Origin: an uncultured Bacteroidales bacterium
GTDB lineage: Bacteria > Bacteroidota > Bacteroidia > Bacteroidales > Muribaculaceae
Direction of reading: 5' to 3'
Assembly: GCA_946412245.1 (NCBI GenBank)
Contig: CAMKGM010000009.1
Location: 1 to 64,000, forward strand
DNA: 64,000 bases
Under the pieces are notes generated by a model that did not search any database, had not been told where the DNA came from, and saw only the letters and a list, made by a program, of their open reading frames with translations. The position numbers were made by a program, and so were the translations under genes. This document shows, in pieces, positions 1 to 64,000 of the stretch. The stretch's first letter is position 1, and the number at the start of each line of letters is the position of its first letter.

Positions 1-1
1 G

Positions 2-340
2 CCGCTGCACATAGAATGTGAAGGCACGCGCCCCGGCATGCACGCTGTAGGCGTGCAGTGTGATGGCCTCGCGCGGTCTGCCGTTGGCGAGACTATTATT
101 GGTGCAAATGTGTTCAAGGACTTTTTTGCAGGAATTCGTGACATTGTGGGCGGGCGTGCCGGCAGTTATGAAAAGGTGCTACGCGATGCCAGGGATTCGT
201 CGATGCGTGAAATGATACAACAGGCTCAAACCATGGGTGCCAATGCCGTGGTGGGCATCGACATCGATTACGAGACCATCGGCGCTAACGGTTCGATGCT
301 CATGGTCGCAGTCAGTGGAACAGCCGTGGTGATAGCGTAG
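2..340 (+). CDS. YbjQ/UPF0145-like protein, 5' end outside window
   Basis: The frame is open to the left window edge, so the true start is probably not in view; the first in-window ATG is at 38. The C-terminal part is typical of the YbjQ/UPF0145 (heavy-metal-binding domain) family: [20 protein letters not shown], then a conserved GGR, then [17 protein letters not shown] and a closing SGTAVVIA. These are small oligomeric proteins of unsettled function. Odd: the stretch before GETIIG is several residues longer than I expect and matches the family poorly, which could mean a divergent N-terminus or compensating indels. The family call is good for the last 75 residues only. Confidence 0.75.
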
Positions 341-444
341 GTTTAAAAGGTTTCTGGTTTATATATTGTGGTTTTGGGTGGCTGTGGGGCGCTCACGGGA
401 GGGCGAGGTTGCGGTGTGAAAAATCAATAAAAGGTGTGGAATGG

Positions 445-476
445 TTTGTAGTAATGACTTGTTTTTCGTAATTTTG
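445..476 (+). promoter_or_regulatory. Bacteroidetes-type promoter of the C1 peptidase gene
   Basis: TTTG at 445-448 and TAATTTTG at 469-476 are 20 bases apart, matching TTTG-N19-23-TAnnTTTG. Transcription would start near 483, leaving a leader of about 60 bases before the ATG at 542. Confidence 0.6.
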
Positions 477-541
477 CAATGAACAAATCATACATTTTGT
501 GATCATAAACAATCTGCAAATTAATTATTAAAATGTGTGCT

Positions 542-1657
542 ATGAAAAAAACAATGATGACCTTACTGGCGATGCTGATCGTGTGCACAGTTGCAGGTCA
601 GTCGCAAGAGAAGAAGCCTGTGTTTACTGTTGTGAAAGCTAATGCCATAACGCCTGTCAAGAATCAGAATAAGAGCGGCACTTGCTGGTCCTATGCCACC
701 TGCGCCTTTTTCGAGGGCGAGATTCTGCGCAAGTCGGGCAAGACCTACGATTTGGCCGAGATGTTTGTGGCCAGCAAGGACTATGTGGACTGTGCCGACT
801 ATCATGTGCGCATGCACGGCAACAGCCGGTTCTCCGAGGGAGGCTCGTGCGACGACGTGCTGTCGGTCATCCGCCGCCACGGCATCTGTCCCGAGAGTGC
901 TATGCCGGTGCAACCCATGTATGCCGGTGACTCGCTTGCCAACTTCAAGGAGTTTTTCAGTGTCCTTGAGCCTTATGTGAAATCGGTTGCCGGTAGCAAC
1001 AGCAAGCAACTCACGCCTCGCTGGAAAGATGGTCTGCAAGGCATACTCGACAGTTATCTGGGCAAGTGTCCGGAGACATTCGTCTATGAAGGGAAAACCT
1101 ACACACCCACCGGCTTCGCTGCTTCGCTCGGTCTTGACTGGAACGACTATGTGAGCATCACCAGCTTCACGCATCACCCTTTCTATGAGGGATTTGTCAT
1201 TGAGGCACCCTACAAGTGGCGTCCACGACCCAGCTACAATGTGCCGCTCAACGAGATGATGAACATCATCGACACAGCGCTCGACAAGGGCTATAATGTG
1301 GCGTGGGGAGGCGACGTGAGCGAGGTGGGATTCACCCGCCGAGGCTTGGGCATAGCATGCAAGAATGACTCCGACTTTGCCAAGCTGGGCTTTGAGTCAC
1401 CCGAGTTGGAGGTGAGCCAGCAACTGCGTCAAGAACGCTTCGACAACTGGCAGAGCACCTACGACCACGTGATGCTCATCTTTGGCAAGGCCAAGGACCA
1501 AAATGGCCGCGAATACTACATGGTGAAGAACTCATGGGGAACCAAGAACAACGATTTTCAGGGTATTTGGTACATGAGCCGCGCTTACATCGCGCTCAAT
1601 ACCACCTACATCTTCCTCAACCGCAACGCATGTCCCCCGGCCACTTTCAAACGATAG
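542..1657 (+). CDS. secreted C1-family cysteine peptidase (aminopeptidase C / bleomycin hydrolase-like)
   Basis: Papain-fold cysteine peptidase of the C1B type. The catalytic triad is visible: Cys48 in SGTCWSYAT, His309 in YDHVMLIFG and Asn330 in VKNSWGT. A hydrophobic signal peptide (MKKTMMTLLAMLIV...) precedes AGQSQ, so the enzyme is exported, unlike cytoplasmic PepC. At about 371 residues it is shorter than typical bleomycin hydrolases (about 450). The ATG at 542 gives a normal signal peptide; an ATG at 533 would add only MCA. Role inferred: peptide trimming in the periplasm or outside the cell. It stands alone with its own promoter, followed by an AT-rich gap carrying the next promoter. 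Confidence 0.85.
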   Translation: MKKTMMTLLAMLIVCTVAGQSQEKKPVFTVVKANAITPVKNQNKSGTCWSYATCAFFEGEILRKSGKTYDLAEMFVASKDYVDCADYHVRMHGNSRFSEGGSCDDVLSVIRRHGICPESAMPVQPMYAGDSLANFKEFFSVLEPYVKSVAGSNSKQLTPRWKDGLQGILDSYLGKCPETFVYEGKTYTPTGFAASLGLDWNDYVSITSFTHHPFYEGFVIEAPYKWRPRPSYNVPLNEMMNIIDTALDKGYNVAWGGDVSEVGFTRRGLGIACKNDSDFAKLGFESPELEVSQQLRQERFDNWQSTYDHVMLIFGKAKDQNGREYYMVKNSWGTKNNDFQGIWYMSRAYIALNTTYIFLNRNACPPATFKR

Positions 1658-1708
1658 CTGTCTAGTACCCTTTTTAGATTCTAAATTGCATTTTTATGCG
1701 TCATATTC

Positions 1709-1739
1709 TTGACAAAAACAAGAATATGTTGTATTTTTG
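1709..1739 (+). promoter_or_regulatory. promoter of the three-gene secreted-protein operon
   Basis: TTG at 1709-1711 and TATTTTTG at 1732-1739 with a 20-base spacer. It lies just upstream of the gene at 1799; no other promoter of this quality was seen before 5631. Confidence 0.6.
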
Positions 1740-1798
1740 TTGCCAAAATTCACAATTTGTTATTAATAGTAATATTTTAATAATATTAAGTAAGCAAG

Positions 1799-3133
1799 AT
1801 GAAAAGGATTTTAATTGTGTTGTGTCTGCTCTCCTTGGCTTTGTCTAACTACGCTATGCCCGGTAGTTCTTCTCAGAGTCTTCAGCCACAACAAAAAGTG
1901 ATGAAAGCAATGCCATTTTTGGCTACGACTGAAAAGTCTATGACTGTCGATGAAGGCAGTCTGACTCTGATGAAATTAGGCCCCCAAAAGGCCTTCAACA
2001 CCATCAGCGACCTCTACGGCACTTGGATGGTGAACTATAGCGATGGAACTCAGCAGTACTTTACCATTACTATTCGTGCAGGTCTGTCGAGTGGTCAGGT
2101 CGTTATCGGCGGGTGGTGGATAGGAAGCCTCGCTACCGATATTACGGGTACGGTGAGTTTGGCGGGAGGTCAGGGTACTCTCTCAATTCCGTCGGGCCAA
2201 TTAGTTGTGAATGTTGATGGCTATGAACCGGGCTATCTGGTGAATACCACCAGTTCTTCGAGTCCCATCAAGTTTAACATTTACAGTAGCGGTATGTCCA
2301 CAAGCAACAAATGGGCCATACAGATGAGTGATGGCACTCCCTATGTTGCCTGCACTGGCATGACAATTTGCAAGAAGGCTAATGGCACCATGCGTTACAC
2401 CTACGACGGCACGGTTTATACCGAACCCGTAGTGATGGGCCAGAATGGTATTGGTGGAGCATCAAAACTGTCAATCTTCAACTTCTTTGGCATGAGCACC
2501 ATGATGGATATTACGATGAAAAGCGACTCAACCTTCGAGATACCACCCACATTGCTCTACACCGATTCTAATACGGGTGGCCGTTACTATTGCTATGGCA
2601 CCGATGGCAATTCTCGCTGGACCATCACGGGTCATGGTACCGAGACACACCTGACCTTTGACACCAATTGGTCGTTGTGCTCACCATCGACCGACGAGTG
2701 GATTGGTACCATCAGCAACACCACCATCTTCTACAACGACGATAACATCTTCATCTATCCCGAGGCCACACCTGAGAGTATTTCACTGAATTTCACCGAT
2801 TCTGACAATAAGGTGCTGGGACCTGGCGATGTGCTGCAACTTGTGGCAACCATCCTACCAAGCAATGCCAACCAGGAGGTGACATGGACTTCGAGCGACG
2901 AGACGGTGGCCACTGTGGATGAAAACGGACTGGTGACGGCTGTGCTCGAAGGCGCGAATGTGACCCCTAAGCCGGTGATCATCACAGCCACATCGGTAGC
3001 AAATCCTGAACTCAGTGCTTCGGTGCGTCTGCGTGTGGGCAATATATTGGGTGACTTGAACTTCGACGGCTCAGTGAATGTGCAGGATGTGACCATTCTG
3101 ATTAACATCATTCTCGGTTTATTTGGCGAATAA
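1799..3133 (+). CDS. secreted protein with Big_2-like domain and single dockerin-like repeat
   Basis: A signal peptide (MKRILIVLCLLSLALSNYA) is followed by about 300 residues that I do not recognise. Residues about 320-415 look like a bacterial immunoglobulin (Big_2) domain: LVATILPSNANQEVTWTSSD, then ATVDENGLVTAV and ITATS. The last 25 residues form one dockerin type I-like calcium loop, GDLNFDGSVNVQDVTILIN, where cellulosomal dockerins have two. Similar tails are common on exported Bacteroidales proteins. First gene of an operon with 3156 and 4009 (22-base gap). Surface or extracellular location is likely; function unknown. Confidence 0.75.
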   Translation: MKRILIVLCLLSLALSNYAMPGSSSQSLQPQQKVMKAMPFLATTEKSMTVDEGSLTLMKLGPQKAFNTISDLYGTWMVNYSDGTQQYFTITIRAGLSSGQVVIGGWWIGSLATDITGTVSLAGGQGTLSIPSGQLVVNVDGYEPGYLVNTTSSSSPIKFNIYSSGMSTSNKWAIQMSDGTPYVACTGMTICKKANGTMRYTYDGTVYTEPVVMGQNGIGGASKLSIFNFFGMSTMMDITMKSDSTFEIPPTLLYTDSNTGGRYYCYGTDGNSRWTITGHGTETHLTFDTNWSLCSPSTDEWIGTISNTTIFYNDDNIFIYPEATPESISLNFTDSDNKVLGPGDVLQLVATILPSNANQEVTWTSSDETVATVDENGLVTAVLEGANVTPKPVIITATSVANPELSASVRLRVGNILGDLNFDGSVNVQDVTILINIILGLFGE

Positions 3134-3155
3134 TATCTAACAAAATATCAAAACT

Positions 3156-3965
3156 ATGAAAAAGATTTCATTTCTTTCGTTGGCTGTTTTAGCCACTATC
3201 TCGGCAAGTGCAATCGACAAGCAGACTTATGCCGAGATACCCGATTTTTTCCCTGATTATTTCACTATCCAAGTGCAGCGCTACGACTATCGTGGCATCG
3301 ACGATGCCGGCAAGCCTGTCTTGGTTAACACACAGCCGGTTGAGATCCTGTGGGAGCCTGACTATCAGAATGGTTCGGCTTGCTATGGCAGACTCACCGT
3401 CAACAATTTCTTTAATCACGAATGGGTGCAGGAATCTGCAAGCATTGAATTTACTAACGAGAATAACTTGAACTTCCAGTGGAGCGAGGACGGTAGCAAG
3501 TGCACTTTCAGTTTCACGGGCTACTTCTTCTCAATGGCCCAGACGGGTGCTGAATACACCAATGCTTACGGCAAACTCAGCCAGTACGCACTCCTGGCGC
3601 GAGCCAAGAAAGGTAATAGCAGTACCTATTCACGCTATTGGCTCGACGGTGCCGGTTCGTGGTATGCCTATAACGGTGGGGTGGCACTCGACTGTGTGCT
3701 CGACCTGGCAACAAACACACTCACCATCAACCAGCCTTGGGGTGCCTTCATGTGTAAAGACCGTTATGGCGCACCTTCAAGCTATGTGATTGAGTACTAC
3801 GAGACTTCAGGTGCCAGCAACGTGCCTACTACAGCTATCAACGATGTGAAGACTGAGAGTCAGCCCACTGGCGATGGATTTTACTATAACCTCGCCGGCC
3901 AGCGTGTCACCAATCCGACTCCCGGTTTCTACATCCACAATGGCAAGAAGGTCGTCATCCGCTAA
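3156..3965 (+). CDS. secreted protein of unknown function, paralogue of 4009-5631
   Basis: A signal peptide (MKKISFLSLAVLATISASA) is followed by a body of about 210 residues that aligns with the N-terminal part of the next gene: shared FxxxxxRYDY, VEILWEP / VEVIWEP, YGRLTVNNF / YGRLTLKNF and NFQW. It ends in FYYNLAGQRVTNP...GKKVVIR, the tail seen on many exported Bacteroidales proteins and probably a sorting or anchoring signal. The DNA coding for this tail (3837-3949) is repeated almost exactly in the next gene. No catalytic motif is recognised. Confidence 0.75.
   Translation: MKKISFLSLAVLATISASAIDKQTYAEIPDFFPDYFTIQVQRYDYRGIDDAGKPVLVNTQPVEILWEPDYQNGSACYGRLTVNNFFNHEWVQESASIEFTNENNLNFQWSEDGSKCTFSFTGYFFSMAQTGAEYTNAYGKLSQYALLARAKKGNSSTYSRYWLDGAGSWYAYNGGVALDCVLDLATNTLTINQPWGAFMCKDRYGAPSSYVIEYYETSGASNVPTTAINDVKTESQPTGDGFYYNLAGQRVTNPTPGFYIHNGKKVVIR
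3837..3949 (+). repeat. 113-bp near-identical direct repeat, copy 1
   Basis: Identical to 5503-5615 except for one base (G at 3917, A at 5583). It encodes the end of the C-terminal tail of the two paralogous secreted proteins. The gene bodies upstream differ far more, so the tail was recently copied or gene-converted. Confidence 0.9.
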
Positions 3966-4008
3966 AGTGAGAATTTCTAAGATTTTTTTAGACCAAAATT
4001 CATATTTG

Positions 4009-5631
4009 ATGAAAAAACTATTATTTATGGGAGTAGCAATACTCTCTGCTCTAAATGTATGGGCAGTAAATGCACAGACATATACCGACCCCAGTGTTTT
4101 GCCCGAAGCTTTTACGTGGAACATGGTGCGCTATGACTACTATCAAGCATCCAATACCTCTGAATCTGTTTTAGTCAGAACGCAGGATGTTGAAGTGATC
4201 TGGGAACCAAATTATATTAATGAATCAGGAAGTTACGGTAGACTCACTTTAAAGAATTTTTATAATCATAGTAGGCTGAAAAAAGTGTGTGATTTGGTCT
4301 TTGATAATAAGAACCATAACTGCAACTTCCAGTGGAAAGACAATTACACAAAGTGTGAGTTTTCGCTGACTCCCTACTATTTCTCCGACGCATCTAATAC
4401 AAGTGGTGCTTATTATTCTAGTGCAAAATATGCATTCGTTGCTTCGGCACAATACAATACCTCTGGATCAAATTTTTGGTTAACTCCAAACTATGCTACT
4501 TACAACAAGTCTAGATATATATATGGAGGAGGTAGTCCATTATCATTTGAGATTGATATAGTCAATAAAACCATGACCATATTGAACTCTAATGGTTGGG
4601 GCATATTTATGTTAACCTCCTCATCTGGTGGTACTTCTTATGTGCTTGAGGCCTTTGCACACTCTTCCTTCGAGGTGAAGCCTCCCACGACGTTGGCGTG
4701 GATTGAGGAGAATGGTGTTGCGAACGCAGCCTACACTGTTGCTGATCAGCTGGTTGGTGTCTATGCGCAAGGTGGAAGTTTGTGGTGCAAGGATCAAGGT
4801 AACATCTCTATCGAGAAGTCAGAAAACCCTGGCTGCATCGACTACTTGAAACGCCTGATGGGCTCGGTGCACGGAATGAATCCTTCGCTCGAGTGGGACC
4901 AAAGCAACTGGGTAGAACTGGACTTTGGAGACGTTACTGCTGAGCGCGCACTGCAGATTCAGCAGACCTATGTCGGTCATACGATTGCTGCCGGTACCAT
5001 CACAGGAACCTATGCCGACAACTTGAATCACCGCATCGTTGTCAATGCCGATCCGGAGGTTGATGGAGTGGCCGATTATGTCCCCAACTACTATTGCCCT
5101 GTGAACTTCATGGACGAGACTGTGATCACGACGGATAACAATTCCTATTATTTCCTCAATCCTAAGACTCAAGAGTATGCAATGCTCACCATGGCGATGT
5201 GGAAGGGGGGAGATGTGTTTGTCGTTCCTGCCAAGGACGAAACTCAGGGCGTGAATACTGCCGATTTCAGCGGAGCATTTACCGTCAATTGGGATTTGAA
5301 TGCCATTCCTGAAGCTGAAATCAAGCCACTTCTGAGCACAGACGAAGTTTATGAATTTCATGCTATTTTGCGCCGCAATTTGGTCGAGACCGGCCAAGAC
5401 GGTACACTCAATGTCAACCGTGTGATAGGTAAGGATGTGACGCCAATCGATAAGTATTTGGTGTTCCCGATTGACTTAACCGCAAATAATACTATAACAG
5501 GCATCAACGATGTGAAGACTGAGAGTCAGCCCACTGGCGATGGATTTTACTATAACCTCGCCGGCCAGCGTGTCACCAATCCAACTCCCGGTTTCTACAT
5601 CCACAATGGCAAGAAAGTGATTGTGCGCTGA
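4009..5631 (+). CDS. secreted protein of unknown function, longer paralogue of 3156-3965
   Basis: The frame is open from 3874, but the ATG at 4009 begins a clean signal peptide (MKKLLFMGVAILSALNVWA), giving 540 residues. Residues about 20-225 are homologous to the preceding protein. Residues about 230-500 are extra: LAWIEENGVANAAYTVADQL, VDGVADYVPNYYCPVNF and TGQDGTLNVNRVIGKDV suggest a beta-rich extracellular module, but I cannot name it. It ends with the same NLAGQRVTNP...GKKVIVR tail. The first 650 bases are noticeably AT-richer than the rest. Third gene of the operon; a terminator follows at 5667. Confidence 0.75.
   Translation: MKKLLFMGVAILSALNVWAVNAQTYTDPSVLPEAFTWNMVRYDYYQASNTSESVLVRTQDVEVIWEPNYINESGSYGRLTLKNFYNHSRLKKVCDLVFDNKNHNCNFQWKDNYTKCEFSLTPYYFSDASNTSGAYYSSAKYAFVASAQYNTSGSNFWLTPNYATYNKSRYIYGGGSPLSFEIDIVNKTMTILNSNGWGIFMLTSSSGGTSYVLEAFAHSSFEVKPPTTLAWIEENGVANAAYTVADQLVGVYAQGGSLWCKDQGNISIEKSENPGCIDYLKRLMGSVHGMNPSLEWDQSNWVELDFGDVTAERALQIQQTYVGHTIAAGTITGTYADNLNHRIVVNADPEVDGVADYVPNYYCPVNFMDETVITTDNNSYYFLNPKTQEYAMLTMAMWKGGDVFVVPAKDETQGVNTADFSGAFTVNWDLNAIPEAEIKPLLSTDEVYEFHAILRRNLVETGQDGTLNVNRVIGKDVTPIDKYLVFPIDLTANNTITGINDVKTESQPTGDGFYYNLAGQRVTNPTPGFYIHNGKKVIVR
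5503..5615 (+). repeat. 113-bp near-identical direct repeat, copy 2
   Basis: Partner of 3837-3949, with one mismatch at 5583. It encodes the shared C-terminal tail. Confidence 0.9.
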
Positions 5632-5666
5632 GAGTAACAGCTCACACAAAAACACGAAACCATAGC

Positions 5667-5705
5667 AAGAAGGGACGCGACCTGGTGTGCGCCCCTTCTT
5701 TTGTT
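5667..5705 (+). terminator. rho-independent terminator of the secreted-protein operon
   Basis: AAGAAGGG (5667-5674) pairs with CCCTTCTT (5693-5700) and is followed by TTGTTT. It lies between convergent genes; the T-run favours the plus strand. Confidence 0.65.
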
Positions 5706-5735
5706 TCTATTCCCAATCGTTTGTGGGTGTTGTGG

Positions 5736-8201
5736 TTACTCGAGGTCGACGATGGTGATGCCGGCACCGCCAAACTGCACATGCTCATCGCGATAACTAA
5801 CGACTCCCGGCACACTGTTCAGGTATTGCCTGATGACCTCGCGCAGCACACCGGTGCCGGTCCCATGCAAGATGCGCACACGGCTGGCATTGAACTGAAT
5901 AGCATCGTCAATGAAGTAGGTGATGGCTTGCAGCGCCTCATCGGCACGCATTCCGCGCACATCAATGTCGGGCTTGAACTGTAGCTGTCGCGAGCGAATG
6001 CCGTCGGTGGTGCTTGCACTGATTGAGGCGGGTTTGCCGGCAATGGTGGTGGCTTTCTTCAGGGTGCGCTCCAGCCGCTCAGTCTCAACTCGCGTCTTGA
6101 GGTTGCCGAAAGCCACAAGGGCATATTTCTCATCAACCGACAGAATCGTGCCCACGGTCGAAGCTCCCTTGAGTATCACGTTGTCGCCCGCAGCGAGCGG
6201 ACGTTTTTTGTCATCGCTTTTCTTGGGCTTGGGTTTGGGTTTGTTCTTGGGCTTGGCTGGCAGTTTATCGGTGAGCTGCTTAATTTGCTGTGTGGTCTCT
6301 CCCTCGTCAAGTTGCTGTAGGCGACGCTTGAAGTCGTCAAGTTGCGAGCGCACCTCCTTGGTCTTCTCTTTGTGGGCTTGCACCTCGCGTATTTCCTTGA
6401 TGGTGCGTTCCACCTGAGCGTTACTCTGGCTTATGATATCTTGTGCCTCAGTCTTGGCCTCCTTGATGATGCGCCATTGTTCCTGCTTCAGTTCATCGAT
6501 GCGGGCGGTGTAGTCTTCAATGATGGCATCAAGGCGTTTCTGTTTCTGGTGGATGTCATATCGCTTGTTCTCCCAGTATTTGCGGTCACGCACAATGTCG
6601 AGCAGATACTTGTCCATGTTGATGTAGTCACTGCCCACAATCTCGCTGGCCTTGTCGATGACCTGGGCTGGGAGTCCCGTTTTGCGGGCAATTTCAATGG
6701 CAAATGAACTGCCGGGATAACCTATTGATAGCTGGAACAGAGGCTGCATGTGCTGGCGGTCATAGAGCATCGCACCGTTCACCAGTCCGGGGGTCTCGTC
6801 GGCAACGTGCTTCAGGTTCTGGTAGTGCGTGGTGATGACGCCCATCACATGCTTGTCGTTGAGTTGTTCCAGGATGGCCTGGGCTATGGCGGCGCCTATT
6901 TGCGGCTCGGTACCGCTACCAAACTCGTCAATGAGCATGAGCGACTGCCTATCGCCATGGCTCAGAAACATCTTCATGTTCTGCAAGTGTGAGCTGTAGG
7001 TACTCAAGTCATCTTCAATTGACTGCTGGTCGCCTATGTCAATAAAGATGCTCTTGAAAAAGCCCATGTGCGAGTTGTTGTGCAATGGAGGCAGCACACC
7101 GCATTGCATCATGTACTGGACCACGCCCACGGTCTTCAGACACACGCTCTTGCCGCCGGCGTTGGGGCCTGAAATGATAAGGATGCGATTCTCCTTGTTG
7201 AGCTCAATGTTCAGCGGCACCACTTCCTTGCCTTGCTGGGTGAGCGACAAGAAGAGGGCGGGATGCACCGCGTGATACCACTCAATGCCGGGATTCTTGT
7301 GCAGATGGGGCAATTGCGCGTCAATCTCAAGCGCGAACAGCGCCTTGGCGCGAATAAAATCAATCTTGCCCAGTGTGGCATAGGTGCCCAGCAACTGGTC
7401 GGTAATCGGGCGAATCATGTCGGTCACCTCGGTGAGGATGCGGATAATTTCGCGCGCAATCTCGGCCTCGGTCTCGCGTATGCGGTTATTGGCTTGAACT
7501 ATCTCTTCCGGTTCAATGAATACGGTCTTGCCCGAAGCCGACTCGTCATGCACGATGCCCTTGATTTTGCGCTTGTGCATGGGCGAGACCGGTAAAACCA
7601 AGCGGCCGTCGCGCACACTGGGGGCCGTGTCGCTATCAAACACGCCGCTTTCCCTGCCTTGACTGATGATGCGTCGCATGATGCCGTTGATGCCCGCTGT
7701 GGTCTGCGCGATGGTCCGCCTCAGTTCCAGCAATTGAGGCGAGGCATTGTCTTTCACATTGCCAAACTTGTCAAGCACGCGATTAATCTCGGTCGTGATT
7801 TCGGGGAAGGCCATCATCGAGGCGGTGAGCTTCGTGAGGTTGGGGTAGGGGTTAGCCTCATCGTTGAGCGGTTTGAAGAACGCAATGATTTGTCCCACTG
7901 TGTTGAGCGACCGTTGCAAGTTGAACAGGTTCTCGGCGCTCAGATAGGTGCCGGGAGTGGCAATCGTGCGCAGTGGTGTTCGCATATCAAACACGAAATT
8001 GAGCGGAAATTCACGGCGCGATTGCAGTATGCCCAGAAACTCGTTGGTCTGCGCCAACAGGCGGCTCACTTCGTCAAACTGCGACGAGAACTGCATTCGC
8101 TCAGCGTAGGTCACACCCAGCGGACTCACACAACGGCGCGAAATCTCGTGCCGCACCACATCAAAGCCTATTTTCTGTTCAAAATTTTTGGGATAAATCA
8201 T
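5736..8201 (-). CDS. mutS2: endonuclease MutS2 / RqcU-type ATPase
   Basis: An 821-residue MutS2 with core, clamp and ATPase domains. The Walker A motif SGPNAGGKSVCLKT is near residue 347 and Walker B is LMLIDEFGSGTEP. A long charged coiled-coil stretch (residues about 520-640, ending in a Lys/Pro-rich segment) follows. A C-terminal Smr nuclease domain (about 745-821) contains DVRGMRADEAL and RILHGTGTGVLREVI. Members of this family act on branched DNA and, in Firmicutes, split collided ribosomes. The length is normal for the family. It is monocistronic on the minus strand, with TACCTTTG at 8212-8219 as its probable -7 element. Confidence 0.95.
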   Translation of the reverse strand: MIYPKNFEQKIGFDVVRHEISRRCVSPLGVTYAERMQFSSQFDEVSRLLAQTNEFLGILQSRREFPLNFVFDMRTPLRTIATPGTYLSAENLFNLQRSLNTVGQIIAFFKPLNDEANPYPNLTKLTASMMAFPEITTEINRVLDKFGNVKDNASPQLLELRRTIAQTTAGINGIMRRIISQGRESGVFDSDTAPSVRDGRLVLPVSPMHKRKIKGIVHDESASGKTVFIEPEEIVQANNRIRETEAEIAREIIRILTEVTDMIRPITDQLLGTYATLGKIDFIRAKALFALEIDAQLPHLHKNPGIEWYHAVHPALFLSLTQQGKEVVPLNIELNKENRILIISGPNAGGKSVCLKTVGVVQYMMQCGVLPPLHNNSHMGFFKSIFIDIGDQQSIEDDLSTYSSHLQNMKMFLSHGDRQSLMLIDEFGSGTEPQIGAAIAQAILEQLNDKHVMGVITTHYQNLKHVADETPGLVNGAMLYDRQHMQPLFQLSIGYPGSSFAIEIARKTGLPAQVIDKASEIVGSDYINMDKYLLDIVRDRKYWENKRYDIHQKQKRLDAIIEDYTARIDELKQEQWRIIKEAKTEAQDIISQSNAQVERTIKEIREVQAHKEKTKEVRSQLDDFKRRLQQLDEGETTQQIKQLTDKLPAKPKNKPKPKPKKSDDKKRPLAAGDNVILKGASTVGTILSVDEKYALVAFGNLKTRVETERLERTLKKATTIAGKPASISASTTDGIRSRQLQFKPDIDVRGMRADEALQAITYFIDDAIQFNASRVRILHGTGTGVLREVIRQYLNSVPGVVSYRDEHVQFGGAGITIVDLE

Positions 8202-8211
8202 AACTAAAGTG

Positions 8212-8219
8212 CAAAGGTA
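8212..8219 (-). promoter_or_regulatory. -7 element of mutS2
   Basis: TACCTTTG read on the minus strand, 11 bases upstream of the ATG. The transcript would have almost no leader. No clear -33 box was found. Confidence 0.4.
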
Positions 8220-8263
8220 ATTAAAAAATCATGAAATATCACGAAAACTTTAACCAAATTCAG

Positions 8264-8315
8264 CCATAAATAGACCTTTAATAAACACATAGAGTCGCCT
8301 AATGACCGATTTGGG
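8264..8315 (+). repeat. dispersed intergenic repeat, copy A
   Basis: Positions 8271-8315 match 46351-46395 at 38 of 45 bases without gaps. The last 23 bases (8293-8315), with core CCTAATGACCGATTTGGG, are identical. A third, palindromic version is at 30211-30248. Located between divergent mutS2 and the lipoprotein gene. Confidence 0.7.
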
Positions 8316-8369
8316 TGTAAAATTATGCAAAATGGAGAGTGTTAGCGGGCGTGTTTAAGAATAAAGTCG

Positions 8370-8377
8370 TAACTTTG
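8370..8377 (+). promoter_or_regulatory. -7 element for the lipoprotein gene
   Basis: TAACTTTG, 20 bases before the ATG at 8397. No convincing -33 box at the right distance. Confidence 0.4.
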
Positions 8378-8396
8378 TTGCGAAACTATAAAGCGA

Positions 8397-9332
8397 ATGA
8401 ACGCAAGTAAACTCATATTACCCCTGTTACTACTCTTGCCGCTGAGTGGCTGCTTCACCGGCGTGGAAGGCACTAAAAAGGTGACCGACAAAGATGTGAA
8501 ACGCGCATTGTCGACAGGCTCTGAAACCACCGCCGGCTCAGCGCTCATCGACATCGCTCCACGCGATTCGGTCGCTTCCTGGCCTGTGGGCAAGCGCTTC
8601 TATGTGTGCGACGACCAAGCACGCTTGCTGTTCGCTCCAAACCCCGACTATAGCATCGATACACTGCACCTGGCCGGCAAGTATCTGTCTTACAAGAGCT
8701 ACAAGACCGGCAGTCTGCTTGATAACAATAGCCTGGTGACGCTCATCTTTACCGATGGGCGGCACGATTACTCCTATCGCACCAGCAAGACGCTTGCCGA
8801 GTTGCATCGCGGCTATACCATTCCCTTTTTTATTGACAATGATGTGGTGCAACACGCCGCATCGCAGATTCAGGGAAAGACCTTTTACGTCAAGACCCGC
8901 ATTTGGTATGACCCTCGCAGTGGCGAGATGAAAGACGGTCGCCAGTTCATTCCCGTGACTATCACACAGGTGGAGCCGGGCAACAAGGTCTATGCGTTGA
9001 AAATCACCTTCAGGGCGCAGGATACCGGCGAGCAAGCGGTCCTGTGGGTTGCCGACGACAACCGTGCCATGCGCGCCAGAGCGTTCGATGCGCAGTTTAC
9101 CGCCACCGATTTGCGCAAGACGTATTCGCATATCAGCGACGACGTCTGGAACCACATCGTGCACGGCACCGTACAGCCCGACATGACCAAAGAGGAATGC
9201 CGCTTGTCGATGGGAGCTCCCAAGAGCGTTAATACTCGACCCGACCAGAATGGTCTCAAGGAATACTGGTACTACGATGGTGGCATTTATCTTTACTTTG
9301 AAGATGGGTTGCTCAAAAACTTCAGGAGATGA
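8397..9332 (+). CDS. lipoprotein with C-terminal SmpA/BamE-like segment
   Basis: The N-terminus MNASKLILPLLLLLPLSGC has a lipobox (LSGC), so the protein is probably lipid-anchored at Cys19. The middle is mostly beta-type sequence without a family I recognise. The last 55 residues (VQPDMTKEECRLSMGAPKSV, then YWYYDGGIYLYFEDGLL) resemble the SmpA/OmlA (BamE-like) fold, where a Mt.eev...lG.P motif precedes a beta-hairpin. An envelope-assembly role is possible but only inferred. The MBL gene begins 6 bases later, suggesting cotranscription. Confidence 0.7.
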   Translation: MNASKLILPLLLLLPLSGCFTGVEGTKKVTDKDVKRALSTGSETTAGSALIDIAPRDSVASWPVGKRFYVCDDQARLLFAPNPDYSIDTLHLAGKYLSYKSYKTGSLLDNNSLVTLIFTDGRHDYSYRTSKTLAELHRGYTIPFFIDNDVVQHAASQIQGKTFYVKTRIWYDPRSGEMKDGRQFIPVTITQVEPGNKVYALKITFRAQDTGEQAVLWVADDNRAMRARAFDAQFTATDLRKTYSHISDDVWNHIVHGTVQPDMTKEECRLSMGAPKSVNTRPDQNGLKEYWYYDGGIYLYFEDGLLKNFRR

Positions 9333-9338
9333 TTCATT

Positions 9339-10106
9339 ATGCTTGAGATTGAATTCATAGGAACAGGAACCTCAACGGGTGTGCCTCAAATCAGGTGCCA
9401 ATGCCCGGTGTGTCAGTCAACCGATCCCCACGATAAGCGCCTGCGCTGCAGCGCTATCGTGCGCTACAAGGGCAAGCGGTTGCTCATTGACTGCGGTCCC
9501 GACTTCCGCCAACAGATGCTCACTGCGAGCAATAATGACCTCGATGCACTGCTCGTCACCCACATTCACTACGACCATGTGGGCGGCATCGACGACCTGC
9601 GCGCCTATTGCGCCAATGGCGATTTCCCGATTTATGCCCGCCAGGATGTGATTGACGACCTCCATGCGCGCTTGCCTTACTGCTTTGCCGAGCATCTCTA
9701 CATGGGCGTGCCGCGACTGGCAGTGATGCCCATCAAGGAGAATGTGCCGTTCAACATTGGAGATGTGGAGATTCTCCCCTTGCCGGTGATGCACTACAAG
9801 TTGCCCATCTTGGGCTACCGCATAGGCCCTCTTGCCTATATTACCGATTGCAAGACGATGGACGATAGCGTTGTGGAGCGACTGCAAGGCGTGCCGCTGC
9901 TGGTAATCAACGCCCTGCGCAAGCGCGAGCATCTCTCGCACATGTCGCTCGATGAAACTCTTGCCCTCATTGAACGCATTAAGCCCGGCCGTGCCATTCT
10001 CATCCACATGAGTCACGATATGGGCCTGCATGCCCGGGTGAACCAGCGTTTGCCCGCTGGCGTGGAACTGGCCTATGACGGCATGGTGGTGCAGGTTAAC
10101 GAGTGA
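9339..10106 (+). CDS. MBL-fold metallohydrolase (PhnP-like)
   Basis: A 255-residue metallo-beta-lactamase-fold hydrolase. It opens with the family's EFIGTGTSTGVPQI and a Cys-rich RCQCPVCQS segment. The metal-binding motif HIHYDHVGG is near residue 75, with further ligands in PVMHYK, YITDCKTM and HMSHDM. PhnP-like enzymes are phosphodiesterases acting on cyclic phosphates, but the exact substrate here is unknown. Directly downstream of the lipoprotein gene, with a new promoter following at 10113. Confidence 0.85.
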   Translation: MLEIEFIGTGTSTGVPQIRCQCPVCQSTDPHDKRLRCSAIVRYKGKRLLIDCGPDFRQQMLTASNNDLDALLVTHIHYDHVGGIDDLRAYCANGDFPIYARQDVIDDLHARLPYCFAEHLYMGVPRLAVMPIKENVPFNIGDVEILPLPVMHYKLPILGYRIGPLAYITDCKTMDDSVVERLQGVPLLVINALRKREHLSHMSLDETLALIERIKPGRAILIHMSHDMGLHARVNQRLPAGVELAYDGMVVQVNE

Positions 10107-10112
10107 TTCTTG

Positions 10113-10143
10113 TTGCATAAATAAAGGATAATATCTATTTTTG
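10113..10143 (+). promoter_or_regulatory. promoter of the small membrane protein / TonB receptor pair
   Basis: TTG at 10113-10115 and TATTTTTG at 10136-10143, 20-base spacer. The ATG at 10151 lies only 8 bases beyond, so the leader is minimal. Confidence 0.55.
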
Positions 10144-10150
10144 CAGCGCA

Positions 10151-10498
10151 ATGCAGTTGAAACGCAAAGAGAAAATATCGTCATGGATATTGCTGTCGGT
10201 CTTTTTGCCGATGGTACTCTTGTCGTCGCTGCATGTGCACTATGAACAAAATGCGGTCGATACCACTTGCGAGCAATGCGAGTGTCATGTGCAGCACACC
10301 GCTCACCTGACGGTCGAGAAAGCCAGTGTTGACGATTGCGTGTTGTGCCGATTCCTGGGCCAGGACTTTGTCACGGCCATGGGCATAGTCATGATGCTCA
10401 TGCTCAGTCTGGTAGTGATGCAAAGTGTGTTCGTCAGCCCCTCGCATTTCCAGAAATGTGTGACCGGCATTTATCGCAGGGGACCTCCGTTGCTGTGA
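10151..10498 (+). CDS. small Cys/His-rich membrane protein upstream of a TonB receptor
   Basis: 115 residues with two hydrophobic segments (about 11-28 and 75-94). The loop between them is rich in potential metal ligands: LHVHYEQ, CEQCECHVQHTAH and CVLCRF. I do not recognise the family; the layout recalls small metal-associated membrane proteins such as DUF2946. It sits 139 bases before a TonB-dependent receptor and probably shares its transcript. A role in sensing or handling a transition metal is inference. Confidence 0.55.
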   Translation: MQLKRKEKISSWILLSVFLPMVLLSSLHVHYEQNAVDTTCEQCECHVQHTAHLTVEKASVDDCVLCRFLGQDFVTAMGIVMMLMLSLVVMQSVFVSPSHFQKCVTGIYRRGPPLL

Positions 10499-10637
10499 TG
10501 AGAACAGACATCTATTTTTTTTTTACTTTTTATTAAAAACTCCATGAGTGTGTGCTTGCACATGCGTCGTGGCCACTATTGTGGCGCGGCGGTGTGTGGT
10601 GCGGGCATGTGCTGATGGGCAAATCATCACAGACACA

Positions 10638-12758
10638 ATGAAAATCAATAAACATATCATTATAAACCTTATTGCAATCGCCAGTGTGTTACCGGCTTTT
10701 GCGCAAGAAAAACAAGCAGAAATAGACACAACCGATGTGTTTTATCGCCACTTGAATCTGAAAGAAGTGGTGGTGACGGGTGCCACGGGCGAAACCCGCC
10801 TCAAGAACTCGTCGGCCCCTGTCAAGATGCTCACTGGCCGCGAGATGCAGGCCCTGTCGGCTTCGAATGTGATCGATGTAATAGCCACTCAACCAGGTGT
10901 ATCACAGATTACCACTGGCAGCGGTATTTCGAAACCTGTAATTCGTGGTCTGGGCTACAACCGCATTGTGGTGGTGAACGACGGCATCAGGCAAGAAGGG
11001 CAGCAGTGGGGCGATGAGCATGGCATTGAGGTCGATGGCCAGAGTGTGGGCTCGGTCGAGATACTCAAGGGCCCGGCCAGCCTCGTGTATGGCTCCGATG
11101 CCATGGCGGGTGTCATCAAGTTCAACCCCTATCCGGTGGTTCCGTTGGGCAAGATCAAGTTGAACCTGTCGACCGAGTATCAGACCAATAACGGTCTGTT
11201 CGACTACTCGCTCAACTTTGCCGGTAACAAGCAGGGCATATTGTGGGACTTGCGCTACAGCGAGAAAATGGCGCATGAATACAAGAACAAGTGCGATGGC
11301 TATGTGCCTAATTCGCAGTTCCACGAGCGTGCCTTGCGCGGCATGCTGGGCCTGAACCGCAACTGGGGCAAGTCGCAACTCATCGTGTCGCATTACCACA
11401 TCACCCCCAGCATCATTGAGGGCGAGCGTGACAGCGAAACTGGCGAACTCGAGATCCCCTACGATAAACTCAAGACCTATCATCACGGCATGCCTTACCA
11501 GCAGGTCTATCACACCAAGGCAGTGCTGAACAACACCTTTTATGTGGGCGATGACCGTCTGAATGTGCTGCTGGGCTATCAGCAGAACCGCCGTCAGGAG
11601 TTTGAAGAGGCCGAGCACCCAAACGACTATGCGCTCTACTTCAAGTTGCACACGGTGAATTACAATGTGAACTACATCACGCGCGACTTCGGTGGCTGGA
11701 AGTTCACCGGCGGCGTGAACGGCATGTGGCAGCGTTCGCTGAATCTGGGCGAGGAGTATCTGATACCCGAATACCGGCTCACCGATGTGGGCGTGTTTGC
11801 CACAGCCACCCGCGAGTGGAGCAAGTGGGTGCTGAACGGCGGTGTGCGCTACGATTATCGTCACTTGAATAGCGCCGAACTCATTGAAGACGATGTGGTT
11901 AGGTTTGCACCCTTCAAGAAGAATTTCAATGGCGTTACTGGTAGCCTTGGAGCCGTATTTCATGCTACCGATGCACTCAACCTGAAACTGAATGTGTCGC
12001 GCGGTTTCCGTGCGCCCAATGTGAGCGAACTTGCGTCGAACGGTGTGCACGAGGGGTCGGTGCGTTATGAACTTGGCAATGTGAATTTGAAACCCGAGTA
12101 CAGTTGGCAGTTCGACTTCTCGATGGATTATACGAGCCGCTACTTCAGCGCCGAACTGGCCCTGTTCTGTAACCGCATCGACAACTACATTTATCTGCAC
12201 CGCGTGAACGAGGTAATGGAAGAGGGCTACATGACCTATCGCTTCGACAGTGGCGATGCGCGGCTGCTGGGCTGCGAGGTGAGCCTTGATGTGCACCCCA
12301 TCCACTCGCTGCACTTGGGCACGTCGTTCAGCATGGTCGATGCCGTGCAGTTGCATCAGCCCGAGGAGAGCAAGTACTTGCCGTTCACACCGGCACCACG
12401 CTGGCAAGTGGATGCCAAGTATGAGTTGAACCATCACGGTAAAGTGTTCTGCAACAGTTTTGTGTCGGTGGGCCTTGACTACAATTTCAAGCAAAACCAC
12501 TACTATAAGGCCGACAATACCGAGACGGCCACACCCGCCTATGCGCTGCTCAATGCCACCGTGGGCACTGACCTGAATGTGAGGGGCAAACATGTGGCAT
12601 CGGTCTATGTGATAGGCAGCAACTTGACCGACAAGGTGTATCAGAATCATCTGAGCCGACTGAAATATGCTCCTGTGAATCTGTTGACGGGTCGGCAGGG
12701 CGTGAGCAACATGGGCCGCAATATCACCTTCAAGGTGGTGGTGCCACTGGAGTTCTGA
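10638..12758 (+). CDS. TonB-dependent outer-membrane receptor, possibly for a metal
   Basis: The frame is open from 10548, but the ATG at 10638 starts a signal peptide (MKINKHIIINLIAIASVLPA), giving 706 residues. A plug domain follows directly (LKEVVVTGA, KPVIRGLGYNRIVVVNDGI, VEILKGPASLVYGSDAMAGV). A 22-strand-type barrel ends in an aromatic-terminated strand (VPLEF). There is no N-terminal carboxypeptidase-like extension and no SusD partner, so it is not a SusCD glycan pair. The plug motif RQEGQQWGDEHGIEVD and the upstream Cys/His-rich protein suggest metal or metallophore uptake, as in ZnuD-like receptors (inference). Confidence 0.8.
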   Translation: MKINKHIIINLIAIASVLPAFAQEKQAEIDTTDVFYRHLNLKEVVVTGATGETRLKNSSAPVKMLTGREMQALSASNVIDVIATQPGVSQITTGSGISKPVIRGLGYNRIVVVNDGIRQEGQQWGDEHGIEVDGQSVGSVEILKGPASLVYGSDAMAGVIKFNPYPVVPLGKIKLNLSTEYQTNNGLFDYSLNFAGNKQGILWDLRYSEKMAHEYKNKCDGYVPNSQFHERALRGMLGLNRNWGKSQLIVSHYHITPSIIEGERDSETGELEIPYDKLKTYHHGMPYQQVYHTKAVLNNTFYVGDDRLNVLLGYQQNRRQEFEEAEHPNDYALYFKLHTVNYNVNYITRDFGGWKFTGGVNGMWQRSLNLGEEYLIPEYRLTDVGVFATATREWSKWVLNGGVRYDYRHLNSAELIEDDVVRFAPFKKNFNGVTGSLGAVFHATDALNLKLNVSRGFRAPNVSELASNGVHEGSVRYELGNVNLKPEYSWQFDFSMDYTSRYFSAELALFCNRIDNYIYLHRVNEVMEEGYMTYRFDSGDARLLGCEVSLDVHPIHSLHLGTSFSMVDAVQLHQPEESKYLPFTPAPRWQVDAKYELNHHGKVFCNSFVSVGLDYNFKQNHYYKADNTETATPAYALLNATVGTDLNVRGKHVASVYVIGSNLTDKVYQNHLSRLKYAPVNLLTGRQGVSNMGRNITFKVVVPLEF

Positions 12759-12824
12759 CAGTTATTCCGATTTCTAGGATGTCTCTGAGTGCTCAGACCT
12801 CTTGATAGGTTTATAAAAAATCAT

Positions 12825-12858
12825 AAATTCGGTGTTAATGGTAATTAATGCCGAATTT
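12825..12858. terminator. hairpin between the TonB receptor and dxr
   Basis: AAATTCGG (12825-12832) pairs with CCGAATTT (12851-12858), with inner GTTAAT / ATTAA pairing, and is followed by TTATTTTAAT. Probably terminates the receptor transcript; the stem is AT-rich. Confidence 0.45.
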
Positions 12859-12885
12859 TTATTTTAATAACCGAAATGAAAGACT

Positions 12886-12893
12886 TATCTTTG
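12886..12893 (+). promoter_or_regulatory. -7 element of dxr
   Basis: TATCTTTG. Transcription would begin near 12900, only a few bases before the TTG at 12903. Confidence 0.45.
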
Positions 12894-12902
12894 TAAGTTA
12901 TT

Positions 12903-14081
12903 TTGACTAATTATACGCAAGTGGAAGAAATTAGAAACATAGCCATTCTGGGCAGTACAGGCTCTATTGGCCGTCAGACCCTCGACATCGTCAGCGAGTA
13001 TCCGCAACTGTTCCGGGCTAGCGTGCTGGTGGCGAACAACAGTGCCGACTTGCTCATTGCGCAGGCTCGGCTCCACAGGCCACAACTCGTGATTATCGGC
13101 AACCACGAGCACTATGACTATGTCAGGTCATCGCTCGACGACCTGCCCATCGAGGTGCAAAGCGGCGCGGCGGCCATTGAGCAGGCGGTGACCCGCCCCG
13201 AGATTGATACTGTGGTGACCGCCATGGTGGGCTATAGCGGGCTGGCACCGACCATCAAGGCCATTGAGGCCGGCAAGACAATAGCGCTCGCCAACAAAGA
13301 GACCCTTGTCGTGGCGGGCGACCTCATCACACGCCTCCTGGCTCGTAGCGGTAGCAAGATGTATCCTGTCGACTCTGAGCATGGCGCTTTCTACCAGTGC
13401 CTGGTGGGGGAGAGTCATGACGACATAGCCAAACTCATTCTCACGGCATCGGGCGGACCTTTCCGCACTTGGGAGAAGGAACGCCTCGATCAAGCCACCG
13501 TCGACGACGCGCTGCGTCACCCCAATTGGAGCATGGGTGCCAAAATCACCATTGACTCGGCCACGATGATGAACAAGGGCTTTGAGATGATTGAGGCCAA
13601 GTGGCTCTTCGGAGTCTCGCATCGCGACATCGAGATTGTAGTGCACCCGCAATCCATCGTGCACTCCATGGTGGAGTTTGTCGATGGCTCGGTCAAGGCG
13701 CAACTCGGCTTGCCCGATATGCATTTGCCCATCCGTTATGCTCTGGGCCTGCCCGGTCGCTTGCCCAGCGTGAGCCAGCGAATGAGCATCGAGGACTACA
13801 GCCGACTCACCTTTGAGCGGCCCGATTTCGACAAGTTCCCGCTATTACGCGTGGCTTACGATGCCGCCGAGCGCGGTGGAAACGTGCCCTGCGTGGTCAA
13901 TGCCGCCAACGAAATCGCCGTCGCAGCCTTCTTGGACCGCAAAATCAAATTCAACGAGATATTTCACATAATTCAACAGGCAACCGACTGGGCACCCTTT
14001 ATACAAACGCCCACCTACGACGACTATGTCAACACCAACTCCGAGACGCGTCGTTTTGCCTCCACTCTAATTAAATCTTAA
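12903..14081 (+). CDS. dxr: 1-deoxy-D-xylulose-5-phosphate reductoisomerase
   Basis: Second step of the MEP isoprenoid pathway: NADPH-dependent conversion of DXP to MEP. The NADPH-binding loop is AILGSTGSIGRQTLDI. Further motifs are ALANKETLVVAG, the metal/substrate site PVDSEHGAFYQ, TASGGPFRTW, HPNWSMGAKITIDSATMMNK and HPQSIVHSMVEF. The length of 392 residues is normal. No ATG is available near the N-terminus: the start is TTG at 12903 or GTG at 12921 (VEEIRNIAILG). A -7 element at 12886 makes the TTG start almost leaderless. rseP follows 23 bases downstream, the common dxr-rseP pairing. Confidence 0.95.
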   Translation: MTNYTQVEEIRNIAILGSTGSIGRQTLDIVSEYPQLFRASVLVANNSADLLIAQARLHRPQLVIIGNHEHYDYVRSSLDDLPIEVQSGAAAIEQAVTRPEIDTVVTAMVGYSGLAPTIKAIEAGKTIALANKETLVVAGDLITRLLARSGSKMYPVDSEHGAFYQCLVGESHDDIAKLILTASGGPFRTWEKERLDQATVDDALRHPNWSMGAKITIDSATMMNKGFEMIEAKWLFGVSHRDIEIVVHPQSIVHSMVEFVDGSVKAQLGLPDMHLPIRYALGLPGRLPSVSQRMSIEDYSRLTFERPDFDKFPLLRVAYDAAERGGNVPCVVNAANEIAVAAFLDRKIKFNEIFHIIQQATDWAPFIQTPTYDDYVNTNSETRRFASTLIKS

Positions 14082-14104
14082 AAATACATACATTACTGTA
14101 AAAA

Positions 14105-15592
14105 ATGAGCACTTTTTGGTTAAAAGCATTTGAACTGATCGTATCGCTGGGTTTGCTGGTGTTCATCCACGAGTTAGGTCACTACACATTCTCGCGACTC
14201 TTCAAGGTGAAAGTTGACAGATTCTATTTGTTCTTCAATCCCTGGTTCTCGATTGTTTCGTGGAACCCCAAGAAGCACAAGGTCACTTTCTTCAAGAACC
14301 CCGAAGACCCGAAACCTGACGATAACAAAGATAAAAACGAAACAGCTGTCGCTGAAGCCACACCGGCCGAGGTGCCGGCCGGCAACGAGGCCCAGACCGA
14401 TGAAATGCCCGCGAATGGCAAAACCACCTGGCGTGACACTACCTATGGAATCGGCTGGTTGCCCTTGGGCGGCTACTGCGCCATCAATGGCATGATTGAC
14501 GAAACAACTAACGCCTCCGATTTGAGCAAAGAGGTACATCCCTGGGAATTCCGCGCCAAACCCGCTTGGCAGCGTCTGCTCATCATGGTGGGTGGCGTGT
14601 TGTTCAATTTCCTGCTCGCCATCATTATCTATGCCGGCATGGTGTACTATTGGGGCGAGGAATATCTGCCTTTCAAGAATGCGACCGACGGCATCGTCTA
14701 TAGCGAAACGGCTCACAAGGCCGGCTTCATGGACAACGACATTCCTCTTACGGCCGACGGGGCTCAATTGGAATACTTTGATACCGACCAACTCAAGATA
14801 TTGTCGGCCAGTAAGGTACAGGTGCTTCGCGGTACCGATACGGTCACGCTCAACTTGCCCAAGAACTTCATGCTGCAAGTGAATAGCGACCTGGAGAATG
14901 ACATTCAGTTCATGGCGGTTAATGTGCCTGTTGTCGTGAAGCAGACGCAACCCCGTGGCGGTGCAGCCAAGGCTAATCTCAAAGAGGGTGACAAACTCCT
15001 CGCAGTCAATGGTGTGAGAACCGCTACCTATGAGGTCTTCACTGAGAACCTCAAGAAGAATAAAGACAAGACTGTGCCGCTCACTCTGCTTCGTGGTACC
15101 GATACTCTCACTGTCAATGTCGACATTGATGGCGACGGCAAGCTGGGCTTTGCGCTGGAAAATGAGGCATCTAAGCTTTTCAAGACTGAGAACCACAGTT
15201 ACGGCCTCTTTGAGTCCATCCCGCGTGGCATTGAGAAAGGTTGCAAGCAGTTGGTTGACTATGTCAAAGCATTCAAATATGTATTTACCAGCGAGGGCGC
15301 AAAGAGCCTGGGCGGTTTTGGCTCTATCGGTAGCATCTTCCCCGATCATTGGGACTGGTACAGCTTCTGGAGCATCACTGCATTCCTGTCAATCATCTTG
15401 GCCTTCATGAACATCCTGCCTATTCCCGCCCTCGACGGCGGCCATGTGCTCTTCCTGTTGTTTGAGATTATCTTCCGCCGCAAACCCGGTGAAAAGTTCC
15501 TGGAACGGGCTCAAATGATCGGTATGATTTTCCTCATCGGTCTGTTGCTATTTGCTAATGCTAACGATATTTACCGATTCTTGTTCAAGTAA
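14105..15592 (+). CDS. rseP: site-2 intramembrane metalloprotease RseP
   Basis: The zinc motif HELGH (His22, Glu23, His26) lies in the first membrane helix, and the second catalytic motif NILPIPALDGGH lies near the C-terminus. Two PDZ-like segments sit between (around EYFDTDQLKILSASKVQVL and PRGGAAKANLKEGDKLLAVN). The family cleaves membrane-anchored anti-sigma factors and leftover signal peptides. At 495 residues it is longer than E. coli RseP (about 450), partly because of an acidic, Ala/Glu/Pro-rich insert at about residues 65-110 between the first helix and the GIGWLPLGGYC loop. Cotranscribed with dxr. Confidence 0.92.
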   Translation: MSTFWLKAFELIVSLGLLVFIHELGHYTFSRLFKVKVDRFYLFFNPWFSIVSWNPKKHKVTFFKNPEDPKPDDNKDKNETAVAEATPAEVPAGNEAQTDEMPANGKTTWRDTTYGIGWLPLGGYCAINGMIDETTNASDLSKEVHPWEFRAKPAWQRLLIMVGGVLFNFLLAIIIYAGMVYYWGEEYLPFKNATDGIVYSETAHKAGFMDNDIPLTADGAQLEYFDTDQLKILSASKVQVLRGTDTVTLNLPKNFMLQVNSDLENDIQFMAVNVPVVVKQTQPRGGAAKANLKEGDKLLAVNGVRTATYEVFTENLKKNKDKTVPLTLLRGTDTLTVNVDIDGDGKLGFALENEASKLFKTENHSYGLFESIPRGIEKGCKQLVDYVKAFKYVFTSEGAKSLGGFGSIGSIFPDHWDWYSFWSITAFLSIILAFMNILPIPALDGGHVLFLLFEIIFRRKPGEKFLERAQMIGMIFLIGLLLFANANDIYRFLFK

Positions 15593-15616
15593 ATAACCTC
15601 ATTTAGTCAAGATATA

Positions 15617-16798
15617 ATGGTCTATAAACGAATCATATTGCGCCGTGGCAAGGAGGAATCGCTCAAGCGCTTCCACCCCTGGGTGTTCTCGGGCGCTATT
15701 GAACGCATGGACGACGTGGAAGAGGGCGACCTCGTCTCGGTCTATACCCACGACGGCGAGCACATTGGCAACGGTCATTACCAAATAGGGAGCATTGCGG
15801 TGCGCATTTTGGCATTTGACGACAGCGAAATCGATGCCGCGTTCTACGAGCACCGTCTGCTTGCCGCCTATCGTGTGCGCCGGGCGCTTGGCCTAATCAG
15901 AGAGGACAACAACGCCTTCCGCTTGGTTCACGGCGAGGGCGATTTCTTGCCGGGCCTGGTCATCGACATCTATGGTCACACTGCCGTGATGCAGGCACAC
16001 TCGCCCGGCATGCACTTTGCACGCAACCTGATTGCCGATGCACTCACTCGCCTGCCCGACGGACTGGTCAAGAATGTCTACTACAAGAGCGAGACCACTT
16101 TGCCCTACAAGGCACATCTCGACCCGCAGAACGCCTATATTGTGGGCGAGTATGACCAAGATGTGGCCATGGAGAATGGTTTGCAATTTCATGTCGACTG
16201 GCTCAAGGGCCAGAAGACGGGCTTCTTTGTCGACCAGCGTGAGAATCGCAGCCTGCTTGAGCATTATGCGCAGGGCAGGAGAGTGCTGAATATGTTCTGC
16301 TACACGGGCGGCTTCTCGTTCTACGCCTTGCGGGGCGGCGCACAGCTGGTACATTCGGTCGACAGTTCGGCCAAGGCCATCAGCCTCACCGATGCCAATG
16401 TGGCGCTCAACTTCCCCGAGTGCGACCGACACGAGTCGTTTGCAGTCGATGCCTTCAAGTATCTTGCCGAGATGGAGAAGGATGCTTACGACCTCATTAT
16501 CCTCGACCCACCGGCCTTCGCCAAGCACAAGACCGCCCTCAAGAATGCGCTCATTGGCTATCGCAAACTCAATGTCAAGGCTTTCGAAAAAATCGCCTCG
16601 GGCGGCATCCTGTTCACTTTCTCGTGCTCACAGGCGGTGAACAAGGAGCAGTTCCGGTTGGCGGTGTTCAGCGCTGCCGCCATCGCGCGGCGCAAGGTGC
16701 GCATCCTGCACCAACTCACGCAGCCGGCCGACCATCCCATCAACATCTATCATCCCGAGGGCGAGTACCTCAAGGGACTGGTACTTTATGTGGAATGA
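15617..16798 (+). CDS. class I SAM-dependent rRNA methyltransferase, RlmI-like
   Basis: 393 residues in the RlmI/RlmL layout. An N-terminal PUA domain (about 1-85; RFHPWVFSGAIERMD) precedes a linker and a Rossmann methyltransferase. The SAM motif is MFCYTGGFSFYALRGGA, the catalytic/base motif is LIILDPPAFAKHK, and the late motif is FSCSQAVNKEQF. RlmI makes 5-methylcytosine in 23S rRNA; the exact position in this organism is inferred by homology only. 24 bases after rseP and probably in the same operon. Confidence 0.88.
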   Translation: MVYKRIILRRGKEESLKRFHPWVFSGAIERMDDVEEGDLVSVYTHDGEHIGNGHYQIGSIAVRILAFDDSEIDAAFYEHRLLAAYRVRRALGLIREDNNAFRLVHGEGDFLPGLVIDIYGHTAVMQAHSPGMHFARNLIADALTRLPDGLVKNVYYKSETTLPYKAHLDPQNAYIVGEYDQDVAMENGLQFHVDWLKGQKTGFFVDQRENRSLLEHYAQGRRVLNMFCYTGGFSFYALRGGAQLVHSVDSSAKAISLTDANVALNFPECDRHESFAVDAFKYLAEMEKDAYDLIILDPPAFAKHKTALKNALIGYRKLNVKAFEKIASGGILFTFSCSQAVNKEQFRLAVFSAAAIARRKVRILHQLTQPADHPINIYHPEGEYLKGLVLYVE

Positions 16799-16828
16799 CA
16801 ACTATTAACCCATTAATACGATTTGACA

Positions 16829-17542
16829 ATGAAAAATCTGTTTAAACCCGTAGCAATGGCGATGCTCGCATGCGCCATGCTTGTAGCGCCCGCACGCTCG
16901 TTGGCGCAGGAAGAGTACAATTTCGTTGACCATGAAATGTCGGTGTCCGACATTGTCAAGGAGTGGCACAACCAAAACCTCTACTCAGCAGGCAGCGTAG
17001 CCGACAAGATGACGATTAAAAACTACTTTGTGGGTCTGGCTTATGCCTATCCCAATTACCTGCTTCATGCTGGAGTAGACTACCTGCTGGGCCTTAACCC
17101 CGAAAATATCTTTAATGGAATGGTGCTTGACGAGAAGAATGGATACTTCAAGGCCGAAGTCTTCACCGAACTCACCAATAAGGTGGAGATGTGCTATTGG
17201 CGTTGCGACGATGGCGGCGTGCTGGTGGGTGTGGCATTTATTGGCGACGAGTATCGATATGATGGCAACGATGCCTTGGACCCCATTCTGCCCGACGAAG
17301 ACCCTGATGACCGTACCACTGTGTGTGTCAACGACCTCATGTTTTTCAGAATCCTCAACGGCGAGATGGTTTGGCGACCGCGCACACCCGAGGTGATGTG
17401 TGGTCAAAAGTTTGACTTCAAAATGTACGACATTGAACTCCCTCGCGTGGGCAAGAACATAAAACTCACACATCATGCCGACCCCAAAAAGAGCGTCGTG
17501 CTCAAGTGGACCGGCAGCCGTTTCACGGTGACTAAAAACTGA
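16829..17542 (+). CDS. secreted protein of unknown function
   Basis: The ATG at 16829 opens a signal peptide (MKNLFKPVAMAMLACAMLV, cleaved after APARSLAQ). The mature protein of about 210 residues contains GNDALDPILPDEDPDDRTT and ends in KKSVVLKWTGSRFTVTKN. I recognise no domain; the alternation of short hydrophobic strands suggests a small beta fold in the periplasm. It lies 30 bases after the methyltransferase and 26 bases before the DPP III gene, so the three are likely cotranscribed. Function not assigned. Confidence 0.7.
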   Translation: MKNLFKPVAMAMLACAMLVAPARSLAQEEYNFVDHEMSVSDIVKEWHNQNLYSAGSVADKMTIKNYFVGLAYAYPNYLLHAGVDYLLGLNPENIFNGMVLDEKNGYFKAEVFTELTNKVEMCYWRCDDGGVLVGVAFIGDEYRYDGNDALDPILPDEDPDDRTTVCVNDLMFFRILNGEMVWRPRTPEVMCGQKFDFKMYDIELPRVGKNIKLTHHADPKKSVVLKWTGSRFTVTKN

Positions 17543-17568
17543 TTATGATTTATTTTAAAAACATACCT

Positions 17569-19590
17569 ATGAAAAAAGTTTTCTTTGCTGCATTGACAGC
17601 TCTCATTTCAACAACAGGTGCTATGGCACAAAACAAGACATTCAACTACAATGTGGACCGCTTTGCCGACATCGAGGTGCTCCGTTACCAGGTGCCCGGC
17701 TTCGACGAACTCTCGTTGAACCAAAAGAAGATGGTCTATTACCTCACCGAGGCCGCTTTGCAAGGTCGTGACATCCTCACCGACCAGAACGGCAAGTATA
17801 ACCTGCAAATTCGCCAACTCGTGGAGGCTGTTTACACCAACTTCAAAGGCGACCGCTCAAGTGCCGATTTCCAGGGACTTGAACTCTATCTGAAGCAAAT
17901 TTGGTTCGGCAATGGTATTCATCATCACTATTCACAGGACAAGTTCGTGCCTCAGTTCACTCAGGCTTTCTTTGATGCGCAAGTGAAGGCTTTGCCCAAG
18001 GACAAACTGCCGCTGTGCAAGGGCCAAACGCTCGACCAAATGCTCTCTGTGCTCGACCGCGTGATTTTCGACCCCACCTACATGGCCAAGCGCGTGAACC
18101 AGGCCGATGGCGAAGACCTCATCGTAACCAGCGCCAACAACCTCTATGAAGGTGTGACACAGGCCGAGGTGGAAGCCTATTTCAATGCCCTGAAAGATCC
18201 TAACGATGCCACTCCCATCTCCTATGGCTTGAACACCAAGGTGGTGAAGGAAAACGGCAAGGTGGTGGAGAAACCCTACAAAGTGGGTGGACTCTACTCG
18301 CGCGCTATCGTCAACATCGTCTATTGGCTGCAAAAAGCTGCCGAGGTGGCCGAGCGTCCCGCGCAAAAAGCCTACATCGAGAAACTCATTGAGTTCTATG
18401 AGACGGGCGACCTCAAGACCTTTGATGACTACTCTATTCTTTGGGCCGAAGAGACCGCAAGCGACATCGACTTCATCAACGGCTTCATTGAGAGCTATGG
18501 CGACCCTCTGGGTATGACAGCCAACTGGGAGAGCGTCGTGAACTTCCGCAACAACGAGGCTTCGCGCCGCACCTCTATCATCAGCGGCAACGCACAGTGG
18601 TTCGAGGATAACTCACCCGTTGACCCCCGTTTCAAGAAGAAAAATGTGAAGGGTGTGAGCGCCAAGGTTATCACCGCCGCTATCCTGGCCGGTGACAGCT
18701 ACCCATCAACTCCCATCGGCATCAATCTGCCTAACAGCAACTGGATTCGCGCCGCTCACGGCTCTAAGAGTGTCACCCTCGAGAACATTACCGATGCCTA
18801 CGATGAGGCTTCGGCCGGCTCCGGCATGAACGAGGAATTTGCCTACAGCAATGTGGAGGTGGAGATGATGAAGAAACACCTCACTCTGGCCGACAAGCTC
18901 CACACCGACCTGCACGAGTGCTTGGGCCATGCTTCCGGCCAACTGCTCCCCGGTGTTGACCCCGATGCCCTCAAGGCCTATGGTGCTACCCTCGAGGAAG
19001 GCCGTGCCGACCTCTTCGCTCTCTACTACCTGGGTGACCCCAAACTGGTAGAATTGGGCATCTTCGACGATCCTAACGCCTATCAGGCTGAGTATTACAA
19101 GTACATCATGAACGGTTTGCTCACCCAGCTCACCCGCATCGAGCCGGGCAAGAACATCGAGGAGAGCCACATGCGCAACCGCAAGTTCATCAGCGAGTGG
19201 TGCTTGGAGAAGGGCAAAAAGGACAAGGTAATCCAACTCGTTAAGCGTGGTGGCAAGACCTATGTCAAGATTAACGACTACAAGAAGCTTCGCAACCTCT
19301 TTGGCCAACTGCTCAAGGAAGTGCAGCGCATCAAGAGCGAAGGCGACTTCGAGGCCGGACGCAAACTCGTCGAGAACTACGGCGTGAAGGTAGATCCCAA
19401 GATTCACAAGGAAATCCTCAAGCGCTACGAGGCGCTCAACATCGCTCCCTACAAGGGCTTTGTCAACCCCACCTATCGCCCCGTCTATGACAACAACGGC
19501 AACATTACCGACGTGAAGGTGGTTTACGGCGAGAACTACATCGACCAGATGCTCCGTTACTCGCGCGACTACAGCCCCCTCACCAAGTAA
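17569..19590 (+). CDS. dipeptidyl peptidase III (M49), exported
   Basis: Zinc exopeptidase of family M49, which removes dipeptides from peptide N-termini. The family motif HEXXGH appears as HECLGH (His449), followed by the metal/catalytic EEGRAD (about 476-481). The 673-residue length matches Bacteroides DPP III. A signal peptide (MKKVFFAALTALISTTGAMA) indicates export. The ATG at 17569 is preferred over 17545, which would add eight residues before the Lys-Lys n-region. A palindromic hairpin follows at 19643. Confidence 0.92.
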   Translation: MKKVFFAALTALISTTGAMAQNKTFNYNVDRFADIEVLRYQVPGFDELSLNQKKMVYYLTEAALQGRDILTDQNGKYNLQIRQLVEAVYTNFKGDRSSADFQGLELYLKQIWFGNGIHHHYSQDKFVPQFTQAFFDAQVKALPKDKLPLCKGQTLDQMLSVLDRVIFDPTYMAKRVNQADGEDLIVTSANNLYEGVTQAEVEAYFNALKDPNDATPISYGLNTKVVKENGKVVEKPYKVGGLYSRAIVNIVYWLQKAAEVAERPAQKAYIEKLIEFYETGDLKTFDDYSILWAEETASDIDFINGFIESYGDPLGMTANWESVVNFRNNEASRRTSIISGNAQWFEDNSPVDPRFKKKNVKGVSAKVITAAILAGDSYPSTPIGINLPNSNWIRAAHGSKSVTLENITDAYDEASAGSGMNEEFAYSNVEVEMMKKHLTLADKLHTDLHECLGHASGQLLPGVDPDALKAYGATLEEGRADLFALYYLGDPKLVELGIFDDPNAYQAEYYKYIMNGLLTQLTRIEPGKNIEESHMRNRKFISEWCLEKGKKDKVIQLVKRGGKTYVKINDYKKLRNLFGQLLKEVQRIKSEGDFEAGRKLVENYGVKVDPKIHKEILKRYEALNIAPYKGFVNPTYRPVYDNNGNITDVKVVYGENYIDQMLRYSRDYSPLTK

Positions 19591-19642
19591 GTTGTCAGTC
19601 ATCAGTCATTAGCTATCAGCAATCAGTTGACATCAACCCTGT

Positions 19643-19666
19643 GCGGTCGCCACTTGTGGCGACCGC
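19643..19666. terminator. perfect 11-bp palindromic hairpin after DPP III
   Basis: GCGGTCGCCAC (19643-19653), a TT loop, then GTGGCGACCGC (19656-19666). There is no T-run, so it may act as a barrier or dispersed repeat rather than a classic terminator. A shorter 9-bp version is at 24494-24513 in the second repeat copy. Confidence 0.5.
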
Positions 19667-19710
19667 AACCGTATGTGCTATCATCAAACCTATTGCAACC
19701 GGTGATTTCA

Positions 19711-19742
19711 TTTGGTGATGTTGAAGATAATTTCTATCTTTG
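19711..19742 (+). promoter_or_regulatory. promoter of SOD copy 1
   Basis: TTTG at 19711-19714 and TATCTTTG at 19735-19742 with a 20-base spacer, a full consensus match. The same arrangement is kept at 24555-24586. Confidence 0.65.
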
Positions 19743-19770
19743 TGTGCAACCTCTCTAAAATGTAATAATT

Positions 19771-20376
19771 ATGAAAACGGAACCCATAAACGGAAAATTT
19801 GAACTCATGGCGCTCCCCTTTACTCCCAATGCCTTGGAACCCGCCATCAGTGCCGAGACGCTGTCGTTTCATCACGGCAAGCACTTGCAAACCTATGTGA
19901 ACAACCTCAACGCCGCCATGTCCGGTAGCAAATTCGAAGGATTGACCCTCGAAGAAATTGTGATGAAGTCCGACGGCGGCATCCTCAACAACGCCGGCCA
20001 AATACTGAACCACAACCTCTATTTCTCGCAGTTTAAACCATATTGTGAGCAAAACGAGCCCGTGGGTGAGTTGGCTGCCGCCATCGAACGCGACTTTGGC
20101 ACATTCCAGGAATTCCAGCAGCAGTTCCAGGTGGGTGGCGCTACGCTCTTCGGCTCAGGTTGGGTGTGGCTGGCTGCCGATGCCCAGGGCAAACTCCACA
20201 TCGTTCAGGAACCCAATGCCGGCAACCCCATCAGGCGAGGCTTGAAACCCATTCTCACCTTCGATGTGTGGGAGCATGCCTATTACCTCGATTATCAGAA
20301 TCGCCGTGTTGACCACTTGGTCCAACTATGGCACATTCTCGACTGGCAAGAACTCAACCACCGTTACACCGAGTAA
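19771..20376 (+). CDS. sodB: Fe/Mn superoxide dismutase, copy 1
   Basis: Converts superoxide to hydrogen peroxide and oxygen. Metal ligands are His34 (SFHHGKH), His81 (ILNHNLYF), Asp165 and His169 (FDVWEHAYYLDY). The 201-residue length is normal for single-domain Fe/Mn SODs, and no signal peptide is seen (cytoplasmic). It differs from the second copy at 24615 at only four residues by my comparison (Met50/Leu, Ser51/Pro, Ser67/Ala, Asp108/Glu). Both copies keep their promoters and ligands, so both may be active. Two nearly identical SOD genes about 4.8 kb apart are unusual. Confidence 0.95.
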   Translation: MKTEPINGKFELMALPFTPNALEPAISAETLSFHHGKHLQTYVNNLNAAMSGSKFEGLTLEEIVMKSDGGILNNAGQILNHNLYFSQFKPYCEQNEPVGELAAAIERDFGTFQEFQQQFQVGGATLFGSGWVWLAADAQGKLHIVQEPNAGNPIRRGLKPILTFDVWEHAYYLDYQNRRVDHLVQLWHILDWQELNHRYTE

Positions 20377-20530
20377 CACCACCCTCATTCAGCATCATGT
20401 CATTGTAATGCGAGACGCAGTCTCGTACAAATAACATTTGCTCGATCTGCTCCCGTACATTCGCGATCCCTTTATGGTTTTCGGGTCGCCCAGTTCACTA
20501 CAACTTATGGTAAATATTTTTTCTGTTTAA

Positions 20531-20562
20531 TTTGCTTTTCTAACTTTTATTTGTTATTTTTG
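20531..20562 (+). promoter_or_regulatory. promoter of the structured RNA candidate
   Basis: TTTG at 20531-20534 and TATTTTTG at 20555-20562, 20-base spacer. Start expected near 20569. Confidence 0.6.
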
Positions 20563-20567
20563 CGGTG

Positions 20568-20797
20568 ATTCAATTGCTTTTTACCTTTGAATCACGACAT
20601 ATTGCATTTTAGAAGCGTTATGCTCATTCTTGTGGTCTGAAAACCTAGGAAATTTTCAAACTAAACGCAAGGGATTGGCAGAGCGGCTTCCTCGCTATAG
20701 CGTGGGCTGCATTTATATTCCCCTTTTGCGTTTAAGGTTTTCCTAGGACCGTCAGACTACAAAGCGTGGCATAATCAGTCCACGCTTCTTTTATTTT
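20568..20797 (+). ncRNA. structured non-coding RNA candidate, 6S-like
   Basis: A gene-free unit of about 225 bases with its own promoter and terminator. A 5' hairpin pairs GTGATTCAA (20565-20573) with TTGAATCAC (20587-20595). A long rod follows: TTGTGGTCTGA pairs with TCAGACTACAA, CCTAGGAAA with TTTTCCTAGG, and TAAACGCAA with TTGCGTTTA, interrupted by internal loops and capped by a loop around 20672-20718. A long imperfect duplex with bulges is the hallmark of 6S RNA (and of the Bacteroidales-1 motif, thought to be its counterpart), but I could not run a covariance search. A long cis-acting leader of the SPFH gene is less likely because a strong terminator precedes that gene. Confidence 0.55.
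20762..20797 (+). terminator. rho-independent terminator of the structured RNA
   Basis: AAGCGTGG (20762-20769), a 10-base loop, CCACGCTT (20780-20787), then CTTTTATTTT. Confidence 0.75.
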
Positions 20798-20822
20798 GTA
20801 TAATAATTATTTAATTTAAATA

Positions 20823-22184
20823 ATGGCAATTATAGATGTAGTTAAATGTGAAGCGAATTCTCAAGTGCTTGTTGAGAAGTTTCCTTCAAACGATTTGAGA
20901 TTAGGAACCCAATTGGTGGTTCATACAGGTCAAGTCGCGTTTTTCGTGAAAGGTGGCAAGGTGATGGATATGTTTGAAAGTGGCACTTATACCATCAAGA
21001 CTTCAAACATTCCCATTTTGGGCAAACTGTTAAATCTGCCTTTTGGCGGCGACTCACCATTCCAGGCCGAAGTGTGGTTTGTGAACAAACTTGCAGTTCT
21101 CGACACCAAGTGGGGTACTCCCACGCCTATTCAGCTCGAAGATCCGAAGTATGACATTATTGTACCCGTGCGTTCATTTGGTCAGTATGGCTTGAGAGTG
21201 CATGACCCTCGTGTGTTTCTTGAGCAGCTGGTAGGAAATATGTCAAGATTCACAGTCAACAAGGTTGACTCCTATTTCAAGGGCATCATGATGTCGCTGT
21301 TTGCCAATCTCATCTCTGACAAGATGACAAAGGCAAGCATATCGGTGCTCAATATTAATTCCCACTTGCTGGAGATGTCAGAATATGTTTGTGAAAAACT
21401 GAAACCTGAATTTGAGAAATACGGCCTTACTCTCGAGAATTTTGCCATCATGTCAGTCAATGTGCCCGAAGATGATCCGAGTTATATTAAACTGAAAGAG
21501 GCAAAAGATCTTGCTGCAAAGGTGAAAATTGCAGGCCGAGACCTTTATCAAATGGATCGTACCTTCGATGTAATGGATAAGGCTGCCGGTAATGAAGGCA
21601 TTGGAGGCCAAATGCTGGGACTTGGTGTGGGACTTGGAGCAGGAACAGGAGTGGGGATGCAGATGGGCAATGCCGTTGCTCAAACGCTCAACACAAACCC
21701 ACCTCAATCATCAACTTCTCCTGCTGCACCGCCAGCCCCTGCTGCTCCTGCACCTCCACCCATACAGGTGGAAACCTATTTTCTTTCGGTAAATGGACAG
21801 CAATATGGCCCGTATGATGAAAATACCATGATTTCGATGATTAATAAGTCGCAGGTTAACGGTGGAACAATGGCTTGGAAACAAGGCATGAGCGATTGGG
21901 CAAAACTTGCTACTTTACCAGAGTTCGCACAGTTGTTTCCTGCCCCTGCAGCTGCCCCTCCGGCTCCCCCAGCGCCCACTCAGGTGTCATATCTTGTTAT
22001 AATTAACGGTCAGCAATATGGCCCGTACGACGAGAATGCCATCAAGGATATGTTGGGCAGGAATCAGATTTATGGAGATAATCTGACGTGGCGACCAGGC
22101 ATGCCTAATTGGGAGAAACTGTCCTCTTTGCCCGAATTTGCAAGCTTGTTCAATCTCCCAGAACCACCTTCTAATCCAACTTAA
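20823..22184 (+). CDS. SPFH-domain protein with two C-terminal GYF_2 domains
   Basis: Residues about 15-245 form an SPFH/band-7 domain of the 'virion core protein'/YdjI type (RLGTQLVVHTGQVAFFVKGG, FVNKLAVLDTKWGTPTPI, VRSFGQYGLRVHDPRVF). A Gly-rich then Pro/Ala-rich linker follows (about 255-315). Two GYF_2 modules come last: NGQQYGPYDENTMISMI...MAWKQGMSDWAKL and NGQQYGPYDENAIKDML...LTWRPGMPNWEKL. Most relatives I know end in a zinc ribbon instead; here a zinc ribbon is on the protein two genes downstream. SPFH proteins build oligomeric membrane platforms, and GYF domains bind proline-rich peptides. First gene of the small island cluster; function inferred as membrane scaffold or stress. Confidence 0.8.
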   Translation: MAIIDVVKCEANSQVLVEKFPSNDLRLGTQLVVHTGQVAFFVKGGKVMDMFESGTYTIKTSNIPILGKLLNLPFGGDSPFQAEVWFVNKLAVLDTKWGTPTPIQLEDPKYDIIVPVRSFGQYGLRVHDPRVFLEQLVGNMSRFTVNKVDSYFKGIMMSLFANLISDKMTKASISVLNINSHLLEMSEYVCEKLKPEFEKYGLTLENFAIMSVNVPEDDPSYIKLKEAKDLAAKVKIAGRDLYQMDRTFDVMDKAAGNEGIGGQMLGLGVGLGAGTGVGMQMGNAVAQTLNTNPPQSSTSPAAPPAPAAPAPPPIQVETYFLSVNGQQYGPYDENTMISMINKSQVNGGTMAWKQGMSDWAKLATLPEFAQLFPAPAAAPPAPPAPTQVSYLVIINGQQYGPYDENAIKDMLGRNQIYGDNLTWRPGMPNWEKLSSLPEFASLFNLPEPPSNPT

Positions 22185-22198
22185 AAACCTTTATACAA

Positions 22199-22543
22199 AT
22201 GAAACAGTCGATTATAATCGTAGCCTTAGTGCTGCTAGTTGTGAATGCACTGTTAGGAGTGGCAATCACATCTTATAATACAACAGCCATGATTTTGAAT
22301 TCTATTGTGATAGTGGCAAATGCGTTGTTGATGTTGGGGGTATCATCCCTTCATCTGCATGACGGCTTCCGTTATTCGCTCTATTGCCTGTTTTCGATTG
22401 CAACTGTAGTGGAATTCATCATAGGCATGTTCTCGCCCGACCATTTCAACGACAATGGGGCTCTTATTATAAATGTCGTGTTGCTGGCAATTGAAATCAT
22501 TCTGTTGCTGGCAGCCAATGTGACCTCTAAAAATGTATCATAA
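22199..22543 (+). CDS. small four-helix membrane protein
   Basis: 114 residues, almost wholly hydrophobic, with four predicted membrane segments (about 3-23, 29-49, 57-78 and 87-107) joined by short polar loops such as LHLHDGFRY and FSPDHFNDNG. No family recognised. It lies 14 bases after the SPFH gene and 20 bases before the zinc-ribbon gene, so the three form one transcription unit and the products may form one membrane complex (inference). Confidence 0.65.
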   Translation: MKQSIIIVALVLLVVNALLGVAITSYNTTAMILNSIVIVANALLMLGVSSLHLHDGFRYSLYCLFSIATVVEFIIGMFSPDHFNDNGALIINVVLLAIEIILLLAANVTSKNVS

Positions 22544-22563
22544 ACCGTTTAATAATAAATCAT

Positions 22564-23550
22564 ATGGCTGAATTAACTCATTACAGATGCCCCAACTGCG
22601 GTGCATCAATTACTAACACCGAGAACTGCGAATATTGTGGCAGTCTGCTTGTACGCTTCGTGAAACGTGGCATCGACTTGTCAAAAACAAGTTATTTGTC
22701 GAACGACAGGGTGTATCCTGGACTAATAGAGAACCTGAAGCGTAACCTGCAACTCCAGGACACATATTTAGGTCAAGAATTTGTGGCAACCGATATTTTT
22801 AGGTCGAAAGAGTGGTCGATAAACGATAATTCGAATGGTTTTTGCACTTCTGTAATCAAATTGTCAGGGGCCATATTCAGTGATGGTCAACTCATATTTC
22901 CGAATATGATAGGCGTTAAAGGGCTCTGCGTGGTTTGGTATTTTGGGACCTATGTGCAGCAAGAAGGATTAGAAGAATACAATCAAAAGCAAATGGATCT
23001 GTTAGAACGATTTAAACAATTGGACAGTTTTTCTTTGTTTACACCTCATCAGTGTTATCATACAGACCAATGGGGCGCCCAGCGAAAAGCACAAGAATAT
23101 GCCATCAACTTTGGGTGCGATGCAGTGGGTGCTGCCCGTTTGGTTTCAGAGATTATGGAAAAGGTTTACCAGGTTCCACTTGATGAAAACATTGACATCT
23201 TCACTAATCATGGGTGGGCAATAGATGAGGCAAGAATTAAAGCAAACAAGGAAAGGGGTATTGAAAAAAGGCGAAACGCCAATGATGGATGTTATGTTGC
23301 AACAGCAATATATGGATCATACGATTGTCCTTCGGTATGGACTTTGCGTCGGTATAGAGATTACACGCTAGATAAAACCTTTGCAGGCCGAGCATTCATC
23401 AAAACCTACTATGCAATAAGTCCCACACTTGTGAGGTGGTTTGGCAAAACAAAATGGTTTAAGGCCATTTGGAAGCCCGTCCTCGACAAGATGGTTTCAA
23501 GATTGCAACAAAAAGGCGTGCAATCAACACCCTATAAAGACAAGTATTGA
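22564..23550 (+). CDS. zinc-ribbon protein with CFI-box C-terminal domain
   Basis: The N-terminus has a CxxC...CxxC zinc ribbon (YRCPNCGASITNTENCEYCG). The middle, about residues 45-235, is unrecognised. The last 85 residues match the CFI-box-CTERM pattern: GCYVATAIYGSYDCPSVWTL, RRYRDYTLDKTFAGRAFIKT and YYAISPTLVRWFGKT. That domain is found at the end of diverse proteins and its function is unknown. Third gene of the SPFH cluster. Base composition is AT-rich relative to the flanking chromosome, consistent with an accessory origin. Confidence 0.7.
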   Translation: MAELTHYRCPNCGASITNTENCEYCGSLLVRFVKRGIDLSKTSYLSNDRVYPGLIENLKRNLQLQDTYLGQEFVATDIFRSKEWSINDNSNGFCTSVIKLSGAIFSDGQLIFPNMIGVKGLCVVWYFGTYVQQEGLEEYNQKQMDLLERFKQLDSFSLFTPHQCYHTDQWGAQRKAQEYAINFGCDAVGAARLVSEIMEKVYQVPLDENIDIFTNHGWAIDEARIKANKERGIEKRRNANDGCYVATAIYGSYDCPSVWTLRRYRDYTLDKTFAGRAFIKTYYAISPTLVRWFGKTKWFKAIWKPVLDKMVSRLQQKGVQSTPYKDKY

Positions 23551-23671
23551 GCGAATTAGATGCAATGGTGCAAAATAACCTTATAGCCTAATTCATTATT
23601 ATACATTTGATATTGTTAGATAGTTTTACTGACATAAAAACAATAAGTAATAATTTATATATTTACAAAAA

Positions 23672-23899
23672 ATGAAAGTGAAAATTTTTGAACAAGACCT
23701 GACTGGTGGCGGAAAGCTTGCCATTCTGATTGGTGGCATGGATTCAGAAAATCCTAAAGAGTTAATGAACCAAGTTGTTCATGAGTATGTGAATAATCGA
23801 CAATTCAATGACTTTGTGGATATCCATAGTGATGATGCATATGTCAGAGTGATCATCATGGGTATAAATGAATTGGATTATAGAGAAATGGAACTTTAG
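23672..23899 (+). CDS. small protein of unknown function
   Basis: 75 residues, acidic, no signal peptide or membrane segment. It opens MKVKIFEQDLTGGGKLAILI, then QVVHEYVNNRQFNDFVDIHS. It reads as a small soluble alpha/beta protein; no family recognised. AT-rich, 121 bases after the zinc-ribbon gene, within the segment enclosed by the SOD repeats. Coding is supported by ATG start, length and amphipathic composition only. Confidence 0.5.
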   Translation: MKVKIFEQDLTGGGKLAILIGGMDSENPKELMNQVVHEYVNNRQFNDFVDIHSDDAYVRVIIMGINELDYREMEL

Positions 23900-23951
23900 A
23901 GATAACAAATTTTAACTAATAAGGAGATATGTTCTATTCAATTTTATAATT

Positions 23952-24152
23952 ATGAATTATATTGATTTTTATGTAACTTGCTTAAAAGAAAGTATTGAGA
24001 GTGGCATCGTTGACAAAAATGATGTAAATGTTGATGATTACAAAGAAAGAATCATTGAAAATGTTATTTCATTATTAGGACCCAAAGTTAATACAACTCA
24101 AGTGGCACAGGAAATAGAAAAACATTTTGCTGACATTTTGGGGTTTGAATAA
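23952..24152 (+). CDS. small protein of unknown function
   Basis: 66 residues: MNYIDFYVTCLKESIESGIV, then a mostly helical acidic remainder ending ADILGFE. No recognised domain. 52 bases after the 75-residue gene and likely cotranscribed with it. Two small acidic proteins beside the SPFH cluster could be partners of each other, but this is a guess. Confidence 0.45.
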   Translation: MNYIDFYVTCLKESIESGIVDKNDVNVDDYKERIIENVISLLGPKVNTTQVAQEIEKHFADILGFE

Positions 24153-24283
24153 AAGTTCAGGCTCTAAATTCTTCAACATTGCGTAGTATGATAATTTATG
24201 ATCTGCTACGCAATGATTGTTTTATCTCTTTTAAGATGCTATTTATTTGTTTTTGCGCTTGCATTATTTGTGTGTGGGAGTGA

Positions 24284-24454
24284 CTAGTTGCCAATGTCAG
24301 CTTTCGAGTTGCCGTAGGTGGGAGCATCTTCGGCCACCGATGGCACAACTTGGGCCTGGACCACTGAGGGGGCATGGGCGGCTTGCTTGATTTTCCACAG
24401 GATCCTTTTCTTTTCTTCTTCTTCAAGGGGAGCCAGTTCCACACACTTGCGCAT
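24284..24454 (-). pseudogene. 3' remnant of a minus-strand gene cut at the SOD repeat
   Basis: On the minus strand an ATG at 24454 gives 56 residues with natural-looking composition (MRKCVELAPLEEEEKKRILW...YGNSKADIGN). The frame stays open upstream to a TAG at 24476-24478 (LIQDAKI before the Met). That stop lies at the edge of the second SOD repeat (about 24473). The simplest reading is the C-terminal end of a gene whose 5' part was lost when the repeat was placed there. Product unknown. A short intact gene is the alternative. Confidence 0.4.
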
Positions 24455-24554
24455 GATTTTAGCATCTTGAATGAGCTATCGTCAACCCTGTAGGGTCGCC
24501 ACCTGTGGCGACCGCAACCGTATGTGCTATCATCAAACCTATTGCAACCGATGA

Positions 24555-24586
24555 TTTGGTGATGTTGAAGATAATTCCTATCTTTG
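24555..24586 (+). promoter_or_regulatory. promoter of SOD copy 2
   Basis: TTTG at 24555-24558 and TATCTTTG at 24579-24586, 20-base spacer, as in copy 1. Confidence 0.65.
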
Positions 24587-24614
24587 TGTGCAACCTCTCT
24601 AAAATGTAATAATT

Positions 24615-25220
24615 ATGAAAACGGAACCCATAAACGGAAAATTTGAACTCATGGCGCTCCCCTTTACTCCCAATGCCTTGGAACCCGCCATCAGTGCCGA
24701 GACGCTGTCGTTTCATCACGGCAAGCACTTGCAAACCTATGTGAACAACCTCAACGCCGCCTTGCCCGGTAGCAAATTCGAAGGATTAACCCTCGAAGAA
24801 ATTGTGATGAAGGCCGACGGCGGAATCCTCAACAACGCCGGCCAAATACTGAATCACAACCTCTATTTCTCGCAGTTTAAACCATATTGCGAGCAAAACG
24901 AGCCCGTGGGTGAGTTGGCTGCCGCCATCGAACGCGAGTTTGGCACATTCCAGGAATTCCAGCAGCAGTTCCAGGTGGGTGGCGCCACGCTCTTCGGCTC
25001 AGGTTGGGTGTGGCTGGCTGCCGATGCCCAGGGCAAACTCCACATCGTTCAGGAACCCAATGCCGGCAACCCCATCAGGCGAGGCTTGAAACCCATTCTC
25101 ACCTTCGATGTGTGGGAGCATGCCTATTACCTCGATTATCAGAATCGCCGTGTTGACCACTTGGTCCAACTATGGCACATTCTCGACTGGCAAGAACTCA
25201 ACCACCGTTACACCGAGTAA
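24615..25220 (+). CDS. sodB: Fe/Mn superoxide dismutase, copy 2
   Basis: Same 201-residue enzyme as 19771-20376 with all four metal ligands (His34, His81, Asp165, His169). The four differing residues lie outside the ligand positions: Leu50-Pro51 in the loop LPGSKFEG, Ala67 and Glu108. The nearly identical promoter and gene argue for a recent duplication, or for ongoing gene conversion, and against decay of either copy. Downstream, the next gene has its own promoter at 25407. Confidence 0.95.
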   Translation: MKTEPINGKFELMALPFTPNALEPAISAETLSFHHGKHLQTYVNNLNAALPGSKFEGLTLEEIVMKADGGILNNAGQILNHNLYFSQFKPYCEQNEPVGELAAAIEREFGTFQEFQQQFQVGGATLFGSGWVWLAADAQGKLHIVQEPNAGNPIRRGLKPILTFDVWEHAYYLDYQNRRVDHLVQLWHILDWQELNHRYTE

Positions 25221-25406
25221 CACCACCCTCATTCAGAATCATGTCATTGTAATGCGAGACGCAGTCTCGTACAAATACCATTTGCTCGATCTGCTCTCGC
25301 TCGTTTGCGACCCCTTCGTAGTTCCCGGGCGCAGCCAGGCTCCAATACTCCTCTCACCTCTCGCTGTGTGCTTTTGCGATTGCCGCAAGCCTCTTTTGTG
25401 CTTATC

Positions 25407-25439
25407 TTTGCCTTGGTTTGAAAATTTTCAGTAACTTTG
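25407..25439 (+). promoter_or_regulatory. promoter of the HEAT-like repeat-carrying gene
   Basis: TTTG at 25407-25410 and TAACTTTG at 25432-25439, 21-base spacer. Confidence 0.55.
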
Positions 25440-25481
25440 CGCCGGCGGTCACATTGCCGCAGGCACACATTATTATATAAT

Positions 25482-26219
25482 ATGAGCGAAACAATGATTG
25501 TTGATAACAATAGCCCGGTGACCGGCGATCTGCAGGCCATGAAGCAGGCATTCTTTGCCTGTCGCAATGGGGTGGTGGCCGATGCCTTGCGTGCCGCCGG
25601 CGACCCGCATCGCTATATCATGGGTTGCCAGCTCACCGATGTGGCTTCCATCGTTTCCCAATTTTCCCATTTTTCCCAATTTTCCCATTTTTCCCATTTT
25701 TCCCAACATTCCCAAGATTCCCGGATTTCCCAAGATTCCCAGGATTCCCAACTTTCCCAGGATTCCCAACTTTCCCGGGATTCCCAACAATCCCAACCTT
25801 CCCAAGATTCCTTCTTTGCCCGTTTGGCCCGGGCGTTGTGGACCGACCGTGATCACCGTGAGTGTCGCATGGCAGCCACGATGCTCTATCCGCCCAATGA
25901 ATTCTCACAGGAGACGGCGCTGGAGTGGGCGAGGGGTGTGGAGACCTCCGAGATAGCCGATGTACTCTGTCACCGCCTGCTGCGCAAACTGCCTTTTGCC
26001 CTCGAACTCGCAGATCAACTGCTGGCCGACGAAACACCGCTGGTGCGCTACACGGCCTTCAGACTGTTGCTTAACCTCCTGCTCATGGGAAAAGCAACTC
26101 CCACCGTCGCCCTGCGTCAACGGGTCGAAAAAGAGCTGGCGAGGGGAGAGGCGCTGCTTCGCCCTTTGCTGGCAAGTCTGCAGGAAGAATTGGCCGATGC
26201 TGCTCGGGAAATGGCATAA
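25482..26219 (+). CDS. HEAT-like (DNA alkylation repair-type) protein with in-frame SQx repeat insert
   Basis: 245 residues. Residues 1-57 (MKQAFFACRNGVVADALRAA, DPHRYIMGCQLTDVASI) and 110-245 (RALWTDRDHRECRMAATMLY, DVLCHRLLRKLPFALELADQ) resemble the AlkD/DNA-alkylation-repair HEAT family; no catalytic residue is assigned with confidence. Between them lie about 51 residues of the pattern S-Q/H-F, then S-Q-D/L, encoded by seventeen 9-bp units. Because 9 is a multiple of 3, unit gain or loss would keep the frame. Start: the ATG at 25482 follows the promoter; an upstream ATG at 25437 overlaps the -7 box and is unlikely. Confidence 0.65.
   Translation: MSETMIVDNNSPVTGDLQAMKQAFFACRNGVVADALRAAGDPHRYIMGCQLTDVASIVSQFSHFSQFSHFSHFSQHSQDSRISQDSQDSQLSQDSQLSRDSQQSQPSQDSFFARLARALWTDRDHRECRMAATMLYPPNEFSQETALEWARGVETSEIADVLCHRLLRKLPFALELADQLLADETPLVRYTAFRLLLNLLLMGKATPTVALRQRVEKELARGEALLRPLLASLQEELADAAREMA
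25655..25807 (+). repeat. seventeen 9-bp tandem repeats inside a coding region
   Basis: Units begin TTCCCAATT, TTCCCATTT, TTCCCAATT and continue as variants of TTCCCNNNN (one begins ATCCC). The first six end in T- or A-rich triplets; the later ones are more varied (AAGA, GGAT, AACT). All forward frames stay open across the array. Confidence 0.9.
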
Positions 26220-26221
26220 GA

Positions 26222-26253
26222 TTTGCTCTTCATATATATAATGTGTAATTTTG
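26222..26253 (+). promoter_or_regulatory. promoter of the paralogous secreted pair
   Basis: TTTG at 26222-26225 and TAATTTTG at 26246-26253, 20-base spacer. Confidence 0.6.
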
Positions 26254-26267
26254 CATAGTTATCAGTA

Positions 26268-26999
26268 ATGATTCTGACGATGAACTACAAATTCAATATC
26301 AAATGCCGCTGGACAGGCTTTCTCACTTGTCTGGCTTGTTTCATGCTTGCCGTCAGCGCCCATGCGGCCAATGAAGAACCGACCACCGACACGCTGAGCG
26401 TATATCGCTCCTGGGAGGCGATTTTTGACCAAATGCCTGACACTCTGGTGGTAAACCCCTTTGTCAAGGTGCGCTCCGACTTTGATTTTGAGTTCAAAGC
26501 ATCTACTCGCGATGCCAAGGCGGTGGGCAAAATGCTCAAGAACGATGCCGTCGCAGTGTGCTATGCCGACACGCTTTGGCTCATTAACAGCGACTGGCTC
26601 AAACACCACTTTAAGGGCGATTGCAAGCACTTTTCACGCTATGTGCCGCTGTATTTTACCGGCAAAATTGCCTTTGCACAGTTTCAGCGCAACAATCCCA
26701 CCGTGGGCGGATTCCTGCTCAATCTACTCGTAGATGGCGTCTTGGGTGCCGATTCGGGAATAGGCATGGGCGACGGGTATAACGGCGAAACTCCCAAGCT
26801 CTACCTCATCGACTTTGATGCCGCCCAGGTGCGCGTCGTGGACCGTTCGCTACTCATGGAGTTGCTTGAGCCCTATCCCGACTTGCTTCAGCGCTACACC
26901 TTCCGCCAGAATCAAAATGAAACCTATCTCATCAACGAGTTCTTCCTGGACTACGTCAATCGTCTTAATCAGGACCCCGAGGTCCCCTATCTCTTTTAA
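26268..26999 (+). CDS. secreted protein of unknown function, paralogue of 27003-27671
   Basis: A signal peptide around WTGFLTCLACFMLAVSAHAA is followed by about 210 residues. Shared with the next protein: DTLSVYRSW / DTLRVYSTW near the mature N-terminus, LVVNPF / LLENPL, LIDFDAAQVRVV / HLDFEQSRVKEV, LLEPYPDLLQRY / LLGRYPDLRMRY and VPYLF / VPYID at the end. Possibly the DUF6563-type Bacteroidales family, but I am not sure. The start is ATG at 26268, or at 26280 with a longer leader and shorter n-region. The next gene starts 3 bases after the stop, so the two are translationally linked. Confidence 0.7.
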   Translation: MILTMNYKFNIKCRWTGFLTCLACFMLAVSAHAANEEPTTDTLSVYRSWEAIFDQMPDTLVVNPFVKVRSDFDFEFKASTRDAKAVGKMLKNDAVAVCYADTLWLINSDWLKHHFKGDCKHFSRYVPLYFTGKIAFAQFQRNNPTVGGFLLNLLVDGVLGADSGIGMGDGYNGETPKLYLIDFDAAQVRVVDRSLLMELLEPYPDLLQRYTFRQNQNETYLINEFFLDYVNRLNQDPEVPYLF

Positions 27000-27002
27000 G
27001 GT

Positions 27003-27671
27003 ATGAAGCGGGCTGTGTTAATATGGGTGAGTGTAATGGCGGTAACCGCCTGCATGGCGCAAGGCATTAAACTGCGTCACGACACGTTGCGCGTCTATTC
27101 TACATGGCAGGTGTTGATGAGCGATAGTCCTCATCTCTTGCTTGAAAATCCCTTGATGACCAATTATGAACAGTCCAATAGGTTTGACCTCAGTACCTCA
27201 GGGGGGCAATCCAAGAATTATATCAATGCCACCATTAAGCAAGCGATGGCGGTGGCGATTACAAACGATAGCACCAATGAGTACTTTGTAAATTGTGCTT
27301 GGCTCAATCATAATATGAAGCATGGTGCAGGGGAACTGGGACGCAATGGTTTCTTGCCATTTTTCTTCAATGATAAAATGGCTTGTGTCATATTGTCTGA
27401 CTACTTCTTTCCCACGAGATGGGAGACCGATGTTGTGATTTACACAAAAATCTATCATCTTGATTTTGAACAGAGTCGAGTCAAAGAAGTCACACCTAAG
27501 TATCTCATTGATTTGTTGGGACGGTATCCCGACCTGCGCATGCGTTACGAAGGCAACCGTCATCAAAAAGATGCCGACATCATCATTGATTTCCTGGAAA
27601 AATATATGAATCGCATTGCCGACGATGATACCGTGCCCTACATTGATGAGATACTCACTGAAAATGAGTAG
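27003..27671 (+). CDS. secreted protein of unknown function, paralogue of 26268-26999
   Basis: A signal peptide (MKRAVLIWVSVMAVTACMA) is followed by about 200 residues homologous to the preceding protein across most of its length. Divergence is high, so the duplication is old. It retains the motif LDFEQSRVKEV...LIDLLGRYPDL and an acidic C-terminus. No catalytic residues recognised. A role in the periplasm or outer membrane is inferred from export alone. Confidence 0.7.
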   Translation: MKRAVLIWVSVMAVTACMAQGIKLRHDTLRVYSTWQVLMSDSPHLLLENPLMTNYEQSNRFDLSTSGGQSKNYINATIKQAMAVAITNDSTNEYFVNCAWLNHNMKHGAGELGRNGFLPFFFNDKMACVILSDYFFPTRWETDVVIYTKIYHLDFEQSRVKEVTPKYLIDLLGRYPDLRMRYEGNRHQKDADIIIDFLEKYMNRIADDDTVPYIDEILTENE

Positions 27672-27761
27672 TGGCAACTCTATATGCAAGTTGTTTTATG
27701 CCTTTCGTTGATTTTTTTTGAAAAAACACTCAAAAAATTTCATAAATTCAGTTTTAATTGT

Positions 27762-27769
27762 TAATTTTG
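27762..27769 (+). promoter_or_regulatory. -7 element of the rprX-like/rprY operon
   Basis: TAATTTTG, 78 bases before the sensor kinase ATG. -33 box not clear. Confidence 0.4.
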
Positions 27770-27846
27770 CCCTGTAATGTTAAAAATTCGGCATCATAAG
27801 CCCATTTCTTAACATGAAACTATTAACAAATTAACAACAACGCGGC

Positions 27847-29364
27847 ATGAAAAAATCCACTATATGGCTTCTCACTATCGTCATGGCATGTACGTTCCTC
27901 GGCCTGCTCTTGGTGCAAATCATGTATCTCGAGAACATGGTGAAGATGCGCAACGAGCAGTTCTCTGAGACTGTGATGCGTAGCCTGAATGGTGTGGCCT
28001 CAAGACTCGAACAAGACGAAACGCGATATTATCTTGATAAAGACTTGCAAGGAGCGCAGCTCAATATTGATTTTGACCGACCTCTGGGCGGCATGAGCGA
28101 TGCGCTTCCCGACATTACTTCGCCGGCTACCTCACAGGCTCCGTCGCTCCCCAAGATTGACCTTACCGCTTCCGGACGCGTGGGGGCTTCGGGATTGGAT
28201 TATAACGACAGTTATCAGCGTCGACAGGATATCCTCAAGGGCCAATACCTCTATCAGCGCGGACTCCTCAATGAGGTCATTCTCTCTATCTTGAACCAGG
28301 CCAGTGACCGACCCATCACAGAGCGAGCCGACTCGGCCATCGTCGGTGGCTATCTCAAGCAGGAACTGGAGCGCAACGGCCTCAACATTCCCTTTGAGTA
28401 TGCGGTCGTGCGCAGTTCAGCCGGTTTGGCCTACAAGACCTCCGGTTTTGTCGCTACCGACGGCAATCCCGCTAACGAGTATGCTCAGGTGCTCTTCCCG
28501 AACGACCCCGTGAACAAGCAGAATATGCTCAAGGTCTCGTTCCCGACCAAGAGCAAGTACATCTTCTCGTCGGTCAAGTTCCTCATCCCGTCGTTTATCT
28601 TTACCTTCATTCTGCTGGGCGTGTTTATCTACACCATCATCATGATTTTCAGGCAAAAGAAACTCTCGGAGATTAAAAACGACTTCATCAACAACATGAC
28701 CCACGAGTTCAAAACACCCATCTCGTCAATCTCACTGGCCGCACAAATGCTTAACGACGAGACGGTGCGCAAGAGCCCGGCCATGCTCAAGCAAGCCTCT
28801 ACCGTGATCAACGACGAGACCAAGCGCTTGCGCTTCCAGGTCGAGAAAGTACTGCAGATGTCAATGTTCGACCGCAAGAAGGCCACCATGCGACTCGACG
28901 AGGTCGATGCACACGCCATCATCGACAGCGTGATTAACACCTACAAACTCAAGGTGGAGAAATTTGGAGGCCATATTGAGGCAAATCTTGATGCCGAAGA
29001 CTCCATCGTGAATGTCGACGAGATGCATTTCACCAATGTCATTTTCAATCTGCTCGATAATGCCATCAAGTATCGTCGCGAAAATGTGGAGCCTGAACTC
29101 AAAATCTCCACAAGCAATATCAAGGGCACCCACCTGCAAATCAAGATTGCCGATAACGGCATCGGTATCAAGCGTGAAGACCTCAAGAAAATCTTCGAGA
29201 AGTTCTACCGCGTTTCCACCGGCAATCGGCACGACGTGAAAGGCTTCGGACTGGGACTCGCCTATGTGAGCAAGATGATTACACTGTTCAACGGCACCAT
29301 CAAGGCCGAGAGCGACTATGGCAAGGGTTCTACGTTTATCATCACACTGCCGCTGATGCAGTGA
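27847..29364 (+). CDS. rprX: sensor histidine kinase, RprX-like
   Basis: 505-residue membrane kinase. One helix near residues 6-24, an extracytoplasmic region of about 210 residues, a second helix at about 238-262, then HisKA with the phospho-acceptor His286 in NNMTHEFKTPISSIS. The HATPase domain has N box FNLLDNAIKYR, G1 KIADNGIGIK and G2 GFGLGLAYV. The downstream regulator strongly resembles Bacteroides RprY, so this is probably RprX, linked in Bacteroides to tetracycline-related gene expression and in Porphyromonas to stress. No HAMP domain is evident. 47 bases precede the regulator. Confidence 0.85.
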   Translation: MKKSTIWLLTIVMACTFLGLLLVQIMYLENMVKMRNEQFSETVMRSLNGVASRLEQDETRYYLDKDLQGAQLNIDFDRPLGGMSDALPDITSPATSQAPSLPKIDLTASGRVGASGLDYNDSYQRRQDILKGQYLYQRGLLNEVILSILNQASDRPITERADSAIVGGYLKQELERNGLNIPFEYAVVRSSAGLAYKTSGFVATDGNPANEYAQVLFPNDPVNKQNMLKVSFPTKSKYIFSSVKFLIPSFIFTFILLGVFIYTIIMIFRQKKLSEIKNDFINNMTHEFKTPISSISLAAQMLNDETVRKSPAMLKQASTVINDETKRLRFQVEKVLQMSMFDRKKATMRLDEVDAHAIIDSVINTYKLKVEKFGGHIEANLDAEDSIVNVDEMHFTNVIFNLLDNAIKYRRENVEPELKISTSNIKGTHLQIKIADNGIGIKREDLKKIFEKFYRVSTGNRHDVKGFGLGLAYVSKMITLFNGTIKAESDYGKGSTFIITLPLMQ

Positions 29365-29411
29365 TCAATTCAAGCTAACAAATTTATTAACACATTAATA
29401 TTAATTACATT

Positions 29412-30116
29412 ATGGAAGAGAAATTAAGAATTCTGCTTTGCGAAGACGATGAAAACCTCGGTATGCTCCTGCGCGAGTATCTCCAGGCTAAGGGCTACAA
29501 TGCCGACCTCTATGCCGACGGCGAGAGCGGCTACAAGGCTTTCCTCAAAGGCAAGTACGACATCTGCGTCCTCGACGTCATGATGCCAAAGAAAGACGGC
29601 TATCAGTTGGCACAGGAAATTCGCACCGTCAACGGCGAAGTGCCCATCATTTTCCTTACTGCCAAGTCGCTCAAAGAAGACGTGCTCGAAGGCTTCAAGA
29701 TTGGCGCCGACGACTATATCACCAAGCCGTTCAGCATGGAAGAGCTTGTGATGCGCATTGAGGCCATTCTGCGCCGCGTCAAGGGCAAGAAGGGCAAAGA
29801 AATCACCATGTACAAGATTGGCAAGTTCACCTTCGACACCCAAAAGCAGACGCTCATGGCCGACGACATGACCACCAAACTCACCACCAAGGAGAGCGAA
29901 CTGCTCAGTTTGCTCTGTGCACACGTCAACGAGATTCTGGAGCGCAACTTCGCACTCAAGACCATCTGGATCGACGACAACTACTTCAACGCTCGCTCCA
30001 TGGACGTGTACATCACCAAGCTCCGCAAGCACCTCAAGGATGATCCCTCAATCGAAATCATCAACATCCACGGCAAGGGCTACAAACTCATCGCCCCCGA
30101 AGCCGAAGCCAAGTAA
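29412..30116 (+). CDS. rprY: OmpR-family response regulator RprY
   Basis: Receiver domain (1-120) with acidic pocket LLCEDDENLG, phospho-acceptor Asp55 in CVLDVMMPKKDGY, Thr in IIFLTAKSL and Lys in DDYITKPFSM. The winged-helix DNA-binding domain (about 130-232) has LTTKESELLSLL, the recognition region NYFNARSMDVYITKLRKHL and the wing INIHGKGYKLIAPE. The opening KLRILLCEDDENLGMLLREY is essentially the RprY signature. Cotranscribed with the kinase. The gap behind it is filled with short tandem repeats. Confidence 0.88.
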   Translation: MEEKLRILLCEDDENLGMLLREYLQAKGYNADLYADGESGYKAFLKGKYDICVLDVMMPKKDGYQLAQEIRTVNGEVPIIFLTAKSLKEDVLEGFKIGADDYITKPFSMEELVMRIEAILRRVKGKKGKEITMYKIGKFTFDTQKQTLMADDMTTKLTTKESELLSLLCAHVNEILERNFALKTIWIDDNYFNARSMDVYITKLRKHLKDDPSIEIINIHGKGYKLIAPEAEAK

Positions 30117-30143
30117 AAACTCTAAAAATCAACTCGTTCGAAT

Positions 30144-30209
30144 CTGAGAATCAGCCTTTTTGACCCTGAGAATCAGTCTTTTCGAACTTGAGAATCAATC
30201 TTTTTGCTC
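30144..30209 (+). repeat. three tandem 22-bp units after rprY
   Basis: Units of the form CTGAGAATCAGYCTTTTTGA begin at 30144, 30166 and 30188, with a few substitutions. Non-coding. Confidence 0.75.
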
Positions 30210-30210
30210 C

Positions 30211-30248
30211 AATGACCGATTTGGGTTTATCCCATTTCGGTCATTAGG
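30211..30248. repeat. dispersed intergenic repeat, palindromic copy C
   Basis: AATGACCGATTTGGG (30211-30225), TTTAT, then CCCATTTCGGTCATTAGG (30231-30248). The two arms are inverted copies of the core seen at 8298-8315 and 46378-46395, and would fold into a hairpin with a 3x3 internal loop. Confidence 0.7.
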
Positions 30249-30249
30249 T

Positions 30250-30312
30250 TTTCTGTCAAGCAATATTTCTGTCAAGCAATATTTGTTATCAAGCAGTATT
30301 TCTGCCAAGCAG
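30250..30312 (+). repeat. four tandem 16-17-bp units before the MalY-like gene
   Basis: TTTCTGTCAAGCAATA at 30250 and 30266 (identical), TTTGTTATCAAGCAGTA at 30282, and a partial TTTCTGCCAAGCAG at 30299. Non-coding. Confidence 0.75.
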
Positions 30313-30376
30313 ATTGCCATGCTGCCTGCTCCTCCTTTCTTTAGCCACACCGCTCCTTCACACCACTTCTCGCCGT

Positions 30377-31537
30377 TTACTGCTCGAGATAGGGCTTCAT
30401 GCGCTTCAGGGCCTCAAGCAGGCGTGAGCGCGGGCATGCCATGTTCACGCGCAGGAACCCTTCGCCGGCAGCGCCATAAATTGAGCCGGAATTGAGCAGT
30501 ACCTTGGCATTCTGCTCAAGTTCGTGCACAAGCTGCTCCGAGGTTTTACCTAAGCACCGGCAGTCAATCCAAGCCAGATAGGTCCCCTCCAGTTTGGTTA
30601 CCCCCAGGTGCGGCAGGTTCTTCTCGAAGAACTCCTTCAGCACCTGATAGTTGCCGTAAACATAGTCGAGCATCTGCTCCAGCCATTCCTCACTGTGGTT
30701 GAAGGCGGCAATGGTGGCGTCAACACCGAACGGGTTAGCTTCACCGGCTTCGCACACCTCAATGGCATGCTGAATGCGGGCGCGCCACTCGTCGTTTGCA
30801 GTGACAATATTGGCCATGTGCAGGCCGGCGATGTTGAAGGCCTTACTGGCCGAACAGCAACTGATGGTGTGTGCCGCGATTTCAGGCGAGAGCGATGCCA
30901 TGGGCGTGTAGTGATGTTCTCCATAGGTAAACTCGCAGTGAATCTCGTCAGAGATGATTGCGACGTTGTGATTGATGCAGATTTGAGCGATGCGTTCCAG
31001 CTCTTCGCGTGTCCACACACGACAGGCGGGATTGTGAGGGTTGCACACCACCATGGCCTTGACACCCGGGTCGCTGGCCTTGCGCTCAAGGTCTTCAAAA
31101 TCGATGCGATAGGTGTTGTTTTCGTAGATGAGGTTGTTCTCAACCAGCCGGCAGTCGTTGTGGCTTACGTTGGTGAAGAAGCAGTTGTAGACGGGAGGTT
31201 GAATGATGACACCGTCGCCGGGTTCGGTCAGTGCCTTGAGAATTAGGGTAACTGCCGGCACAACACCCGTGACGCAGAGCATGTCGGTTGACTTGAAGTG
31301 CCAGTTGTGACGGCGTGCGAACCAATTGACGACCGACTGATAATACTCGTCAGGAACGAGTACATACCCGAAGATTCCATGCCGGGCTCGTTGCAGGACG
31401 GCATCTTTGATGGGTTGTGACACTTCAAAGTCCATATCGGCTACCCACAATGGCAGAACCTTATCGTCTGTGAGTAAATCCCATTTAACGCAGGCTGTGT
31501 GACGACGTTCTGTGAGCTTGTCAAAGTCATATTTCAT
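30377..31537 (-). CDS. MalY/PatB-type PLP aminotransferase (probable cystathionine beta-lyase)
   Basis: Fold-type I PLP enzyme of 386 residues. MalY/PatB signatures: the opening FDKLTERRHTACVKWDLLT, LPLWVADMDF, VVPAVTLILKALTEPGDGVI, CNPHNPACRVW, SDEIHCEF and the PLP lysine in SASKAFNIAGLHMAN. Such enzymes split cystathionine or cysteine S-conjugates. The frame is open upstream to 31702, but MKYDFDKL at 31537 is the family's normal start. Lies downstream of the MATE gene on the same strand with a 116-base gap. Confidence 0.88.
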   Translation of the reverse strand: MKYDFDKLTERRHTACVKWDLLTDDKVLPLWVADMDFEVSQPIKDAVLQRARHGIFGYVLVPDEYYQSVVNWFARRHNWHFKSTDMLCVTGVVPAVTLILKALTEPGDGVIIQPPVYNCFFTNVSHNDCRLVENNLIYENNTYRIDFEDLERKASDPGVKAMVVCNPHNPACRVWTREELERIAQICINHNVAIISDEIHCEFTYGEHHYTPMASLSPEIAAHTISCCSASKAFNIAGLHMANIVTANDEWRARIQHAIEVCEAGEANPFGVDATIAAFNHSEEWLEQMLDYVYGNYQVLKEFFEKNLPHLGVTKLEGTYLAWIDCRCLGKTSEQLVHELEQNAKVLLNSGSIYGAAGEGFLRVNMACPRSRLLEALKRMKPYLEQ

Positions 31538-31653
31538 GGCTGTGCTGGTGTTTATGTTGTTTATAGTTTGTTTTTTCGCAATAATAACAGCCGGAATGGC
31601 ATATGCAAATTTACGAATTATTCTTGCGTTATACGCGCTGTGGGGGTATGTTT

Positions 31654-33090
31654 TTATTGTGTAGTTGTGGTTTTTGCTGACAAGTGGGTCCAATTGCCCC
31701 ATTTAAGGCGGGCAATGAAGATGCAACCGCGAAACATCAGCTCAATGCACATGGCGAGCCACACTCCTTTTAAACCCATAACCGGGGCCAGCAGCCATGC
31801 CAGTGTGATGCGCACTCCCCACATGCTCAGCAGGTTCATGGCGCTGGGCTTGAGCGTGTCGCCCGCACCCACAAAGATGCTGTAGCAGACTATTGCGGCG
31901 GCAAACAGTGGCTCGGCCCAGGCTTCGATGCGCAGCACTTGAGTGCCGAGTTCAACGATTTCGTTGATGGGCGACATGAACCCCATCATCAGTGGTGCCG
32001 CAACGTACATCAAAATGCCCATAACGCCCATAGTAATCATGCCCAGCACCACGGTGATATTGGCAAAGCGGCGAGTAAGATCCTCACGACGTGCTCCGAT
32101 GCTTTGGCCTACAAGTGTGGTGGCGGCATCGCCTATGCCGTAACCGGGCATATAGCATAGACTCTCGGCGGTGATGGCAAAGGAGTTGGCCGCAAGCGCA
32201 AAGCTGCCCAGTGGCGCAACGATGACAACTATGGCAACGTAGCCGCTACACAACAGCACGTGTTGTAGTCCCATGGGGAAACTGATGCGAAAAGCTCGCT
32301 TGATGCAGTCTCGAGTGGGTTTGAAACTGCCGCGCCGCCCTTTGAGCCTAAGGGTGGGAGAGCGCCGAATGGCATAGTTCATCATCAGCAGGCACCCCAC
32401 AAGCTCAGCCAGTACGGTGCCCAAAGCGGCTCCCGTAACGCCCATTCCCGCTCCGGGCAGGGTGAAATGCATACCCGCAATGGTGAAGTGATGGGAGGGG
32501 AATATTAGCAGGAAGTTGAAGATGACATCCAGCACGCACATGAGCACGTTGATGAGACTCGGTATCTTCATGTTGCCGCTACTGCGCAGCATTCCGCTTG
32601 CCAGGAAGTCATATTGTAGCAGGGGCAATGCTAATGTGAAGATAAGGAAATAGCGTGATGCGTCAGCCTGTATTTCCGAACTGCCGCCGAGCCAGCCGGG
32701 CAGGAAAGGACTGATGCTCACGCTTACCAATGTGAGCACTGCGCTAAAGATGAGGCACAGTGTGAGTGACTGCCGAAAGACGCTTCGTGCGTCGTTGTCA
32801 CGCTTCGCACCTATATGGTGCGCCACCTGCACTGTAAAGCCGGTTGAAACGGCTCCGCAAATGCCTCCTATGAGCCACAATGATGCCGACACAAGGCCTA
32901 TGGATGCCGACTGGTTGGCTCCCAGGCGTCCCACCATCGATGCGTCGATGTATTGCATGACAATTGACGAGAGTTGGGCCAGTATCGATGGCACGCTGAG
33001 TTGAGCCACGAGCAGTAGTTGCTGCCGCAGCGTCATGCGTCGACCCTCGCGAATCATGCTCAACAATGTGTCGGTTGTGGTTTTGGACAT
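31654..33090 (-). CDS. MATE-family multidrug efflux transporter
   Basis: 478 residues with the 12-helix layout of MATE exporters in two six-helix halves. Typical segments: PSILAQLSSIVMQYIDASMV in helix 1, GFTVQVAHHIGAKRDNDARS, and in the second half GYGIGDAATTLVGQSIGARR followed by EAWAEPLFAAAIVCYSIFVG. These exchange drugs or metabolites for Na+ or H+; the substrate cannot be read from sequence. It follows the ompA terminator and probably has its own promoter. Confidence 0.88.
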   Translation of the reverse strand: MSKTTTDTLLSMIREGRRMTLRQQLLLVAQLSVPSILAQLSSIVMQYIDASMVGRLGANQSASIGLVSASLWLIGGICGAVSTGFTVQVAHHIGAKRDNDARSVFRQSLTLCLIFSAVLTLVSVSISPFLPGWLGGSSEIQADASRYFLIFTLALPLLQYDFLASGMLRSSGNMKIPSLINVLMCVLDVIFNFLLIFPSHHFTIAGMHFTLPGAGMGVTGAALGTVLAELVGCLLMMNYAIRRSPTLRLKGRRGSFKPTRDCIKRAFRISFPMGLQHVLLCSGYVAIVVIVAPLGSFALAANSFAITAESLCYMPGYGIGDAATTLVGQSIGARREDLTRRFANITVVLGMITMGVMGILMYVAAPLMMGFMSPINEIVELGTQVLRIEAWAEPLFAAAIVCYSIFVGAGDTLKPSAMNLLSMWGVRITLAWLLAPVMGLKGVWLAMCIELMFRGCIFIARLKWGNWTHLSAKTTTTQ

Positions 33091-33104
33091 AGAAGGAATT
33101 AGGG

Positions 33105-33145
33105 TGAAAGAAAAGAGTCCCGCGTGGGCGAGACTCTTTCTTAAC
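33105..33145 (-). terminator. terminator of the ompA gene
   Basis: AAAGAGTC (33112-33119) pairs with GACTCTTT (33132-33139); read on the minus strand it is followed by TTTCTTTC. Confidence 0.65.
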
Positions 33146-33163
33146 CATTAATGATTTACTATC

Positions 33164-34402
33164 TTATTTGCGGTTGATAGTTACGGCACGGTCAAGTGAT
33201 GCACACTTGGGACCATAGTTGGTCAGGTTGCCGTTGTCGATAGTAGTTTCGAGACGGTCAGCAGCGATGCCTTTGCCAACGAGGGCTTTCTTAACACCAG
33301 CTACGCGGTCTTTACGCAGACGAACGTTGATTTGGTCGTTACCAGTGTAGTTATCGGCCCAACCGGTCAGCTTGTAGTTGCTGTTCTCGTTTGCCATAAC
33401 GTTAGCTACAGCGTTAACAACATCGTTCTGCACACCTACGATCTTAGAAACGTTGATGGGATAGTAAATAGTTGCAAGGGGAGCCTCAGCTGCGGGAGCG
33501 GGCTTGTCTGGACCTGGACGATTCAGGCAGTCATCAAGTTGTTTCTGCAGCGAAGCGATCTTAGCGTTAGCGCCTTCGAGCTTGTTGCGCAGGTCGTTGA
33601 TGAGAGCGCTGTTGTCAACAACGGGAGGACAAACGGGAACCACGGGTGCATTCCATTCGGTCTTGCCGAACTTGTAACCGAGACCGAGCAGTACGCTAGG
33701 ATACTCAATCCAAGTCTTGCGGCCGGCACCGTCTACGTGCTCCTGAACCATGTCGAAGCGGAGGTCGAGGAGAATGTCGAGGTGCTTGCTAACTGCGAAG
33801 CTGTTGAGCAAACCAGCCTGGAGGGCGAAGTTACGATCGTGATGATCTTTCTTGCCAGCGCCATACTTGAAGTCGCCACCACCGAGGTTTTCGCGATAAA
33901 CGTTCCAGCTCATAGCAGCACCAGCATAAAGCGTAGCGTTGTAGAAGCGGCCGGGACGATAACCGCACAACCAGTTGGTCAGGTTGAACAGAACATCACC
34001 GGTTACACCGAAACGGTTGAACTTCTGGCCATGGAGACCTCTTTCAGCGTCATCCTTCATGATTTCGGTATCCCAAGTGCGATAACCGATAGCGTTGGGA
34101 GTATCAGTTGCACCAATCATTTGATCGAAGTGACCACCAATACGGAAACCCAGAAGGGGCGAGAACCACTTACCAATGAAGAGGTCTGCCTTGGGAGCAA
34201 GACGCTTGCCAAACTTAACGTTAGCATCCTTGTAAGACATCATCACGCCAACACCACCTTCACCCTGGATGAACCAGTTGTCCTTCATGTTGTTGAAGAT
34301 GTAGCCTTGAGCAGGATCTTCCACATAAGTAACTTCCTGAGCATTCACTGCAGGAGCTACTAACATTGCACATGCAAATGCAAATAATGTAATCTTTTTC
34401 AT
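33164..34402 (-). CDS. OmpA-family outer-membrane protein
   Basis: The signal peptide MKKITLFAFACAMLVAPAVNA starts at 34402; the frame is open to 34435, but the extra codons are not needed. Residues about 25-260 form an eight-strand-type barrel domain (GGVGVMMSYKDANVKFGKRL, GALGYKF-like closing strand). A short coiled coil (INDLRNKLEGANAKIASLQK) and a Pro-rich hinge follow, then a C-terminal OmpA peptidoglycan-binding domain (about 315-412; VNAVANVMANENSNYKLTGW, NVRLRKDRVAGVKKAL). Likely an abundant structural protein linking outer membrane and cell wall. TATATTTG at 34469-34476 is its probable -7 box. Confidence 0.9.
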   Translation of the reverse strand: MKKITLFAFACAMLVAPAVNAQEVTYVEDPAQGYIFNNMKDNWFIQGEGGVGVMMSYKDANVKFGKRLAPKADLFIGKWFSPLLGFRIGGHFDQMIGATDTPNAIGYRTWDTEIMKDDAERGLHGQKFNRFGVTGDVLFNLTNWLCGYRPGRFYNATLYAGAAMSWNVYRENLGGGDFKYGAGKKDHHDRNFALQAGLLNSFAVSKHLDILLDLRFDMVQEHVDGAGRKTWIEYPSVLLGLGYKFGKTEWNAPVVPVCPPVVDNSALINDLRNKLEGANAKIASLQKQLDDCLNRPGPDKPAPAAEAPLATIYYPINVSKIVGVQNDVVNAVANVMANENSNYKLTGWADNYTGNDQINVRLRKDRVAGVKKALVGKGIAADRLETTIDNGNLTNYGPKCASLDRAVTINRK

Positions 34403-34468
34403 AGACTTACGTTTTTTGTTAGTATTATAAAACAATTAAATTAAATCGTAATTACACAAAATACGGTG

Positions 34469-34476
34469 CAAATATA
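34469..34476 (-). promoter_or_regulatory. -7 element of the ompA gene
   Basis: TATATTTG on the minus strand, about 67 bases before the ATG. The surrounding gap is very AT-rich, with poly-T stretches. Confidence 0.4.
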
Positions 34477-34538
34477 AAGCATTTTTTTTAATCTTTAGCA
34501 ATTTTAGGGGAAAAAAGTGCTTTTTTTTCGTGTTTTTT

Positions 34539-36581
34539 TTATGATTTGAGCCATTTCTGGATTTCAGAAGCGATATTTTCAGGTGTAAATCCGAATTTTT
34601 CATCAAGCACACTGTAAGGTGCTGATGCTCCAAAGTGGTCCAAACCATAGATTTTGCCGTTAGGAATAAGGCGCATTAAGGTCGAAGGCAGACCTGCTGT
34701 CAATCCGAAAGCTGGCAGACTGTCGGGAATGACCTGTTTGCGATATTCCATGTCTTGGTTCAGGAAAACTCCTATCGAGGGGGCTGAAACAATCTGAACC
34801 TTGATGCCGCCGTCTTTGAGCAGTCGGGCGGCCTGAACGAGTGTGCTGACTTCTGAACCGTTACCCACAAGGAGCACATCGGGCTGTTCATCTTTATATA
34901 TAATGTAGGCACCACGCTGAGCCTGCAATGCCTCGTCGTAACGAGCGGCATATCCTTCTCCATTCATGGCGGGGATGTCATCGACGTTTTGTCGAGAGAG
35001 AATAAGAGCGGTGGGTGTTACATCGTTTTCCATCGCCATCTTCCAGGCTACTGTAGTCTCGGCGCTGTCGGCAGGTCTGAGCACCAGCATACTATTGAGC
35101 CCACTATGGTTCTTAAGCTCTTCCATGAGTCGAATTTGCGCTTCCTGCTCAACAGGTTCGTGAGTAGGCCCATCTTCGCCTACGCGGAATGCATCGTGAG
35201 TCCATATGTATTTGACCGGAATTTCCATGAGGGCAGCGATGCGTGCGGCGGGTTTCATGTAGTCGCTGAAAACGAAGAATGTGCCGCAAGCGCCAATCAC
35301 GCCGCCATGCAGTGCAATGCCGTTGATGATGGCTGCCATACCAAGTTCTGACACACCGGCATGGAGAAATGCTCCTGTGAAATCGTGATATTTGAATGCT
35401 GTGGTTTGTTTGAGGAACCCATCGGTCTTGTCGCTATTGGCGAGGTCGGCGCTGGAAACAATCATATTGCCGACTTTGCGGGCAAGTTCACCAAGTACAT
35501 CGGCCGATGCTGCGCGGGTGGCAATATTAGGCTTGTGCTGTATAGCGGCAAAGTCAATGTTGGGAAGCTCGCCGCTAAGCCAGCGGTCAAGTTCTTGTGC
35601 CAACTCAGGGTTCTTGATGCGCCACTTGTCAATTTGGGCTTGGCGCTCGGTAGCCTGCTGTCGCATGGCATATTTGTGATCGCGCCCCAGTTGTGAAACT
35701 TCGGGGAAGACTGCCCACGGATTGTCAACATTACCGCCCAGGTTCTCAATGGTGCGTGCATAGTCGGCGCCTGACTTGCTAAGCGGGTTGCCGTGAGTGC
35801 TACATTGACCTTCAAAGTTCTCGCCTTGTGCGGTCACGCATCCGTAGCCCATAATGGTCTTGCCTATGATGATGGTGGGACGGTCCTTTTCAGCCTTAGC
35901 CTGTGTGAGGGCTTGGTCGATTGCATCAGGGTCGTTGCCGTCAATTTCTATTACGTTCCAGTTCCATGCGCGATATTTCATGGCGGTGTCTTCGTTGCTC
36001 ACGGCATCACAATTAGTTGAGAGCTGAACACTATTGCTGTCATAGAACATGATTAGATTGTTAAGTCCCAAGCAACCTGCCACGCGGGCCGCTTCTTGCG
36101 AGATGCCTTCTTGAATACCGCCATCGCTGATGAACGCGTAAGTTTTATGAGCAAACAGTTCGCCAAAACGTGCCACAATAAATCGCTCGGCAATGGCACA
36201 GCCCACGGCCATGACATGACCTTGACCTAAAGGACCGGATGTGTTTTCGACGCCATGTGCTACATCAAGTTCAGGATGACCTGGCGTGACGCTTCCCCAA
36301 GAGCGGAATTGCTTAATTTCATCGGCTGTGTAGCGTCCCGTCAAGTAAAGAATGGAATAGAGCATGGGCGACATGTGGCCAGGATCAAGGAAAAAGCGGT
36401 CGCGAACAAACCATGCGGGATTGTCAGGATCCTGAACGAGGTGCTTAAAGTAGAGCACTGCGGCGAAATCGGCGCCGCCCATTGCTCCACCGGGATGTCC
36501 GGATTTAGCTTTTTCAACCATCGTGGCCGCCAAGATGCGAACATTGTCGGCTGCACGTTTCATCAATGCTTTGTCTGTCAT
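34539..36581 (-). CDS. tkt: transketolase
   Basis: Thiamine-diphosphate enzyme of the pentose phosphate pathway; 680 residues, normal length. Motifs: AKSGHPGGAMGGADF, the TPP motif FISDGGIQEGISQEAARVAG ending in FYDSNSVQL, the pyrimidine-domain EGFGxxG-equivalent around HAGVSELGMAAIINGI, and WTHDAFRVGEDGPTHEPVEQ. The C-terminal domain ends EIQKWLKS. Single gene with its own promoter at 36675-36706. Confidence 0.95.
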   Translation of the reverse strand: MTDKALMKRAADNVRILAATMVEKAKSGHPGGAMGGADFAAVLYFKHLVQDPDNPAWFVRDRFFLDPGHMSPMLYSILYLTGRYTADEIKQFRSWGSVTPGHPELDVAHGVENTSGPLGQGHVMAVGCAIAERFIVARFGELFAHKTYAFISDGGIQEGISQEAARVAGCLGLNNLIMFYDSNSVQLSTNCDAVSNEDTAMKYRAWNWNVIEIDGNDPDAIDQALTQAKAEKDRPTIIIGKTIMGYGCVTAQGENFEGQCSTHGNPLSKSGADYARTIENLGGNVDNPWAVFPEVSQLGRDHKYAMRQQATERQAQIDKWRIKNPELAQELDRWLSGELPNIDFAAIQHKPNIATRAASADVLGELARKVGNMIVSSADLANSDKTDGFLKQTTAFKYHDFTGAFLHAGVSELGMAAIINGIALHGGVIGACGTFFVFSDYMKPAARIAALMEIPVKYIWTHDAFRVGEDGPTHEPVEQEAQIRLMEELKNHSGLNSMLVLRPADSAETTVAWKMAMENDVTPTALILSRQNVDDIPAMNGEGYAARYDEALQAQRGAYIIYKDEQPDVLLVGNGSEVSTLVQAARLLKDGGIKVQIVSAPSIGVFLNQDMEYRKQVIPDSLPAFGLTAGLPSTLMRLIPNGKIYGLDHFGASAPYSVLDEKFGFTPENIASEIQKWLKS

Positions 36582-36674
36582 AATCTGTTTATTTCAAGGT
36601 TTATATTGATATTATGATATTCTGTTGTTTAGCAAGTTATCGCCACTTGAGACGGCTTCACTCAAAATTCTTTA

Positions 36675-36706
36675 CGAAGATACTAACAATTATGATAATG
36701 AACAAG
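36675..36706 (-). promoter_or_regulatory. promoter of tkt
   Basis: Read on the minus strand: CTTG (36706-36703), 20-base spacer, TATCTTCG (36682-36675), a TAnnTTCG variant of the -7 box also seen at 44527. Confidence 0.5.
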
Positions 36707-36742
36707 TTTTTTTGATTTTTTTGTGCAAAAAAACATATCACA

Positions 36743-36775
36743 AAAAAAGAGCGTTGAAAAATGTTATCAACGCCC
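36743..36775 (-). terminator. terminator of the MFS transporter gene
   Basis: GCGTTGA (36751-36757) pairs with TCAACGC (36767-36773); minus-strand reading continues into CTTTTTTTG. Confidence 0.65.
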
Positions 36776-36820
36776 TTAGTTTTTTATGAAAATGAAGTGT
36801 GCTATATGCTTATAGCCGAT

Positions 36821-38134
36821 TTATTCAATAGGAATGTCGGTATTTACATTCTTGCATCCAATCAACGCATAGAAGCACAGGTAAGCAAGTCCTACGAGAG
36901 GCACAACATAAGAAATCATGTAGCCAAGCGAGCTGTCGGCAATGGCATTCTGGATGAGAGGCAGCACACCTCCACCCACAACCATCATCATGAAAATGCC
37001 GCTTGCTGCTGCTGTGTACTTGCCGAGGCCCTCGGTTGCGAGGTTGAACACGCACGACCACATCACAGAAGTGCACAAGCCACACAGCACCAGAAGCAAT
37101 GCGCTCAGAGGCACAGTCTCCATAGCAAAGCCGCTGCCGGTGAACACTGGCATTGAAGTGGTTGTGCTCTTATCGATGAACATGGCACACAGTATGAGCA
37201 CCATGCCAACAATGGTAACACACACCATCATGGCCTTACTCGACACCTTGCTTGCAATGGCACCGCCCACAATGCGGCCCACAAGCATGAGCAGCCAATA
37301 GGTACCTGCCACCATGCCTCCAATAGCGGCGGCATTGGCAAGCAAGCCTGCGCCCTTGGCGCTGGTATCGCTCAGGTAGAAGTTGAGGGTGCCAGGAATG
37401 CCAACCTCAATTCCTACATAGATAAAGATGCCAATGGCACCAAGCACAAAGTGGCGGAACTTCCACGGAGAGTGCTCAAACTTGGTTTGGCTAGTAACCC
37501 TGCCAATCTCGGGATCCTTGATGGGAACGAAGGCAAGCACGAGGAATGCTGCTGCAAACACTGCCATAGCAATGTAGAGCACAAGGTTCACATCGGCAAA
37601 GTCGCTCTCTTTGGTCAGTTCGCCAATCAGTGCACCCACGAGCATAGGAGTAAAGGTAGCAGCAAGCGAGTTGAATGTGCCACCAATCATATTGAGCTGA
37701 TTGCCTCGTTTACCACCACCGCCAATGAGGTTGAGCATGGGGTTCACAACGGTGTTGAGCATGCACACCGACATACCCGAGATGAATGCGCCAATCAGAT
37801 AGATGACATTGTCGGAGTATCCCTCCAGTGCCTCAAATCCCGAGAGGAACTGCACCAGGACACCAATAAAACCGCAAAGAATGCCAAATAGGGCTGTCTT
37901 CTTGTAGCCGATGCGCGTGAGCATTTTGCCGGCAGGAATGCCCATGAAGAAATAGGCGAGGAAGTTCATGAAATTGCCCATCATGGCCAGGAAGTTGGAA
38001 CCGCCCACTTCGGGGTCGTTTTTCATCACTACGCCAATGGGCGCCGCAAGGTTAGTCACAAATGCAATCATTGCATAGAGAAACATCATGGTTACGATTG
38101 CAACGATCGATTCGTTTTTCTTTTGTTTAGTCAT
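36821..38134 (-). CDS. MFS sugar transporter (FucP/GluP type)
   Basis: 437 residues, twelve membrane helices, in the glucose/galactose:H+ symporter group of the major facilitator family. Motifs: MMGNFMNFLAYFFMGIPAGK and LTRIGYKKTALFG (the loop 2-3 motif), NPMLNLIGGGGKRGNQLNMI in the middle, and IFIYVGIEVGIPGTLNFYLS. The SGIFMMMVVGGGVLPLIQN segment is typical of FucP relatives. Substrate probably a hexose (inference). No catabolic genes flank it. An inverted repeat that straddles its promoter (38200-38256) suggests repressor control. Confidence 0.85.
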   Translation of the reverse strand: MTKQKKNESIVAIVTMMFLYAMIAFVTNLAAPIGVVMKNDPEVGGSNFLAMMGNFMNFLAYFFMGIPAGKMLTRIGYKKTALFGILCGFIGVLVQFLSGFEALEGYSDNVIYLIGAFISGMSVCMLNTVVNPMLNLIGGGGKRGNQLNMIGGTFNSLAATFTPMLVGALIGELTKESDFADVNLVLYIAMAVFAAAFLVLAFVPIKDPEIGRVTSQTKFEHSPWKFRHFVLGAIGIFIYVGIEVGIPGTLNFYLSDTSAKGAGLLANAAAIGGMVAGTYWLLMLVGRIVGGAIASKVSSKAMMVCVTIVGMVLILCAMFIDKSTTTSMPVFTGSGFAMETVPLSALLLVLCGLCTSVMWSCVFNLATEGLGKYTAAASGIFMMMVVGGGVLPLIQNAIADSSLGYMISYVVPLVGLAYLCFYALIGCKNVNTDIPIE

Positions 38135-38199
38135 TGTTTAAAATGTATTTTAGAATTGATGATTGATTGTAAATTAAACATGAGTAGCATCCACAAAAA

Positions 38200-38256
38200 T
38201 GCTACTTTAATAAAAAAAGTTTGTAAAGTTAAGCATAATTATTTATTAAAGTAGCA
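38200..38256 (-). promoter_or_regulatory. operator-like inverted repeat around the MFS promoter
   Basis: TGCTACTTTAATAA (38200-38213) and its exact reverse complement TTATTAAAGTAGCA (38243-38256) are 29 bases apart. Between them, TAACTTTA on the minus strand (38231-38224) can serve as -7 box. An extra half-like GTAGCA occurs at 38184. The layout fits two operator sites binding a dimeric regulator. Confidence 0.5.
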
Positions 38257-38284
38257 ATTTAATAATTTTTTTGAATAAGCCCTA

Positions 38285-38953
38285 TCAGTATTCGCGAGGG
38301 CCGAAAATGTGTGTACCGATGCGCACAATAGTTGACCCTTGTTGCACTGCCAACGGCCAATCGTCGCTCATGCCCATACTCACCTGCGTGAAATGAGGAT
38401 TGTCGGCCATGTGCTTGGATTTGAGTGTATTGAATGTTTCTTTAATCAATGCGAACTCGTGGGCCACTTGTTCTTGGTCGGAGGTGAAAGTAGCCATTCC
38501 CATGACTCCGCAAATGGTGATATTTTCATAACCTTGCAGCTGTCTGGCCTCGGCTGCTTCGAGCACCTCTTGCACGGTAAATCCGCTCTTTGTCGTCTCT
38601 TGGGCTACATGGAGCTGAATCAAGACGTTGACTTTACGATTTATTCGTGCAGCTTCCTTATCAACCAGTTGCAACAGCTTGATGGAGTCAATACTCTGAA
38701 TCATGGCGACATGGGGCATAATCATCCGCACCTTATTGGTCTGTAGTTTACCTATGAAGTGCCATTGCACGTCTTGCGGCATGAGTGGTGCTTTTTGTAC
38801 GAGTTCCTGTGCGCGGTTCTCACCGAAGATGCGTTGGCCGGCATTGTAGGCTTCCATGAGACGTTGCACCGGATGAAATTTGGAAACTGCAACTAACTGA
38901 ACTCCATCAGGAATCTGGCTGTGCAATTCTGAGAGATTTTCGGCAATTGACAT
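38285..38953 (-). CDS. YggS/PLPBP-family PLP-binding protein
   Basis: 222-residue alanine-racemase-fold protein with the PLP lysine (Lys25) in LVAVSKFHP. Also FGENRAQELVQK, WHFIGKLQTNK, IQLHVAQETTKSGF and the phosphate-binding end SMGMSDDWPLAVQQGSTIVR with RIGTHIFGPREY. These proteins manage PLP supply and amino-acid balance and lack known catalytic turnover. 57 bases upstream of nothing else on this strand except the DUF4494 gene at 39011, which probably shares its transcript. Confidence 0.92.
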   Translation of the reverse strand: MSIAENLSELHSQIPDGVQLVAVSKFHPVQRLMEAYNAGQRIFGENRAQELVQKAPLMPQDVQWHFIGKLQTNKVRMIMPHVAMIQSIDSIKLLQLVDKEAARINRKVNVLIQLHVAQETTKSGFTVQEVLEAAEARQLQGYENITICGVMGMATFTSDQEQVAHEFALIKETFNTLKSKHMADNPHFTQVSMGMSDDWPLAVQQGSTIVRIGTHIFGPREY

Positions 38954-39010
38954 ATGTTCCTAACCGATTTTTAAGAATTTGGGTTGTTGTCTTATTTGAA
39001 ATATGGTGGT

Positions 39011-39460
39011 TTACTTGTCTGCAAGAGTCTTGTTCAAATCGGCTTTGAATACATCCATGAGGGGAGTTTCAATGATTGATGCAATCTCGTAGTCAAAAGC
39101 GGTGCCTTTCATTTCCTCAAGGAAGATGTTGAGGGCTTCTTGCAGTTCTGAAGCCTGAACGAGCGAGAACGAAGCGGTCTTCTTCTCGGCAGCCGTTTTC
39201 TCGTCGATGGTTATCATGTTGATTTTCACTTTGTACCAACGATCGCCGCCTTCGTGAAAGAACACATCGTCAAGTTTCACTTTCTTGACGGCCGCTACCA
39301 TAAATTCTCCGGTAACGTAGGGCTCCATTTCTTGAGTGATTCGTGCCTCGGCTTCGGTGAACGAAAGGGCATCAACGAGATACGATTCAGGAACTGTTTT
39401 TATTGCGCCGGTTTCGAGCGTCTTGTCATATTTTACTTTAGTTTCAAACCACTGTGACAT
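39011..39460 (-). CDS. DUF4494 protein
   Basis: 149 residues matching the Bacteroidetes DUF4494 family: MSQWFETKVKYDKTLETGAI, LVDALSFTEAEARITQEMEP and FFHEGGDRWYKVKINMITID. Cytoplasmic, no signal peptide. Function unknown. It is immediately upstream of the yggS-like gene (57-base gap), a pairing consistent with one operon. Confidence 0.8.
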   Translation of the reverse strand: MSQWFETKVKYDKTLETGAIKTVPESYLVDALSFTEAEARITQEMEPYVTGEFMVAAVKKVKLDDVFFHEGGDRWYKVKINMITIDEKTAAEKKTASFSLVQASELQEALNIFLEEMKGTAFDYEIASIIETPLMDVFKADLNKTLADK

Positions 39461-39641
39461 AATAAAATAAGATATTGTTTTTGAAATTTTACTTTAAATG
39501 AATTTAGTCGCGCCGTGGCTATTCCGATTTTTGAATCGCCAATGGCGGTACAAAATTACACATTTTTTTGATTAGGCAGTCATGTGCGGGGTTATTTTTG
39601 TTACCCATTCAGGTGTTAGATTGCCGGTGAGCGAAGAAAAA

Positions 39642-39663
39642 TGGAGGCTGAATACAGCCTCCA
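39642..39663 (-). terminator. terminator of the alpha-glucan operon
   Basis: A perfect stem TGGAGGCTG (39642-39650), AATA, CAGCCTCCA (39655-39663); minus-strand reading continues into TTTTTC. Confidence 0.75.
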
Positions 39664-39721
39664 AAATGATTGTTTTACTGATTATTGTATTATTTTCTAA
39701 ATTGAAATTGGGCTAGATAGC

Positions 39722-41158
39722 TTATTTCTTGGTGGCTGTTTTCTTTGTTGCAGTTTTTTTAGTCGTAGCTTTCTTGGCCGCGGGTTTCTTTTCAGCTCGT
39801 TCCTTTTTAGGCGTCGGAACATCTTTTTCAGGTTCAACGGGGAAGTCTCCGGTTGTGTCCTTGACAATATTGCGACGCATCATTTCAACTTCGCGATTGA
39901 GTTGCTCAATCTCATTCTCCTGGTTGCGAATGGTGAGTAGCAGAGCGTTGAGCTCCTCGTTTTCAATGCTTTCGGGGAACTGCTCACGGACGCGTATCAT
40001 GAAGTCACTCAGTACATTCATGTAATTAGTGAAAGCGGCATAGGGCGACTCGTAGGGACTATAGTGCGAGTGTACTGAACCATCACTACTGTGCTTAGTG
40101 CTCATGTAGAAGAAGTGGTCGCTTGCCTGGAGGTAGTACCAATCTTGCTTAATGCGCCTATCTTGAACTAGATGCACCCGCTCTGCAATAGAATATAGTT
40201 TTTTGACAGCTTCGTTCTGGAGCGTGTTTCCAAGCCAGGCGCTGGTGTCGCGCGCTTCGTCGGCCCATGAAATAGGGTAGGGAACAGCGAGCTGACCTAC
40301 TGGTTTCATCTTGGCAAGCACTTCGCTGGGTGTCCAGAATTCAATACCACGCTGTGCGGCAAAGCGAGGAAGAGCCCTCATGAAATCGAAAATACCGCTC
40401 TCTCGTGGCTGCAGTTCGCCGAAGGTCTCATAATTCATGAACAAGTTGATAATTTGCTCCTCGTCAGGAAGCTGCGCTATCCAGTCGATGTATTTGTCGG
40501 CAGTGAGAGGGTAAGACTCCCACTCATAGTTGCTGAAACGGAAGCTGATATCATCGCTGAGCTTGGAGTTCTTGAGCATGAGCTTGAGTTTTGGCGCAAG
40601 AGCTGAAGCATAGATGTAGTTGGGTGACTTCCAGCCAAGAATGTGCTTGGCGCCATCGGTGATGGCACCCTTGAATCCCATGGATGCCACCAGTGCCGAG
40701 ATGTCATCGCTATAGATGAGCTCGGTGTTACGGAACACTTTGGGATGCTGCCCGAAGAGTTGGTAAATTTTCTTGTCATGTACCTTGACTTGCGTGATGA
40801 ATTCCTCTGAATCTTCGAGCGAAGCGAGCGAGTGAGCATAGGTCTCGCTGAGGAACTCAACGCATCCTGTCGCGGCGAGATCCTTCATGGAGTCAATAAA
40901 CTCAGGTACATAAATCTCAAGTTGTTCAAGTGCTGTTCCGCTAATGGAGAAAGCTACCTTGAACTTGTCGCCATATTGGCGTATCATGTCAAGCAACATC
41001 TCGTTTGCGGGCAGATAGGATCGTTGCGCAATGCGTGTAATAATCTCGTCGTTGGCAAAGTCATCGTAGTAGTAGTGGTCGTTGCCTATATCAAAGAATC
41101 GGTAGTTCTTCAGACGAAACGGCTGGTGTATTTGAAAATAGAAACAAATTGCTTTCAT
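39722..41158 (-). CDS. glycoside hydrolase family 57 alpha-amylase-like enzyme with Lys/Ala-rich tail
   Basis: 478 residues. The GH57 N-terminal region is clear: MKAICFYFQIHQPFRLKNYR (HQP motif), then VEFLSETYAHSLASL, PKVFRNTELIYSD and NLFMNYETFGELQP. Acts on alpha-1,4-glucans. A coiled coil at about 395-430 (LLTIRNQENEIEQLNREVEM) leads to a basic tail of KKPAAKKATTKKTATKK type, resembling histone H1-like tails and unusual on an amylase. Last gene of a three-gene operon with the glycosyltransferase and debranching enzyme. Cytoplasmic (no signal), so it works on internal glycogen. Confidence 0.88.
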   Translation of the reverse strand: MKAICFYFQIHQPFRLKNYRFFDIGNDHYYYDDFANDEIITRIAQRSYLPANEMLLDMIRQYGDKFKVAFSISGTALEQLEIYVPEFIDSMKDLAATGCVEFLSETYAHSLASLEDSEEFITQVKVHDKKIYQLFGQHPKVFRNTELIYSDDISALVASMGFKGAITDGAKHILGWKSPNYIYASALAPKLKLMLKNSKLSDDISFRFSNYEWESYPLTADKYIDWIAQLPDEEQIINLFMNYETFGELQPRESGIFDFMRALPRFAAQRGIEFWTPSEVLAKMKPVGQLAVPYPISWADEARDTSAWLGNTLQNEAVKKLYSIAERVHLVQDRRIKQDWYYLQASDHFFYMSTKHSSDGSVHSHYSPYESPYAAFTNYMNVLSDFMIRVREQFPESIENEELNALLLTIRNQENEIEQLNREVEMMRRNIVKDTTGDFPVEPEKDVPTPKKERAEKKPAAKKATTKKTATKKTATKK

Positions 41159-41205
41159 TGTCGTGAGGGTATCTTTAAGAATGAATGATTCGGTTGAAAA
41201 ACACT

Positions 41206-42471
41206 TTATTGTTGTCCTATCAGGTTGCGGTAGATGTCAATAACCTTGGCTCCTGCCTTTTTCCAGACAATTTTGCTGACCTCTTCAAGCCCTTGCTCCT
41301 GAAGTTGCTTGTACATGGCCGGATACTTGATGATGGAGTAGATGGCATCGGCAATGGCGTTGGTGTCCCAATAGTCGACCTTGATGACGTTTTCAAGAAT
41401 CTCGGCGCAACCCGATTGCTTGGAAATGATTGACGGAACGCCCATCTGCATGGCTTCAAGTGGCGAGATACCAAAGGGTTCACTCACCGAGGGCATGATG
41501 TAGACATCGCTTGCTTTGAGCATCTCGTAGACCTGTTTGCCCTTAAGGAATCCCGTGAAGTGGAAACGATCACTGATGCCACGACGGGCCACAAGACGAA
41601 TCATCTTCTCCATCATATCGCCGCTGCCCGCCATGACGAACTGTGCGTTATGAACCTTACTAAGCACTTGCGCCGCCGCTTCAACGAAGTATTCGGGCCC
41701 TTTTTGCATGGTGATGCGCCCCAGGAATGTAATGACCTTGCTCGTCTTGCCCGGTGGCGCTTCAAGGTTGAGCAACTCCTCGCTAAGAGGCTCAACAGCA
41801 TTGTGCACCGTAGTAACCTTATAAGCCGGTATGCCATATTTCTCAATAACAGTTTGGCGAGTAAGATTGCTGACGGTAATGATGTGGTCGGCGTGCGTCA
41901 TGCCGTCGCGTTCAATATTGAAGACGGTGGGGTTGACGTTTCCGCGACTACGGTCAAAATCAGTTGCGTGAACATGAATGACGAGCGGTTTGCCCGTGAC
42001 TTGCTTGGCATGGATGCCGGCGGGATAGGTGAGCCAATCGTGCGAGTGAATAATGTCGCAATCCACGGTACGGGCAATCACACCGGCCACAATTGAGTAA
42101 TTGTTGATTTCTTCCAGCAAATTGTCGGGATAACGGCCTGAAAATTCAATGCATCCCAGGTCGTTGGTGCTCATGTAGTTGAAGTCGCTGTAAATGTGGT
42201 CACGCAGGTTGTAGTAGGTTTGCGGGTCCATGACATTGCCAATGCGTTGCTGAATGTAGTCCCAGCTCACGTCGCGCCATGCCACCGGTGTGCAGTTGGC
42301 TCCGATGATTCGGGCAAAGTCCTTAGGCTCATCGCCCCAAGGTTTGGGAATGACGAATGTGATGTCCATATCGCCATTTTGTGCCATGCCCTTGGTGAGT
42401 CCGTAACTCGCTGTGCCAAGTCCGCCAAGAATGTGTGGGGGAAATTCCCATCCAAACATTAATGCTTTCAT
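41206..42471 (-). CDS. glycosyltransferase, glycogen-synthase-like (GT4/GT5)
   Basis: 421-residue GT-B enzyme. The N-terminal domain opens MKALMFGWEFPPHILGGLGT with the ADP-glucose synthase-like GGLGTASYGLTKGMA, then DIIHSHDWLTYPAGI. The C-terminal nucleotide-binding domain has KVITFLGRITMQKGPEYFVE and the E-x7-E type motif MPSVSEPFGISPLEAMQMGV. Together with the flanking debranching and GH57 enzymes it points to glycogen turnover; whether it elongates or is a starch-synthase-like enzyme is inferred. 45 bases from the upstream gene and 47 to the downstream one. Confidence 0.88.
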   Translation of the reverse strand: MKALMFGWEFPPHILGGLGTASYGLTKGMAQNGDMDITFVIPKPWGDEPKDFARIIGANCTPVAWRDVSWDYIQQRIGNVMDPQTYYNLRDHIYSDFNYMSTNDLGCIEFSGRYPDNLLEEINNYSIVAGVIARTVDCDIIHSHDWLTYPAGIHAKQVTGKPLVIHVHATDFDRSRGNVNPTVFNIERDGMTHADHIITVSNLTRQTVIEKYGIPAYKVTTVHNAVEPLSEELLNLEAPPGKTSKVITFLGRITMQKGPEYFVEAAAQVLSKVHNAQFVMAGSGDMMEKMIRLVARRGISDRFHFTGFLKGKQVYEMLKASDVYIMPSVSEPFGISPLEAMQMGVPSIISKQSGCAEILENVIKVDYWDTNAIADAIYSIIKYPAMYKQLQEQGLEEVSKIVWKKAGAKVIDIYRNLIGQQ

Positions 42472-42516
42472 ATCTTGTCAGTATATAGTTTTCATTGAAG
42501 GGTTATTAGTTTCTCG

Positions 42517-44463
42517 TTAGGAGTCAAGGTTTTTCAAAAGCCTCAACACGCGCAATATGCCGCCCACGTTGGGTGCGAAACTCACTGCACCGCGCCCGAT
42601 GAATGGTGGATTGCCGTCATAGAGTTCCGACAGCGTTCCGATGCCACCCTGTGTCATTTCGTCTTCAAAACCAATCATCATGCGCTCAACAAATGATAGT
42701 GAACCGATGCCGAAGACCTTGAAATAAGCGTGGCAATAGAACCCCATCAGCCAGGGGCGTGCCGAGCCGTTGTAGTAGGCTTGCTGGCGCTCATCTGGAT
42801 TGCCCAAATACCATGGCTTGTAGCCCCAACTCTTGGGGCTGAGAGTACGGAGTCCCTTGGGTGTGAGAAGCTCGCGAGTGACCACGTCAAGCACGCGCTT
42901 GCGTTGACGACGGTCAAGCGGCGAGTAGTCCATTCCGGCAGCTATAACCATATTGGGCCTGACGCTCAGGTCTATATATGTGCCGTTAACATAGTCATAC
43001 AAGTATCCGTAGTCACTCATAAAGGTGTCGATAAATGAGAATTTTACTTTCTCAGCTATCTCGTTCCATCGGGTCAAGTCGTTTGTAGCTTTACTGTCGT
43101 CTTGATAAAGCTCAATGAGGAATCGCAGGGCATTATACCACAGAGCATTAAACTCAACAAGGAAACCGGTGCGCGGAATCATGGGAGAACCATCGGGATG
43201 CGTTGAGTTCATCCACGACATCGGTTTCTTGGTCCCGTCAGTACTCACCAAGCCGTTGTCCTCAACGTGCAGGTTGGGATGGCGACCATCAATGATGAAG
43301 TTGAGCAAGTGCCGCATGAGTTTGCCGTAGCGTGCGCGTGCCGTATCATTGTCGGTGTCTTTTGAGTATCGTTGAATGGCCCATATGGCCCAGAGGGGAA
43401 CGTCGGGCAGGTCAATGCCTTTCAAGTGACGGTCTTCCTTGCCGGTTTGCATCCACCGTTCAAATGCGGTTGCGGCCGTATCCATAATTCGTTCAAAATC
43501 GGGGCGATGATGGTTCGAGAGCGTACACCCCGGCAGTGCGATGAACTCGTCGCGTGCCCGTATTTTAAACCATGGATAGCCGGCGAGAATGTAGTGCCCC
43601 TCGGCATTGGTGATGTAGAATTGCTTCGCACTATTCTTGAGGCAGTTGTAGAAACTGGTGCGGGGTGTGCGTAGCTTAATTTCATCATCGTGCATCTGCT
43701 GCAGTTGGGTCGTGTCAACTTCGCTGATGCCGGCCGAGAAGATAATAGTTTCGCCTTTCTTGATATCGACTTCGAAGTAACCGGGCACATAGAGGTCCTC
43801 GGTGTAGGGAATGCCTCGCTCTTGGTCCTTGATGTACTCAATGCCCTTGTACCAATGAGGGTCAAATACGAACTCGGGCTTCTTGCTCATCTGCATGTAA
43901 AGCGTGGGGTAGCCTTCGTACATGCAGGTGGCGATACCGTTTGACACTTCATGATATTCTCGACTGGCCACGTTATTTTCCACACACAAGTCGTTGGCAT
44001 TGCGGAACGCCAGGAATGGGCGGAATTGCAACGTAGTCTTGGAATGTGCGTCAACAAGGGTGTAGCTGATGAGGATACGGTTCTCATTGGTGATGAAAAT
44101 CTTTTGCCGCTTGAGAATCACACCGCCCACGCGAAAGGTGTGCGTTGGCAGTCGTTCGCAGTCATATTCGCGTATGTACTTGTGCCCGTTGGGACTGAAT
44201 ACATTGCCCTGATACTTGTGAATGCCCAGGTTAAACGGTGCACCGTGTTGAATAACGGTTTCATCAAGCGTTGACAGCAGAACATGATTGTTGTCGTCAA
44301 GTTCGGGAATGGGTATGACGAGCAATCCGTGCTGCTTGCGCGTGTTGCAACCGACTATGGTGGTACAGTTGTAAGCACCTGATTGATTGGTGCGCAGCAT
44401 TTCCTTCGGAAGTGACTGCTCAAGGTTAATCATCAGGTTTTTATCAAATTTCAGATAACTCAT
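42517..44463 (-). CDS. glycogen debranching enzyme (amylo-alpha-1,6-glucosidase, GH133)
   Basis: 648 residues. The N-terminal domain (GDE_N-like, about 1-230) has ANQSGAYNCTTIVGCNTRKQ-type sequence (LRTNQSGAYNCTTI). A C-terminal (alpha/alpha)6 catalytic domain has PDVPLWAIWAIQRY, NGLVSTDGTKKPMSWMN, RTGFLVEFNALWYNALRFL, VRPNMVIAAGMDYSPL and the closing GYKPWYLGNPDERQQAYYNG. Removes alpha-1,6 branch points of glycogen. First gene of the alpha-glucan operon, with promoter at 44527-44558. No signal peptide. Confidence 0.9.
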   Translation of the reverse strand: MSYLKFDKNLMINLEQSLPKEMLRTNQSGAYNCTTIVGCNTRKQHGLLVIPIPELDDNNHVLLSTLDETVIQHGAPFNLGIHKYQGNVFSPNGHKYIREYDCERLPTHTFRVGGVILKRQKIFITNENRILISYTLVDAHSKTTLQFRPFLAFRNANDLCVENNVASREYHEVSNGIATCMYEGYPTLYMQMSKKPEFVFDPHWYKGIEYIKDQERGIPYTEDLYVPGYFEVDIKKGETIIFSAGISEVDTTQLQQMHDDEIKLRTPRTSFYNCLKNSAKQFYITNAEGHYILAGYPWFKIRARDEFIALPGCTLSNHHRPDFERIMDTAATAFERWMQTGKEDRHLKGIDLPDVPLWAIWAIQRYSKDTDNDTARARYGKLMRHLLNFIIDGRHPNLHVEDNGLVSTDGTKKPMSWMNSTHPDGSPMIPRTGFLVEFNALWYNALRFLIELYQDDSKATNDLTRWNEIAEKVKFSFIDTFMSDYGYLYDYVNGTYIDLSVRPNMVIAAGMDYSPLDRRQRKRVLDVVTRELLTPKGLRTLSPKSWGYKPWYLGNPDERQQAYYNGSARPWLMGFYCHAYFKVFGIGSLSFVERMMIGFEDEMTQGGIGTLSELYDGNPPFIGRGAVSFAPNVGGILRVLRLLKNLDS

Positions 44464-44526
44464 TGTGAGATAATATAAACTGTGTTATGAATGTCAAATA
44501 AGAACAATTGGTTATTAGTTAGGTTA

Positions 44527-44558
44527 CGAAATTAATGAATTTTTTGTTAATTTGCAAG
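44527..44558 (-). promoter_or_regulatory. promoter of the alpha-glucan operon
   Basis: On the minus strand CTTG (44558-44555), 20-base spacer, TAATTTCG (44534-44527). Confidence 0.5.
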
Positions 44559-44561
44559 TAA

Positions 44562-44592
44562 AAATGCCACATTTTTTTGAAATGTGGCATTT
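44562..44592. terminator. terminator between the lipid kinase and the alpha-glucan operon
   Basis: AAATGCCACATTT (44562-44574) pairs with AAATGTGGCATTT (44580-44592). It is T-rich on both sides, so it can end the minus-strand kinase transcript. A second small hairpin, CGCTCT-ATG-AGAGCG, is at 44595-44609. Confidence 0.65.
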
Positions 44593-44624
44593 ATCGCTCT
44601 ATGAGAGCGTGTAGAGTGATAGCG

Positions 44625-45518
44625 TTACTTATTGTTCTCGCCCTTGGCACCCACAAAGATGCGTATGCCGCCTGAATGGCAGTTGACTTCAAGATGTGTG
44701 GGCATGGTGATGGGATCACCGTCAATGTGCATGGGCCCCGCCTTCTCGCGCACAATCTTGATATTGCGGGCGCGATAGATGCGAACATGGTGGTTTTTAT
44801 CAATGTTGCCCATGAATAGGCGCAGTCCCATAACAGGTACTGAGTAGAAACGGAATGGCGAGATGACGGTGACATCGAGCATGCCGTCTTGCATACCGGC
44901 GTGGGGCGCGATAAAGGAGTTGTTGCCATATTGCGCTGCATTGCAGCATGCCACTACAAAGGCCTTCTCCTTGACAATCTTGCCATCGAGGTCAAGCTCA
45001 ATGTTCTCACCATCGTAACTGATGTATTGCGAGAGAGCTTCTTTGACATAGGTGGTGAAGCCGCGTTTGCCGGCACAAGCAAACTTGTAAGCTACTTGTG
45101 CGTCAAATCCCAGTCCACAAGTGCACACAAACGGTTGCCCGTTGAGCGTTCCGTAGTCAAACTCCTTGACGCGGTCTTCGTTAATCACCTCAAGAGCTTT
45201 GCTGACCTTGAGCGGCAGGTTCAAGTGCCGTGCCAGGCCATTGCCGGAACCGCAGGGAACTACAGCCATGGCTGTCTGAGATCCAATTAAAGCCGATGCT
45301 ACACCGTTTACCGTCCCGTCACCGCCAATGGCGATGGCACCGTCGTAGTTCTTCTCAACCGCTTCTTGCCCGAATCGCTGTGCATCGCCGAACTCCTTAA
45401 CCCACCTGAGATCGACTTGAAAACGATTCTTGTCGATGATTTTGTCAATGAGTTCAGGCATCGAGGCCTTGTTGTCGGTACCGGACTTGGGGTTTATGAT
45501 AGCCAGTAATTGTTTCAT
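44625..45518 (-). CDS. diacylglycerol/sphingosine kinase-family lipid kinase
   Basis: 297 residues of the DAGK_cat (YegS/LCB5) family: opening LLAIINPKSGTDNK, nucleotide-binding AIAIGGDGTVNGVASAL and VVPCGSGNGLARHL, FDYGTLNGQPFVCTCGLGFD, and the C-terminal RAGPMHIDGDP-like KAGPMHIDGDPITMP. Phosphorylates a lipid such as diacylglycerol or, in Bacteroidales, possibly a sphingoid base; the substrate is inferred. Monocistronic, with -7 box TAGTTTTG at 45543-45536, divergent from the DUF308-like gene. Confidence 0.88.
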   Translation of the reverse strand: MKQLLAIINPKSGTDNKASMPELIDKIIDKNRFQVDLRWVKEFGDAQRFGQEAVEKNYDGAIAIGGDGTVNGVASALIGSQTAMAVVPCGSGNGLARHLNLPLKVSKALEVINEDRVKEFDYGTLNGQPFVCTCGLGFDAQVAYKFACAGKRGFTTYVKEALSQYISYDGENIELDLDGKIVKEKAFVVACCNAAQYGNNSFIAPHAGMQDGMLDVTVISPFRFYSVPVMGLRLFMGNIDKNHHVRIYRARNIKIVREKAGPMHIDGDPITMPTHLEVNCHSGGIRIFVGAKGENNK

Positions 45519-45535
45519 TGTGGTTAAATTTTTCG

Positions 45536-45543
45536 CAAAACTA
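45536..45543 (-). promoter_or_regulatory. -7 element of the lipid kinase gene
   Basis: TAGTTTTG on the minus strand, 18 bases before the ATG. Confidence 0.4.
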
Positions 45544-45615
45544 CAAAATTTTGATGAAATAATGGTGGTTTTTCATCAATAATCAGTAATTTCGTGAATT
45601 GAACAATTAAACTCA

Positions 45616-46275
45616 ATGGAAATGGAAACCAAAAATAATCCTGAAAAGAAAAATGCGAATTTAACGCTCATAGTGAATGTGGCGGTGCTTGTAGCAGGCC
45701 TGTGCCTGGTGTTTTTCCATGGCAATGTGAATGTTATGAAGGTAATTGTCATATTGCTGGGCATCTGCATCATCATCCCGTCGCTGGTGTATATGGGCAT
45801 GGTGCTGACTAAACGCCGTGAAGAGAACGACACGGTGCGCAACATAGGCATTGTTCCGGCGGCCGGAGGACTGTGTTTTGGCATGGTGCTGATGTTGAAG
45901 AACGAGATGTTTCTGAAAACTTTGGGTATTATTTTCGGTCTGCTAATCATTGCGCTGGGCGTGTTTCACACGGTGTATATGATTATGATGTCAAAGCGCG
46001 CCAGGGTTGAGATGTGGTATTACATTTTCCCGATACTCATGATGATTGGTGGCTTGCTTATCCTAATTGCTTTCCGCGCGCCTGAGCACGCTAAGATGGT
46101 AGTGCTTATCACGGGCTTGTCCATGATTTTGTTCTCCTTTACCACGCTGCTTGAGTATTTGGCCGACCGCAAGGCGGTGAAGACGGCTGCCAATCTCGCT
46201 AATGCCGCCAAGAGAGCTCAAAATTCGCCCAAGGTGATTGATGTGGAGTCGGCTGTGGTACCCCCTACAGAGTGA
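45616..46275 (+). CDS. DUF308/HdeD-like membrane protein
   Basis: 219 residues with six predicted helices arranged as hydrophobic pairs (ANLTLIVNVAVLVAGLCLVF, VIVILLGICIIIPSLVYMGM, GLCFGMVLMLKN, LGIIFGLLIIALGVFHTVYM, YYIFPILMMIGGLLILIAF, MVVLITGLSMILFSFTTLLE). This repeating pair pattern is typical of HdeD/DUF308 proteins. The tail of about 35 residues is charged and cytoplasmic. Function unknown; in enterobacteria HdeD is tied to acid stress. A strong terminator follows. Confidence 0.75.
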   Translation: MEMETKNNPEKKNANLTLIVNVAVLVAGLCLVFFHGNVNVMKVIVILLGICIIIPSLVYMGMVLTKRREENDTVRNIGIVPAAGGLCFGMVLMLKNEMFLKTLGIIFGLLIIALGVFHTVYMIMMSKRARVEMWYYIFPILMMIGGLLILIAFRAPEHAKMVVLITGLSMILFSFTTLLEYLADRKAVKTAANLANAAKRAQNSPKVIDVESAVVPPTE

Positions 46276-46297
46276 TTATCACGAATGAACTGAACAG

Positions 46298-46340
46298 AAG
46301 AAAGCGTGAACCCTGATTGCGGGGTTCACGCTTTCTTTGT
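46298..46340. terminator. strong bidirectional terminator
   Basis: GAAAGCGTGAACCC (46300-46313) pairs with GGGTTCACGCTTTC (46322-46335) and is followed by TTTGTT. It separates the DUF308-like gene (plus) from the BspA-like gene (minus). Confidence 0.8.
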
Positions 46341-46350
46341 TATCCCATAA

Positions 46351-46395
46351 TAGGCCTTTAAAGACTACATTTAGTCGCCTAATGACCGATTTGGG
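46351..46395 (+). repeat. dispersed intergenic repeat, copy B
   Basis: Matches 8271-8315 at 38 of 45 positions; 46373-46395 is identical to 8293-8315. It lies between the terminator and the end of the BspA-like gene. Confidence 0.7.
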
Positions 46396-46418
46396 ATTAT
46401 CTGTTCGGCTGAATGCTA

Positions 46419-49301
46419 TCAGATATTACCGAGGATGATGTTGATGAGTGCGGTGACATCGGAGACGTTTATCTGCGTGTCTTCATTGACATCGGCCACT
46501 TCCTCGTCTTTTGGGATGTTGCCCAAAATCATGTTAATCAGTGCGGTGACATCGCTCACATTTACATCGCCGTCACGGTTCACATCGCCATGCTTGAGTT
46601 CCTCGCCTTGATAGAGCTGGTCAATCTGGATGGTTGAGGCATTGTTGGCTTCTGGCACTTCCAACCAGGCTTGACCGGGCTGGTAGTACTTGTAGCTGGC
46701 GATGAGGTCAAACACGTTGGTAGTCGTGTTGAAGTTGTAGTTTGACGCATCGCCGGTAGTGGTTTCCACTCTGACGTTTTGCTGGTCGGCCCCCTTGAGC
46801 AGATTAATGCTTGGATTACTGCCGTTGGTGGCTGTGGTGAAACGATACACGGTGCCTGACTGGGCCTTGACGAGCAGGCCATTGAGGGCAGCAATCTTGC
46901 CGGTGACGCGCACGGTGGTAATCATCTGCTTGCTGGTGTTATAACCATCGGCGATATAGAACTCGGCACTGCCGGGCAGGGTCAATGGCTTGTGGCATGA
47001 GATGAGGCTCCACTCGGTCACGGGCTTGATGTAGGGGTGCATCTGTGTGTCGGCGGTAACGCCGTTGCTGGTCCAGGTGGCGAAGTTGCTCTGGCGGTAG
47101 AAGGCTGTGAGTGGCACATAGCACTTGAAGCCGCTGGCATTGTTACCATAGAACTGCCAAGCGACTGAACCGCCGGTTGGGTTGCTGATGAATAGCCCGG
47201 GCAGGCTTGCACAGTTGTAGAAAGAGCGATATCCTATGCTCTGCACCGTTGCCGGCAGCACAACTTCGGTGTTGAGTCCTGTTCCGGAGAATGCGTTGTC
47301 GCCAATGGTCTTGAGGCAGTCGCCCCAAGTGAAGCTCTTGAGGTTGCTCAAGTTATAGAACGCTTGCTCGCCAATGGTCTCCACGTGTGGCAACTCGCAC
47401 GTGGTGAGATTGCTGCAATCTTTGAATGCCTGAATAGGAATAGTCTTGACACCGTTACCGCCTCTAATCTTCTGTAATGTCACGTTGCCGTCAAAGGCAT
47501 GACGGTCGATGCTGGTGATGATGTAGGTATCTCCGTTGTAGGAATATGCCGTATAAGCCACAACCATTTCTGTTTGGTCGTAAGAAGAGGTGAGGGGATA
47601 CACAAGCTTGGCTTGACCTTTTGCAGGTTCCGACTGGACATTGGTGTCGGTATATGGCTCTGTGCTCGTCACGGTGTAGTAAAGCCCGTTTAAATATAGG
47701 TCGTAGGGGCCACCATCAACTATCGAGGCGAAGGAACTGTTCCACGTGTCATTGGCGACAAAGTTATTGCGACAGCCGCGGGGAACATATAGCTTGGCAT
47801 CACTGTTTATGTACTCAAACGTAGGGTACGGAAGGTCTAATCCTCCGGCAGTTGTGGTTCCATTCAGGATTTCAGGAATGGTATCTATATTGAAATAAAG
47901 GTACTTCAGGTTTCGCATATTCCTGAAAGCTGATTGGCTGAAATCAGTCACCGAACTTGGGATCTTGATTTTGTTGCATTTCTCCATGTCAGCAAAAGCA
48001 TAGGCTCCAATGTAAGTTATACCGTGAGGGATCTCCAATGTTGTGATGTTGGCATTGTAGCTAAAGGCATAATCGGCAATGCCTTTGGTATAGCTTCGCC
48101 AGGTCATTGATGCGTGGCTACTCGCGGCTGGGGCAATCATGAGATAACCATTGCGGGTGTCATACAGACAGTCATTATATATATCATAGTTGGTGTTCAA
48201 CGGACTTTTTGTAATAGTCGTGAGATTCTTGCAATTGCCGAATACGCCATTGCCAAGATAGGTCAAATTTGTTGGTATATAAAGTTCAGTGATTGCACAT
48301 CCCCAGAATGCTCGTGTGCTAATTTCAGAAACTGTATAGTCTGCACCGCTATGATTCACTAAATGTACCTCATCGAGTGCGCTGCAATCCTTGAAAGCAC
48401 TGCTAAGAATCAGTTTTGCGCAGGTCCATAATGTCTTCAGCGATGTGCAGTTATGAAAGCTGTAAGAACCTATAATCTCAAGATATGGAGTCTGGTCATT
48501 CATACTGCCCACGCTGGTGATTGTGCTGTTATCCTTGAAAGCATAATCAGCGATACCCTTCAAGTAGCACGAGAAGTTGCTGTTGCCGCCATATTCGCTG
48601 TTGGTGCTGTTGGCCATAGAGTTTTTCAGGTCGATACTGGTCTTTTGGTTATGAGCCCCCACAAGCATGGCAAATTTTGTGCCGGTATCTTCAACTGAGC
48701 TTGTGATGACATAATACTGGCTGTCGTTCTCAAAGTCAAAGGCATAGCGGCCATTCTCGGTTATTGAACCGTTGCTTGAGAATGCTTTCCATGTATCCTC
48801 GTACGATGATTCATAACTTGAATGGAGAACCGGATTGCGCACTATCTCAGGGAGATGTGATGTCATAAACGGAGCTCCGGTCACCGTGGGCATCTTCTTG
48901 TTGGTGGCAATGCAGAACCTCACCAGGTCGCTGCAATAGAATGATTTATCTCCAATTGATGAGATGGAGCTTGGCAGATAGACATACTTCAACTTAGAGC
49001 CATAAAAGGCATTCTGGCCAATGGTCTCCACGCCCCACGCCACTTTCAGGATAGTGGCTGTGGCGTTATTTGTGAATGCACCATTTGCAATAGTTTTCAC
49101 ACGATAGCCCACACCATTGTATTGAACGGTGCCGGGGATAAGGATGCTTGCCGAGGTGGTTTGTCCACTGGCAACTCCCATGCACGCCACTGTGCCCGAA
49201 GGCATATTGTCGGTCGAGTAGGAGTACTTACCCGATGTGAACGTGAGCGCCTGCGCACTAATCGCCGCAAGGGCTAATGTTAATAGTAATAATTTCTTCA
49301 T
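46419..49301 (-). CDS. BspA-like leucine-rich-repeat surface protein with dockerin-like C-terminus
   Basis: 960 residues. A signal peptide (MKKLLLLTLALAAISAQALT) precedes many LRR_5 (BspA) units from about 50 to 770, e.g. IANGAFTNNATATILKV, SIGDKSFYCSDLVRF, IADYAFSYNANITTLEI, YIGAYAFADMEKCNKIKI and TIGDNAFSGTGL. They end before a beta-rich region. The final 65 residues carry two dockerin type I-like loops, GDVNRDGDVNVSDVTALINM and ADVNEDTQINVSDVTALINI, a complete pair. BspA proteins mediate adhesion to host or other bacteria. The tail is probably for surface anchoring or assembly. Monocistronic. Confidence 0.88.
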   Translation of the reverse strand: MKKLLLLTLALAAISAQALTFTSGKYSYSTDNMPSGTVACMGVASGQTTSASILIPGTVQYNGVGYRVKTIANGAFTNNATATILKVAWGVETIGQNAFYGSKLKYVYLPSSISSIGDKSFYCSDLVRFCIATNKKMPTVTGAPFMTSHLPEIVRNPVLHSSYESSYEDTWKAFSSNGSITENGRYAFDFENDSQYYVITSSVEDTGTKFAMLVGAHNQKTSIDLKNSMANSTNSEYGGNSNFSCYLKGIADYAFKDNSTITSVGSMNDQTPYLEIIGSYSFHNCTSLKTLWTCAKLILSSAFKDCSALDEVHLVNHSGADYTVSEISTRAFWGCAITELYIPTNLTYLGNGVFGNCKNLTTITKSPLNTNYDIYNDCLYDTRNGYLMIAPAASSHASMTWRSYTKGIADYAFSYNANITTLEIPHGITYIGAYAFADMEKCNKIKIPSSVTDFSQSAFRNMRNLKYLYFNIDTIPEILNGTTTAGGLDLPYPTFEYINSDAKLYVPRGCRNNFVANDTWNSSFASIVDGGPYDLYLNGLYYTVTSTEPYTDTNVQSEPAKGQAKLVYPLTSSYDQTEMVVAYTAYSYNGDTYIITSIDRHAFDGNVTLQKIRGGNGVKTIPIQAFKDCSNLTTCELPHVETIGEQAFYNLSNLKSFTWGDCLKTIGDNAFSGTGLNTEVVLPATVQSIGYRSFYNCASLPGLFISNPTGGSVAWQFYGNNASGFKCYVPLTAFYRQSNFATWTSNGVTADTQMHPYIKPVTEWSLISCHKPLTLPGSAEFYIADGYNTSKQMITTVRVTGKIAALNGLLVKAQSGTVYRFTTATNGSNPSINLLKGADQQNVRVETTTGDASNYNFNTTTNVFDLIASYKYYQPGQAWLEVPEANNASTIQIDQLYQGEELKHGDVNRDGDVNVSDVTALINMILGNIPKDEEVADVNEDTQINVSDVTALINIILGNI

Positions 49302-49499
49302 AATTATTATATTTGATTGTTATAGAATTCAATAAACTTCAGCATTATAGAAGCTACTTTTTGCAAATTTATGAATTTTTTTCCAAATTTCAAAACTTAC
49401 TTAAAAAAGTAGTTGTTTCACGCCTATTGGTTATTAGGTTTAATGCAAGAAGGGGAGCAATATTGAAATATAATAATGGAGGGCGCTTTTCTGGAACAG

Positions 49500-49531
49500 T
49501 AAAAGAGCGCCCCTGCGGTTAGGGACGCTCT
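49500..49531 (-). terminator. terminator of the rplM-rpsI-rpsB-tsf group
   Basis: AGAGCG (49504-49509) pairs with CGCTCT (49526-49531), with inner CCCT/AGGG pairing; the minus-strand reading runs into TTTT. An overlapping alternative pairs GGGCGCTTTT (near 49483) with AAAAGAGCGCCC. Confidence 0.6.
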
Positions 49532-49586
49532 CTGTTATAGAGTGAGAGTATTGACTCTTAACGGATTACGTTGAGTGGGCTCTCAA

Positions 49587-50585
49587 TTAGTCGGCATTGA
49601 GGTTGACGCGCTTGAGCATGGTAGCCTGGAGGTCTTTGTTAACCTTGGCCAGATACTGAGCGACGGTCATCTTCTCGTTCGTGCCACTGTCAAACTCTTG
49701 CTCCATGAGCACGTTCTCCTGGAAGAACTTGTTCAGACGGCCGTTGGCGATGTTCTGAATCATCTGCTCGGGCATGGTAGCTTTCTTCTGCTCGGCGGTG
49801 TCGTTCATGAGCTTGAGGGCCTTGTCAATGTCTTCCTGGGTCATGTAACCCTTGCGAAGAGCCTCGTCGCGGTGTTCCTCGGTAGCGCAGTAGTAGGGGT
49901 TGAAGCCGGCTTTCTTCAAAGCGTTGTCAACGGCCTTCTGTACCTGTTCGGCTTTGGTCTTCTCGACAGCCACGCTGTACTCTTCGTCGATGGTAGCTTG
50001 AGCAATTTGGTCGCGAGTGGCCACCATGGGGTTCATGGAAGCAACCTGCATAGCGATGTTCTTGGCAACCTCCTCGTCCACGTTGTCCTGGTTGAAGGCA
50101 ACGATGGTGGCGAGTTTCTTGTTAAAGTGGTTGTAAGCAACGGTAGTGGGACCTTCGACGCAAGCGTAGTCGCCGAGTTCCATCTTCTCACCGGTGATGC
50201 CGCTGAGGGCCTTGATTTGCTCCTCGACAGTAGCTCCGTCAATAACGAGAGCCTTGACTTCGTCGGCCGACTTGGGTTTCTGTTCCATGACGGCGGCGAG
50301 GATGTTGTTAACGAGTGTGCCGAACTTCTCGTTGTTGGCAACGGGTTCGGTTTCGCACTTCACAGCGACGATGGCTGCGAAGTTGCCTTGAGCGCATGCG
50401 ATGGCGCGGCCTTCGGCTGCGTCACGGTCTTCGCGCTTGGCTGCGATAGCGAGGCCGCGCTTGCGCACGATCTCCACAGCTTTGTCCATGTTGCCTTCGG
50501 CCTCGATAAGGGCCTTCTTGCAATCTACCAGACCTGCGTTAGTGAGTTTGCGCAGTTTCTGGATGTCGGCTATAGTAACTGCCAT
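49587..50585 (-). CDS. tsf: translation elongation factor Ts
   Basis: Guanine nucleotide exchange factor for EF-Tu. The N-terminal UBA-like domain (IQKLRKLTNAGLVDCKKALI and EAEGNMDKAVEIVRKRGLAI) is followed by the core (FAAIVAVKCETEPVANNEKF, then the dimerisation segments). The 332-residue form, longer than the 283 of E. coli, is usual in Bacteroidetes and includes a long central insertion. Downstream of rpsB with a 42-base gap, the standard rpsB-tsf pairing. Confidence 0.95.
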   Translation of the reverse strand: MAVTIADIQKLRKLTNAGLVDCKKALIEAEGNMDKAVEIVRKRGLAIAAKREDRDAAEGRAIACAQGNFAAIVAVKCETEPVANNEKFGTLVNNILAAVMEQKPKSADEVKALVIDGATVEEQIKALSGITGEKMELGDYACVEGPTTVAYNHFNKKLATIVAFNQDNVDEEVAKNIAMQVASMNPMVATRDQIAQATIDEEYSVAVEKTKAEQVQKAVDNALKKAGFNPYYCATEEHRDEALRKGYMTQEDIDKALKLMNDTAEQKKATMPEQMIQNIANGRLNKFFQENVLMEQEFDSGTNEKMTVAQYLAKVNKDLQATMLKRVNLNAD

Positions 50586-50627
50586 AATATGAGTTTCTTT
50601 TTTATAGATTAATAAATTCAGTTTAAA

Positions 50628-51497
50628 TTACTCGGCTTTGGGCTCTTCTTGAGCTTCGGCTTTGGGCTCTTCCTCGGCCTGAGCGGGCTCAGCGGCTGCT
50701 TCGGCGGGAGCCTCTTCAGCGGCTTTGCGGCGCACGCGGGTACGGCGAGGTTTAGCTTCGGCGGGAGCCTCGTCGGCGAGTTCCTCGTCTTTGTTGTCGA
50801 CTTTCTCAATCTTGCGCTCCTCGATGCCTTCGTTGATGGCTTCGCAAACGGTGGTGAGAATGATGTCGATAGACTTTGAAGCGTCGTCGTTAGCGGGAAT
50901 CACGAAGTCAACGAGTTCGGGGTCGCTGTTGGTGTCGACGATACCGAACACGGGGATACCCAGACGGTTAGCCTCAGCTACAGCAATGTGCTCTTTCATG
51001 ACGTCAACCACGAACACTGCCGAGGGCAGGCGGTTGAGGTCGGCGATAGAACCGAGGTTCTTCTCGAGCTTGGCACGCTGACGGGTAACCTGCAGACGTT
51101 CACGCTTCGACATGTTGTCGAATGTGCCGTCTTTCATCATCTTGTCGATCGATGCCATCTTCTTCACAGCCTTGCGAATGGTGGGGAAGTTGGTGAGCAT
51201 ACCACCGGGCCAGCGCTCAATCACGTAGGGCATACCTACTGAAGTGGCGCGGTCGGCAACGACTTGCTTAGCCTGCTTCTTGGTGGCAACGAAAAGGACC
51301 TTCTTGCCCGACTTGGCAATGTTCTTCAGAGCTGCAGCAGCTTCTTCGAGCTTGGCCTGAGTCTTGTAGAGGTCGATGATGTGAATACCATTGCGCTCCA
51401 TGAAGATGTAAGGAGCCATGGCGGGATTCCATTTGCGTTTGAGGTGACCAAAGTGACAGGTTGCGTCGAGCAGTTGGTCAAAAGTTGGTGTTTGCAT
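50628..51497 (-). CDS. rpsB: 30S ribosomal protein S2
   Basis: S2 signatures are clear: LLDATCHFGHLKRKWNPAM, YIFMERNGIHIIDLYKTQAK, VLFVATKKQAKQVVADRA, RWPGGMLTNFPTIRK and GIVDTNSDPELVDFVIPAND. The normal S2 fold ends near residue 225. A charged Glu/Ala/Lys-rich tail of about 65 residues follows (EEAPAEAAAEPAQAEEEPKA), an extension seen in some Bacteroidetes. Upstream gap of 170 bases to rpsI contains a 16-bp AT palindrome (51635-51650). Confidence 0.95.
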   Translation of the reverse strand: MQTPTFDQLLDATCHFGHLKRKWNPAMAPYIFMERNGIHIIDLYKTQAKLEEAAAALKNIAKSGKKVLFVATKKQAKQVVADRATSVGMPYVIERWPGGMLTNFPTIRKAVKKMASIDKMMKDGTFDNMSKRERLQVTRQRAKLEKNLGSIADLNRLPSAVFVVDVMKEHIAVAEANRLGIPVFGIVDTNSDPELVDFVIPANDDASKSIDIILTTVCEAINEGIEERKIEKVDNKDEELADEAPAEAKPRRTRVRRKAAEEAPAEAAAEPAQAEEEPKAEAQEEPKAE

Positions 51498-51667
51498 TGT
51501 TTTTAATAAAATTGTTTACGTTCAACTAAATCAATCACATAGTAGCAACCTCGAGAGAAGAAGGTCTATGCGATTTGGATACTAAACTCTCTATTTGTGA
51601 CGATAGTAGAGCAAGCAGTGAGTTGATGCGACTTATTATTATATAATAATGTGTCGTAAAAGCTCGA

Positions 51668-52054
51668 TTAGCGCTTGCTGAACTGGAATCTCTTGCGAGC
51701 CTTGGGTTGACCGGGTTTCTTGCGTTCCACAGCGCGCGGGTCACGGGTCATGAAGCCTTCTTTGCGCAGAGCGCTCTTGTCTTCAGGATTGATTTTAACC
51801 AGTGCGCGGGCAATAGCCAGGCGCAGTGCCTCAGCTTGTCCTTTGTAACCGCCGCCATCGAGGTTCACCTTGATGTCGTACTTGTCGGCCACTCCCAGCG
51901 TGTTAAGCGGTTGCTTAACGATGAATTGGAGAATGGGCGAGGGGAAATAAACGTCGAGACTTCTCTTGTTGATAGTGATGTCGCCATTACCTTCAGTAAC
52001 GAAAACGCGTGCGATAGCAGCTTTACGACGACCTACTGCATTAATCTGTTCCAT
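51668..52054 (-). CDS. rpsI: 30S ribosomal protein S9
   Basis: 128 residues: opening INAVGRRKAAIARVFV, VNLDGGGYKGQAEALRLAIA, LRKEGFMTRDPRAVERKKPG and the conserved basic end ARKRFQFSKR, whose C-terminal tail reaches the P-site tRNA. Cotranscribed with rplM, whose stop is 7 bases upstream of this ATG. Confidence 0.97.
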   Translation of the reverse strand: MEQINAVGRRKAAIARVFVTEGNGDITINKRSLDVYFPSPILQFIVKQPLNTLGVADKYDIKVNLDGGGYKGQAEALRLAIARALVKINPEDKSALRKEGFMTRDPRAVERKKPGQPKARKRFQFSKR

Positions 52055-52061
52055 TCTTCAA

Positions 52062-52541
52062 TTATTTAATAGTGTTGATATCAATAGTTTTGGGTTGCTG
52101 TGCCTCGTGGGGATGGTTGCTACCATTGTAGATGTGCACATTCTTGAGCAGCTGAGCGCCAAGACGGTTCTTGGGGAGCATGCCCTTAATCACGTGCAGA
52201 TACAGGGGGTGCATACCGGGTTTGAGGTGCTTGTTGTAAGATTTCTTCATCAAAATCTCGGGGGTAGCAAAGCGCTGGCCACCGGGATAGCCTGTGTAAG
52301 ATACATACTGACGTTCGGTCATCTTGTTGCCGGTCAGCTTCACTTTCTCAGCATTGATGATAATCACGTTGTCACCACAGTCTACGTGGGGAGTGTAGCA
52401 GGGTTTGTGCTTGCCGCGAAGGATAATAGCAACCTTAGCGCACAGACGACCCAGCACTTGGTCGGTAGCATCAACAACTACCCATTCTTTCTTTACGTCT
52501 TCAGCCTTTGCTGAAACGGTCTTGTAACTTAAAGTGTTCAC
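52062..52541 (-). CDS. rplM: 50S ribosomal protein L13
   Basis: 159 residues. Motifs: WVVVDATDQVLGRLCAKVAI, YTPHVDCGDNVIIINAEKVK, KMTERQYVSYTGYPGGQRFA, VIKGMLPKNRLGAQLLKNVH and the end HPHEAQQPKTIDI. First gene of the ribosomal group, with promoter at 52653-52684. Confidence 0.97.
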   Translation of the reverse strand: MNTLSYKTVSAKAEDVKKEWVVVDATDQVLGRLCAKVAIILRGKHKPCYTPHVDCGDNVIIINAEKVKLTGNKMTERQYVSYTGYPGGQRFATPEILMKKSYNKHLKPGMHPLYLHVIKGMLPKNRLGAQLLKNVHIYNGSNHPHEAQQPKTIDINTIK

Positions 52542-52652
52542 TTTTAAATTCCTGATTAATAATTAATTAAAAATCCTCAAGCGCACACAAAAATGCACGG
52601 CCAAATGCTATGGCGCGCTCTTGAATAGAAAATTTCGGACATAATCGGACTG

Positions 52653-52684
52653 CAAAGGTACGGACTTTCAGCGAAATATCCAAG
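52653..52684 (-). promoter_or_regulatory. promoter of rplM-rpsI
   Basis: On the minus strand CTTG (52684-52681), 20-base spacer, TACCTTTG (52660-52653). The transcript start would lie near 52646, leaving a leader of about 100 bases. Confidence 0.55.
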
Positions 52685-53098
52685 AGTTTCGTTGTTCAAA
52701 AAGTGGTGCTATAAGCAGTAATGGCAGTGCTCAAACGAATTTTTAACAAAGTTTAATATTTAAAGCGAGGACAGGTTGTAACCTCGCGGGTGGCACGCAA
52801 CGACGATTATCACCCGAAGCAGGTTTCATGCTGCCACGAATGGTTCGCGACCGAGCGGGAGCCCGAAGGGCAAACGCGGCGTGGCAGAGTCGGCCGTCGC
52901 GGGTTTTAGGTGGTCGCTTCGCGAGAAATCTTTCAAATCTAAAAACAAATTTCTCATATTTTTTATCTGTCGCTCCGATGGGGCTAATTTTCTTTGGATA
53001 GCCACGTTGCGGGGTTGCGCCTGAGGCTCCACCACCTGTCAGATATCTTGCGCCCCTGATAGGGCTTCATTCGGGTGTCTCGTACTATTTTGGGGCGA
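52685..53098. other. gene-free region with hairpins, possibly repetitive
   Basis: No convincing gene. A small hairpin pairs GCGAGG (52765-52770) with CCTCGC (52782-52787). Further on are short GC-rich inverted pairs and a stretch of the GTCGCTCCGATGGGGCT / GCGCCCCTGATAGGGC type (52970-53070), which resembles the small dispersed palindromes common between Bacteroidales genes. A 69-codon minus-strand frame (52826-53035) is open but has the skewed composition of a shadow. Confidence 0.35.
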
Positions 53099-53971
53099 TT
53101 AAAGACCTAATTGTTGCAGAACAGCTTGGGCTTCGGGAAGTCCTTGCTCGGCTGCACGTTTGAACCATTTGACTGCTTCGTTTTTATCTGCATCGACCCC
53201 TTTTCCGTGGAAGTAACTATCTGCGACAGTATATTGTGCTTCTGGAAAACCTTGATCAGCAGCCATTTTAATCCACTTGAATGCTTCTATGTCATCAATA
53301 TCAACTCCGTTGCCATCTCGATAATGTATGCCTATATTGAATTGCGCTTGAGCTATACCTTGTGCGGCAGCTTTTTTGTACCATTTGATGGCTTCAGTTG
53401 CGTTTTTCTCAATGGCAATACCCTCATCATAATGGGTTCCTAAATTATATTGTGCTATAGCTGACCCATTTTCAGCACCTTTTTTAATCCACTTCACGGC
53501 TTCGGTTAGGTTTCGCTCAACACCAAGACCATCTTGATAACAAATTCCTAAAGATGATTGGGCGTCGGGGTCGTTTTGCTCGGCGGCCAATTTGAAATAC
53601 TTGAATGAAGTCTCGTAGTTTTGTTCAACTCCAAATCCATAGGAGTAACAAACGCCCATATTATACTGGCCTCTTGCATATCCTTGTTCGGCAGCCTTGC
53701 TAAACCATTTAACGGCCTCATCGTAGTTTTGCTCAACACCAAAGCCACCTTGATAGCATATTCCTAAATCACACTGTGCGTCGGGGTCGCCTATCTCAGC
53801 TTTATTTACAAGTTCCTGAGAGTATTTGGGGTGGGTAAGGAATCTTACTGTACGAGTGTTTTGGCTGGTCTGTTGTTCTTGTTGGTTTTGTTTATTGCAA
53901 GCAAGTGTGCAAAATGCAATTAAAGAGAGTATTATCGAACTACAAACGAAGGTTATCTTATGAGTGTTCAT
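53099..53971 (-). CDS. Sel1-repeat lipoprotein
   Basis: 290 residues. The N-terminus ends in a lipobox (FCTLAC, Cys25). Seven or so Sel1-like (TPR-type) repeats follow from about residue 50, with the pattern A..G...AQ..LG..Y..G.GVE.N...A..W..KAA..G, e.g. AQCDLGICYQGGFGVEQNY and AQFNIGIHYRDGNGVDIDD. Sel1 repeats bind proteins; a scaffold role at the outer or inner membrane is inferred. Single gene; nothing links it to its neighbours. Confidence 0.85.
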   Translation of the reverse strand: MNTHKITFVCSSIILSLIAFCTLACNKQNQQEQQTSQNTRTVRFLTHPKYSQELVNKAEIGDPDAQCDLGICYQGGFGVEQNYDEAVKWFSKAAEQGYARGQYNMGVCYSYGFGVEQNYETSFKYFKLAAEQNDPDAQSSLGICYQDGLGVERNLTEAVKWIKKGAENGSAIAQYNLGTHYDEGIAIEKNATEAIKWYKKAAAQGIAQAQFNIGIHYRDGNGVDIDDIEAFKWIKMAADQGFPEAQYTVADSYFHGKGVDADKNEAVKWFKRAAEQGLPEAQAVLQQLGL

Positions 53972-54101
53972 TTTTTATTGCAATTACAGCTGGTTGTTTT
54001 GTGCACTCAACATTATGACGATTGGAAAGGTTGAATCAGGGCACATCTTGTCATGAGATAAACATATTGTTCCCCAAAAAGAGCTTTATTACTGTAGAAG
54101 G

Positions 54102-54725
54102 TTACTTGACGAGGGGGAAGAGACCGTAGAGGAGGCTGTCGATGCGCTGTGTGACTTGGTTGAAGTGCTCGGGATTCTCGCCAAACTTGCAGTTGTCGCC
54201 ATCGATAATCATGAGTTGGCCTTGATAGGATTCAATCCATTTCTCATAGCGTTTCTCAAGGCCTTGCAGGTAGTCGAGTCGCATGGTCTGCTCGTACTCA
54301 CGTCCGCGTTTTTGAATCTGGCCAACGAGGGTAGAGATGCTGGAGCGGATGTAGATCATGAGGTCGGGTAGCTTGACGAGCGACATCATGAGTTCGAAGA
54401 GGTCGTTGTAGTTGTTGAAGTCGCGGTCGCTCATCATACCCTGGTCGTGCAGGTTGGGGGCGAAGATGCGAGCGTCTTCGAAGATGGTGCGGTCTTGGAC
54501 GATAATATCGTCGGTCTTGGAAATTTCGACCACTTCCTTGAAACGGCGGTTGAGGAAGTAAATCTGAAGGTTGAACGACCATCGCTCCATGTCGGCATAG
54601 AAGTCGGAGAGATAGGGGTTGTCGCTCACTGATTCGAAGCGCGGTTGCCAGCCGTAGTGCTCGGCGAGAAGTTTGGTGAGTGTGGTTTTGCCGCAACCGA
54701 TGTTTCCTGCTATAGCTATGTGCAT
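54102..54725 (-). CDS. deoxynucleoside kinase, second of a tandem pair
   Basis: 207 residues of the dNK family: P-loop IAGNIGCGKTTLTKLL, ERWSFNLQIYFLNRRFKE, the DRS-equivalent VQDRTIFEDARIF, and the lid segment QKRGREYEQTMRLDYLQGLE. Phosphorylates a deoxynucleoside for the salvage of dNTPs. It is about half-identical to the upstream kinase (54739). In bacteria with such pairs, the two often form a heterodimer with different substrate preferences; that is inference here. 13 bases after the partner. Confidence 0.88.
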   Translation of the reverse strand: MHIAIAGNIGCGKTTLTKLLAEHYGWQPRFESVSDNPYLSDFYADMERWSFNLQIYFLNRRFKEVVEISKTDDIIVQDRTIFEDARIFAPNLHDQGMMSDRDFNNYNDLFELMMSLVKLPDLMIYIRSSISTLVGQIQKRGREYEQTMRLDYLQGLEKRYEKWIESYQGQLMIIDGDNCKFGENPEHFNQVTQRIDSLLYGLFPLVK

Positions 54726-54738
54726 AATTGTTGGGGTG

Positions 54739-55380
54739 TTATGGGGTTGATGTTATGTCGTCGATGGGGAAGAGACCGTAGAGGAGGCTGTCGATGCGCC
54801 GAGTGACTTGCCTGAAGTCCTCGGGTCGGTTCTCGAAGTCGAGGTTGTCTTTGTTGACAATCATCACTCGGCCCTTGTACTGATTGTTGATGAAGTCGTC
54901 GTAGCGACGATTGAGATTCTCGATGTAGTCGAGTTGCATGGTCTGCTCATAGTCGCGTCCGCGTTTTTGGATGTTGCCCACCAGGTGCGAGACCGAGGCG
55001 CGCAGGTAGATCATGAGGTCGGGCAGTTTGATAATGGAGAGCATCTGCTCGAAGAGCTCCATATAGGTGCGGTAGTCGCGGTCAGAGAGGTGCCCCATGG
55101 CGTAGTTGTTGGCCATGAACACGTAGACACCTTCGAAGATGGAGCGGTCCTGGATGATGACATCGGGCGACTGTGCGATGGCGAGCATGTCGCGGAAACG
55201 CTCCTTGAGGAAGTAGACCTCAAGGTTGAACGACCAGCGATGAATGTCGTGATAATAGTCTTCGAGATAGGGGTTGTTGTCGACCGACTCAAAGCGCGGT
55301 GTCCACCCGTAGTGCTTTGCGAGCAGCCTTGTGAGGGTAGATTTGCCTGAGCCTATGTTACCTGCGATGACGATGTGCAT
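54739..55380 (-). CDS. deoxynucleoside kinase, first of a tandem pair
   Basis: 213 residues. P-loop IAGNIGSGKSTLTRLL, HRWSFNLEVYFLKERFRD, VIIQDRSIFEGVYVF and the lid segment QKRGRDYEQTMQLDYIENLN. The order of motifs matches the downstream kinase throughout, so this is a tandem duplication. They are transcribed together (13-base gap). Substrates (dA/dG versus dC) cannot be told from sequence alone. Confidence 0.88.
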   Translation of the reverse strand: MHIVIAGNIGSGKSTLTRLLAKHYGWTPRFESVDNNPYLEDYYHDIHRWSFNLEVYFLKERFRDMLAIAQSPDVIIQDRSIFEGVYVFMANNYAMGHLSDRDYRTYMELFEQMLSIIKLPDLMIYLRASVSHLVGNIQKRGRDYEQTMQLDYIENLNRRYDDFINNQYKGRVMIVNKDNLDFENRPEDFRQVTRRIDSLLYGLFPIDDITSTP

Positions 55381-55475
55381 GAGAGTAGTTTTATTGATTG
55401 CAAATTTAATGAATTATTGTGATAATTCCTATATTTTTTGAAAAATGTTTAGGGGTTTAGGGGTAGAGGTGAAGA

Positions 55476-55509
55476 AAGAGCCAGGCTGCGGTGGGGCAGC
55501 CCGGCTCTT
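55476..55509 (-). terminator. terminator of the citrate operon
   Basis: AAGAGCC-A-GGCTGC, GGTGGG loop, GCAGCC-C-GGCTCTT, one mismatch; minus-strand reading continues into CTTCACC. It follows icd. Confidence 0.65.
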
Positions 55510-55560
55510 GGATGTTAGTGTGATTGCTGCGAGAATTGCAGCAACAATCAGTTCGAGTGA

Positions 55561-56772
55561 TTAGGCGAGGCGTTTCTCGAGGTTGGCGCGGATGGCCTTG
55601 ATGAAGTCGCTGCTGTTGACAGCCTTGGCATCAACACCTTCCATGAGGTTCACGAGGTCCTTGGTAACAGTGCCAGCGTTGAGCGTGTCGAAGCAAGCGC
55701 CTTCGAGCTGGTCGCCAAAGTTCATGAGTTCCTTGATACCGTCCTTCTCACCGCGTTTGCGCAGAGCGCCGCTCCATGCGAAGATTGTTGCGATGGGGTT
55801 GGTCGAAGTCTCTTCGCCAGCAAGATACTTGTAGTAGTGGCGAGTCACGGTGCCGTGAGCAGCCTCATACTCGTAGTTGCCGTCGGGGCTGACGAGCACG
55901 CTGGTCATCATAGCGAGCGAACCGAAAGCGGTGCTGACCATGTCGCTCATCACGTCGCCGTCGTAGTTCTTGCAAGCCCAGATGTAGCCGCCCTTGCTGC
56001 GGATCACGCGAGCCACGGCGTCGTCAATCAGGGTGTAGAAGTACTCCAGACCCAGCTTCTCGAACTGCTCCTTGTACTCCTGCTCATAGACCTCCTCAAA
56101 GATGATGCGGAACTGAGCGTCATACTTCTTCGAGATGGTGTCCTTGGTCGAGAACCACAGATCCTGCTTGGTGTCGATAGCGAACTTGAAGCAGCTGTGA
56201 GCAAACGAGCGGATCGACTTGTCCAGGTTGTGCATGCCTTGCAGCACACCAGCACCCTTGAAGTTGTGGATCACAACCTCCTCGTGCTTGCCACTCTCGC
56301 CGTCAAAGACCAGCTTGGCCACACCGGGCTCGTCGGCACGCAGCTCGACGCTCTTGTACACGTCACCATAGGCATGACGGGCGATGGTGATGGGCTTCTC
56401 CCAGTTGCGAACAGCGGGCTTGATGCTGGGCAGAGTGATGGGAGCGCGGAACACGGTGCCGTCCAGAATCGAACGGATGGTGCCGTTGGGGCTCTTCCAC
56501 ATCTCGTGCAGCTTGTACTCGTCCATGCGCTTGAGGTTGGGGGTGATGGTGGCGCACTTCACGGCAACACCATACTTCTTGGTAGCCTCGGCAGCCTCGA
56601 CGGTGATCTTGTCACCAGTCTCGTCACGCTTTACCAGACCCAGGTCATAGTACTCACTCTTGAGGTCAACAAACGGAAGAATCAGGTCGTCCTTGATCAT
56701 CTTCCACAGGATGCGGGTCATCTCGTCACCGTCCATCTCCACCAGGGGAGTGGTCATCTTAATTTTTTCCAT
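55561..56772 (-). CDS. icd: NADP-type isocitrate dehydrogenase
   Basis: 403 residues, of the homodimeric eukaryote-like subfamily. Motifs: TPLVEMDGDEMTRILWKMIK, the substrate loop KSPNGTIRSILDGTVFRAPI, FAHSCFKFAIDTKQDLWFST, and the metal/coenzyme region KNYDGDVMSDMVSTAFGSLA with EAAHGTVTRHYYKYLAGEET. Converts isocitrate to 2-oxoglutarate and CO2. Last gene of the citrate cluster, 144 bases after aconitase, with a hairpin between them. Confidence 0.95.
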   Translation of the reverse strand: MEKIKMTTPLVEMDGDEMTRILWKMIKDDLILPFVDLKSEYYDLGLVKRDETGDKITVEAAEATKKYGVAVKCATITPNLKRMDEYKLHEMWKSPNGTIRSILDGTVFRAPITLPSIKPAVRNWEKPITIARHAYGDVYKSVELRADEPGVAKLVFDGESGKHEEVVIHNFKGAGVLQGMHNLDKSIRSFAHSCFKFAIDTKQDLWFSTKDTISKKYDAQFRIIFEEVYEQEYKEQFEKLGLEYFYTLIDDAVARVIRSKGGYIWACKNYDGDVMSDMVSTAFGSLAMMTSVLVSPDGNYEYEAAHGTVTRHYYKYLAGEETSTNPIATIFAWSGALRKRGEKDGIKELMNFGDQLEGACFDTLNAGTVTKDLVNLMEGVDAKAVNSSDFIKAIRANLEKRLA

Positions 56773-56871
56773 TTTAATTGATTATAATCAGTTTCGTTTA
56801 TAAATGATTGATAAATGATGTTTTGTGTTTTGCCGTCTAGTGGATGGGTCTCTAACCACTAACCTCTAAAC

Positions 56872-56905
56872 TTCCAGTCAAGGGCATTGGTGCCCTTGAC
56901 TGGAA
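56872..56905 (-). terminator. perfect 15-bp hairpin between aconitase and icd
   Basis: TTCCAGTCAAGGGCA, TTGG loop, TGCCCTTGACTGGAA. No T-run follows on the minus strand, so it may set relative expression or protect the 3' end of the aconitase message rather than stop transcription. Confidence 0.55.
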
Positions 56906-56916
56906 TATAACTAGAA

Positions 56917-59163
56917 TTACTTCTTCTGTGAAGCGTAGAAGTTCATCAGGCAGCCCTCGGCGAGGATGGTGCGCTCGTCCTGGGTCAGGTTCTGGAAGAA
57001 CAGGTGCAGGTCATGCACGCCGTCGGCAGCGATAACCTTGGCATCGATCTCCTCCTTGCCGCTGATGATGGCCTCGCGGATGCCGGGCACAAATACCATG
57101 TCACCGGGGTTGTAGTTGAACTCAACATCGGGAGCGATGGTGAAGGGAACGATACCCCAGTTGATACAGTTGCTGCGATAGCGCTTGGTAGCATACTCGT
57201 AGCAGATGTTGGCGTCACCGCCGAGCACCTTCTGACAAGAAGCAGCCTGTTCGCGAGCCGAACCGTCGCCAGGACGATTAGCGAAGACGCAAGAGCCGAA
57301 CGAGGTGTTCTTGGCATCGGCACCAACCTGTGCGAGAGCAGCAGCCACATTTTCGGGAACATTGCCGGCACGACGCTCGAGGTCTTGAGCCTGGATGCGC
57401 TTGCTGAGGCCTACGTACTCGGGAACGCGACGAGAGAGAGCAAACTCAGAGAGTTTGAGCGGGTTAGAGCGGTAGCTCGAGGTCTCGCCCGAAGGAATGA
57501 GTTCGTCGGTAGTGGTCACGGGATCGTGGATGACAGCAGCGAGTTCGAGGAGCATGTTGTCTTCCATCTGATACATCTTGGGCCAGTCTTTGATGTTAGG
57601 ACCATATTTGAGTTCCTCGGCGGGATTGGCCTTGCCGTAGCCGTTGTAAACGCGACGTTCGTAGATCTTGGCGTCGAAGTCGTAGGGAGCGTGAGTGTCG
57701 TCGTAGTCAACGTCGGTAGCGGCGGTGATGATGCCACCGTTAGCGGCTGTAGCGGCGATAGAACGAGCGTCCATCAGGGCAACGAGCGAAATCTGACCCT
57801 GTCCGGGCTTAGAACCTTCGCGGTTGGGGAAGTTACGGGTGGTGTGGCGAATCGAGAGACCATTGTTCGCGGGCACATCGCCGGCACCGAAGCAAGGACC
57901 GCAGAATGCGGGCTTGATGACGCAACCGGTTTCGAGCAGTTCGGCAACGATACCGCTGCGTGCGGTAGCCATGAACACGGGCACCGACTGCGGATAAGCA
58001 CTCATGGTGAAGTAGTCGTTACCGATAGATTTATCTTTCATGATCGAAGCGGCGGCGCTGAGGTTGTCGTAAGTACCGCCCGAGCAGCCTGCGATGATAC
58101 CCTGATCGGCCATCACCTTGCCGTCTTTGGTCACCTTGTCAACGAGGTCAACCTGCACCTTGTCGCCAAAGCGCTTGCGGGTGTCTTCCTCAACCTTGCG
58201 CAGAATCTCAACGGGGTTAGCCTGGAGTTCGTGGATGGTGAAGGCGTTAGAGGGATGGAAAGGCAGAGCAATCATAGACTCTTGAGTAGAGAGGTCGATG
58301 CGAATCATAGCGTCGTAGTAAGCCACGTTGCCGGGTTTCAGTTCCTTGAAGTCCTGGGGACGGTTGTGAATTTCGTAGTGGTGTTTCACTTCGTCGTCGG
58401 TTACCCAGATAGAGCTCAAGCAAGTGGTCTCGGTGGTCATGATGTCGATGCCATTACGGAAGTCGATGGGCAGATTCTTCACGCCAGGGCCAGCAAATTC
58501 GAGCACTTTGTTTTTCACGAAACCGCTTTCGAAGGTAGCCTTCACGAGCGAGATAGCCACATCGTGGGGACCTACACCCTTGCGGGGAGCTCCTTCGAGC
58601 CAAACGAGCACCACCTCGGGAGCATTGATGTCCCAAGTGTTCTTGAGGAGCTGCTTCACGAGCTCGCCACCACCTTCGCCAACGCCCATGTTACCGAGCG
58701 AACCGTAGCGTGTGTGACTGTCAGAACCGAGAATCATGTTGCCGCACTTCACCATAGCCTCGCGAGCATACTGGTGAATCACAGCCTGGTTAGCGGGAAC
58801 GTAGATGCCGCCATACTTTTTGGCAGCCGAGAGACCGAACACGTGGTCGTCTTCGTTGATGGTGCCACCCACAGCGCAGAGCGAGTTGTGGCAGTTGGTC
58901 ATGGCATAGGGCAGGGGGAACTCTTCGAGACCGCTGGCGCGGGCTGTTTGAATGATGCCCACATAGGTAATGTCGTGCGACATCATGGCGTCGAAGCGGA
59001 TGCGCATTTTCTTGCCTTTGCTGCCGTCAACATCGTGCGAGCGAAGAATGCCATAAGTAATGGTGTTTTCGCGAGCTTCATCGGGTGCTGGCATACCAGC
59101 AGCGTCTTTCTTGATTTCAGTACCATTCAGGAGATAAACTCCTTGTTTGATAAGTTCTACCAT
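56917..59163 (-). CDS. acn: aconitate hydratase
   Basis: 748 residues of the mitochondrial-type aconitase group. The [4Fe-4S] and active-site segments are present: AGCSGGTYDNLSAAASIMKD and AFCGPCFGAGDVPANNGLSI, followed by RHTTRNFPNREGSKPGQGQI. SDSHTRYGSLGNMGVGEGGG marks the first domain, and FGSCVFANRPGDGSAREQAA lies in the C-terminal swivel. Interconverts citrate and isocitrate. 54 bases downstream of the citC/G fusion gene, so it is cotranscribed with citrate lyase maturation genes. Confidence 0.95.
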   Translation of the reverse strand: MVELIKQGVYLLNGTEIKKDAAGMPAPDEARENTITYGILRSHDVDGSKGKKMRIRFDAMMSHDITYVGIIQTARASGLEEFPLPYAMTNCHNSLCAVGGTINEDDHVFGLSAAKKYGGIYVPANQAVIHQYAREAMVKCGNMILGSDSHTRYGSLGNMGVGEGGGELVKQLLKNTWDINAPEVVLVWLEGAPRKGVGPHDVAISLVKATFESGFVKNKVLEFAGPGVKNLPIDFRNGIDIMTTETTCLSSIWVTDDEVKHHYEIHNRPQDFKELKPGNVAYYDAMIRIDLSTQESMIALPFHPSNAFTIHELQANPVEILRKVEEDTRKRFGDKVQVDLVDKVTKDGKVMADQGIIAGCSGGTYDNLSAAASIMKDKSIGNDYFTMSAYPQSVPVFMATARSGIVAELLETGCVIKPAFCGPCFGAGDVPANNGLSIRHTTRNFPNREGSKPGQGQISLVALMDARSIAATAANGGIITAATDVDYDDTHAPYDFDAKIYERRVYNGYGKANPAEELKYGPNIKDWPKMYQMEDNMLLELAAVIHDPVTTTDELIPSGETSSYRSNPLKLSEFALSRRVPEYVGLSKRIQAQDLERRAGNVPENVAAALAQVGADAKNTSFGSCVFANRPGDGSAREQAASCQKVLGGDANICYEYATKRYRSNCINWGIVPFTIAPDVEFNYNPGDMVFVPGIREAIISGKEEIDAKVIAADGVHDLHLFFQNLTQDERTILAEGCLMNFYASQKK

Positions 59164-59217
59164 AAGTTAGTTTGTTTAAGGAAAATGAATAATTATTGTT
59201 TGTTAATAAAGTGATTT

Positions 59218-60972
59218 TCAGTTAATCAGTGAATGAACAAAGAACGTTAGTGACAACATGTCGGCGCATCCACCGGGTGAGATGTTGCGTGCCGTGAAGT
59301 CGCTGTTCATTTGTGATAGTTTCGCCAGGCTGAAGTCGTCGAGCAGAGCCCGGGCTTCGGCCTTGACTTGTTTCATTTCATCAGCGCCCTTGCGGTAAGC
59401 CACATTGGTGTCGTCGAGCATTGACATGATGAGCAGCAGGGTCTTGTGCAACCGTTGAGGGTCGCTGTTGAGACCGCTGTAGTAGGGCAGCCAGTGGCTG
59501 AAGAGCTGTTGGTAGCCGTTTTGGGCCGAGGCAAGAGCCCCGTTCACCTTGTTCTGCGCCAGCACCTGATGGCCGTGTGTGCCGCTGGGTTGCTCAAAAC
59601 GCAGTGCCAGTTGGGTGATGGTAGCCTGCAAGTCAGTGGCATTGATGCTCTTTTGGTTGAAGAGCAGGTGAGTGGCTGCAACAATGGTGAGACCCATCGA
59701 GAATAGGGCTCCCTTGTGGGTGTTGACCCCACCTGTTGCGGCGAGCATGGCTTTTTCGGCTTCGAGCCCCAGTTGCCTCAGCGCATCGGCTTGGGGCAAT
59801 GTTTTACTGAAGCCGGCGAGTGCCAACTGTGTGAAATAGGGGTGAATGGCTTGGATGCTACGGCTCATGGTGGCATAGTCCATGTCGGTGTGTGCACCGC
59901 TGTCGGCGCAGTCAACCAGGCCCGGTTTGGGTGTGGTGTCGAGCTCTTGCCGGAGCGCGTCGGTAGCCAGTCGCGAGACGAGATAGGGCACGGTGGTGTG
60001 TGGAACCAAGGGGAGTGCCTTGAGAAGGGTTTGCTCAGTGAGAGCATTCCTCACGGCTGTGGCTGAGACGATGTTGTCGTTTATCAAACAACGCTCAATT
60101 TCCACGAAGTCGATGCCTTGTGCGGGCAATAATTCGGCCATGAGCCGGTTGTAGCGGCGCGTGGTGGCGTCGAGTGGCTCACTGCCGGCAAAACGCACGG
60201 TTGCGCCGAGTGCCGGAGCAATGTGGCGTGCGAAGAGGTCTAGATCGAGCGTGATGTGGGTGTCGGTGGCATCGCTCAGCTGCTTGAGGAAATAGGTGGG
60301 GAAGGTGGCTGCCGAAATGGCGTAGTCGCTACCTTCGCACACCACTACATTAGCAATATCAGCCACGCCGGCCATGATCATGGCTTTGCGCTCAGCATAG
60401 CTGAAGAGTGAACGGTCTTCTTTGACAACAATTATAAATAATGTGTCGACTTGTGCGGCGGCTTGTTCCACCAGATAGCGGTGCCCCAGGGTGAACGGAT
60501 TGGCGTTCATGACAATCACGCCACGCTTTTCACCTTTGTCGCCGGCCAGGGCGTTGAGTTGACTGCAGTAGTTGCGCAGTCCGTTGCCGTTCTCCATGAG
60601 GATGGCCTTGGGAGCCGAGGCAATGGCATGGAAACTGAAGTTCTCGAAAATGCCCTTGTTCTCGGGCTTTGTGAAGACCTTGAGTTGTTGATGCCCGTTT
60701 GATTGTGCCACAGAGAGCAAATGAGACACGAGCGAGAGGCTCATGCCCGTGTCGCGCAGTGCATCGCTCACGGCAATGCACTTGAGCACATCGCCACTAA
60801 GTCCACCCCCGGCAAGCAGCTCATCGTCGTCGCCCGCAAACACACCGGCATAGTAGTCCACTTCCTCAAGTCGCAGGTCGTTGGCTGCCAGGAAATTGAC
60901 AACCTTCTGTCGGCTTGACTTGAGCGAGAGTGGAACTTGGCGTATTTCGTAGTTACTGAACATAGTCTTCAA
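59218..60972 (-). CDS. fusion of citrate lyase ligase (CitC) and dephospho-CoA triphosphoribosyl transferase (CitG)
   Basis: 584 residues in two parts. Residues 1-330 are CitC: a GNAT-like N-terminal segment (FAGDDDELLAGGGLSGDVLK), the nucleotidyltransferase motif NPFTLGHRYLVEQAA and NIVSATAVRNALTE; it acetylates the lyase prosthetic group. Residues about 335-584 are CitG: TPKPGLVDCADSGAHTDMDY, TGGVNTHKGALFSMGLTI and QPSGTHGHQVLAQ; it makes the triphosphoribosyl-dephospho-CoA precursor. I know of CitX-CitG fusions, but a CitC-CitG fusion is less familiar to me. The gene overlaps citX by 20 bases, showing tight coupling. A start at 60963 is also possible. Confidence 0.85.
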   Translation of the reverse strand: MKTMFSNYEIRQVPLSLKSSRQKVVNFLAANDLRLEEVDYYAGVFAGDDDELLAGGGLSGDVLKCIAVSDALRDTGMSLSLVSHLLSVAQSNGHQQLKVFTKPENKGIFENFSFHAIASAPKAILMENGNGLRNYCSQLNALAGDKGEKRGVIVMNANPFTLGHRYLVEQAAAQVDTLFIIVVKEDRSLFSYAERKAMIMAGVADIANVVVCEGSDYAISAATFPTYFLKQLSDATDTHITLDLDLFARHIAPALGATVRFAGSEPLDATTRRYNRLMAELLPAQGIDFVEIERCLINDNIVSATAVRNALTEQTLLKALPLVPHTTVPYLVSRLATDALRQELDTTPKPGLVDCADSGAHTDMDYATMSRSIQAIHPYFTQLALAGFSKTLPQADALRQLGLEAEKAMLAATGGVNTHKGALFSMGLTIVAATHLLFNQKSINATDLQATITQLALRFEQPSGTHGHQVLAQNKVNGALASAQNGYQQLFSHWLPYYSGLNSDPQRLHKTLLLIMSMLDDTNVAYRKGADEMKQVKAEARALLDDFSLAKLSQMNSDFTARNISPGGCADMLSLTFFVHSLIN

Positions 60973-61456
60973 TGAGTCGGGCGATGCATTGATGCAATTC
61001 TTCTTGCGTGTGTGTGTGGTTGCGCATGCAGAAGCGTGCCTCGTTGTCGCACATGAGGCATTTTCGAGGCTCGCATCCGATGGATGTGCGTGCGATGGGT
61101 TCTCCGGTTGGGGTAATGACGTCGATGTCGAAGAGTCGTCCCAGCGGGTGCTCGTCTTCGATTTCGCAAGCTAGCTGCTTGGCCTCGCGCTGAGTGAGCG
61201 AGGTGGTCAGGTAGGCCTCGTAGCCTGTGACCAAGTCGCGGGCTTCAAGGTTTACAATGGAACTCGAGAAAGCATTGACCATTGCCGTCATGGCGGCTTG
61301 AGCCACAATCAAAGAATGGAAATTGCGCTTGACATTGCCGGGCATGATGACTGTGAGACACACAAGGGTCGAGGCCGGATACTGCGCAATGAGTTCCAAT
61401 TGCCGTTTTGACCTTTGTTCTTTGCTTGTCAGTAGCTGGTCAAGCGTAATTTCCAT
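60953..61456 (-). CDS. citX: apo-citrate lyase phosphoribosyl-dephospho-CoA transferase
   Basis: 167 residues. Motifs: LDQLLTSKEQRSKRQLELIA, MPGNVKRNFHSLIVAQAAMT, DEHPLGRLFDIDVITPTGEP and the Cys-rich end RKCLMCDNEARFCMRNHTHT. CitX moves the prosthetic group from the CitG product to the acyl-carrier subunit CitD. It follows citF after an 85-base gap that holds a hairpin, and overlaps the next gene by 20 bases. Confidence 0.92.
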   Translation of the reverse strand: MEITLDQLLTSKEQRSKRQLELIAQYPASTLVCLTVIMPGNVKRNFHSLIVAQAAMTAMVNAFSSSIVNLEARDLVTGYEAYLTTSLTQREAKQLACEIEDEHPLGRLFDIDVITPTGEPIARTSIGCEPRKCLMCDNEARFCMRNHTHTQEELHQCIARLIEDYVQ

Positions 61457-61480
61457 TCTCGGGTATGATATTGGATAAAA

Positions 61481-61526
61481 GGGAGGCCACTTGCGATGGC
61501 AGATTGGGTCACCGAGGTGCCCTCCC
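61481..61526 (-). other. intergenic hairpin between citF and citX
   Basis: GGGAGGCCAC (61481-61490) pairs with GTGCCCTCCC (61517-61526) with one mismatch, across a 26-base loop. It lies between the lyase subunit genes and the maturation genes, a place where differential expression is plausible. Confidence 0.5.
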
Positions 61527-61541
61527 TATTGAGTCAAATGT

Positions 61542-63080
61542 TTACTCTACAATGTTCTTGATCACGTCTTGAACCGAACCGTCGCGGTTGAGCACGATGC
61601 CCACCACCTTGTCGCCGAAGGGCAGGGGAGCGGGGTTACCGATGATGCTGTGAGCCTTGGCTGCAAGGTCTTTAATGTCAACGATGTTGAGACCTGCGGC
61701 AACGAGGCGCTCCTTGATTTCGGGACGGTTGGGGTTCACGGCGATACCATATTCGGTAACGACAACGTCAACGTTGCTACCCGGGGTGATGAGGGTAGTA
61801 ACCTCGTCGACCACGCAGGGGATGCGGCCACGCAACAGCGGGCAAACGATGACAGAGAGAGCCGAGTCGGCAGCGGTGTCGGGGTGTCCGCCGATAGCGC
61901 CACGAATGATGCCGTCGCTACCCACGAGCACGTTGACGTTGAAGTTGACGTCGACCTCGAGAGCAGACAGGATGACAACATCCAGGTAGTGAGTAGCCGA
62001 TCCGGGCTCGAGCATAGCGGCATATTCGTTGGCCGAAACGCTCTTGTGCTTGGAGTCGTTCATGAGTGACTCAGCGGCAACCTTGTCGAATGACTGAACG
62101 TCGATCAGACGGTCAATCAGGCCTTCCTGATGCAGTTTCACCATGTGGCTGGTGATGCCGCCCAGTGCGAAGCTGGCCTTGATGCCCTTGTCAATCATTC
62201 CTTGACGCAGGTACTTGGTAACTGCGAGTGAAGCGCCACCGGAGCCGGTCTGCAGCGAGAATCCGTTCTGGAAGTAACCGCTGTTCATCACAACCTTAGC
62301 AGCCTGCTTGGCGAGGAGGATGTCGCGAGGATTCTTGGTGTCGCGAATGGCACCTGAAGAAATCTTGGAGCTGTCGCCCACTGAATCAACGACAACGACG
62401 AACTCTACGTCGGCCTCGCTGATGGCATTGTGCTGGTTGGGATAGTCTACCAGGTCATCGGTGAGGATGATGGTGTGGTCGGCATATTTTGCGTCGGGCA
62501 GGGCATAGCCCAGCGAGCCGCAAATGCTCTTGGCGTTCTCGCTGGTTGAGAAACCGGCGGCGTTGCCCAGAGGGTCACTTGAAGAAGCGCCCAAGAAGGC
62601 GACATCGATATGAAGCTCACCACTCTTGATGGCATAGCCACGCGAACCGTGTGAACGGAACACGACGGGCTCTTTCATCAGGCCATGAGAAATCTCGTTA
62701 GCGAGTTTGCCACGAAGACCTGAAGTAGAGATTTGGGTGATGACACCATTGCGGATGTGCTCGATAAGAGGCTCGTGCACGTCGATGAGACTCGATGATG
62801 CGAGGTGCAAGTTCTTGAAACCCATTTGGGCGAGCTTGTCGACCACCATGTTAATCACCTTGTCGCCGCCGCGGAAGTGGTGGTGGAACGAGATGGTCAT
62901 GCCATCCTTGAGACCGCTCTTCTTGATGGCCTCTTCCAGCGAGACCACCTTGCTGCTCTGACGCTGCAGCTCGTGACGCGGGGTGATGATTTTCTTCACT
63001 TGAGAGTCATTATAGACTTCCTTGTTCATCTTCTTTGCAGCCTCGGCAATGAGGGCTGCTCTATTCTTGATACTGTTCAT
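61542..63080 (-). CDS. citF: citrate lyase alpha subunit (citrate:acetyl-ACP transferase)
   Basis: 512 residues, a CoA-transferase-fold protein. Motifs: DGMTISFHHHFRGGDKVINM, ASSSLIDVHEPLIEHIRNGV, ISHGLMKEPVVFRSHGSRGY, LQTGSGGASLAVTKYLRQGM and DVVVTEYGIAVNPNRPEIKE. It swaps acetate for citrate on the acyl-carrier protein. Start overlaps the end of citE by 4 bases (63077-63080), the usual translational coupling. Confidence 0.95.
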   Translation of the reverse strand: MNSIKNRAALIAEAAKKMNKEVYNDSQVKKIITPRHELQRQSSKVVSLEEAIKKSGLKDGMTISFHHHFRGGDKVINMVVDKLAQMGFKNLHLASSSLIDVHEPLIEHIRNGVITQISTSGLRGKLANEISHGLMKEPVVFRSHGSRGYAIKSGELHIDVAFLGASSSDPLGNAAGFSTSENAKSICGSLGYALPDAKYADHTIILTDDLVDYPNQHNAISEADVEFVVVVDSVGDSSKISSGAIRDTKNPRDILLAKQAAKVVMNSGYFQNGFSLQTGSGGASLAVTKYLRQGMIDKGIKASFALGGITSHMVKLHQEGLIDRLIDVQSFDKVAAESLMNDSKHKSVSANEYAAMLEPGSATHYLDVVILSALEVDVNFNVNVLVGSDGIIRGAIGGHPDTAADSALSVIVCPLLRGRIPCVVDEVTTLITPGSNVDVVVTEYGIAVNPNRPEIKERLVAAGLNIVDIKDLAAKAHSIIGNPAPLPFGDKVVGIVLNRDGSVQDVIKNIVE

Positions 63081-63967
63081 GATAATTCCTCCTGTGTAAG
63101 AATGCCCGACGCAATGGCCAGGTCAATGGTACGTTGTGCTCTAATCACTACAGGGCGGTCAACCATTTTGCCGTTGACGGCGATGACGCCCGAGCCGCGT
63201 TTCTCGGCTTCCTTGATGGCTGCGATGATGGTCTTGGCCTTCTCGATAGCTTTCTCGGTGGGAGCGAAGACTTCGTTAACAATCTCGATTTGACGGGGGT
63301 TGATGATAGACTTACCATCGAAGCCGAGCGTCTTGATGAGTTCAACCTCCTTGCGGAAGGTTTCCATATCGTTCAGGTTGGAGTATACAGTGTCGAGTGC
63401 GTCGATGCCGGCAGCGCGTGCGGCAACGACGATGGTCTGGCGTGCCTGGAGCAGTTCCATGCCCTCGGGTGTGCGCTGTGCTTTGAGGTTGGCGCAGTAG
63501 TCCTCGGCGCCGAGTGCGATACCCATCATGCGTTTTGAGGCGGTAGCAATCTCATAAGCGTTAATCACGCCCAGCGTGCTCTCGATAGCGGCCATAATCT
63601 GTGTGCGGCCAAGGCATCCGAGTTCGGTTTCCCATTTCTCGATTTCGGCTTCAAGTTCGCGAATTTCGTCGGCGGTTTCGGTCTTTGGCATACGAATGAC
63701 ATGCACCCCAGCCTTCACCACGGCTTCAACGTCTTTCTTGCCATAAGGCGTGTTGAGGGGATTCACACGGACCACCATTTCGGTTTTGCCGTAGTCAATG
63801 GTTTTCAGGGCATTGTGGACCAGCAGTCGGGCTGCGTCCTTTTCGGTCATGGTTACCGAGTCTTCCAGGTCGAGCATGATTGAGTCAGGCCCGTAGATGA
63901 ATGCATCTTGCATCATTGCCGGATTATTACCCGGTACGAACATCATGGTTCTTCTTAATCGTTGCAT
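63077..63967 (-). CDS. citE: citrate lyase beta subunit (citryl-ACP lyase)
   Basis: 296 residues of the HpcH/HpaI aldolase superfamily. Motifs: RTMMFVPGNNPAMMQDAFIY, DSIMLDLEDSVTMTEKDAAR, VVRVNPLNTPYGKKDVEAVV, RTQIMAAIESTLGVINAYEI and GALGAEDYC-type sequence GIALGAEDYCANLKAQRTPE. Splits citryl-ACP into oxaloacetate and acetyl-ACP. First gene of the cluster visible here; citD is expected just beyond the right edge. The last 33 bases of the window hold the region upstream of this ATG. Confidence 0.95.
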   Translation of the reverse strand: MQRLRRTMMFVPGNNPAMMQDAFIYGPDSIMLDLEDSVTMTEKDAARLLVHNALKTIDYGKTEMVVRVNPLNTPYGKKDVEAVVKAGVHVIRMPKTETADEIRELEAEIEKWETELGCLGRTQIMAAIESTLGVINAYEIATASKRMMGIALGAEDYCANLKAQRTPEGMELLQARQTIVVAARAAGIDALDTVYSNLNDMETFRKEVELIKTLGFDGKSIINPRQIEIVNEVFAPTEKAIEKAKTIIAAIKEAEKRGSGVIAVNGKMVDRPVVIRAQRTIDLAIASGILTQEELS

Positions 63968-64000
63968 AGAATTGTAATTAAGTAGTAGTGAAATAATCCG

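Follow-up and report, generated by a model that had tools for sequence, protein, structure and literature searches.

Two superoxide dismutase genes probably frame a site of gene turnover in a Muribaculaceae genome

The window (the whole stretch of DNA analysed, 64,000 nucleotides) carries, between a gene for an M49 peptidase and a gene here called Y, two direct repeat units of approx. 0.85 kb, each with a gene for an Fe/Mn superoxide dismutase (SOD); the units enclose an AT-rich island (Table 1). Pairwise alignment revealed that 813 of 840 aligned columns are identical, with a longest identical run of 250 bp, and that the 27 mismatched columns (22 substituted and 5 in one gap) are distributed along the unit. 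This agrees with the initial annotation, which had described long direct repeats that share a promoter upstream and a hairpin 3' of each SOD, with two intact genes, 4844 bp apart, whose products differ in four amino acids. Against the curated Pfam cut-offs, SOD A scored 91.1 bits for Sod_Fe_N (cut-off 27) and 124.5 bits for Sod_Fe_C (cut-off 20.9); the Sod_Fe_N domain reached 93 bits in both SOD A and SOD B, and the Sod_Fe_C scan covered SOD A. Both reading frames are full length and unbroken, and the predicted product is an ordinary Fe/Mn SOD (PF00081/PF02777), in which no difference was seen except for its unusual genomic setting.

Table 1. Features of the locus between the M49 peptidase gene and gene Y, in window positions
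Feature	Position	Strand	Basis
M49 peptidase gene, left anchor	17545-19590	+	Pfam PF03571, E 1.5e-42
Exchanged tract: M49 3' end and SOD copy A, near-identical to sister genome	18985-20431		alignment, dS
Repeat unit A	19633-20485	+	alignment (19633-20472 in the 840 columns; weaker similarity to ~20485)
REP-a before SOD A	19645-19664		three differences from 25-bp genome consensus
Promoter of SOD A, TTTG-N20-TATCTTTG	19711-19742	+	sequence
SOD A, Fe/Mn superoxide dismutase, 201 aa	19771-20376	+	ORF, Pfam PF00081/PF02777
REP-b after SOD A	20404-20428		dispersed palindrome
Promoter-like TTTG-N20-TATTTTTG of leader RNA (putative role)	20531-20562	+	sequence
Structured leader RNA, order-wide family without Rfam 15 match	20611-20791	+	model R1, 143.9 bits; fold; family covariation
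SPFH/Band_7_1 protein with two GYF_2 domains	20823-22184	+	Pfam
Small hydrophobic protein, probably membrane	22199-22543	+	translation; no Pfam match; weak PHROGs holin match
Protein with N-terminal zinc-ribbon-like region and C-terminal CFI-box	22564-23550	+	NCBIfam NF041770, E 1.5e-21
75-aa ORF, function unassigned	23672-23899	+	ORF list, Pfam, NCBIfam
66-aa ORF, function unassigned	23952-24152	+	ORF list, Pfam, NCBIfam; only weak PADLOC/PHROGs matches
mqsA remnant (C-terminal part, most likely), cut at copy B junction	24300-24476	-	95% identity over 177 bp to sister-genome mqsA; frame
Repeat unit B	24482-25329	+	alignment (24482-25316 in the 840 columns; weaker similarity to ~25329)
REP-a before SOD B	24494-24513		within exact match to 25-bp genome consensus
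Promoter of SOD B, TTTG-N20-TATCTTTG	24555-24586	+	sequence
SOD B, 201 aa, four residue differences from SOD A	24615-25220	+	ORF, Pfam N domain
REP-b after SOD B	25248-25272		dispersed palindrome
Gene Y, right anchor	25482-26219	+	relatives; no Pfam match

The hairpins beside the SOD genes are dispersed repeats, a point absent from the initial annotation. REP-type dispersed palindromes are short, palindromic and present in many copies, and the two elements found here, named REP-a and REP-b in this analysis, are likewise short palindromes repeated across the genome: with up to two mismatches, REP-a was found in 24 places and REP-b in 11, while controls with the reversed patterns gave 0. The three consensus differences of REP-a in copy A are shared with copy A of the sister genome described below, and copy B is exact.

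The enclosed DNA is AT-richer than its surroundings, as had been described (40.7% G+C in 20491-24460, 52.4% to the left and 49.6% to the right), and the domains of its SPFH/GYF cluster were matched in Pfam. In the CFI-box protein, a Zn_ribbon_3 match scores under the Pfam cut-off, and the weak hits among the small island proteins to a holin-like family (E 0.0039) and a methyltransferase (E 0.0075) were discounted as evidence. Homologues of the SPFH protein occur in 23 plasmid records; all are less than 60% identical, so no donor was found. The truncated reading frame noted in the initial annotation is, judging from its sequence, most likely the terminal part of a gene for an MqsA-type antitoxin, although the annotation may instead have meant the listed ORF 24196-24465, which reads this stretch in another frame. 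Approximately 63 C-terminal codons are kept, without the 5' part, i.e., without the N-terminal part and HTH of a full-length MqsA. The remnant abuts copy B, with the triplet AGC common to both at the joint.

A sister genome (RUG11362) showed the same frame, M49 peptidase-SOD...SOD-gene Y, with a different cargo between the SODs, namely mqsRA and a C10 peptidase gene. Its MqsA-family gene scores just above the cut-off of TIGR03830 and below that of Pfam, and its MqsR-like gene just above the Pfam cut-off; of this toxin-antitoxin pair the window keeps just the C-terminal end of mqsA. The sister homologue of gene Y matches DNA_alkylation (HEAT-like) repeats, and the joint at ~25330 towards gene Y has no counterpart there. 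Importantly, the two SODs of the sister genome are old paralogues, with 82% identity and a dS of about 0.8. In the SOD tree, the four SODs of both genomes form one clade (support 100/99), with the Y-side SOD of the sister genome (SOD2) outside the other three; the dS of SOD A is 0.040 to SOD B, 0.040 to copy A of the sister genome and 0.83 to SOD2. Among 101 genomes of the genus, only these two have two SOD matches (E 1e-20 or better). In six of the eight other relatives fetched M49 adjoins Y without a SOD, and none of the eight loci contains one; likewise, neither M49 nor Y is present at the SOD loci of other relatives (fetched loci mostly of 3.6 kb). The old paralogues in the same frame, together with the M49-Y neighbours that lack a SOD, indicate that the two-SOD frame predates the split of the two genomes. 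The ancestral location of the SOD was not found in this survey, in which SOD neighbours vary within the genus; an HD-domain gene follows the SOD in some relatives and lies on other contigs in the present and the sister genome.

From these data the proposal of the initial annotation, a duplication by which a segment was enclosed or captured, can be judged: its duplication and its foreign-looking DNA both stand, but it is too simple, since the sister genome already has two older SODs. A single recent SOD duplication around the SPFH island, not preceded by any two-SOD stage, would account for the 97% identity of A and B, flanks included, and is consistent with the AT-richness of the island. However, the divergence of the sister pair exceeds the dS of 0.61 between the genomes in the unexchanged part of M49, and the mqsA remnant attests to an earlier cargo of another kind at this place. 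In its simple form this reading was set aside because of the two old paralogues, and we regard it as unlikely. The older SODs and the other cargo of the sister genome point instead to a frame that is older than the window island, with the near-identity of A and B as a secondary state. Recombination between A and B could in principle delete the island; loss leaving a single SOD was also considered and rejected, since a relative with one SOD and no island, which the initial annotation had suggested looking for, was not found in the 101 genus genomes or in the fetched relative loci.

It might also be asked if copy B is a misjoin, by assembly or strain chimerism, in a draft genome. The assembly consists of 138 contigs, A and B share the 250-bp identical run, and there is a dispersed repeat next to the left joint; nevertheless, the 27 differences are spread along the unit, two separate misjoins would be required, and the two-SOD frame is present in an independent assembly, so that such an origin is quite improbable. 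Direct repeats around foreign-looking DNA, with dispersed palindromes at each SOD, could also suggest a composite mobile unit in which the SOD repeats carry the island as insertion-sequence-like arms, but this is highly improbable, as no transposase, integrase or relaxase family was matched in the five island proteins scanned, the genome has only two SOD copies, and no relative of either the SOD or the SPFH protein was confirmed in viral contigs. On this last finding, spread by phage was rejected as well.

Comparison of the window with the sister genome revealed an abrupt change within the M49 gene: 50 differences were found in 18500-18984, versus 17 substitutions and one 5-bp gap in 18985-20431. 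The M49 dS, 0.611, drops to 0.033 from codon 482, and no comparable drop was seen in four other relatives. As read from these alignments, 18985-20431 is a tract recently exchanged between the lineages, which by itself fits either direction of transfer. A second stretch of high identity to the sister genome lies within the window at ~11001-12200; thus, the SOD locus is not the only place with such a tract.

Gene turnover driven by recombination between conserved flanking genes is a known concept. The locus has in common with it conserved anchors, differing cargo in the sister genome and a sharp tract beside the cargo, and differs in having two paralogous SOD genes as its frame. It is proposed that genes turn over in the M49-Y interval, between two framing SODs, and the following stepwise history is, in our judgement, probable. 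M49 and Y would once have been neighbours, as in the relatives, until a SOD became situated between them and was duplicated in the ancestor of the two genomes. The DNA between the SODs would then have been exchanged; the cargo difference is observed, and the order of events is the likely one. In the sister genome it became mqsRA and the C10 peptidase gene, and in the window the AT-rich cluster (SPFH/GYF, small hydrophobic and zinc-ribbon/CFI-box proteins) with its own promoter-like sequence and leader RNA. Subsequently, the old Y-side paralogue would have been lost here and its place taken by a new copy of the SOD next to M49, with a joint inside mqsA, the 3' end of which survives, beside a dispersed palindrome. 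The best-fitting route would be a tandem duplication of the SOD and part of mqsA followed by a deletion towards Y; since A, B and copy A of the sister genome are nearly equidistant, the derivation of B from A is unproved. Finally, the M49 3' end and SOD A would have passed between the lineages by homologous recombination, in the observed tract that ends where the cargo starts. The cargo swaps and the recombination tract beside the cargo suggest that the SODs act as homology arms. Given that the frame is found in only one sister genome and that both assemblies are drafts, the evidence for the order of events comes from two genomes. Near-identical twin genes need not imply a young duplication: an old gene pair can be re-homogenised while the intervening DNA is swapped, and a sister genome reveals the steps.

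The structured RNA that the initial annotation placed in the island has a fold z of -5.7 and homologues in other genomes. The family was found in 67 of 199 Bacteroidales genomes, each of which carries from one to at least 14 copies, the present one at least nine. Its predicted architecture, of approx. 170 nt, consists of a closing helix and a long covarying stem. Compensatory base changes were detected in 22 of 45 pairs, and on none of five measures did any of 500 shuffles reach the observed value. In one alignment of the family, the last 13 of 88 rows were dropped as antisense matches at sense positions; model R1 was built from 35 of these sequences, so that their match to it is built in, and some loci, as with L159 and L167, are near-duplicates. 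The next gene is co-oriented in 68 of 74 loci (76 minus one lacking downstream sequence and one without an ORF of 100 aa), at a median distance of 54 nt and with 57 of these 68 between 20 and 110 nt, and it is on the other strand in six; on the upstream side the same strand was found in 35 of 67, with a median of 277 nt. By position and strand, the RNA is thus placed like a cis-acting leader.

In many members, a pseudoknot is predicted in which a loop near the 3' end pairs with a hairpin loop directly ahead of the start codon; the window copy has no partner loop. In a first test, at least six pairs were present in 26 of 35 loci (one of 36, L164, had no anchor), which is not separated from the permuted mean of 25.8; mononucleotide shuffling gave a mean of 19.8 and a largest value of 26. 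A second test, with a scoring scheme altered after the outcome of the first, gave 13.71 versus a permuted mean of 11.38 (sd 0.25; largest of 500, 12.09) in 75 of 76 loci (L243 had no anchor), with at least five rows kept in which the anchor was misplaced (L150, L156, L173, L180, L182).

The family is apparently widespread and unnamed. We lean towards the view that the island RNA is a member of an as yet unnamed class of Bacteroidales leader RNAs found before unrelated genes, which might serve horizontally acquired genes as a general switch or insulator and travel with them. If true, a multi-copy, strongly covarying leader before unrelated genes across a bacterial order would represent a sizeable gap in RNA catalogues. 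At Rfam 15 gathering thresholds no leader match was obtained in the window; scans of 20 and 19 homologue loci returned tRNAs and one adjacent DUF805b only, and when the window copy and two homologues were scanned by E-value, the leader was covered by weak matches only, or by none. No named family was found in these scans and the open-licence literature. A 2017 paper reportedly contains 224 motifs. The leader may be among the RNAs of PMC8040213, the title of which announces thousands of candidates. FopS (RF04319), like the leader a multi-copy RNA of Bacteroidetes, is depicted in PMC11697453 as a single-stranded 5' stretch with a terminator hairpin, a description that the multi-helix leader does not resemble; its match to homologue L151 (16.5 bits, E 3.8) lies below the gathering score of 56. 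DUF805b (RF02914) is a cis-regulatory RNA with 35 positions and a structure other than that of the leader, and one copy of it directly follows the leader in locus L244, adjacent without overlap.

The two nearly identical superoxide dismutase (SOD) genes reported in the initial annotation lie in genuine repeats. Copy A, on the side of the M49 peptidase gene, and copy B, on the side of gene Y, are identical in 813 of 840 aligned columns, with up to 250 bp in a row free of differences, and weaker similarity continues as far as about 20485/25329; each unit has a promoter, an intact 201-residue SOD and hairpins on its flanks, and the two proteins differ at four residues. The DNA between the copies is AT-richer, as had been described, with 40.7% G+C versus 52.4% on the left side and 49.6% on the right.

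Features of the SOD locus and of the island between copies A and B
Feature	Position	Strand	Remarks
M49 peptidase gene	17545-19590	+	left anchor
Repeat unit A (with SOD)	19633-20472
Promoter-like TTTG-N20-TATTTTTG	20531-20562		of the leader RNA
Leader RNA	20611-20791	+	structured RNA at start of island
SPFH protein			453 residues; Band_7_1 domain and two GYF_2 stretches
Small hydrophobic protein			next after SPFH gene
CFI-box protein	22564-23550		C-terminal CFI-box (NF041770)
mqsA remnant	24300-24476		immediately left of copy B
Repeat unit B (with SOD)	24482-25316
Gene Y	25482-26219	+	right anchor
Degenerate 9-bp units (nnnTTCCCA)	25653-25815		in frame in gene Y

In the sister genome RUG11362 (G015), the order of genes is M49, SOD, an mqsA/mqsR-like pair, a C10 peptidase with dockerin, a second SOD (SOD2) and gene Y. 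Its M49-side SOD shows 98% DNA identity to that of the genome studied here (G000), whereas SOD2 shares 82-83% with each of the three remaining focal SODs. The SPFH cluster is absent from this place in G015, where other genes occupy the interval, and the matches in that genome are limited to three weak ones, on contig C7, that cover the GYF part. A SOD protein match was found in 47 of 61 genomes, and a DNA search (E 1e-20) matched 69 of 101 genus genomes, with two matches only in G000 and G015; G027 has two SOD fragments, both at contig ends. Gene Y directly follows M49, with no SOD between them, in six of eight fetched relatives; in the other two, neither gene Y nor SOD was found in the fetched flank. 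Since the M49-Y interval is SOD-free in these six relatives, and both M49 and gene Y are missing from the SOD loci (mostly 3.6 kb) fetched from further members of the genus, having two SODs in this interval seems to be particular to the lineage of G000 and G015. In a tree of 50 rows, whose bootstrap is not fully settled, the four focal genes group together as a clade (100/99), in which SOD2 branches outside the remaining three. The neighbours of SOD differ among genus members, e.g., a HAD-like hydrolase (named by sequence reading) or an HD-domain gene, and therefore the gene seems to have moved repeatedly within the genus.

The synonymous divergence (dS) between A and B is 0.040, as it is between A and the M49-side SOD of G015; it is 0.065 between B and the latter, and 0.83 between A and SOD2. 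From these values, copies A and B became alike recently, in a two-SOD frame that is old. The locus had been seen correctly; the history proposed for it, a duplication that enclosed or captured a segment, was partly wrong. The M49 genes of G000 and G015 have a dS of 0.611 for codons 1-480 and of 0.033 for codons 482-681; there are 50 differences in 18500-18984 and then none up to 19287, the whole of 18985-20431 having 17 substitutions and one 5-bp gap. Conservation of M49 is ruled out as the cause of this sharp drop, since four other relatives show third-position differences of 0.30 to 0.57 throughout the gene. The near-identical tract ends at 20431, from which point the sequences of G000 and G015 differ. 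Of 247 aligned 300-bp windows, which have a median identity of 0.83 to G015, 28 reach 0.96; these fall in the SOD locus (in both copies), at about 11001-12200 and at 201. The stretch at 11001-12200, 96-98% identical to G015 on a background of about 83%, either reflects a further recent exchange between the two lineages or holds a very conserved gene. Collinearity with G015 stops at 30117 (30118-64000 is not collinear), and the G015 contig runs about 40 kb further.

The DNA adjoining copy B on the left matches the C-terminal end of G015 mqsA at 95% identity, with about 63 codons left in the mqsA frame; the match stops after GAGC, and the sequence is of A type again from a shared AGC onwards. 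Dispersed palindromes, named here REP-a (before each SOD) and REP-b (after it), flank both units on either side. When up to two mismatches are allowed, REP-a occurs at 24 places in G000 and at 7 in G015, and is absent from eight other relatives; REP-b occurs at 11 places in G000, 5 in G015 and 4, 1, 1, 1, 0, 0, 0 and 0 in the eight. The REP-a element of copy B is identical to the 25-bp consensus; those of A and of its G015 counterpart have three differences from it in common, the latter with a fourth. A tandem duplication that took in part of mqsA, followed by a deletion towards gene Y, probably produced this joint, and the palindromes possibly helped these events; alternatively, gene conversion with A as donor may have overwritten the old SOD2. 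As an example of paralogue renewal and cargo turnover, the SOD part of the locus is instructive but not out of the ordinary.

Regarding the cargo, longer relatives of the SPFH protein (about 320-400 of 453 residues) were found with 33-52% identity in five genomes from other families of the order, and one within the genus with 34%. From its domain, a role in membrane stress may be guessed. The CFI-box domain lies in a gene neighbouring that of the SPFH protein, and two small island ORFs gave no convincing match. Beyond the island, the 9-bp units of gene Y add a Ser/Phe/Gln/Asp-rich stretch that is missing in the G015 homologue.

The leader RNA, not the SOD pair, would be the part to surprise a specialist, and it may already be described elsewhere. 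Region 20636-20800 has a much more stable predicted fold than shuffled versions of it (z -5.7); in Rfam, the window gave no match over gathering scores, and only chance-level matches at the leader RNA. In 35 aligned homologues, 45 pairs were predicted, 22 of them with changes in both partners; pairing holds in 97.2% of cells, and no shuffle out of 500 reached any of the five measures used. With 75 sense sequences, 96% of cells pair, a value that falls to 36-46% when partners are slid by 1-3 columns, and 29 pairs show at least two Watson-Crick types, each seen at least twice. Many homologues could form a pairing between CAGUUCC, close to their 3' end, and GGAACUG, in the loop of a hairpin that precedes the start codon, and the two motifs co-vary; an earlier, cruder test of loop-loop pairing did not separate it from permutation, but a later one showed the joint change. 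The copy in the window lacks the GGAACUG partner loop.

A DNA similarity search across 393 genomes of the order located the leader RNA in 34, G000 among them, and its model, R1, detected it in 67 of 199 at an E value no higher than 1e-5. Copies per genome range from 1 to at least 14, with at least nine in G000, these counts being lower bounds because at most 14 candidates were scored. R1 matches one copy in the window and none in the G015 contig; six further listed G000 copies (L212-L216, L164) lie on contigs C72, C60, C56, C47, C40 and C34, and C47 ends shortly after its copy. The nearest downstream ORF (at least 100 residues) is on the same strand as the RNA in 68 of 74 loci, at a median of 54 nt; on the upstream side, this occurs in 35 of 67, at a median of 277 nt. 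The genes that follow are diverse and, SPFH excepted, were named from sequence reading and not by family search: they include secreted, lipoprotein-like, leucine-rich repeat, zinc ribbon and SPFH proteins, as well as a small membrane protein encoded ahead of a J-domain protein. In 9 of 36 loci, the RNA is followed by similar secreted proteins of a single family. At locus L244, a DUF805b RNA (RF02914; 1539-1574) lies about 30 nt past the leader RNA copy and ahead of the next gene, and the two RNAs may work together.
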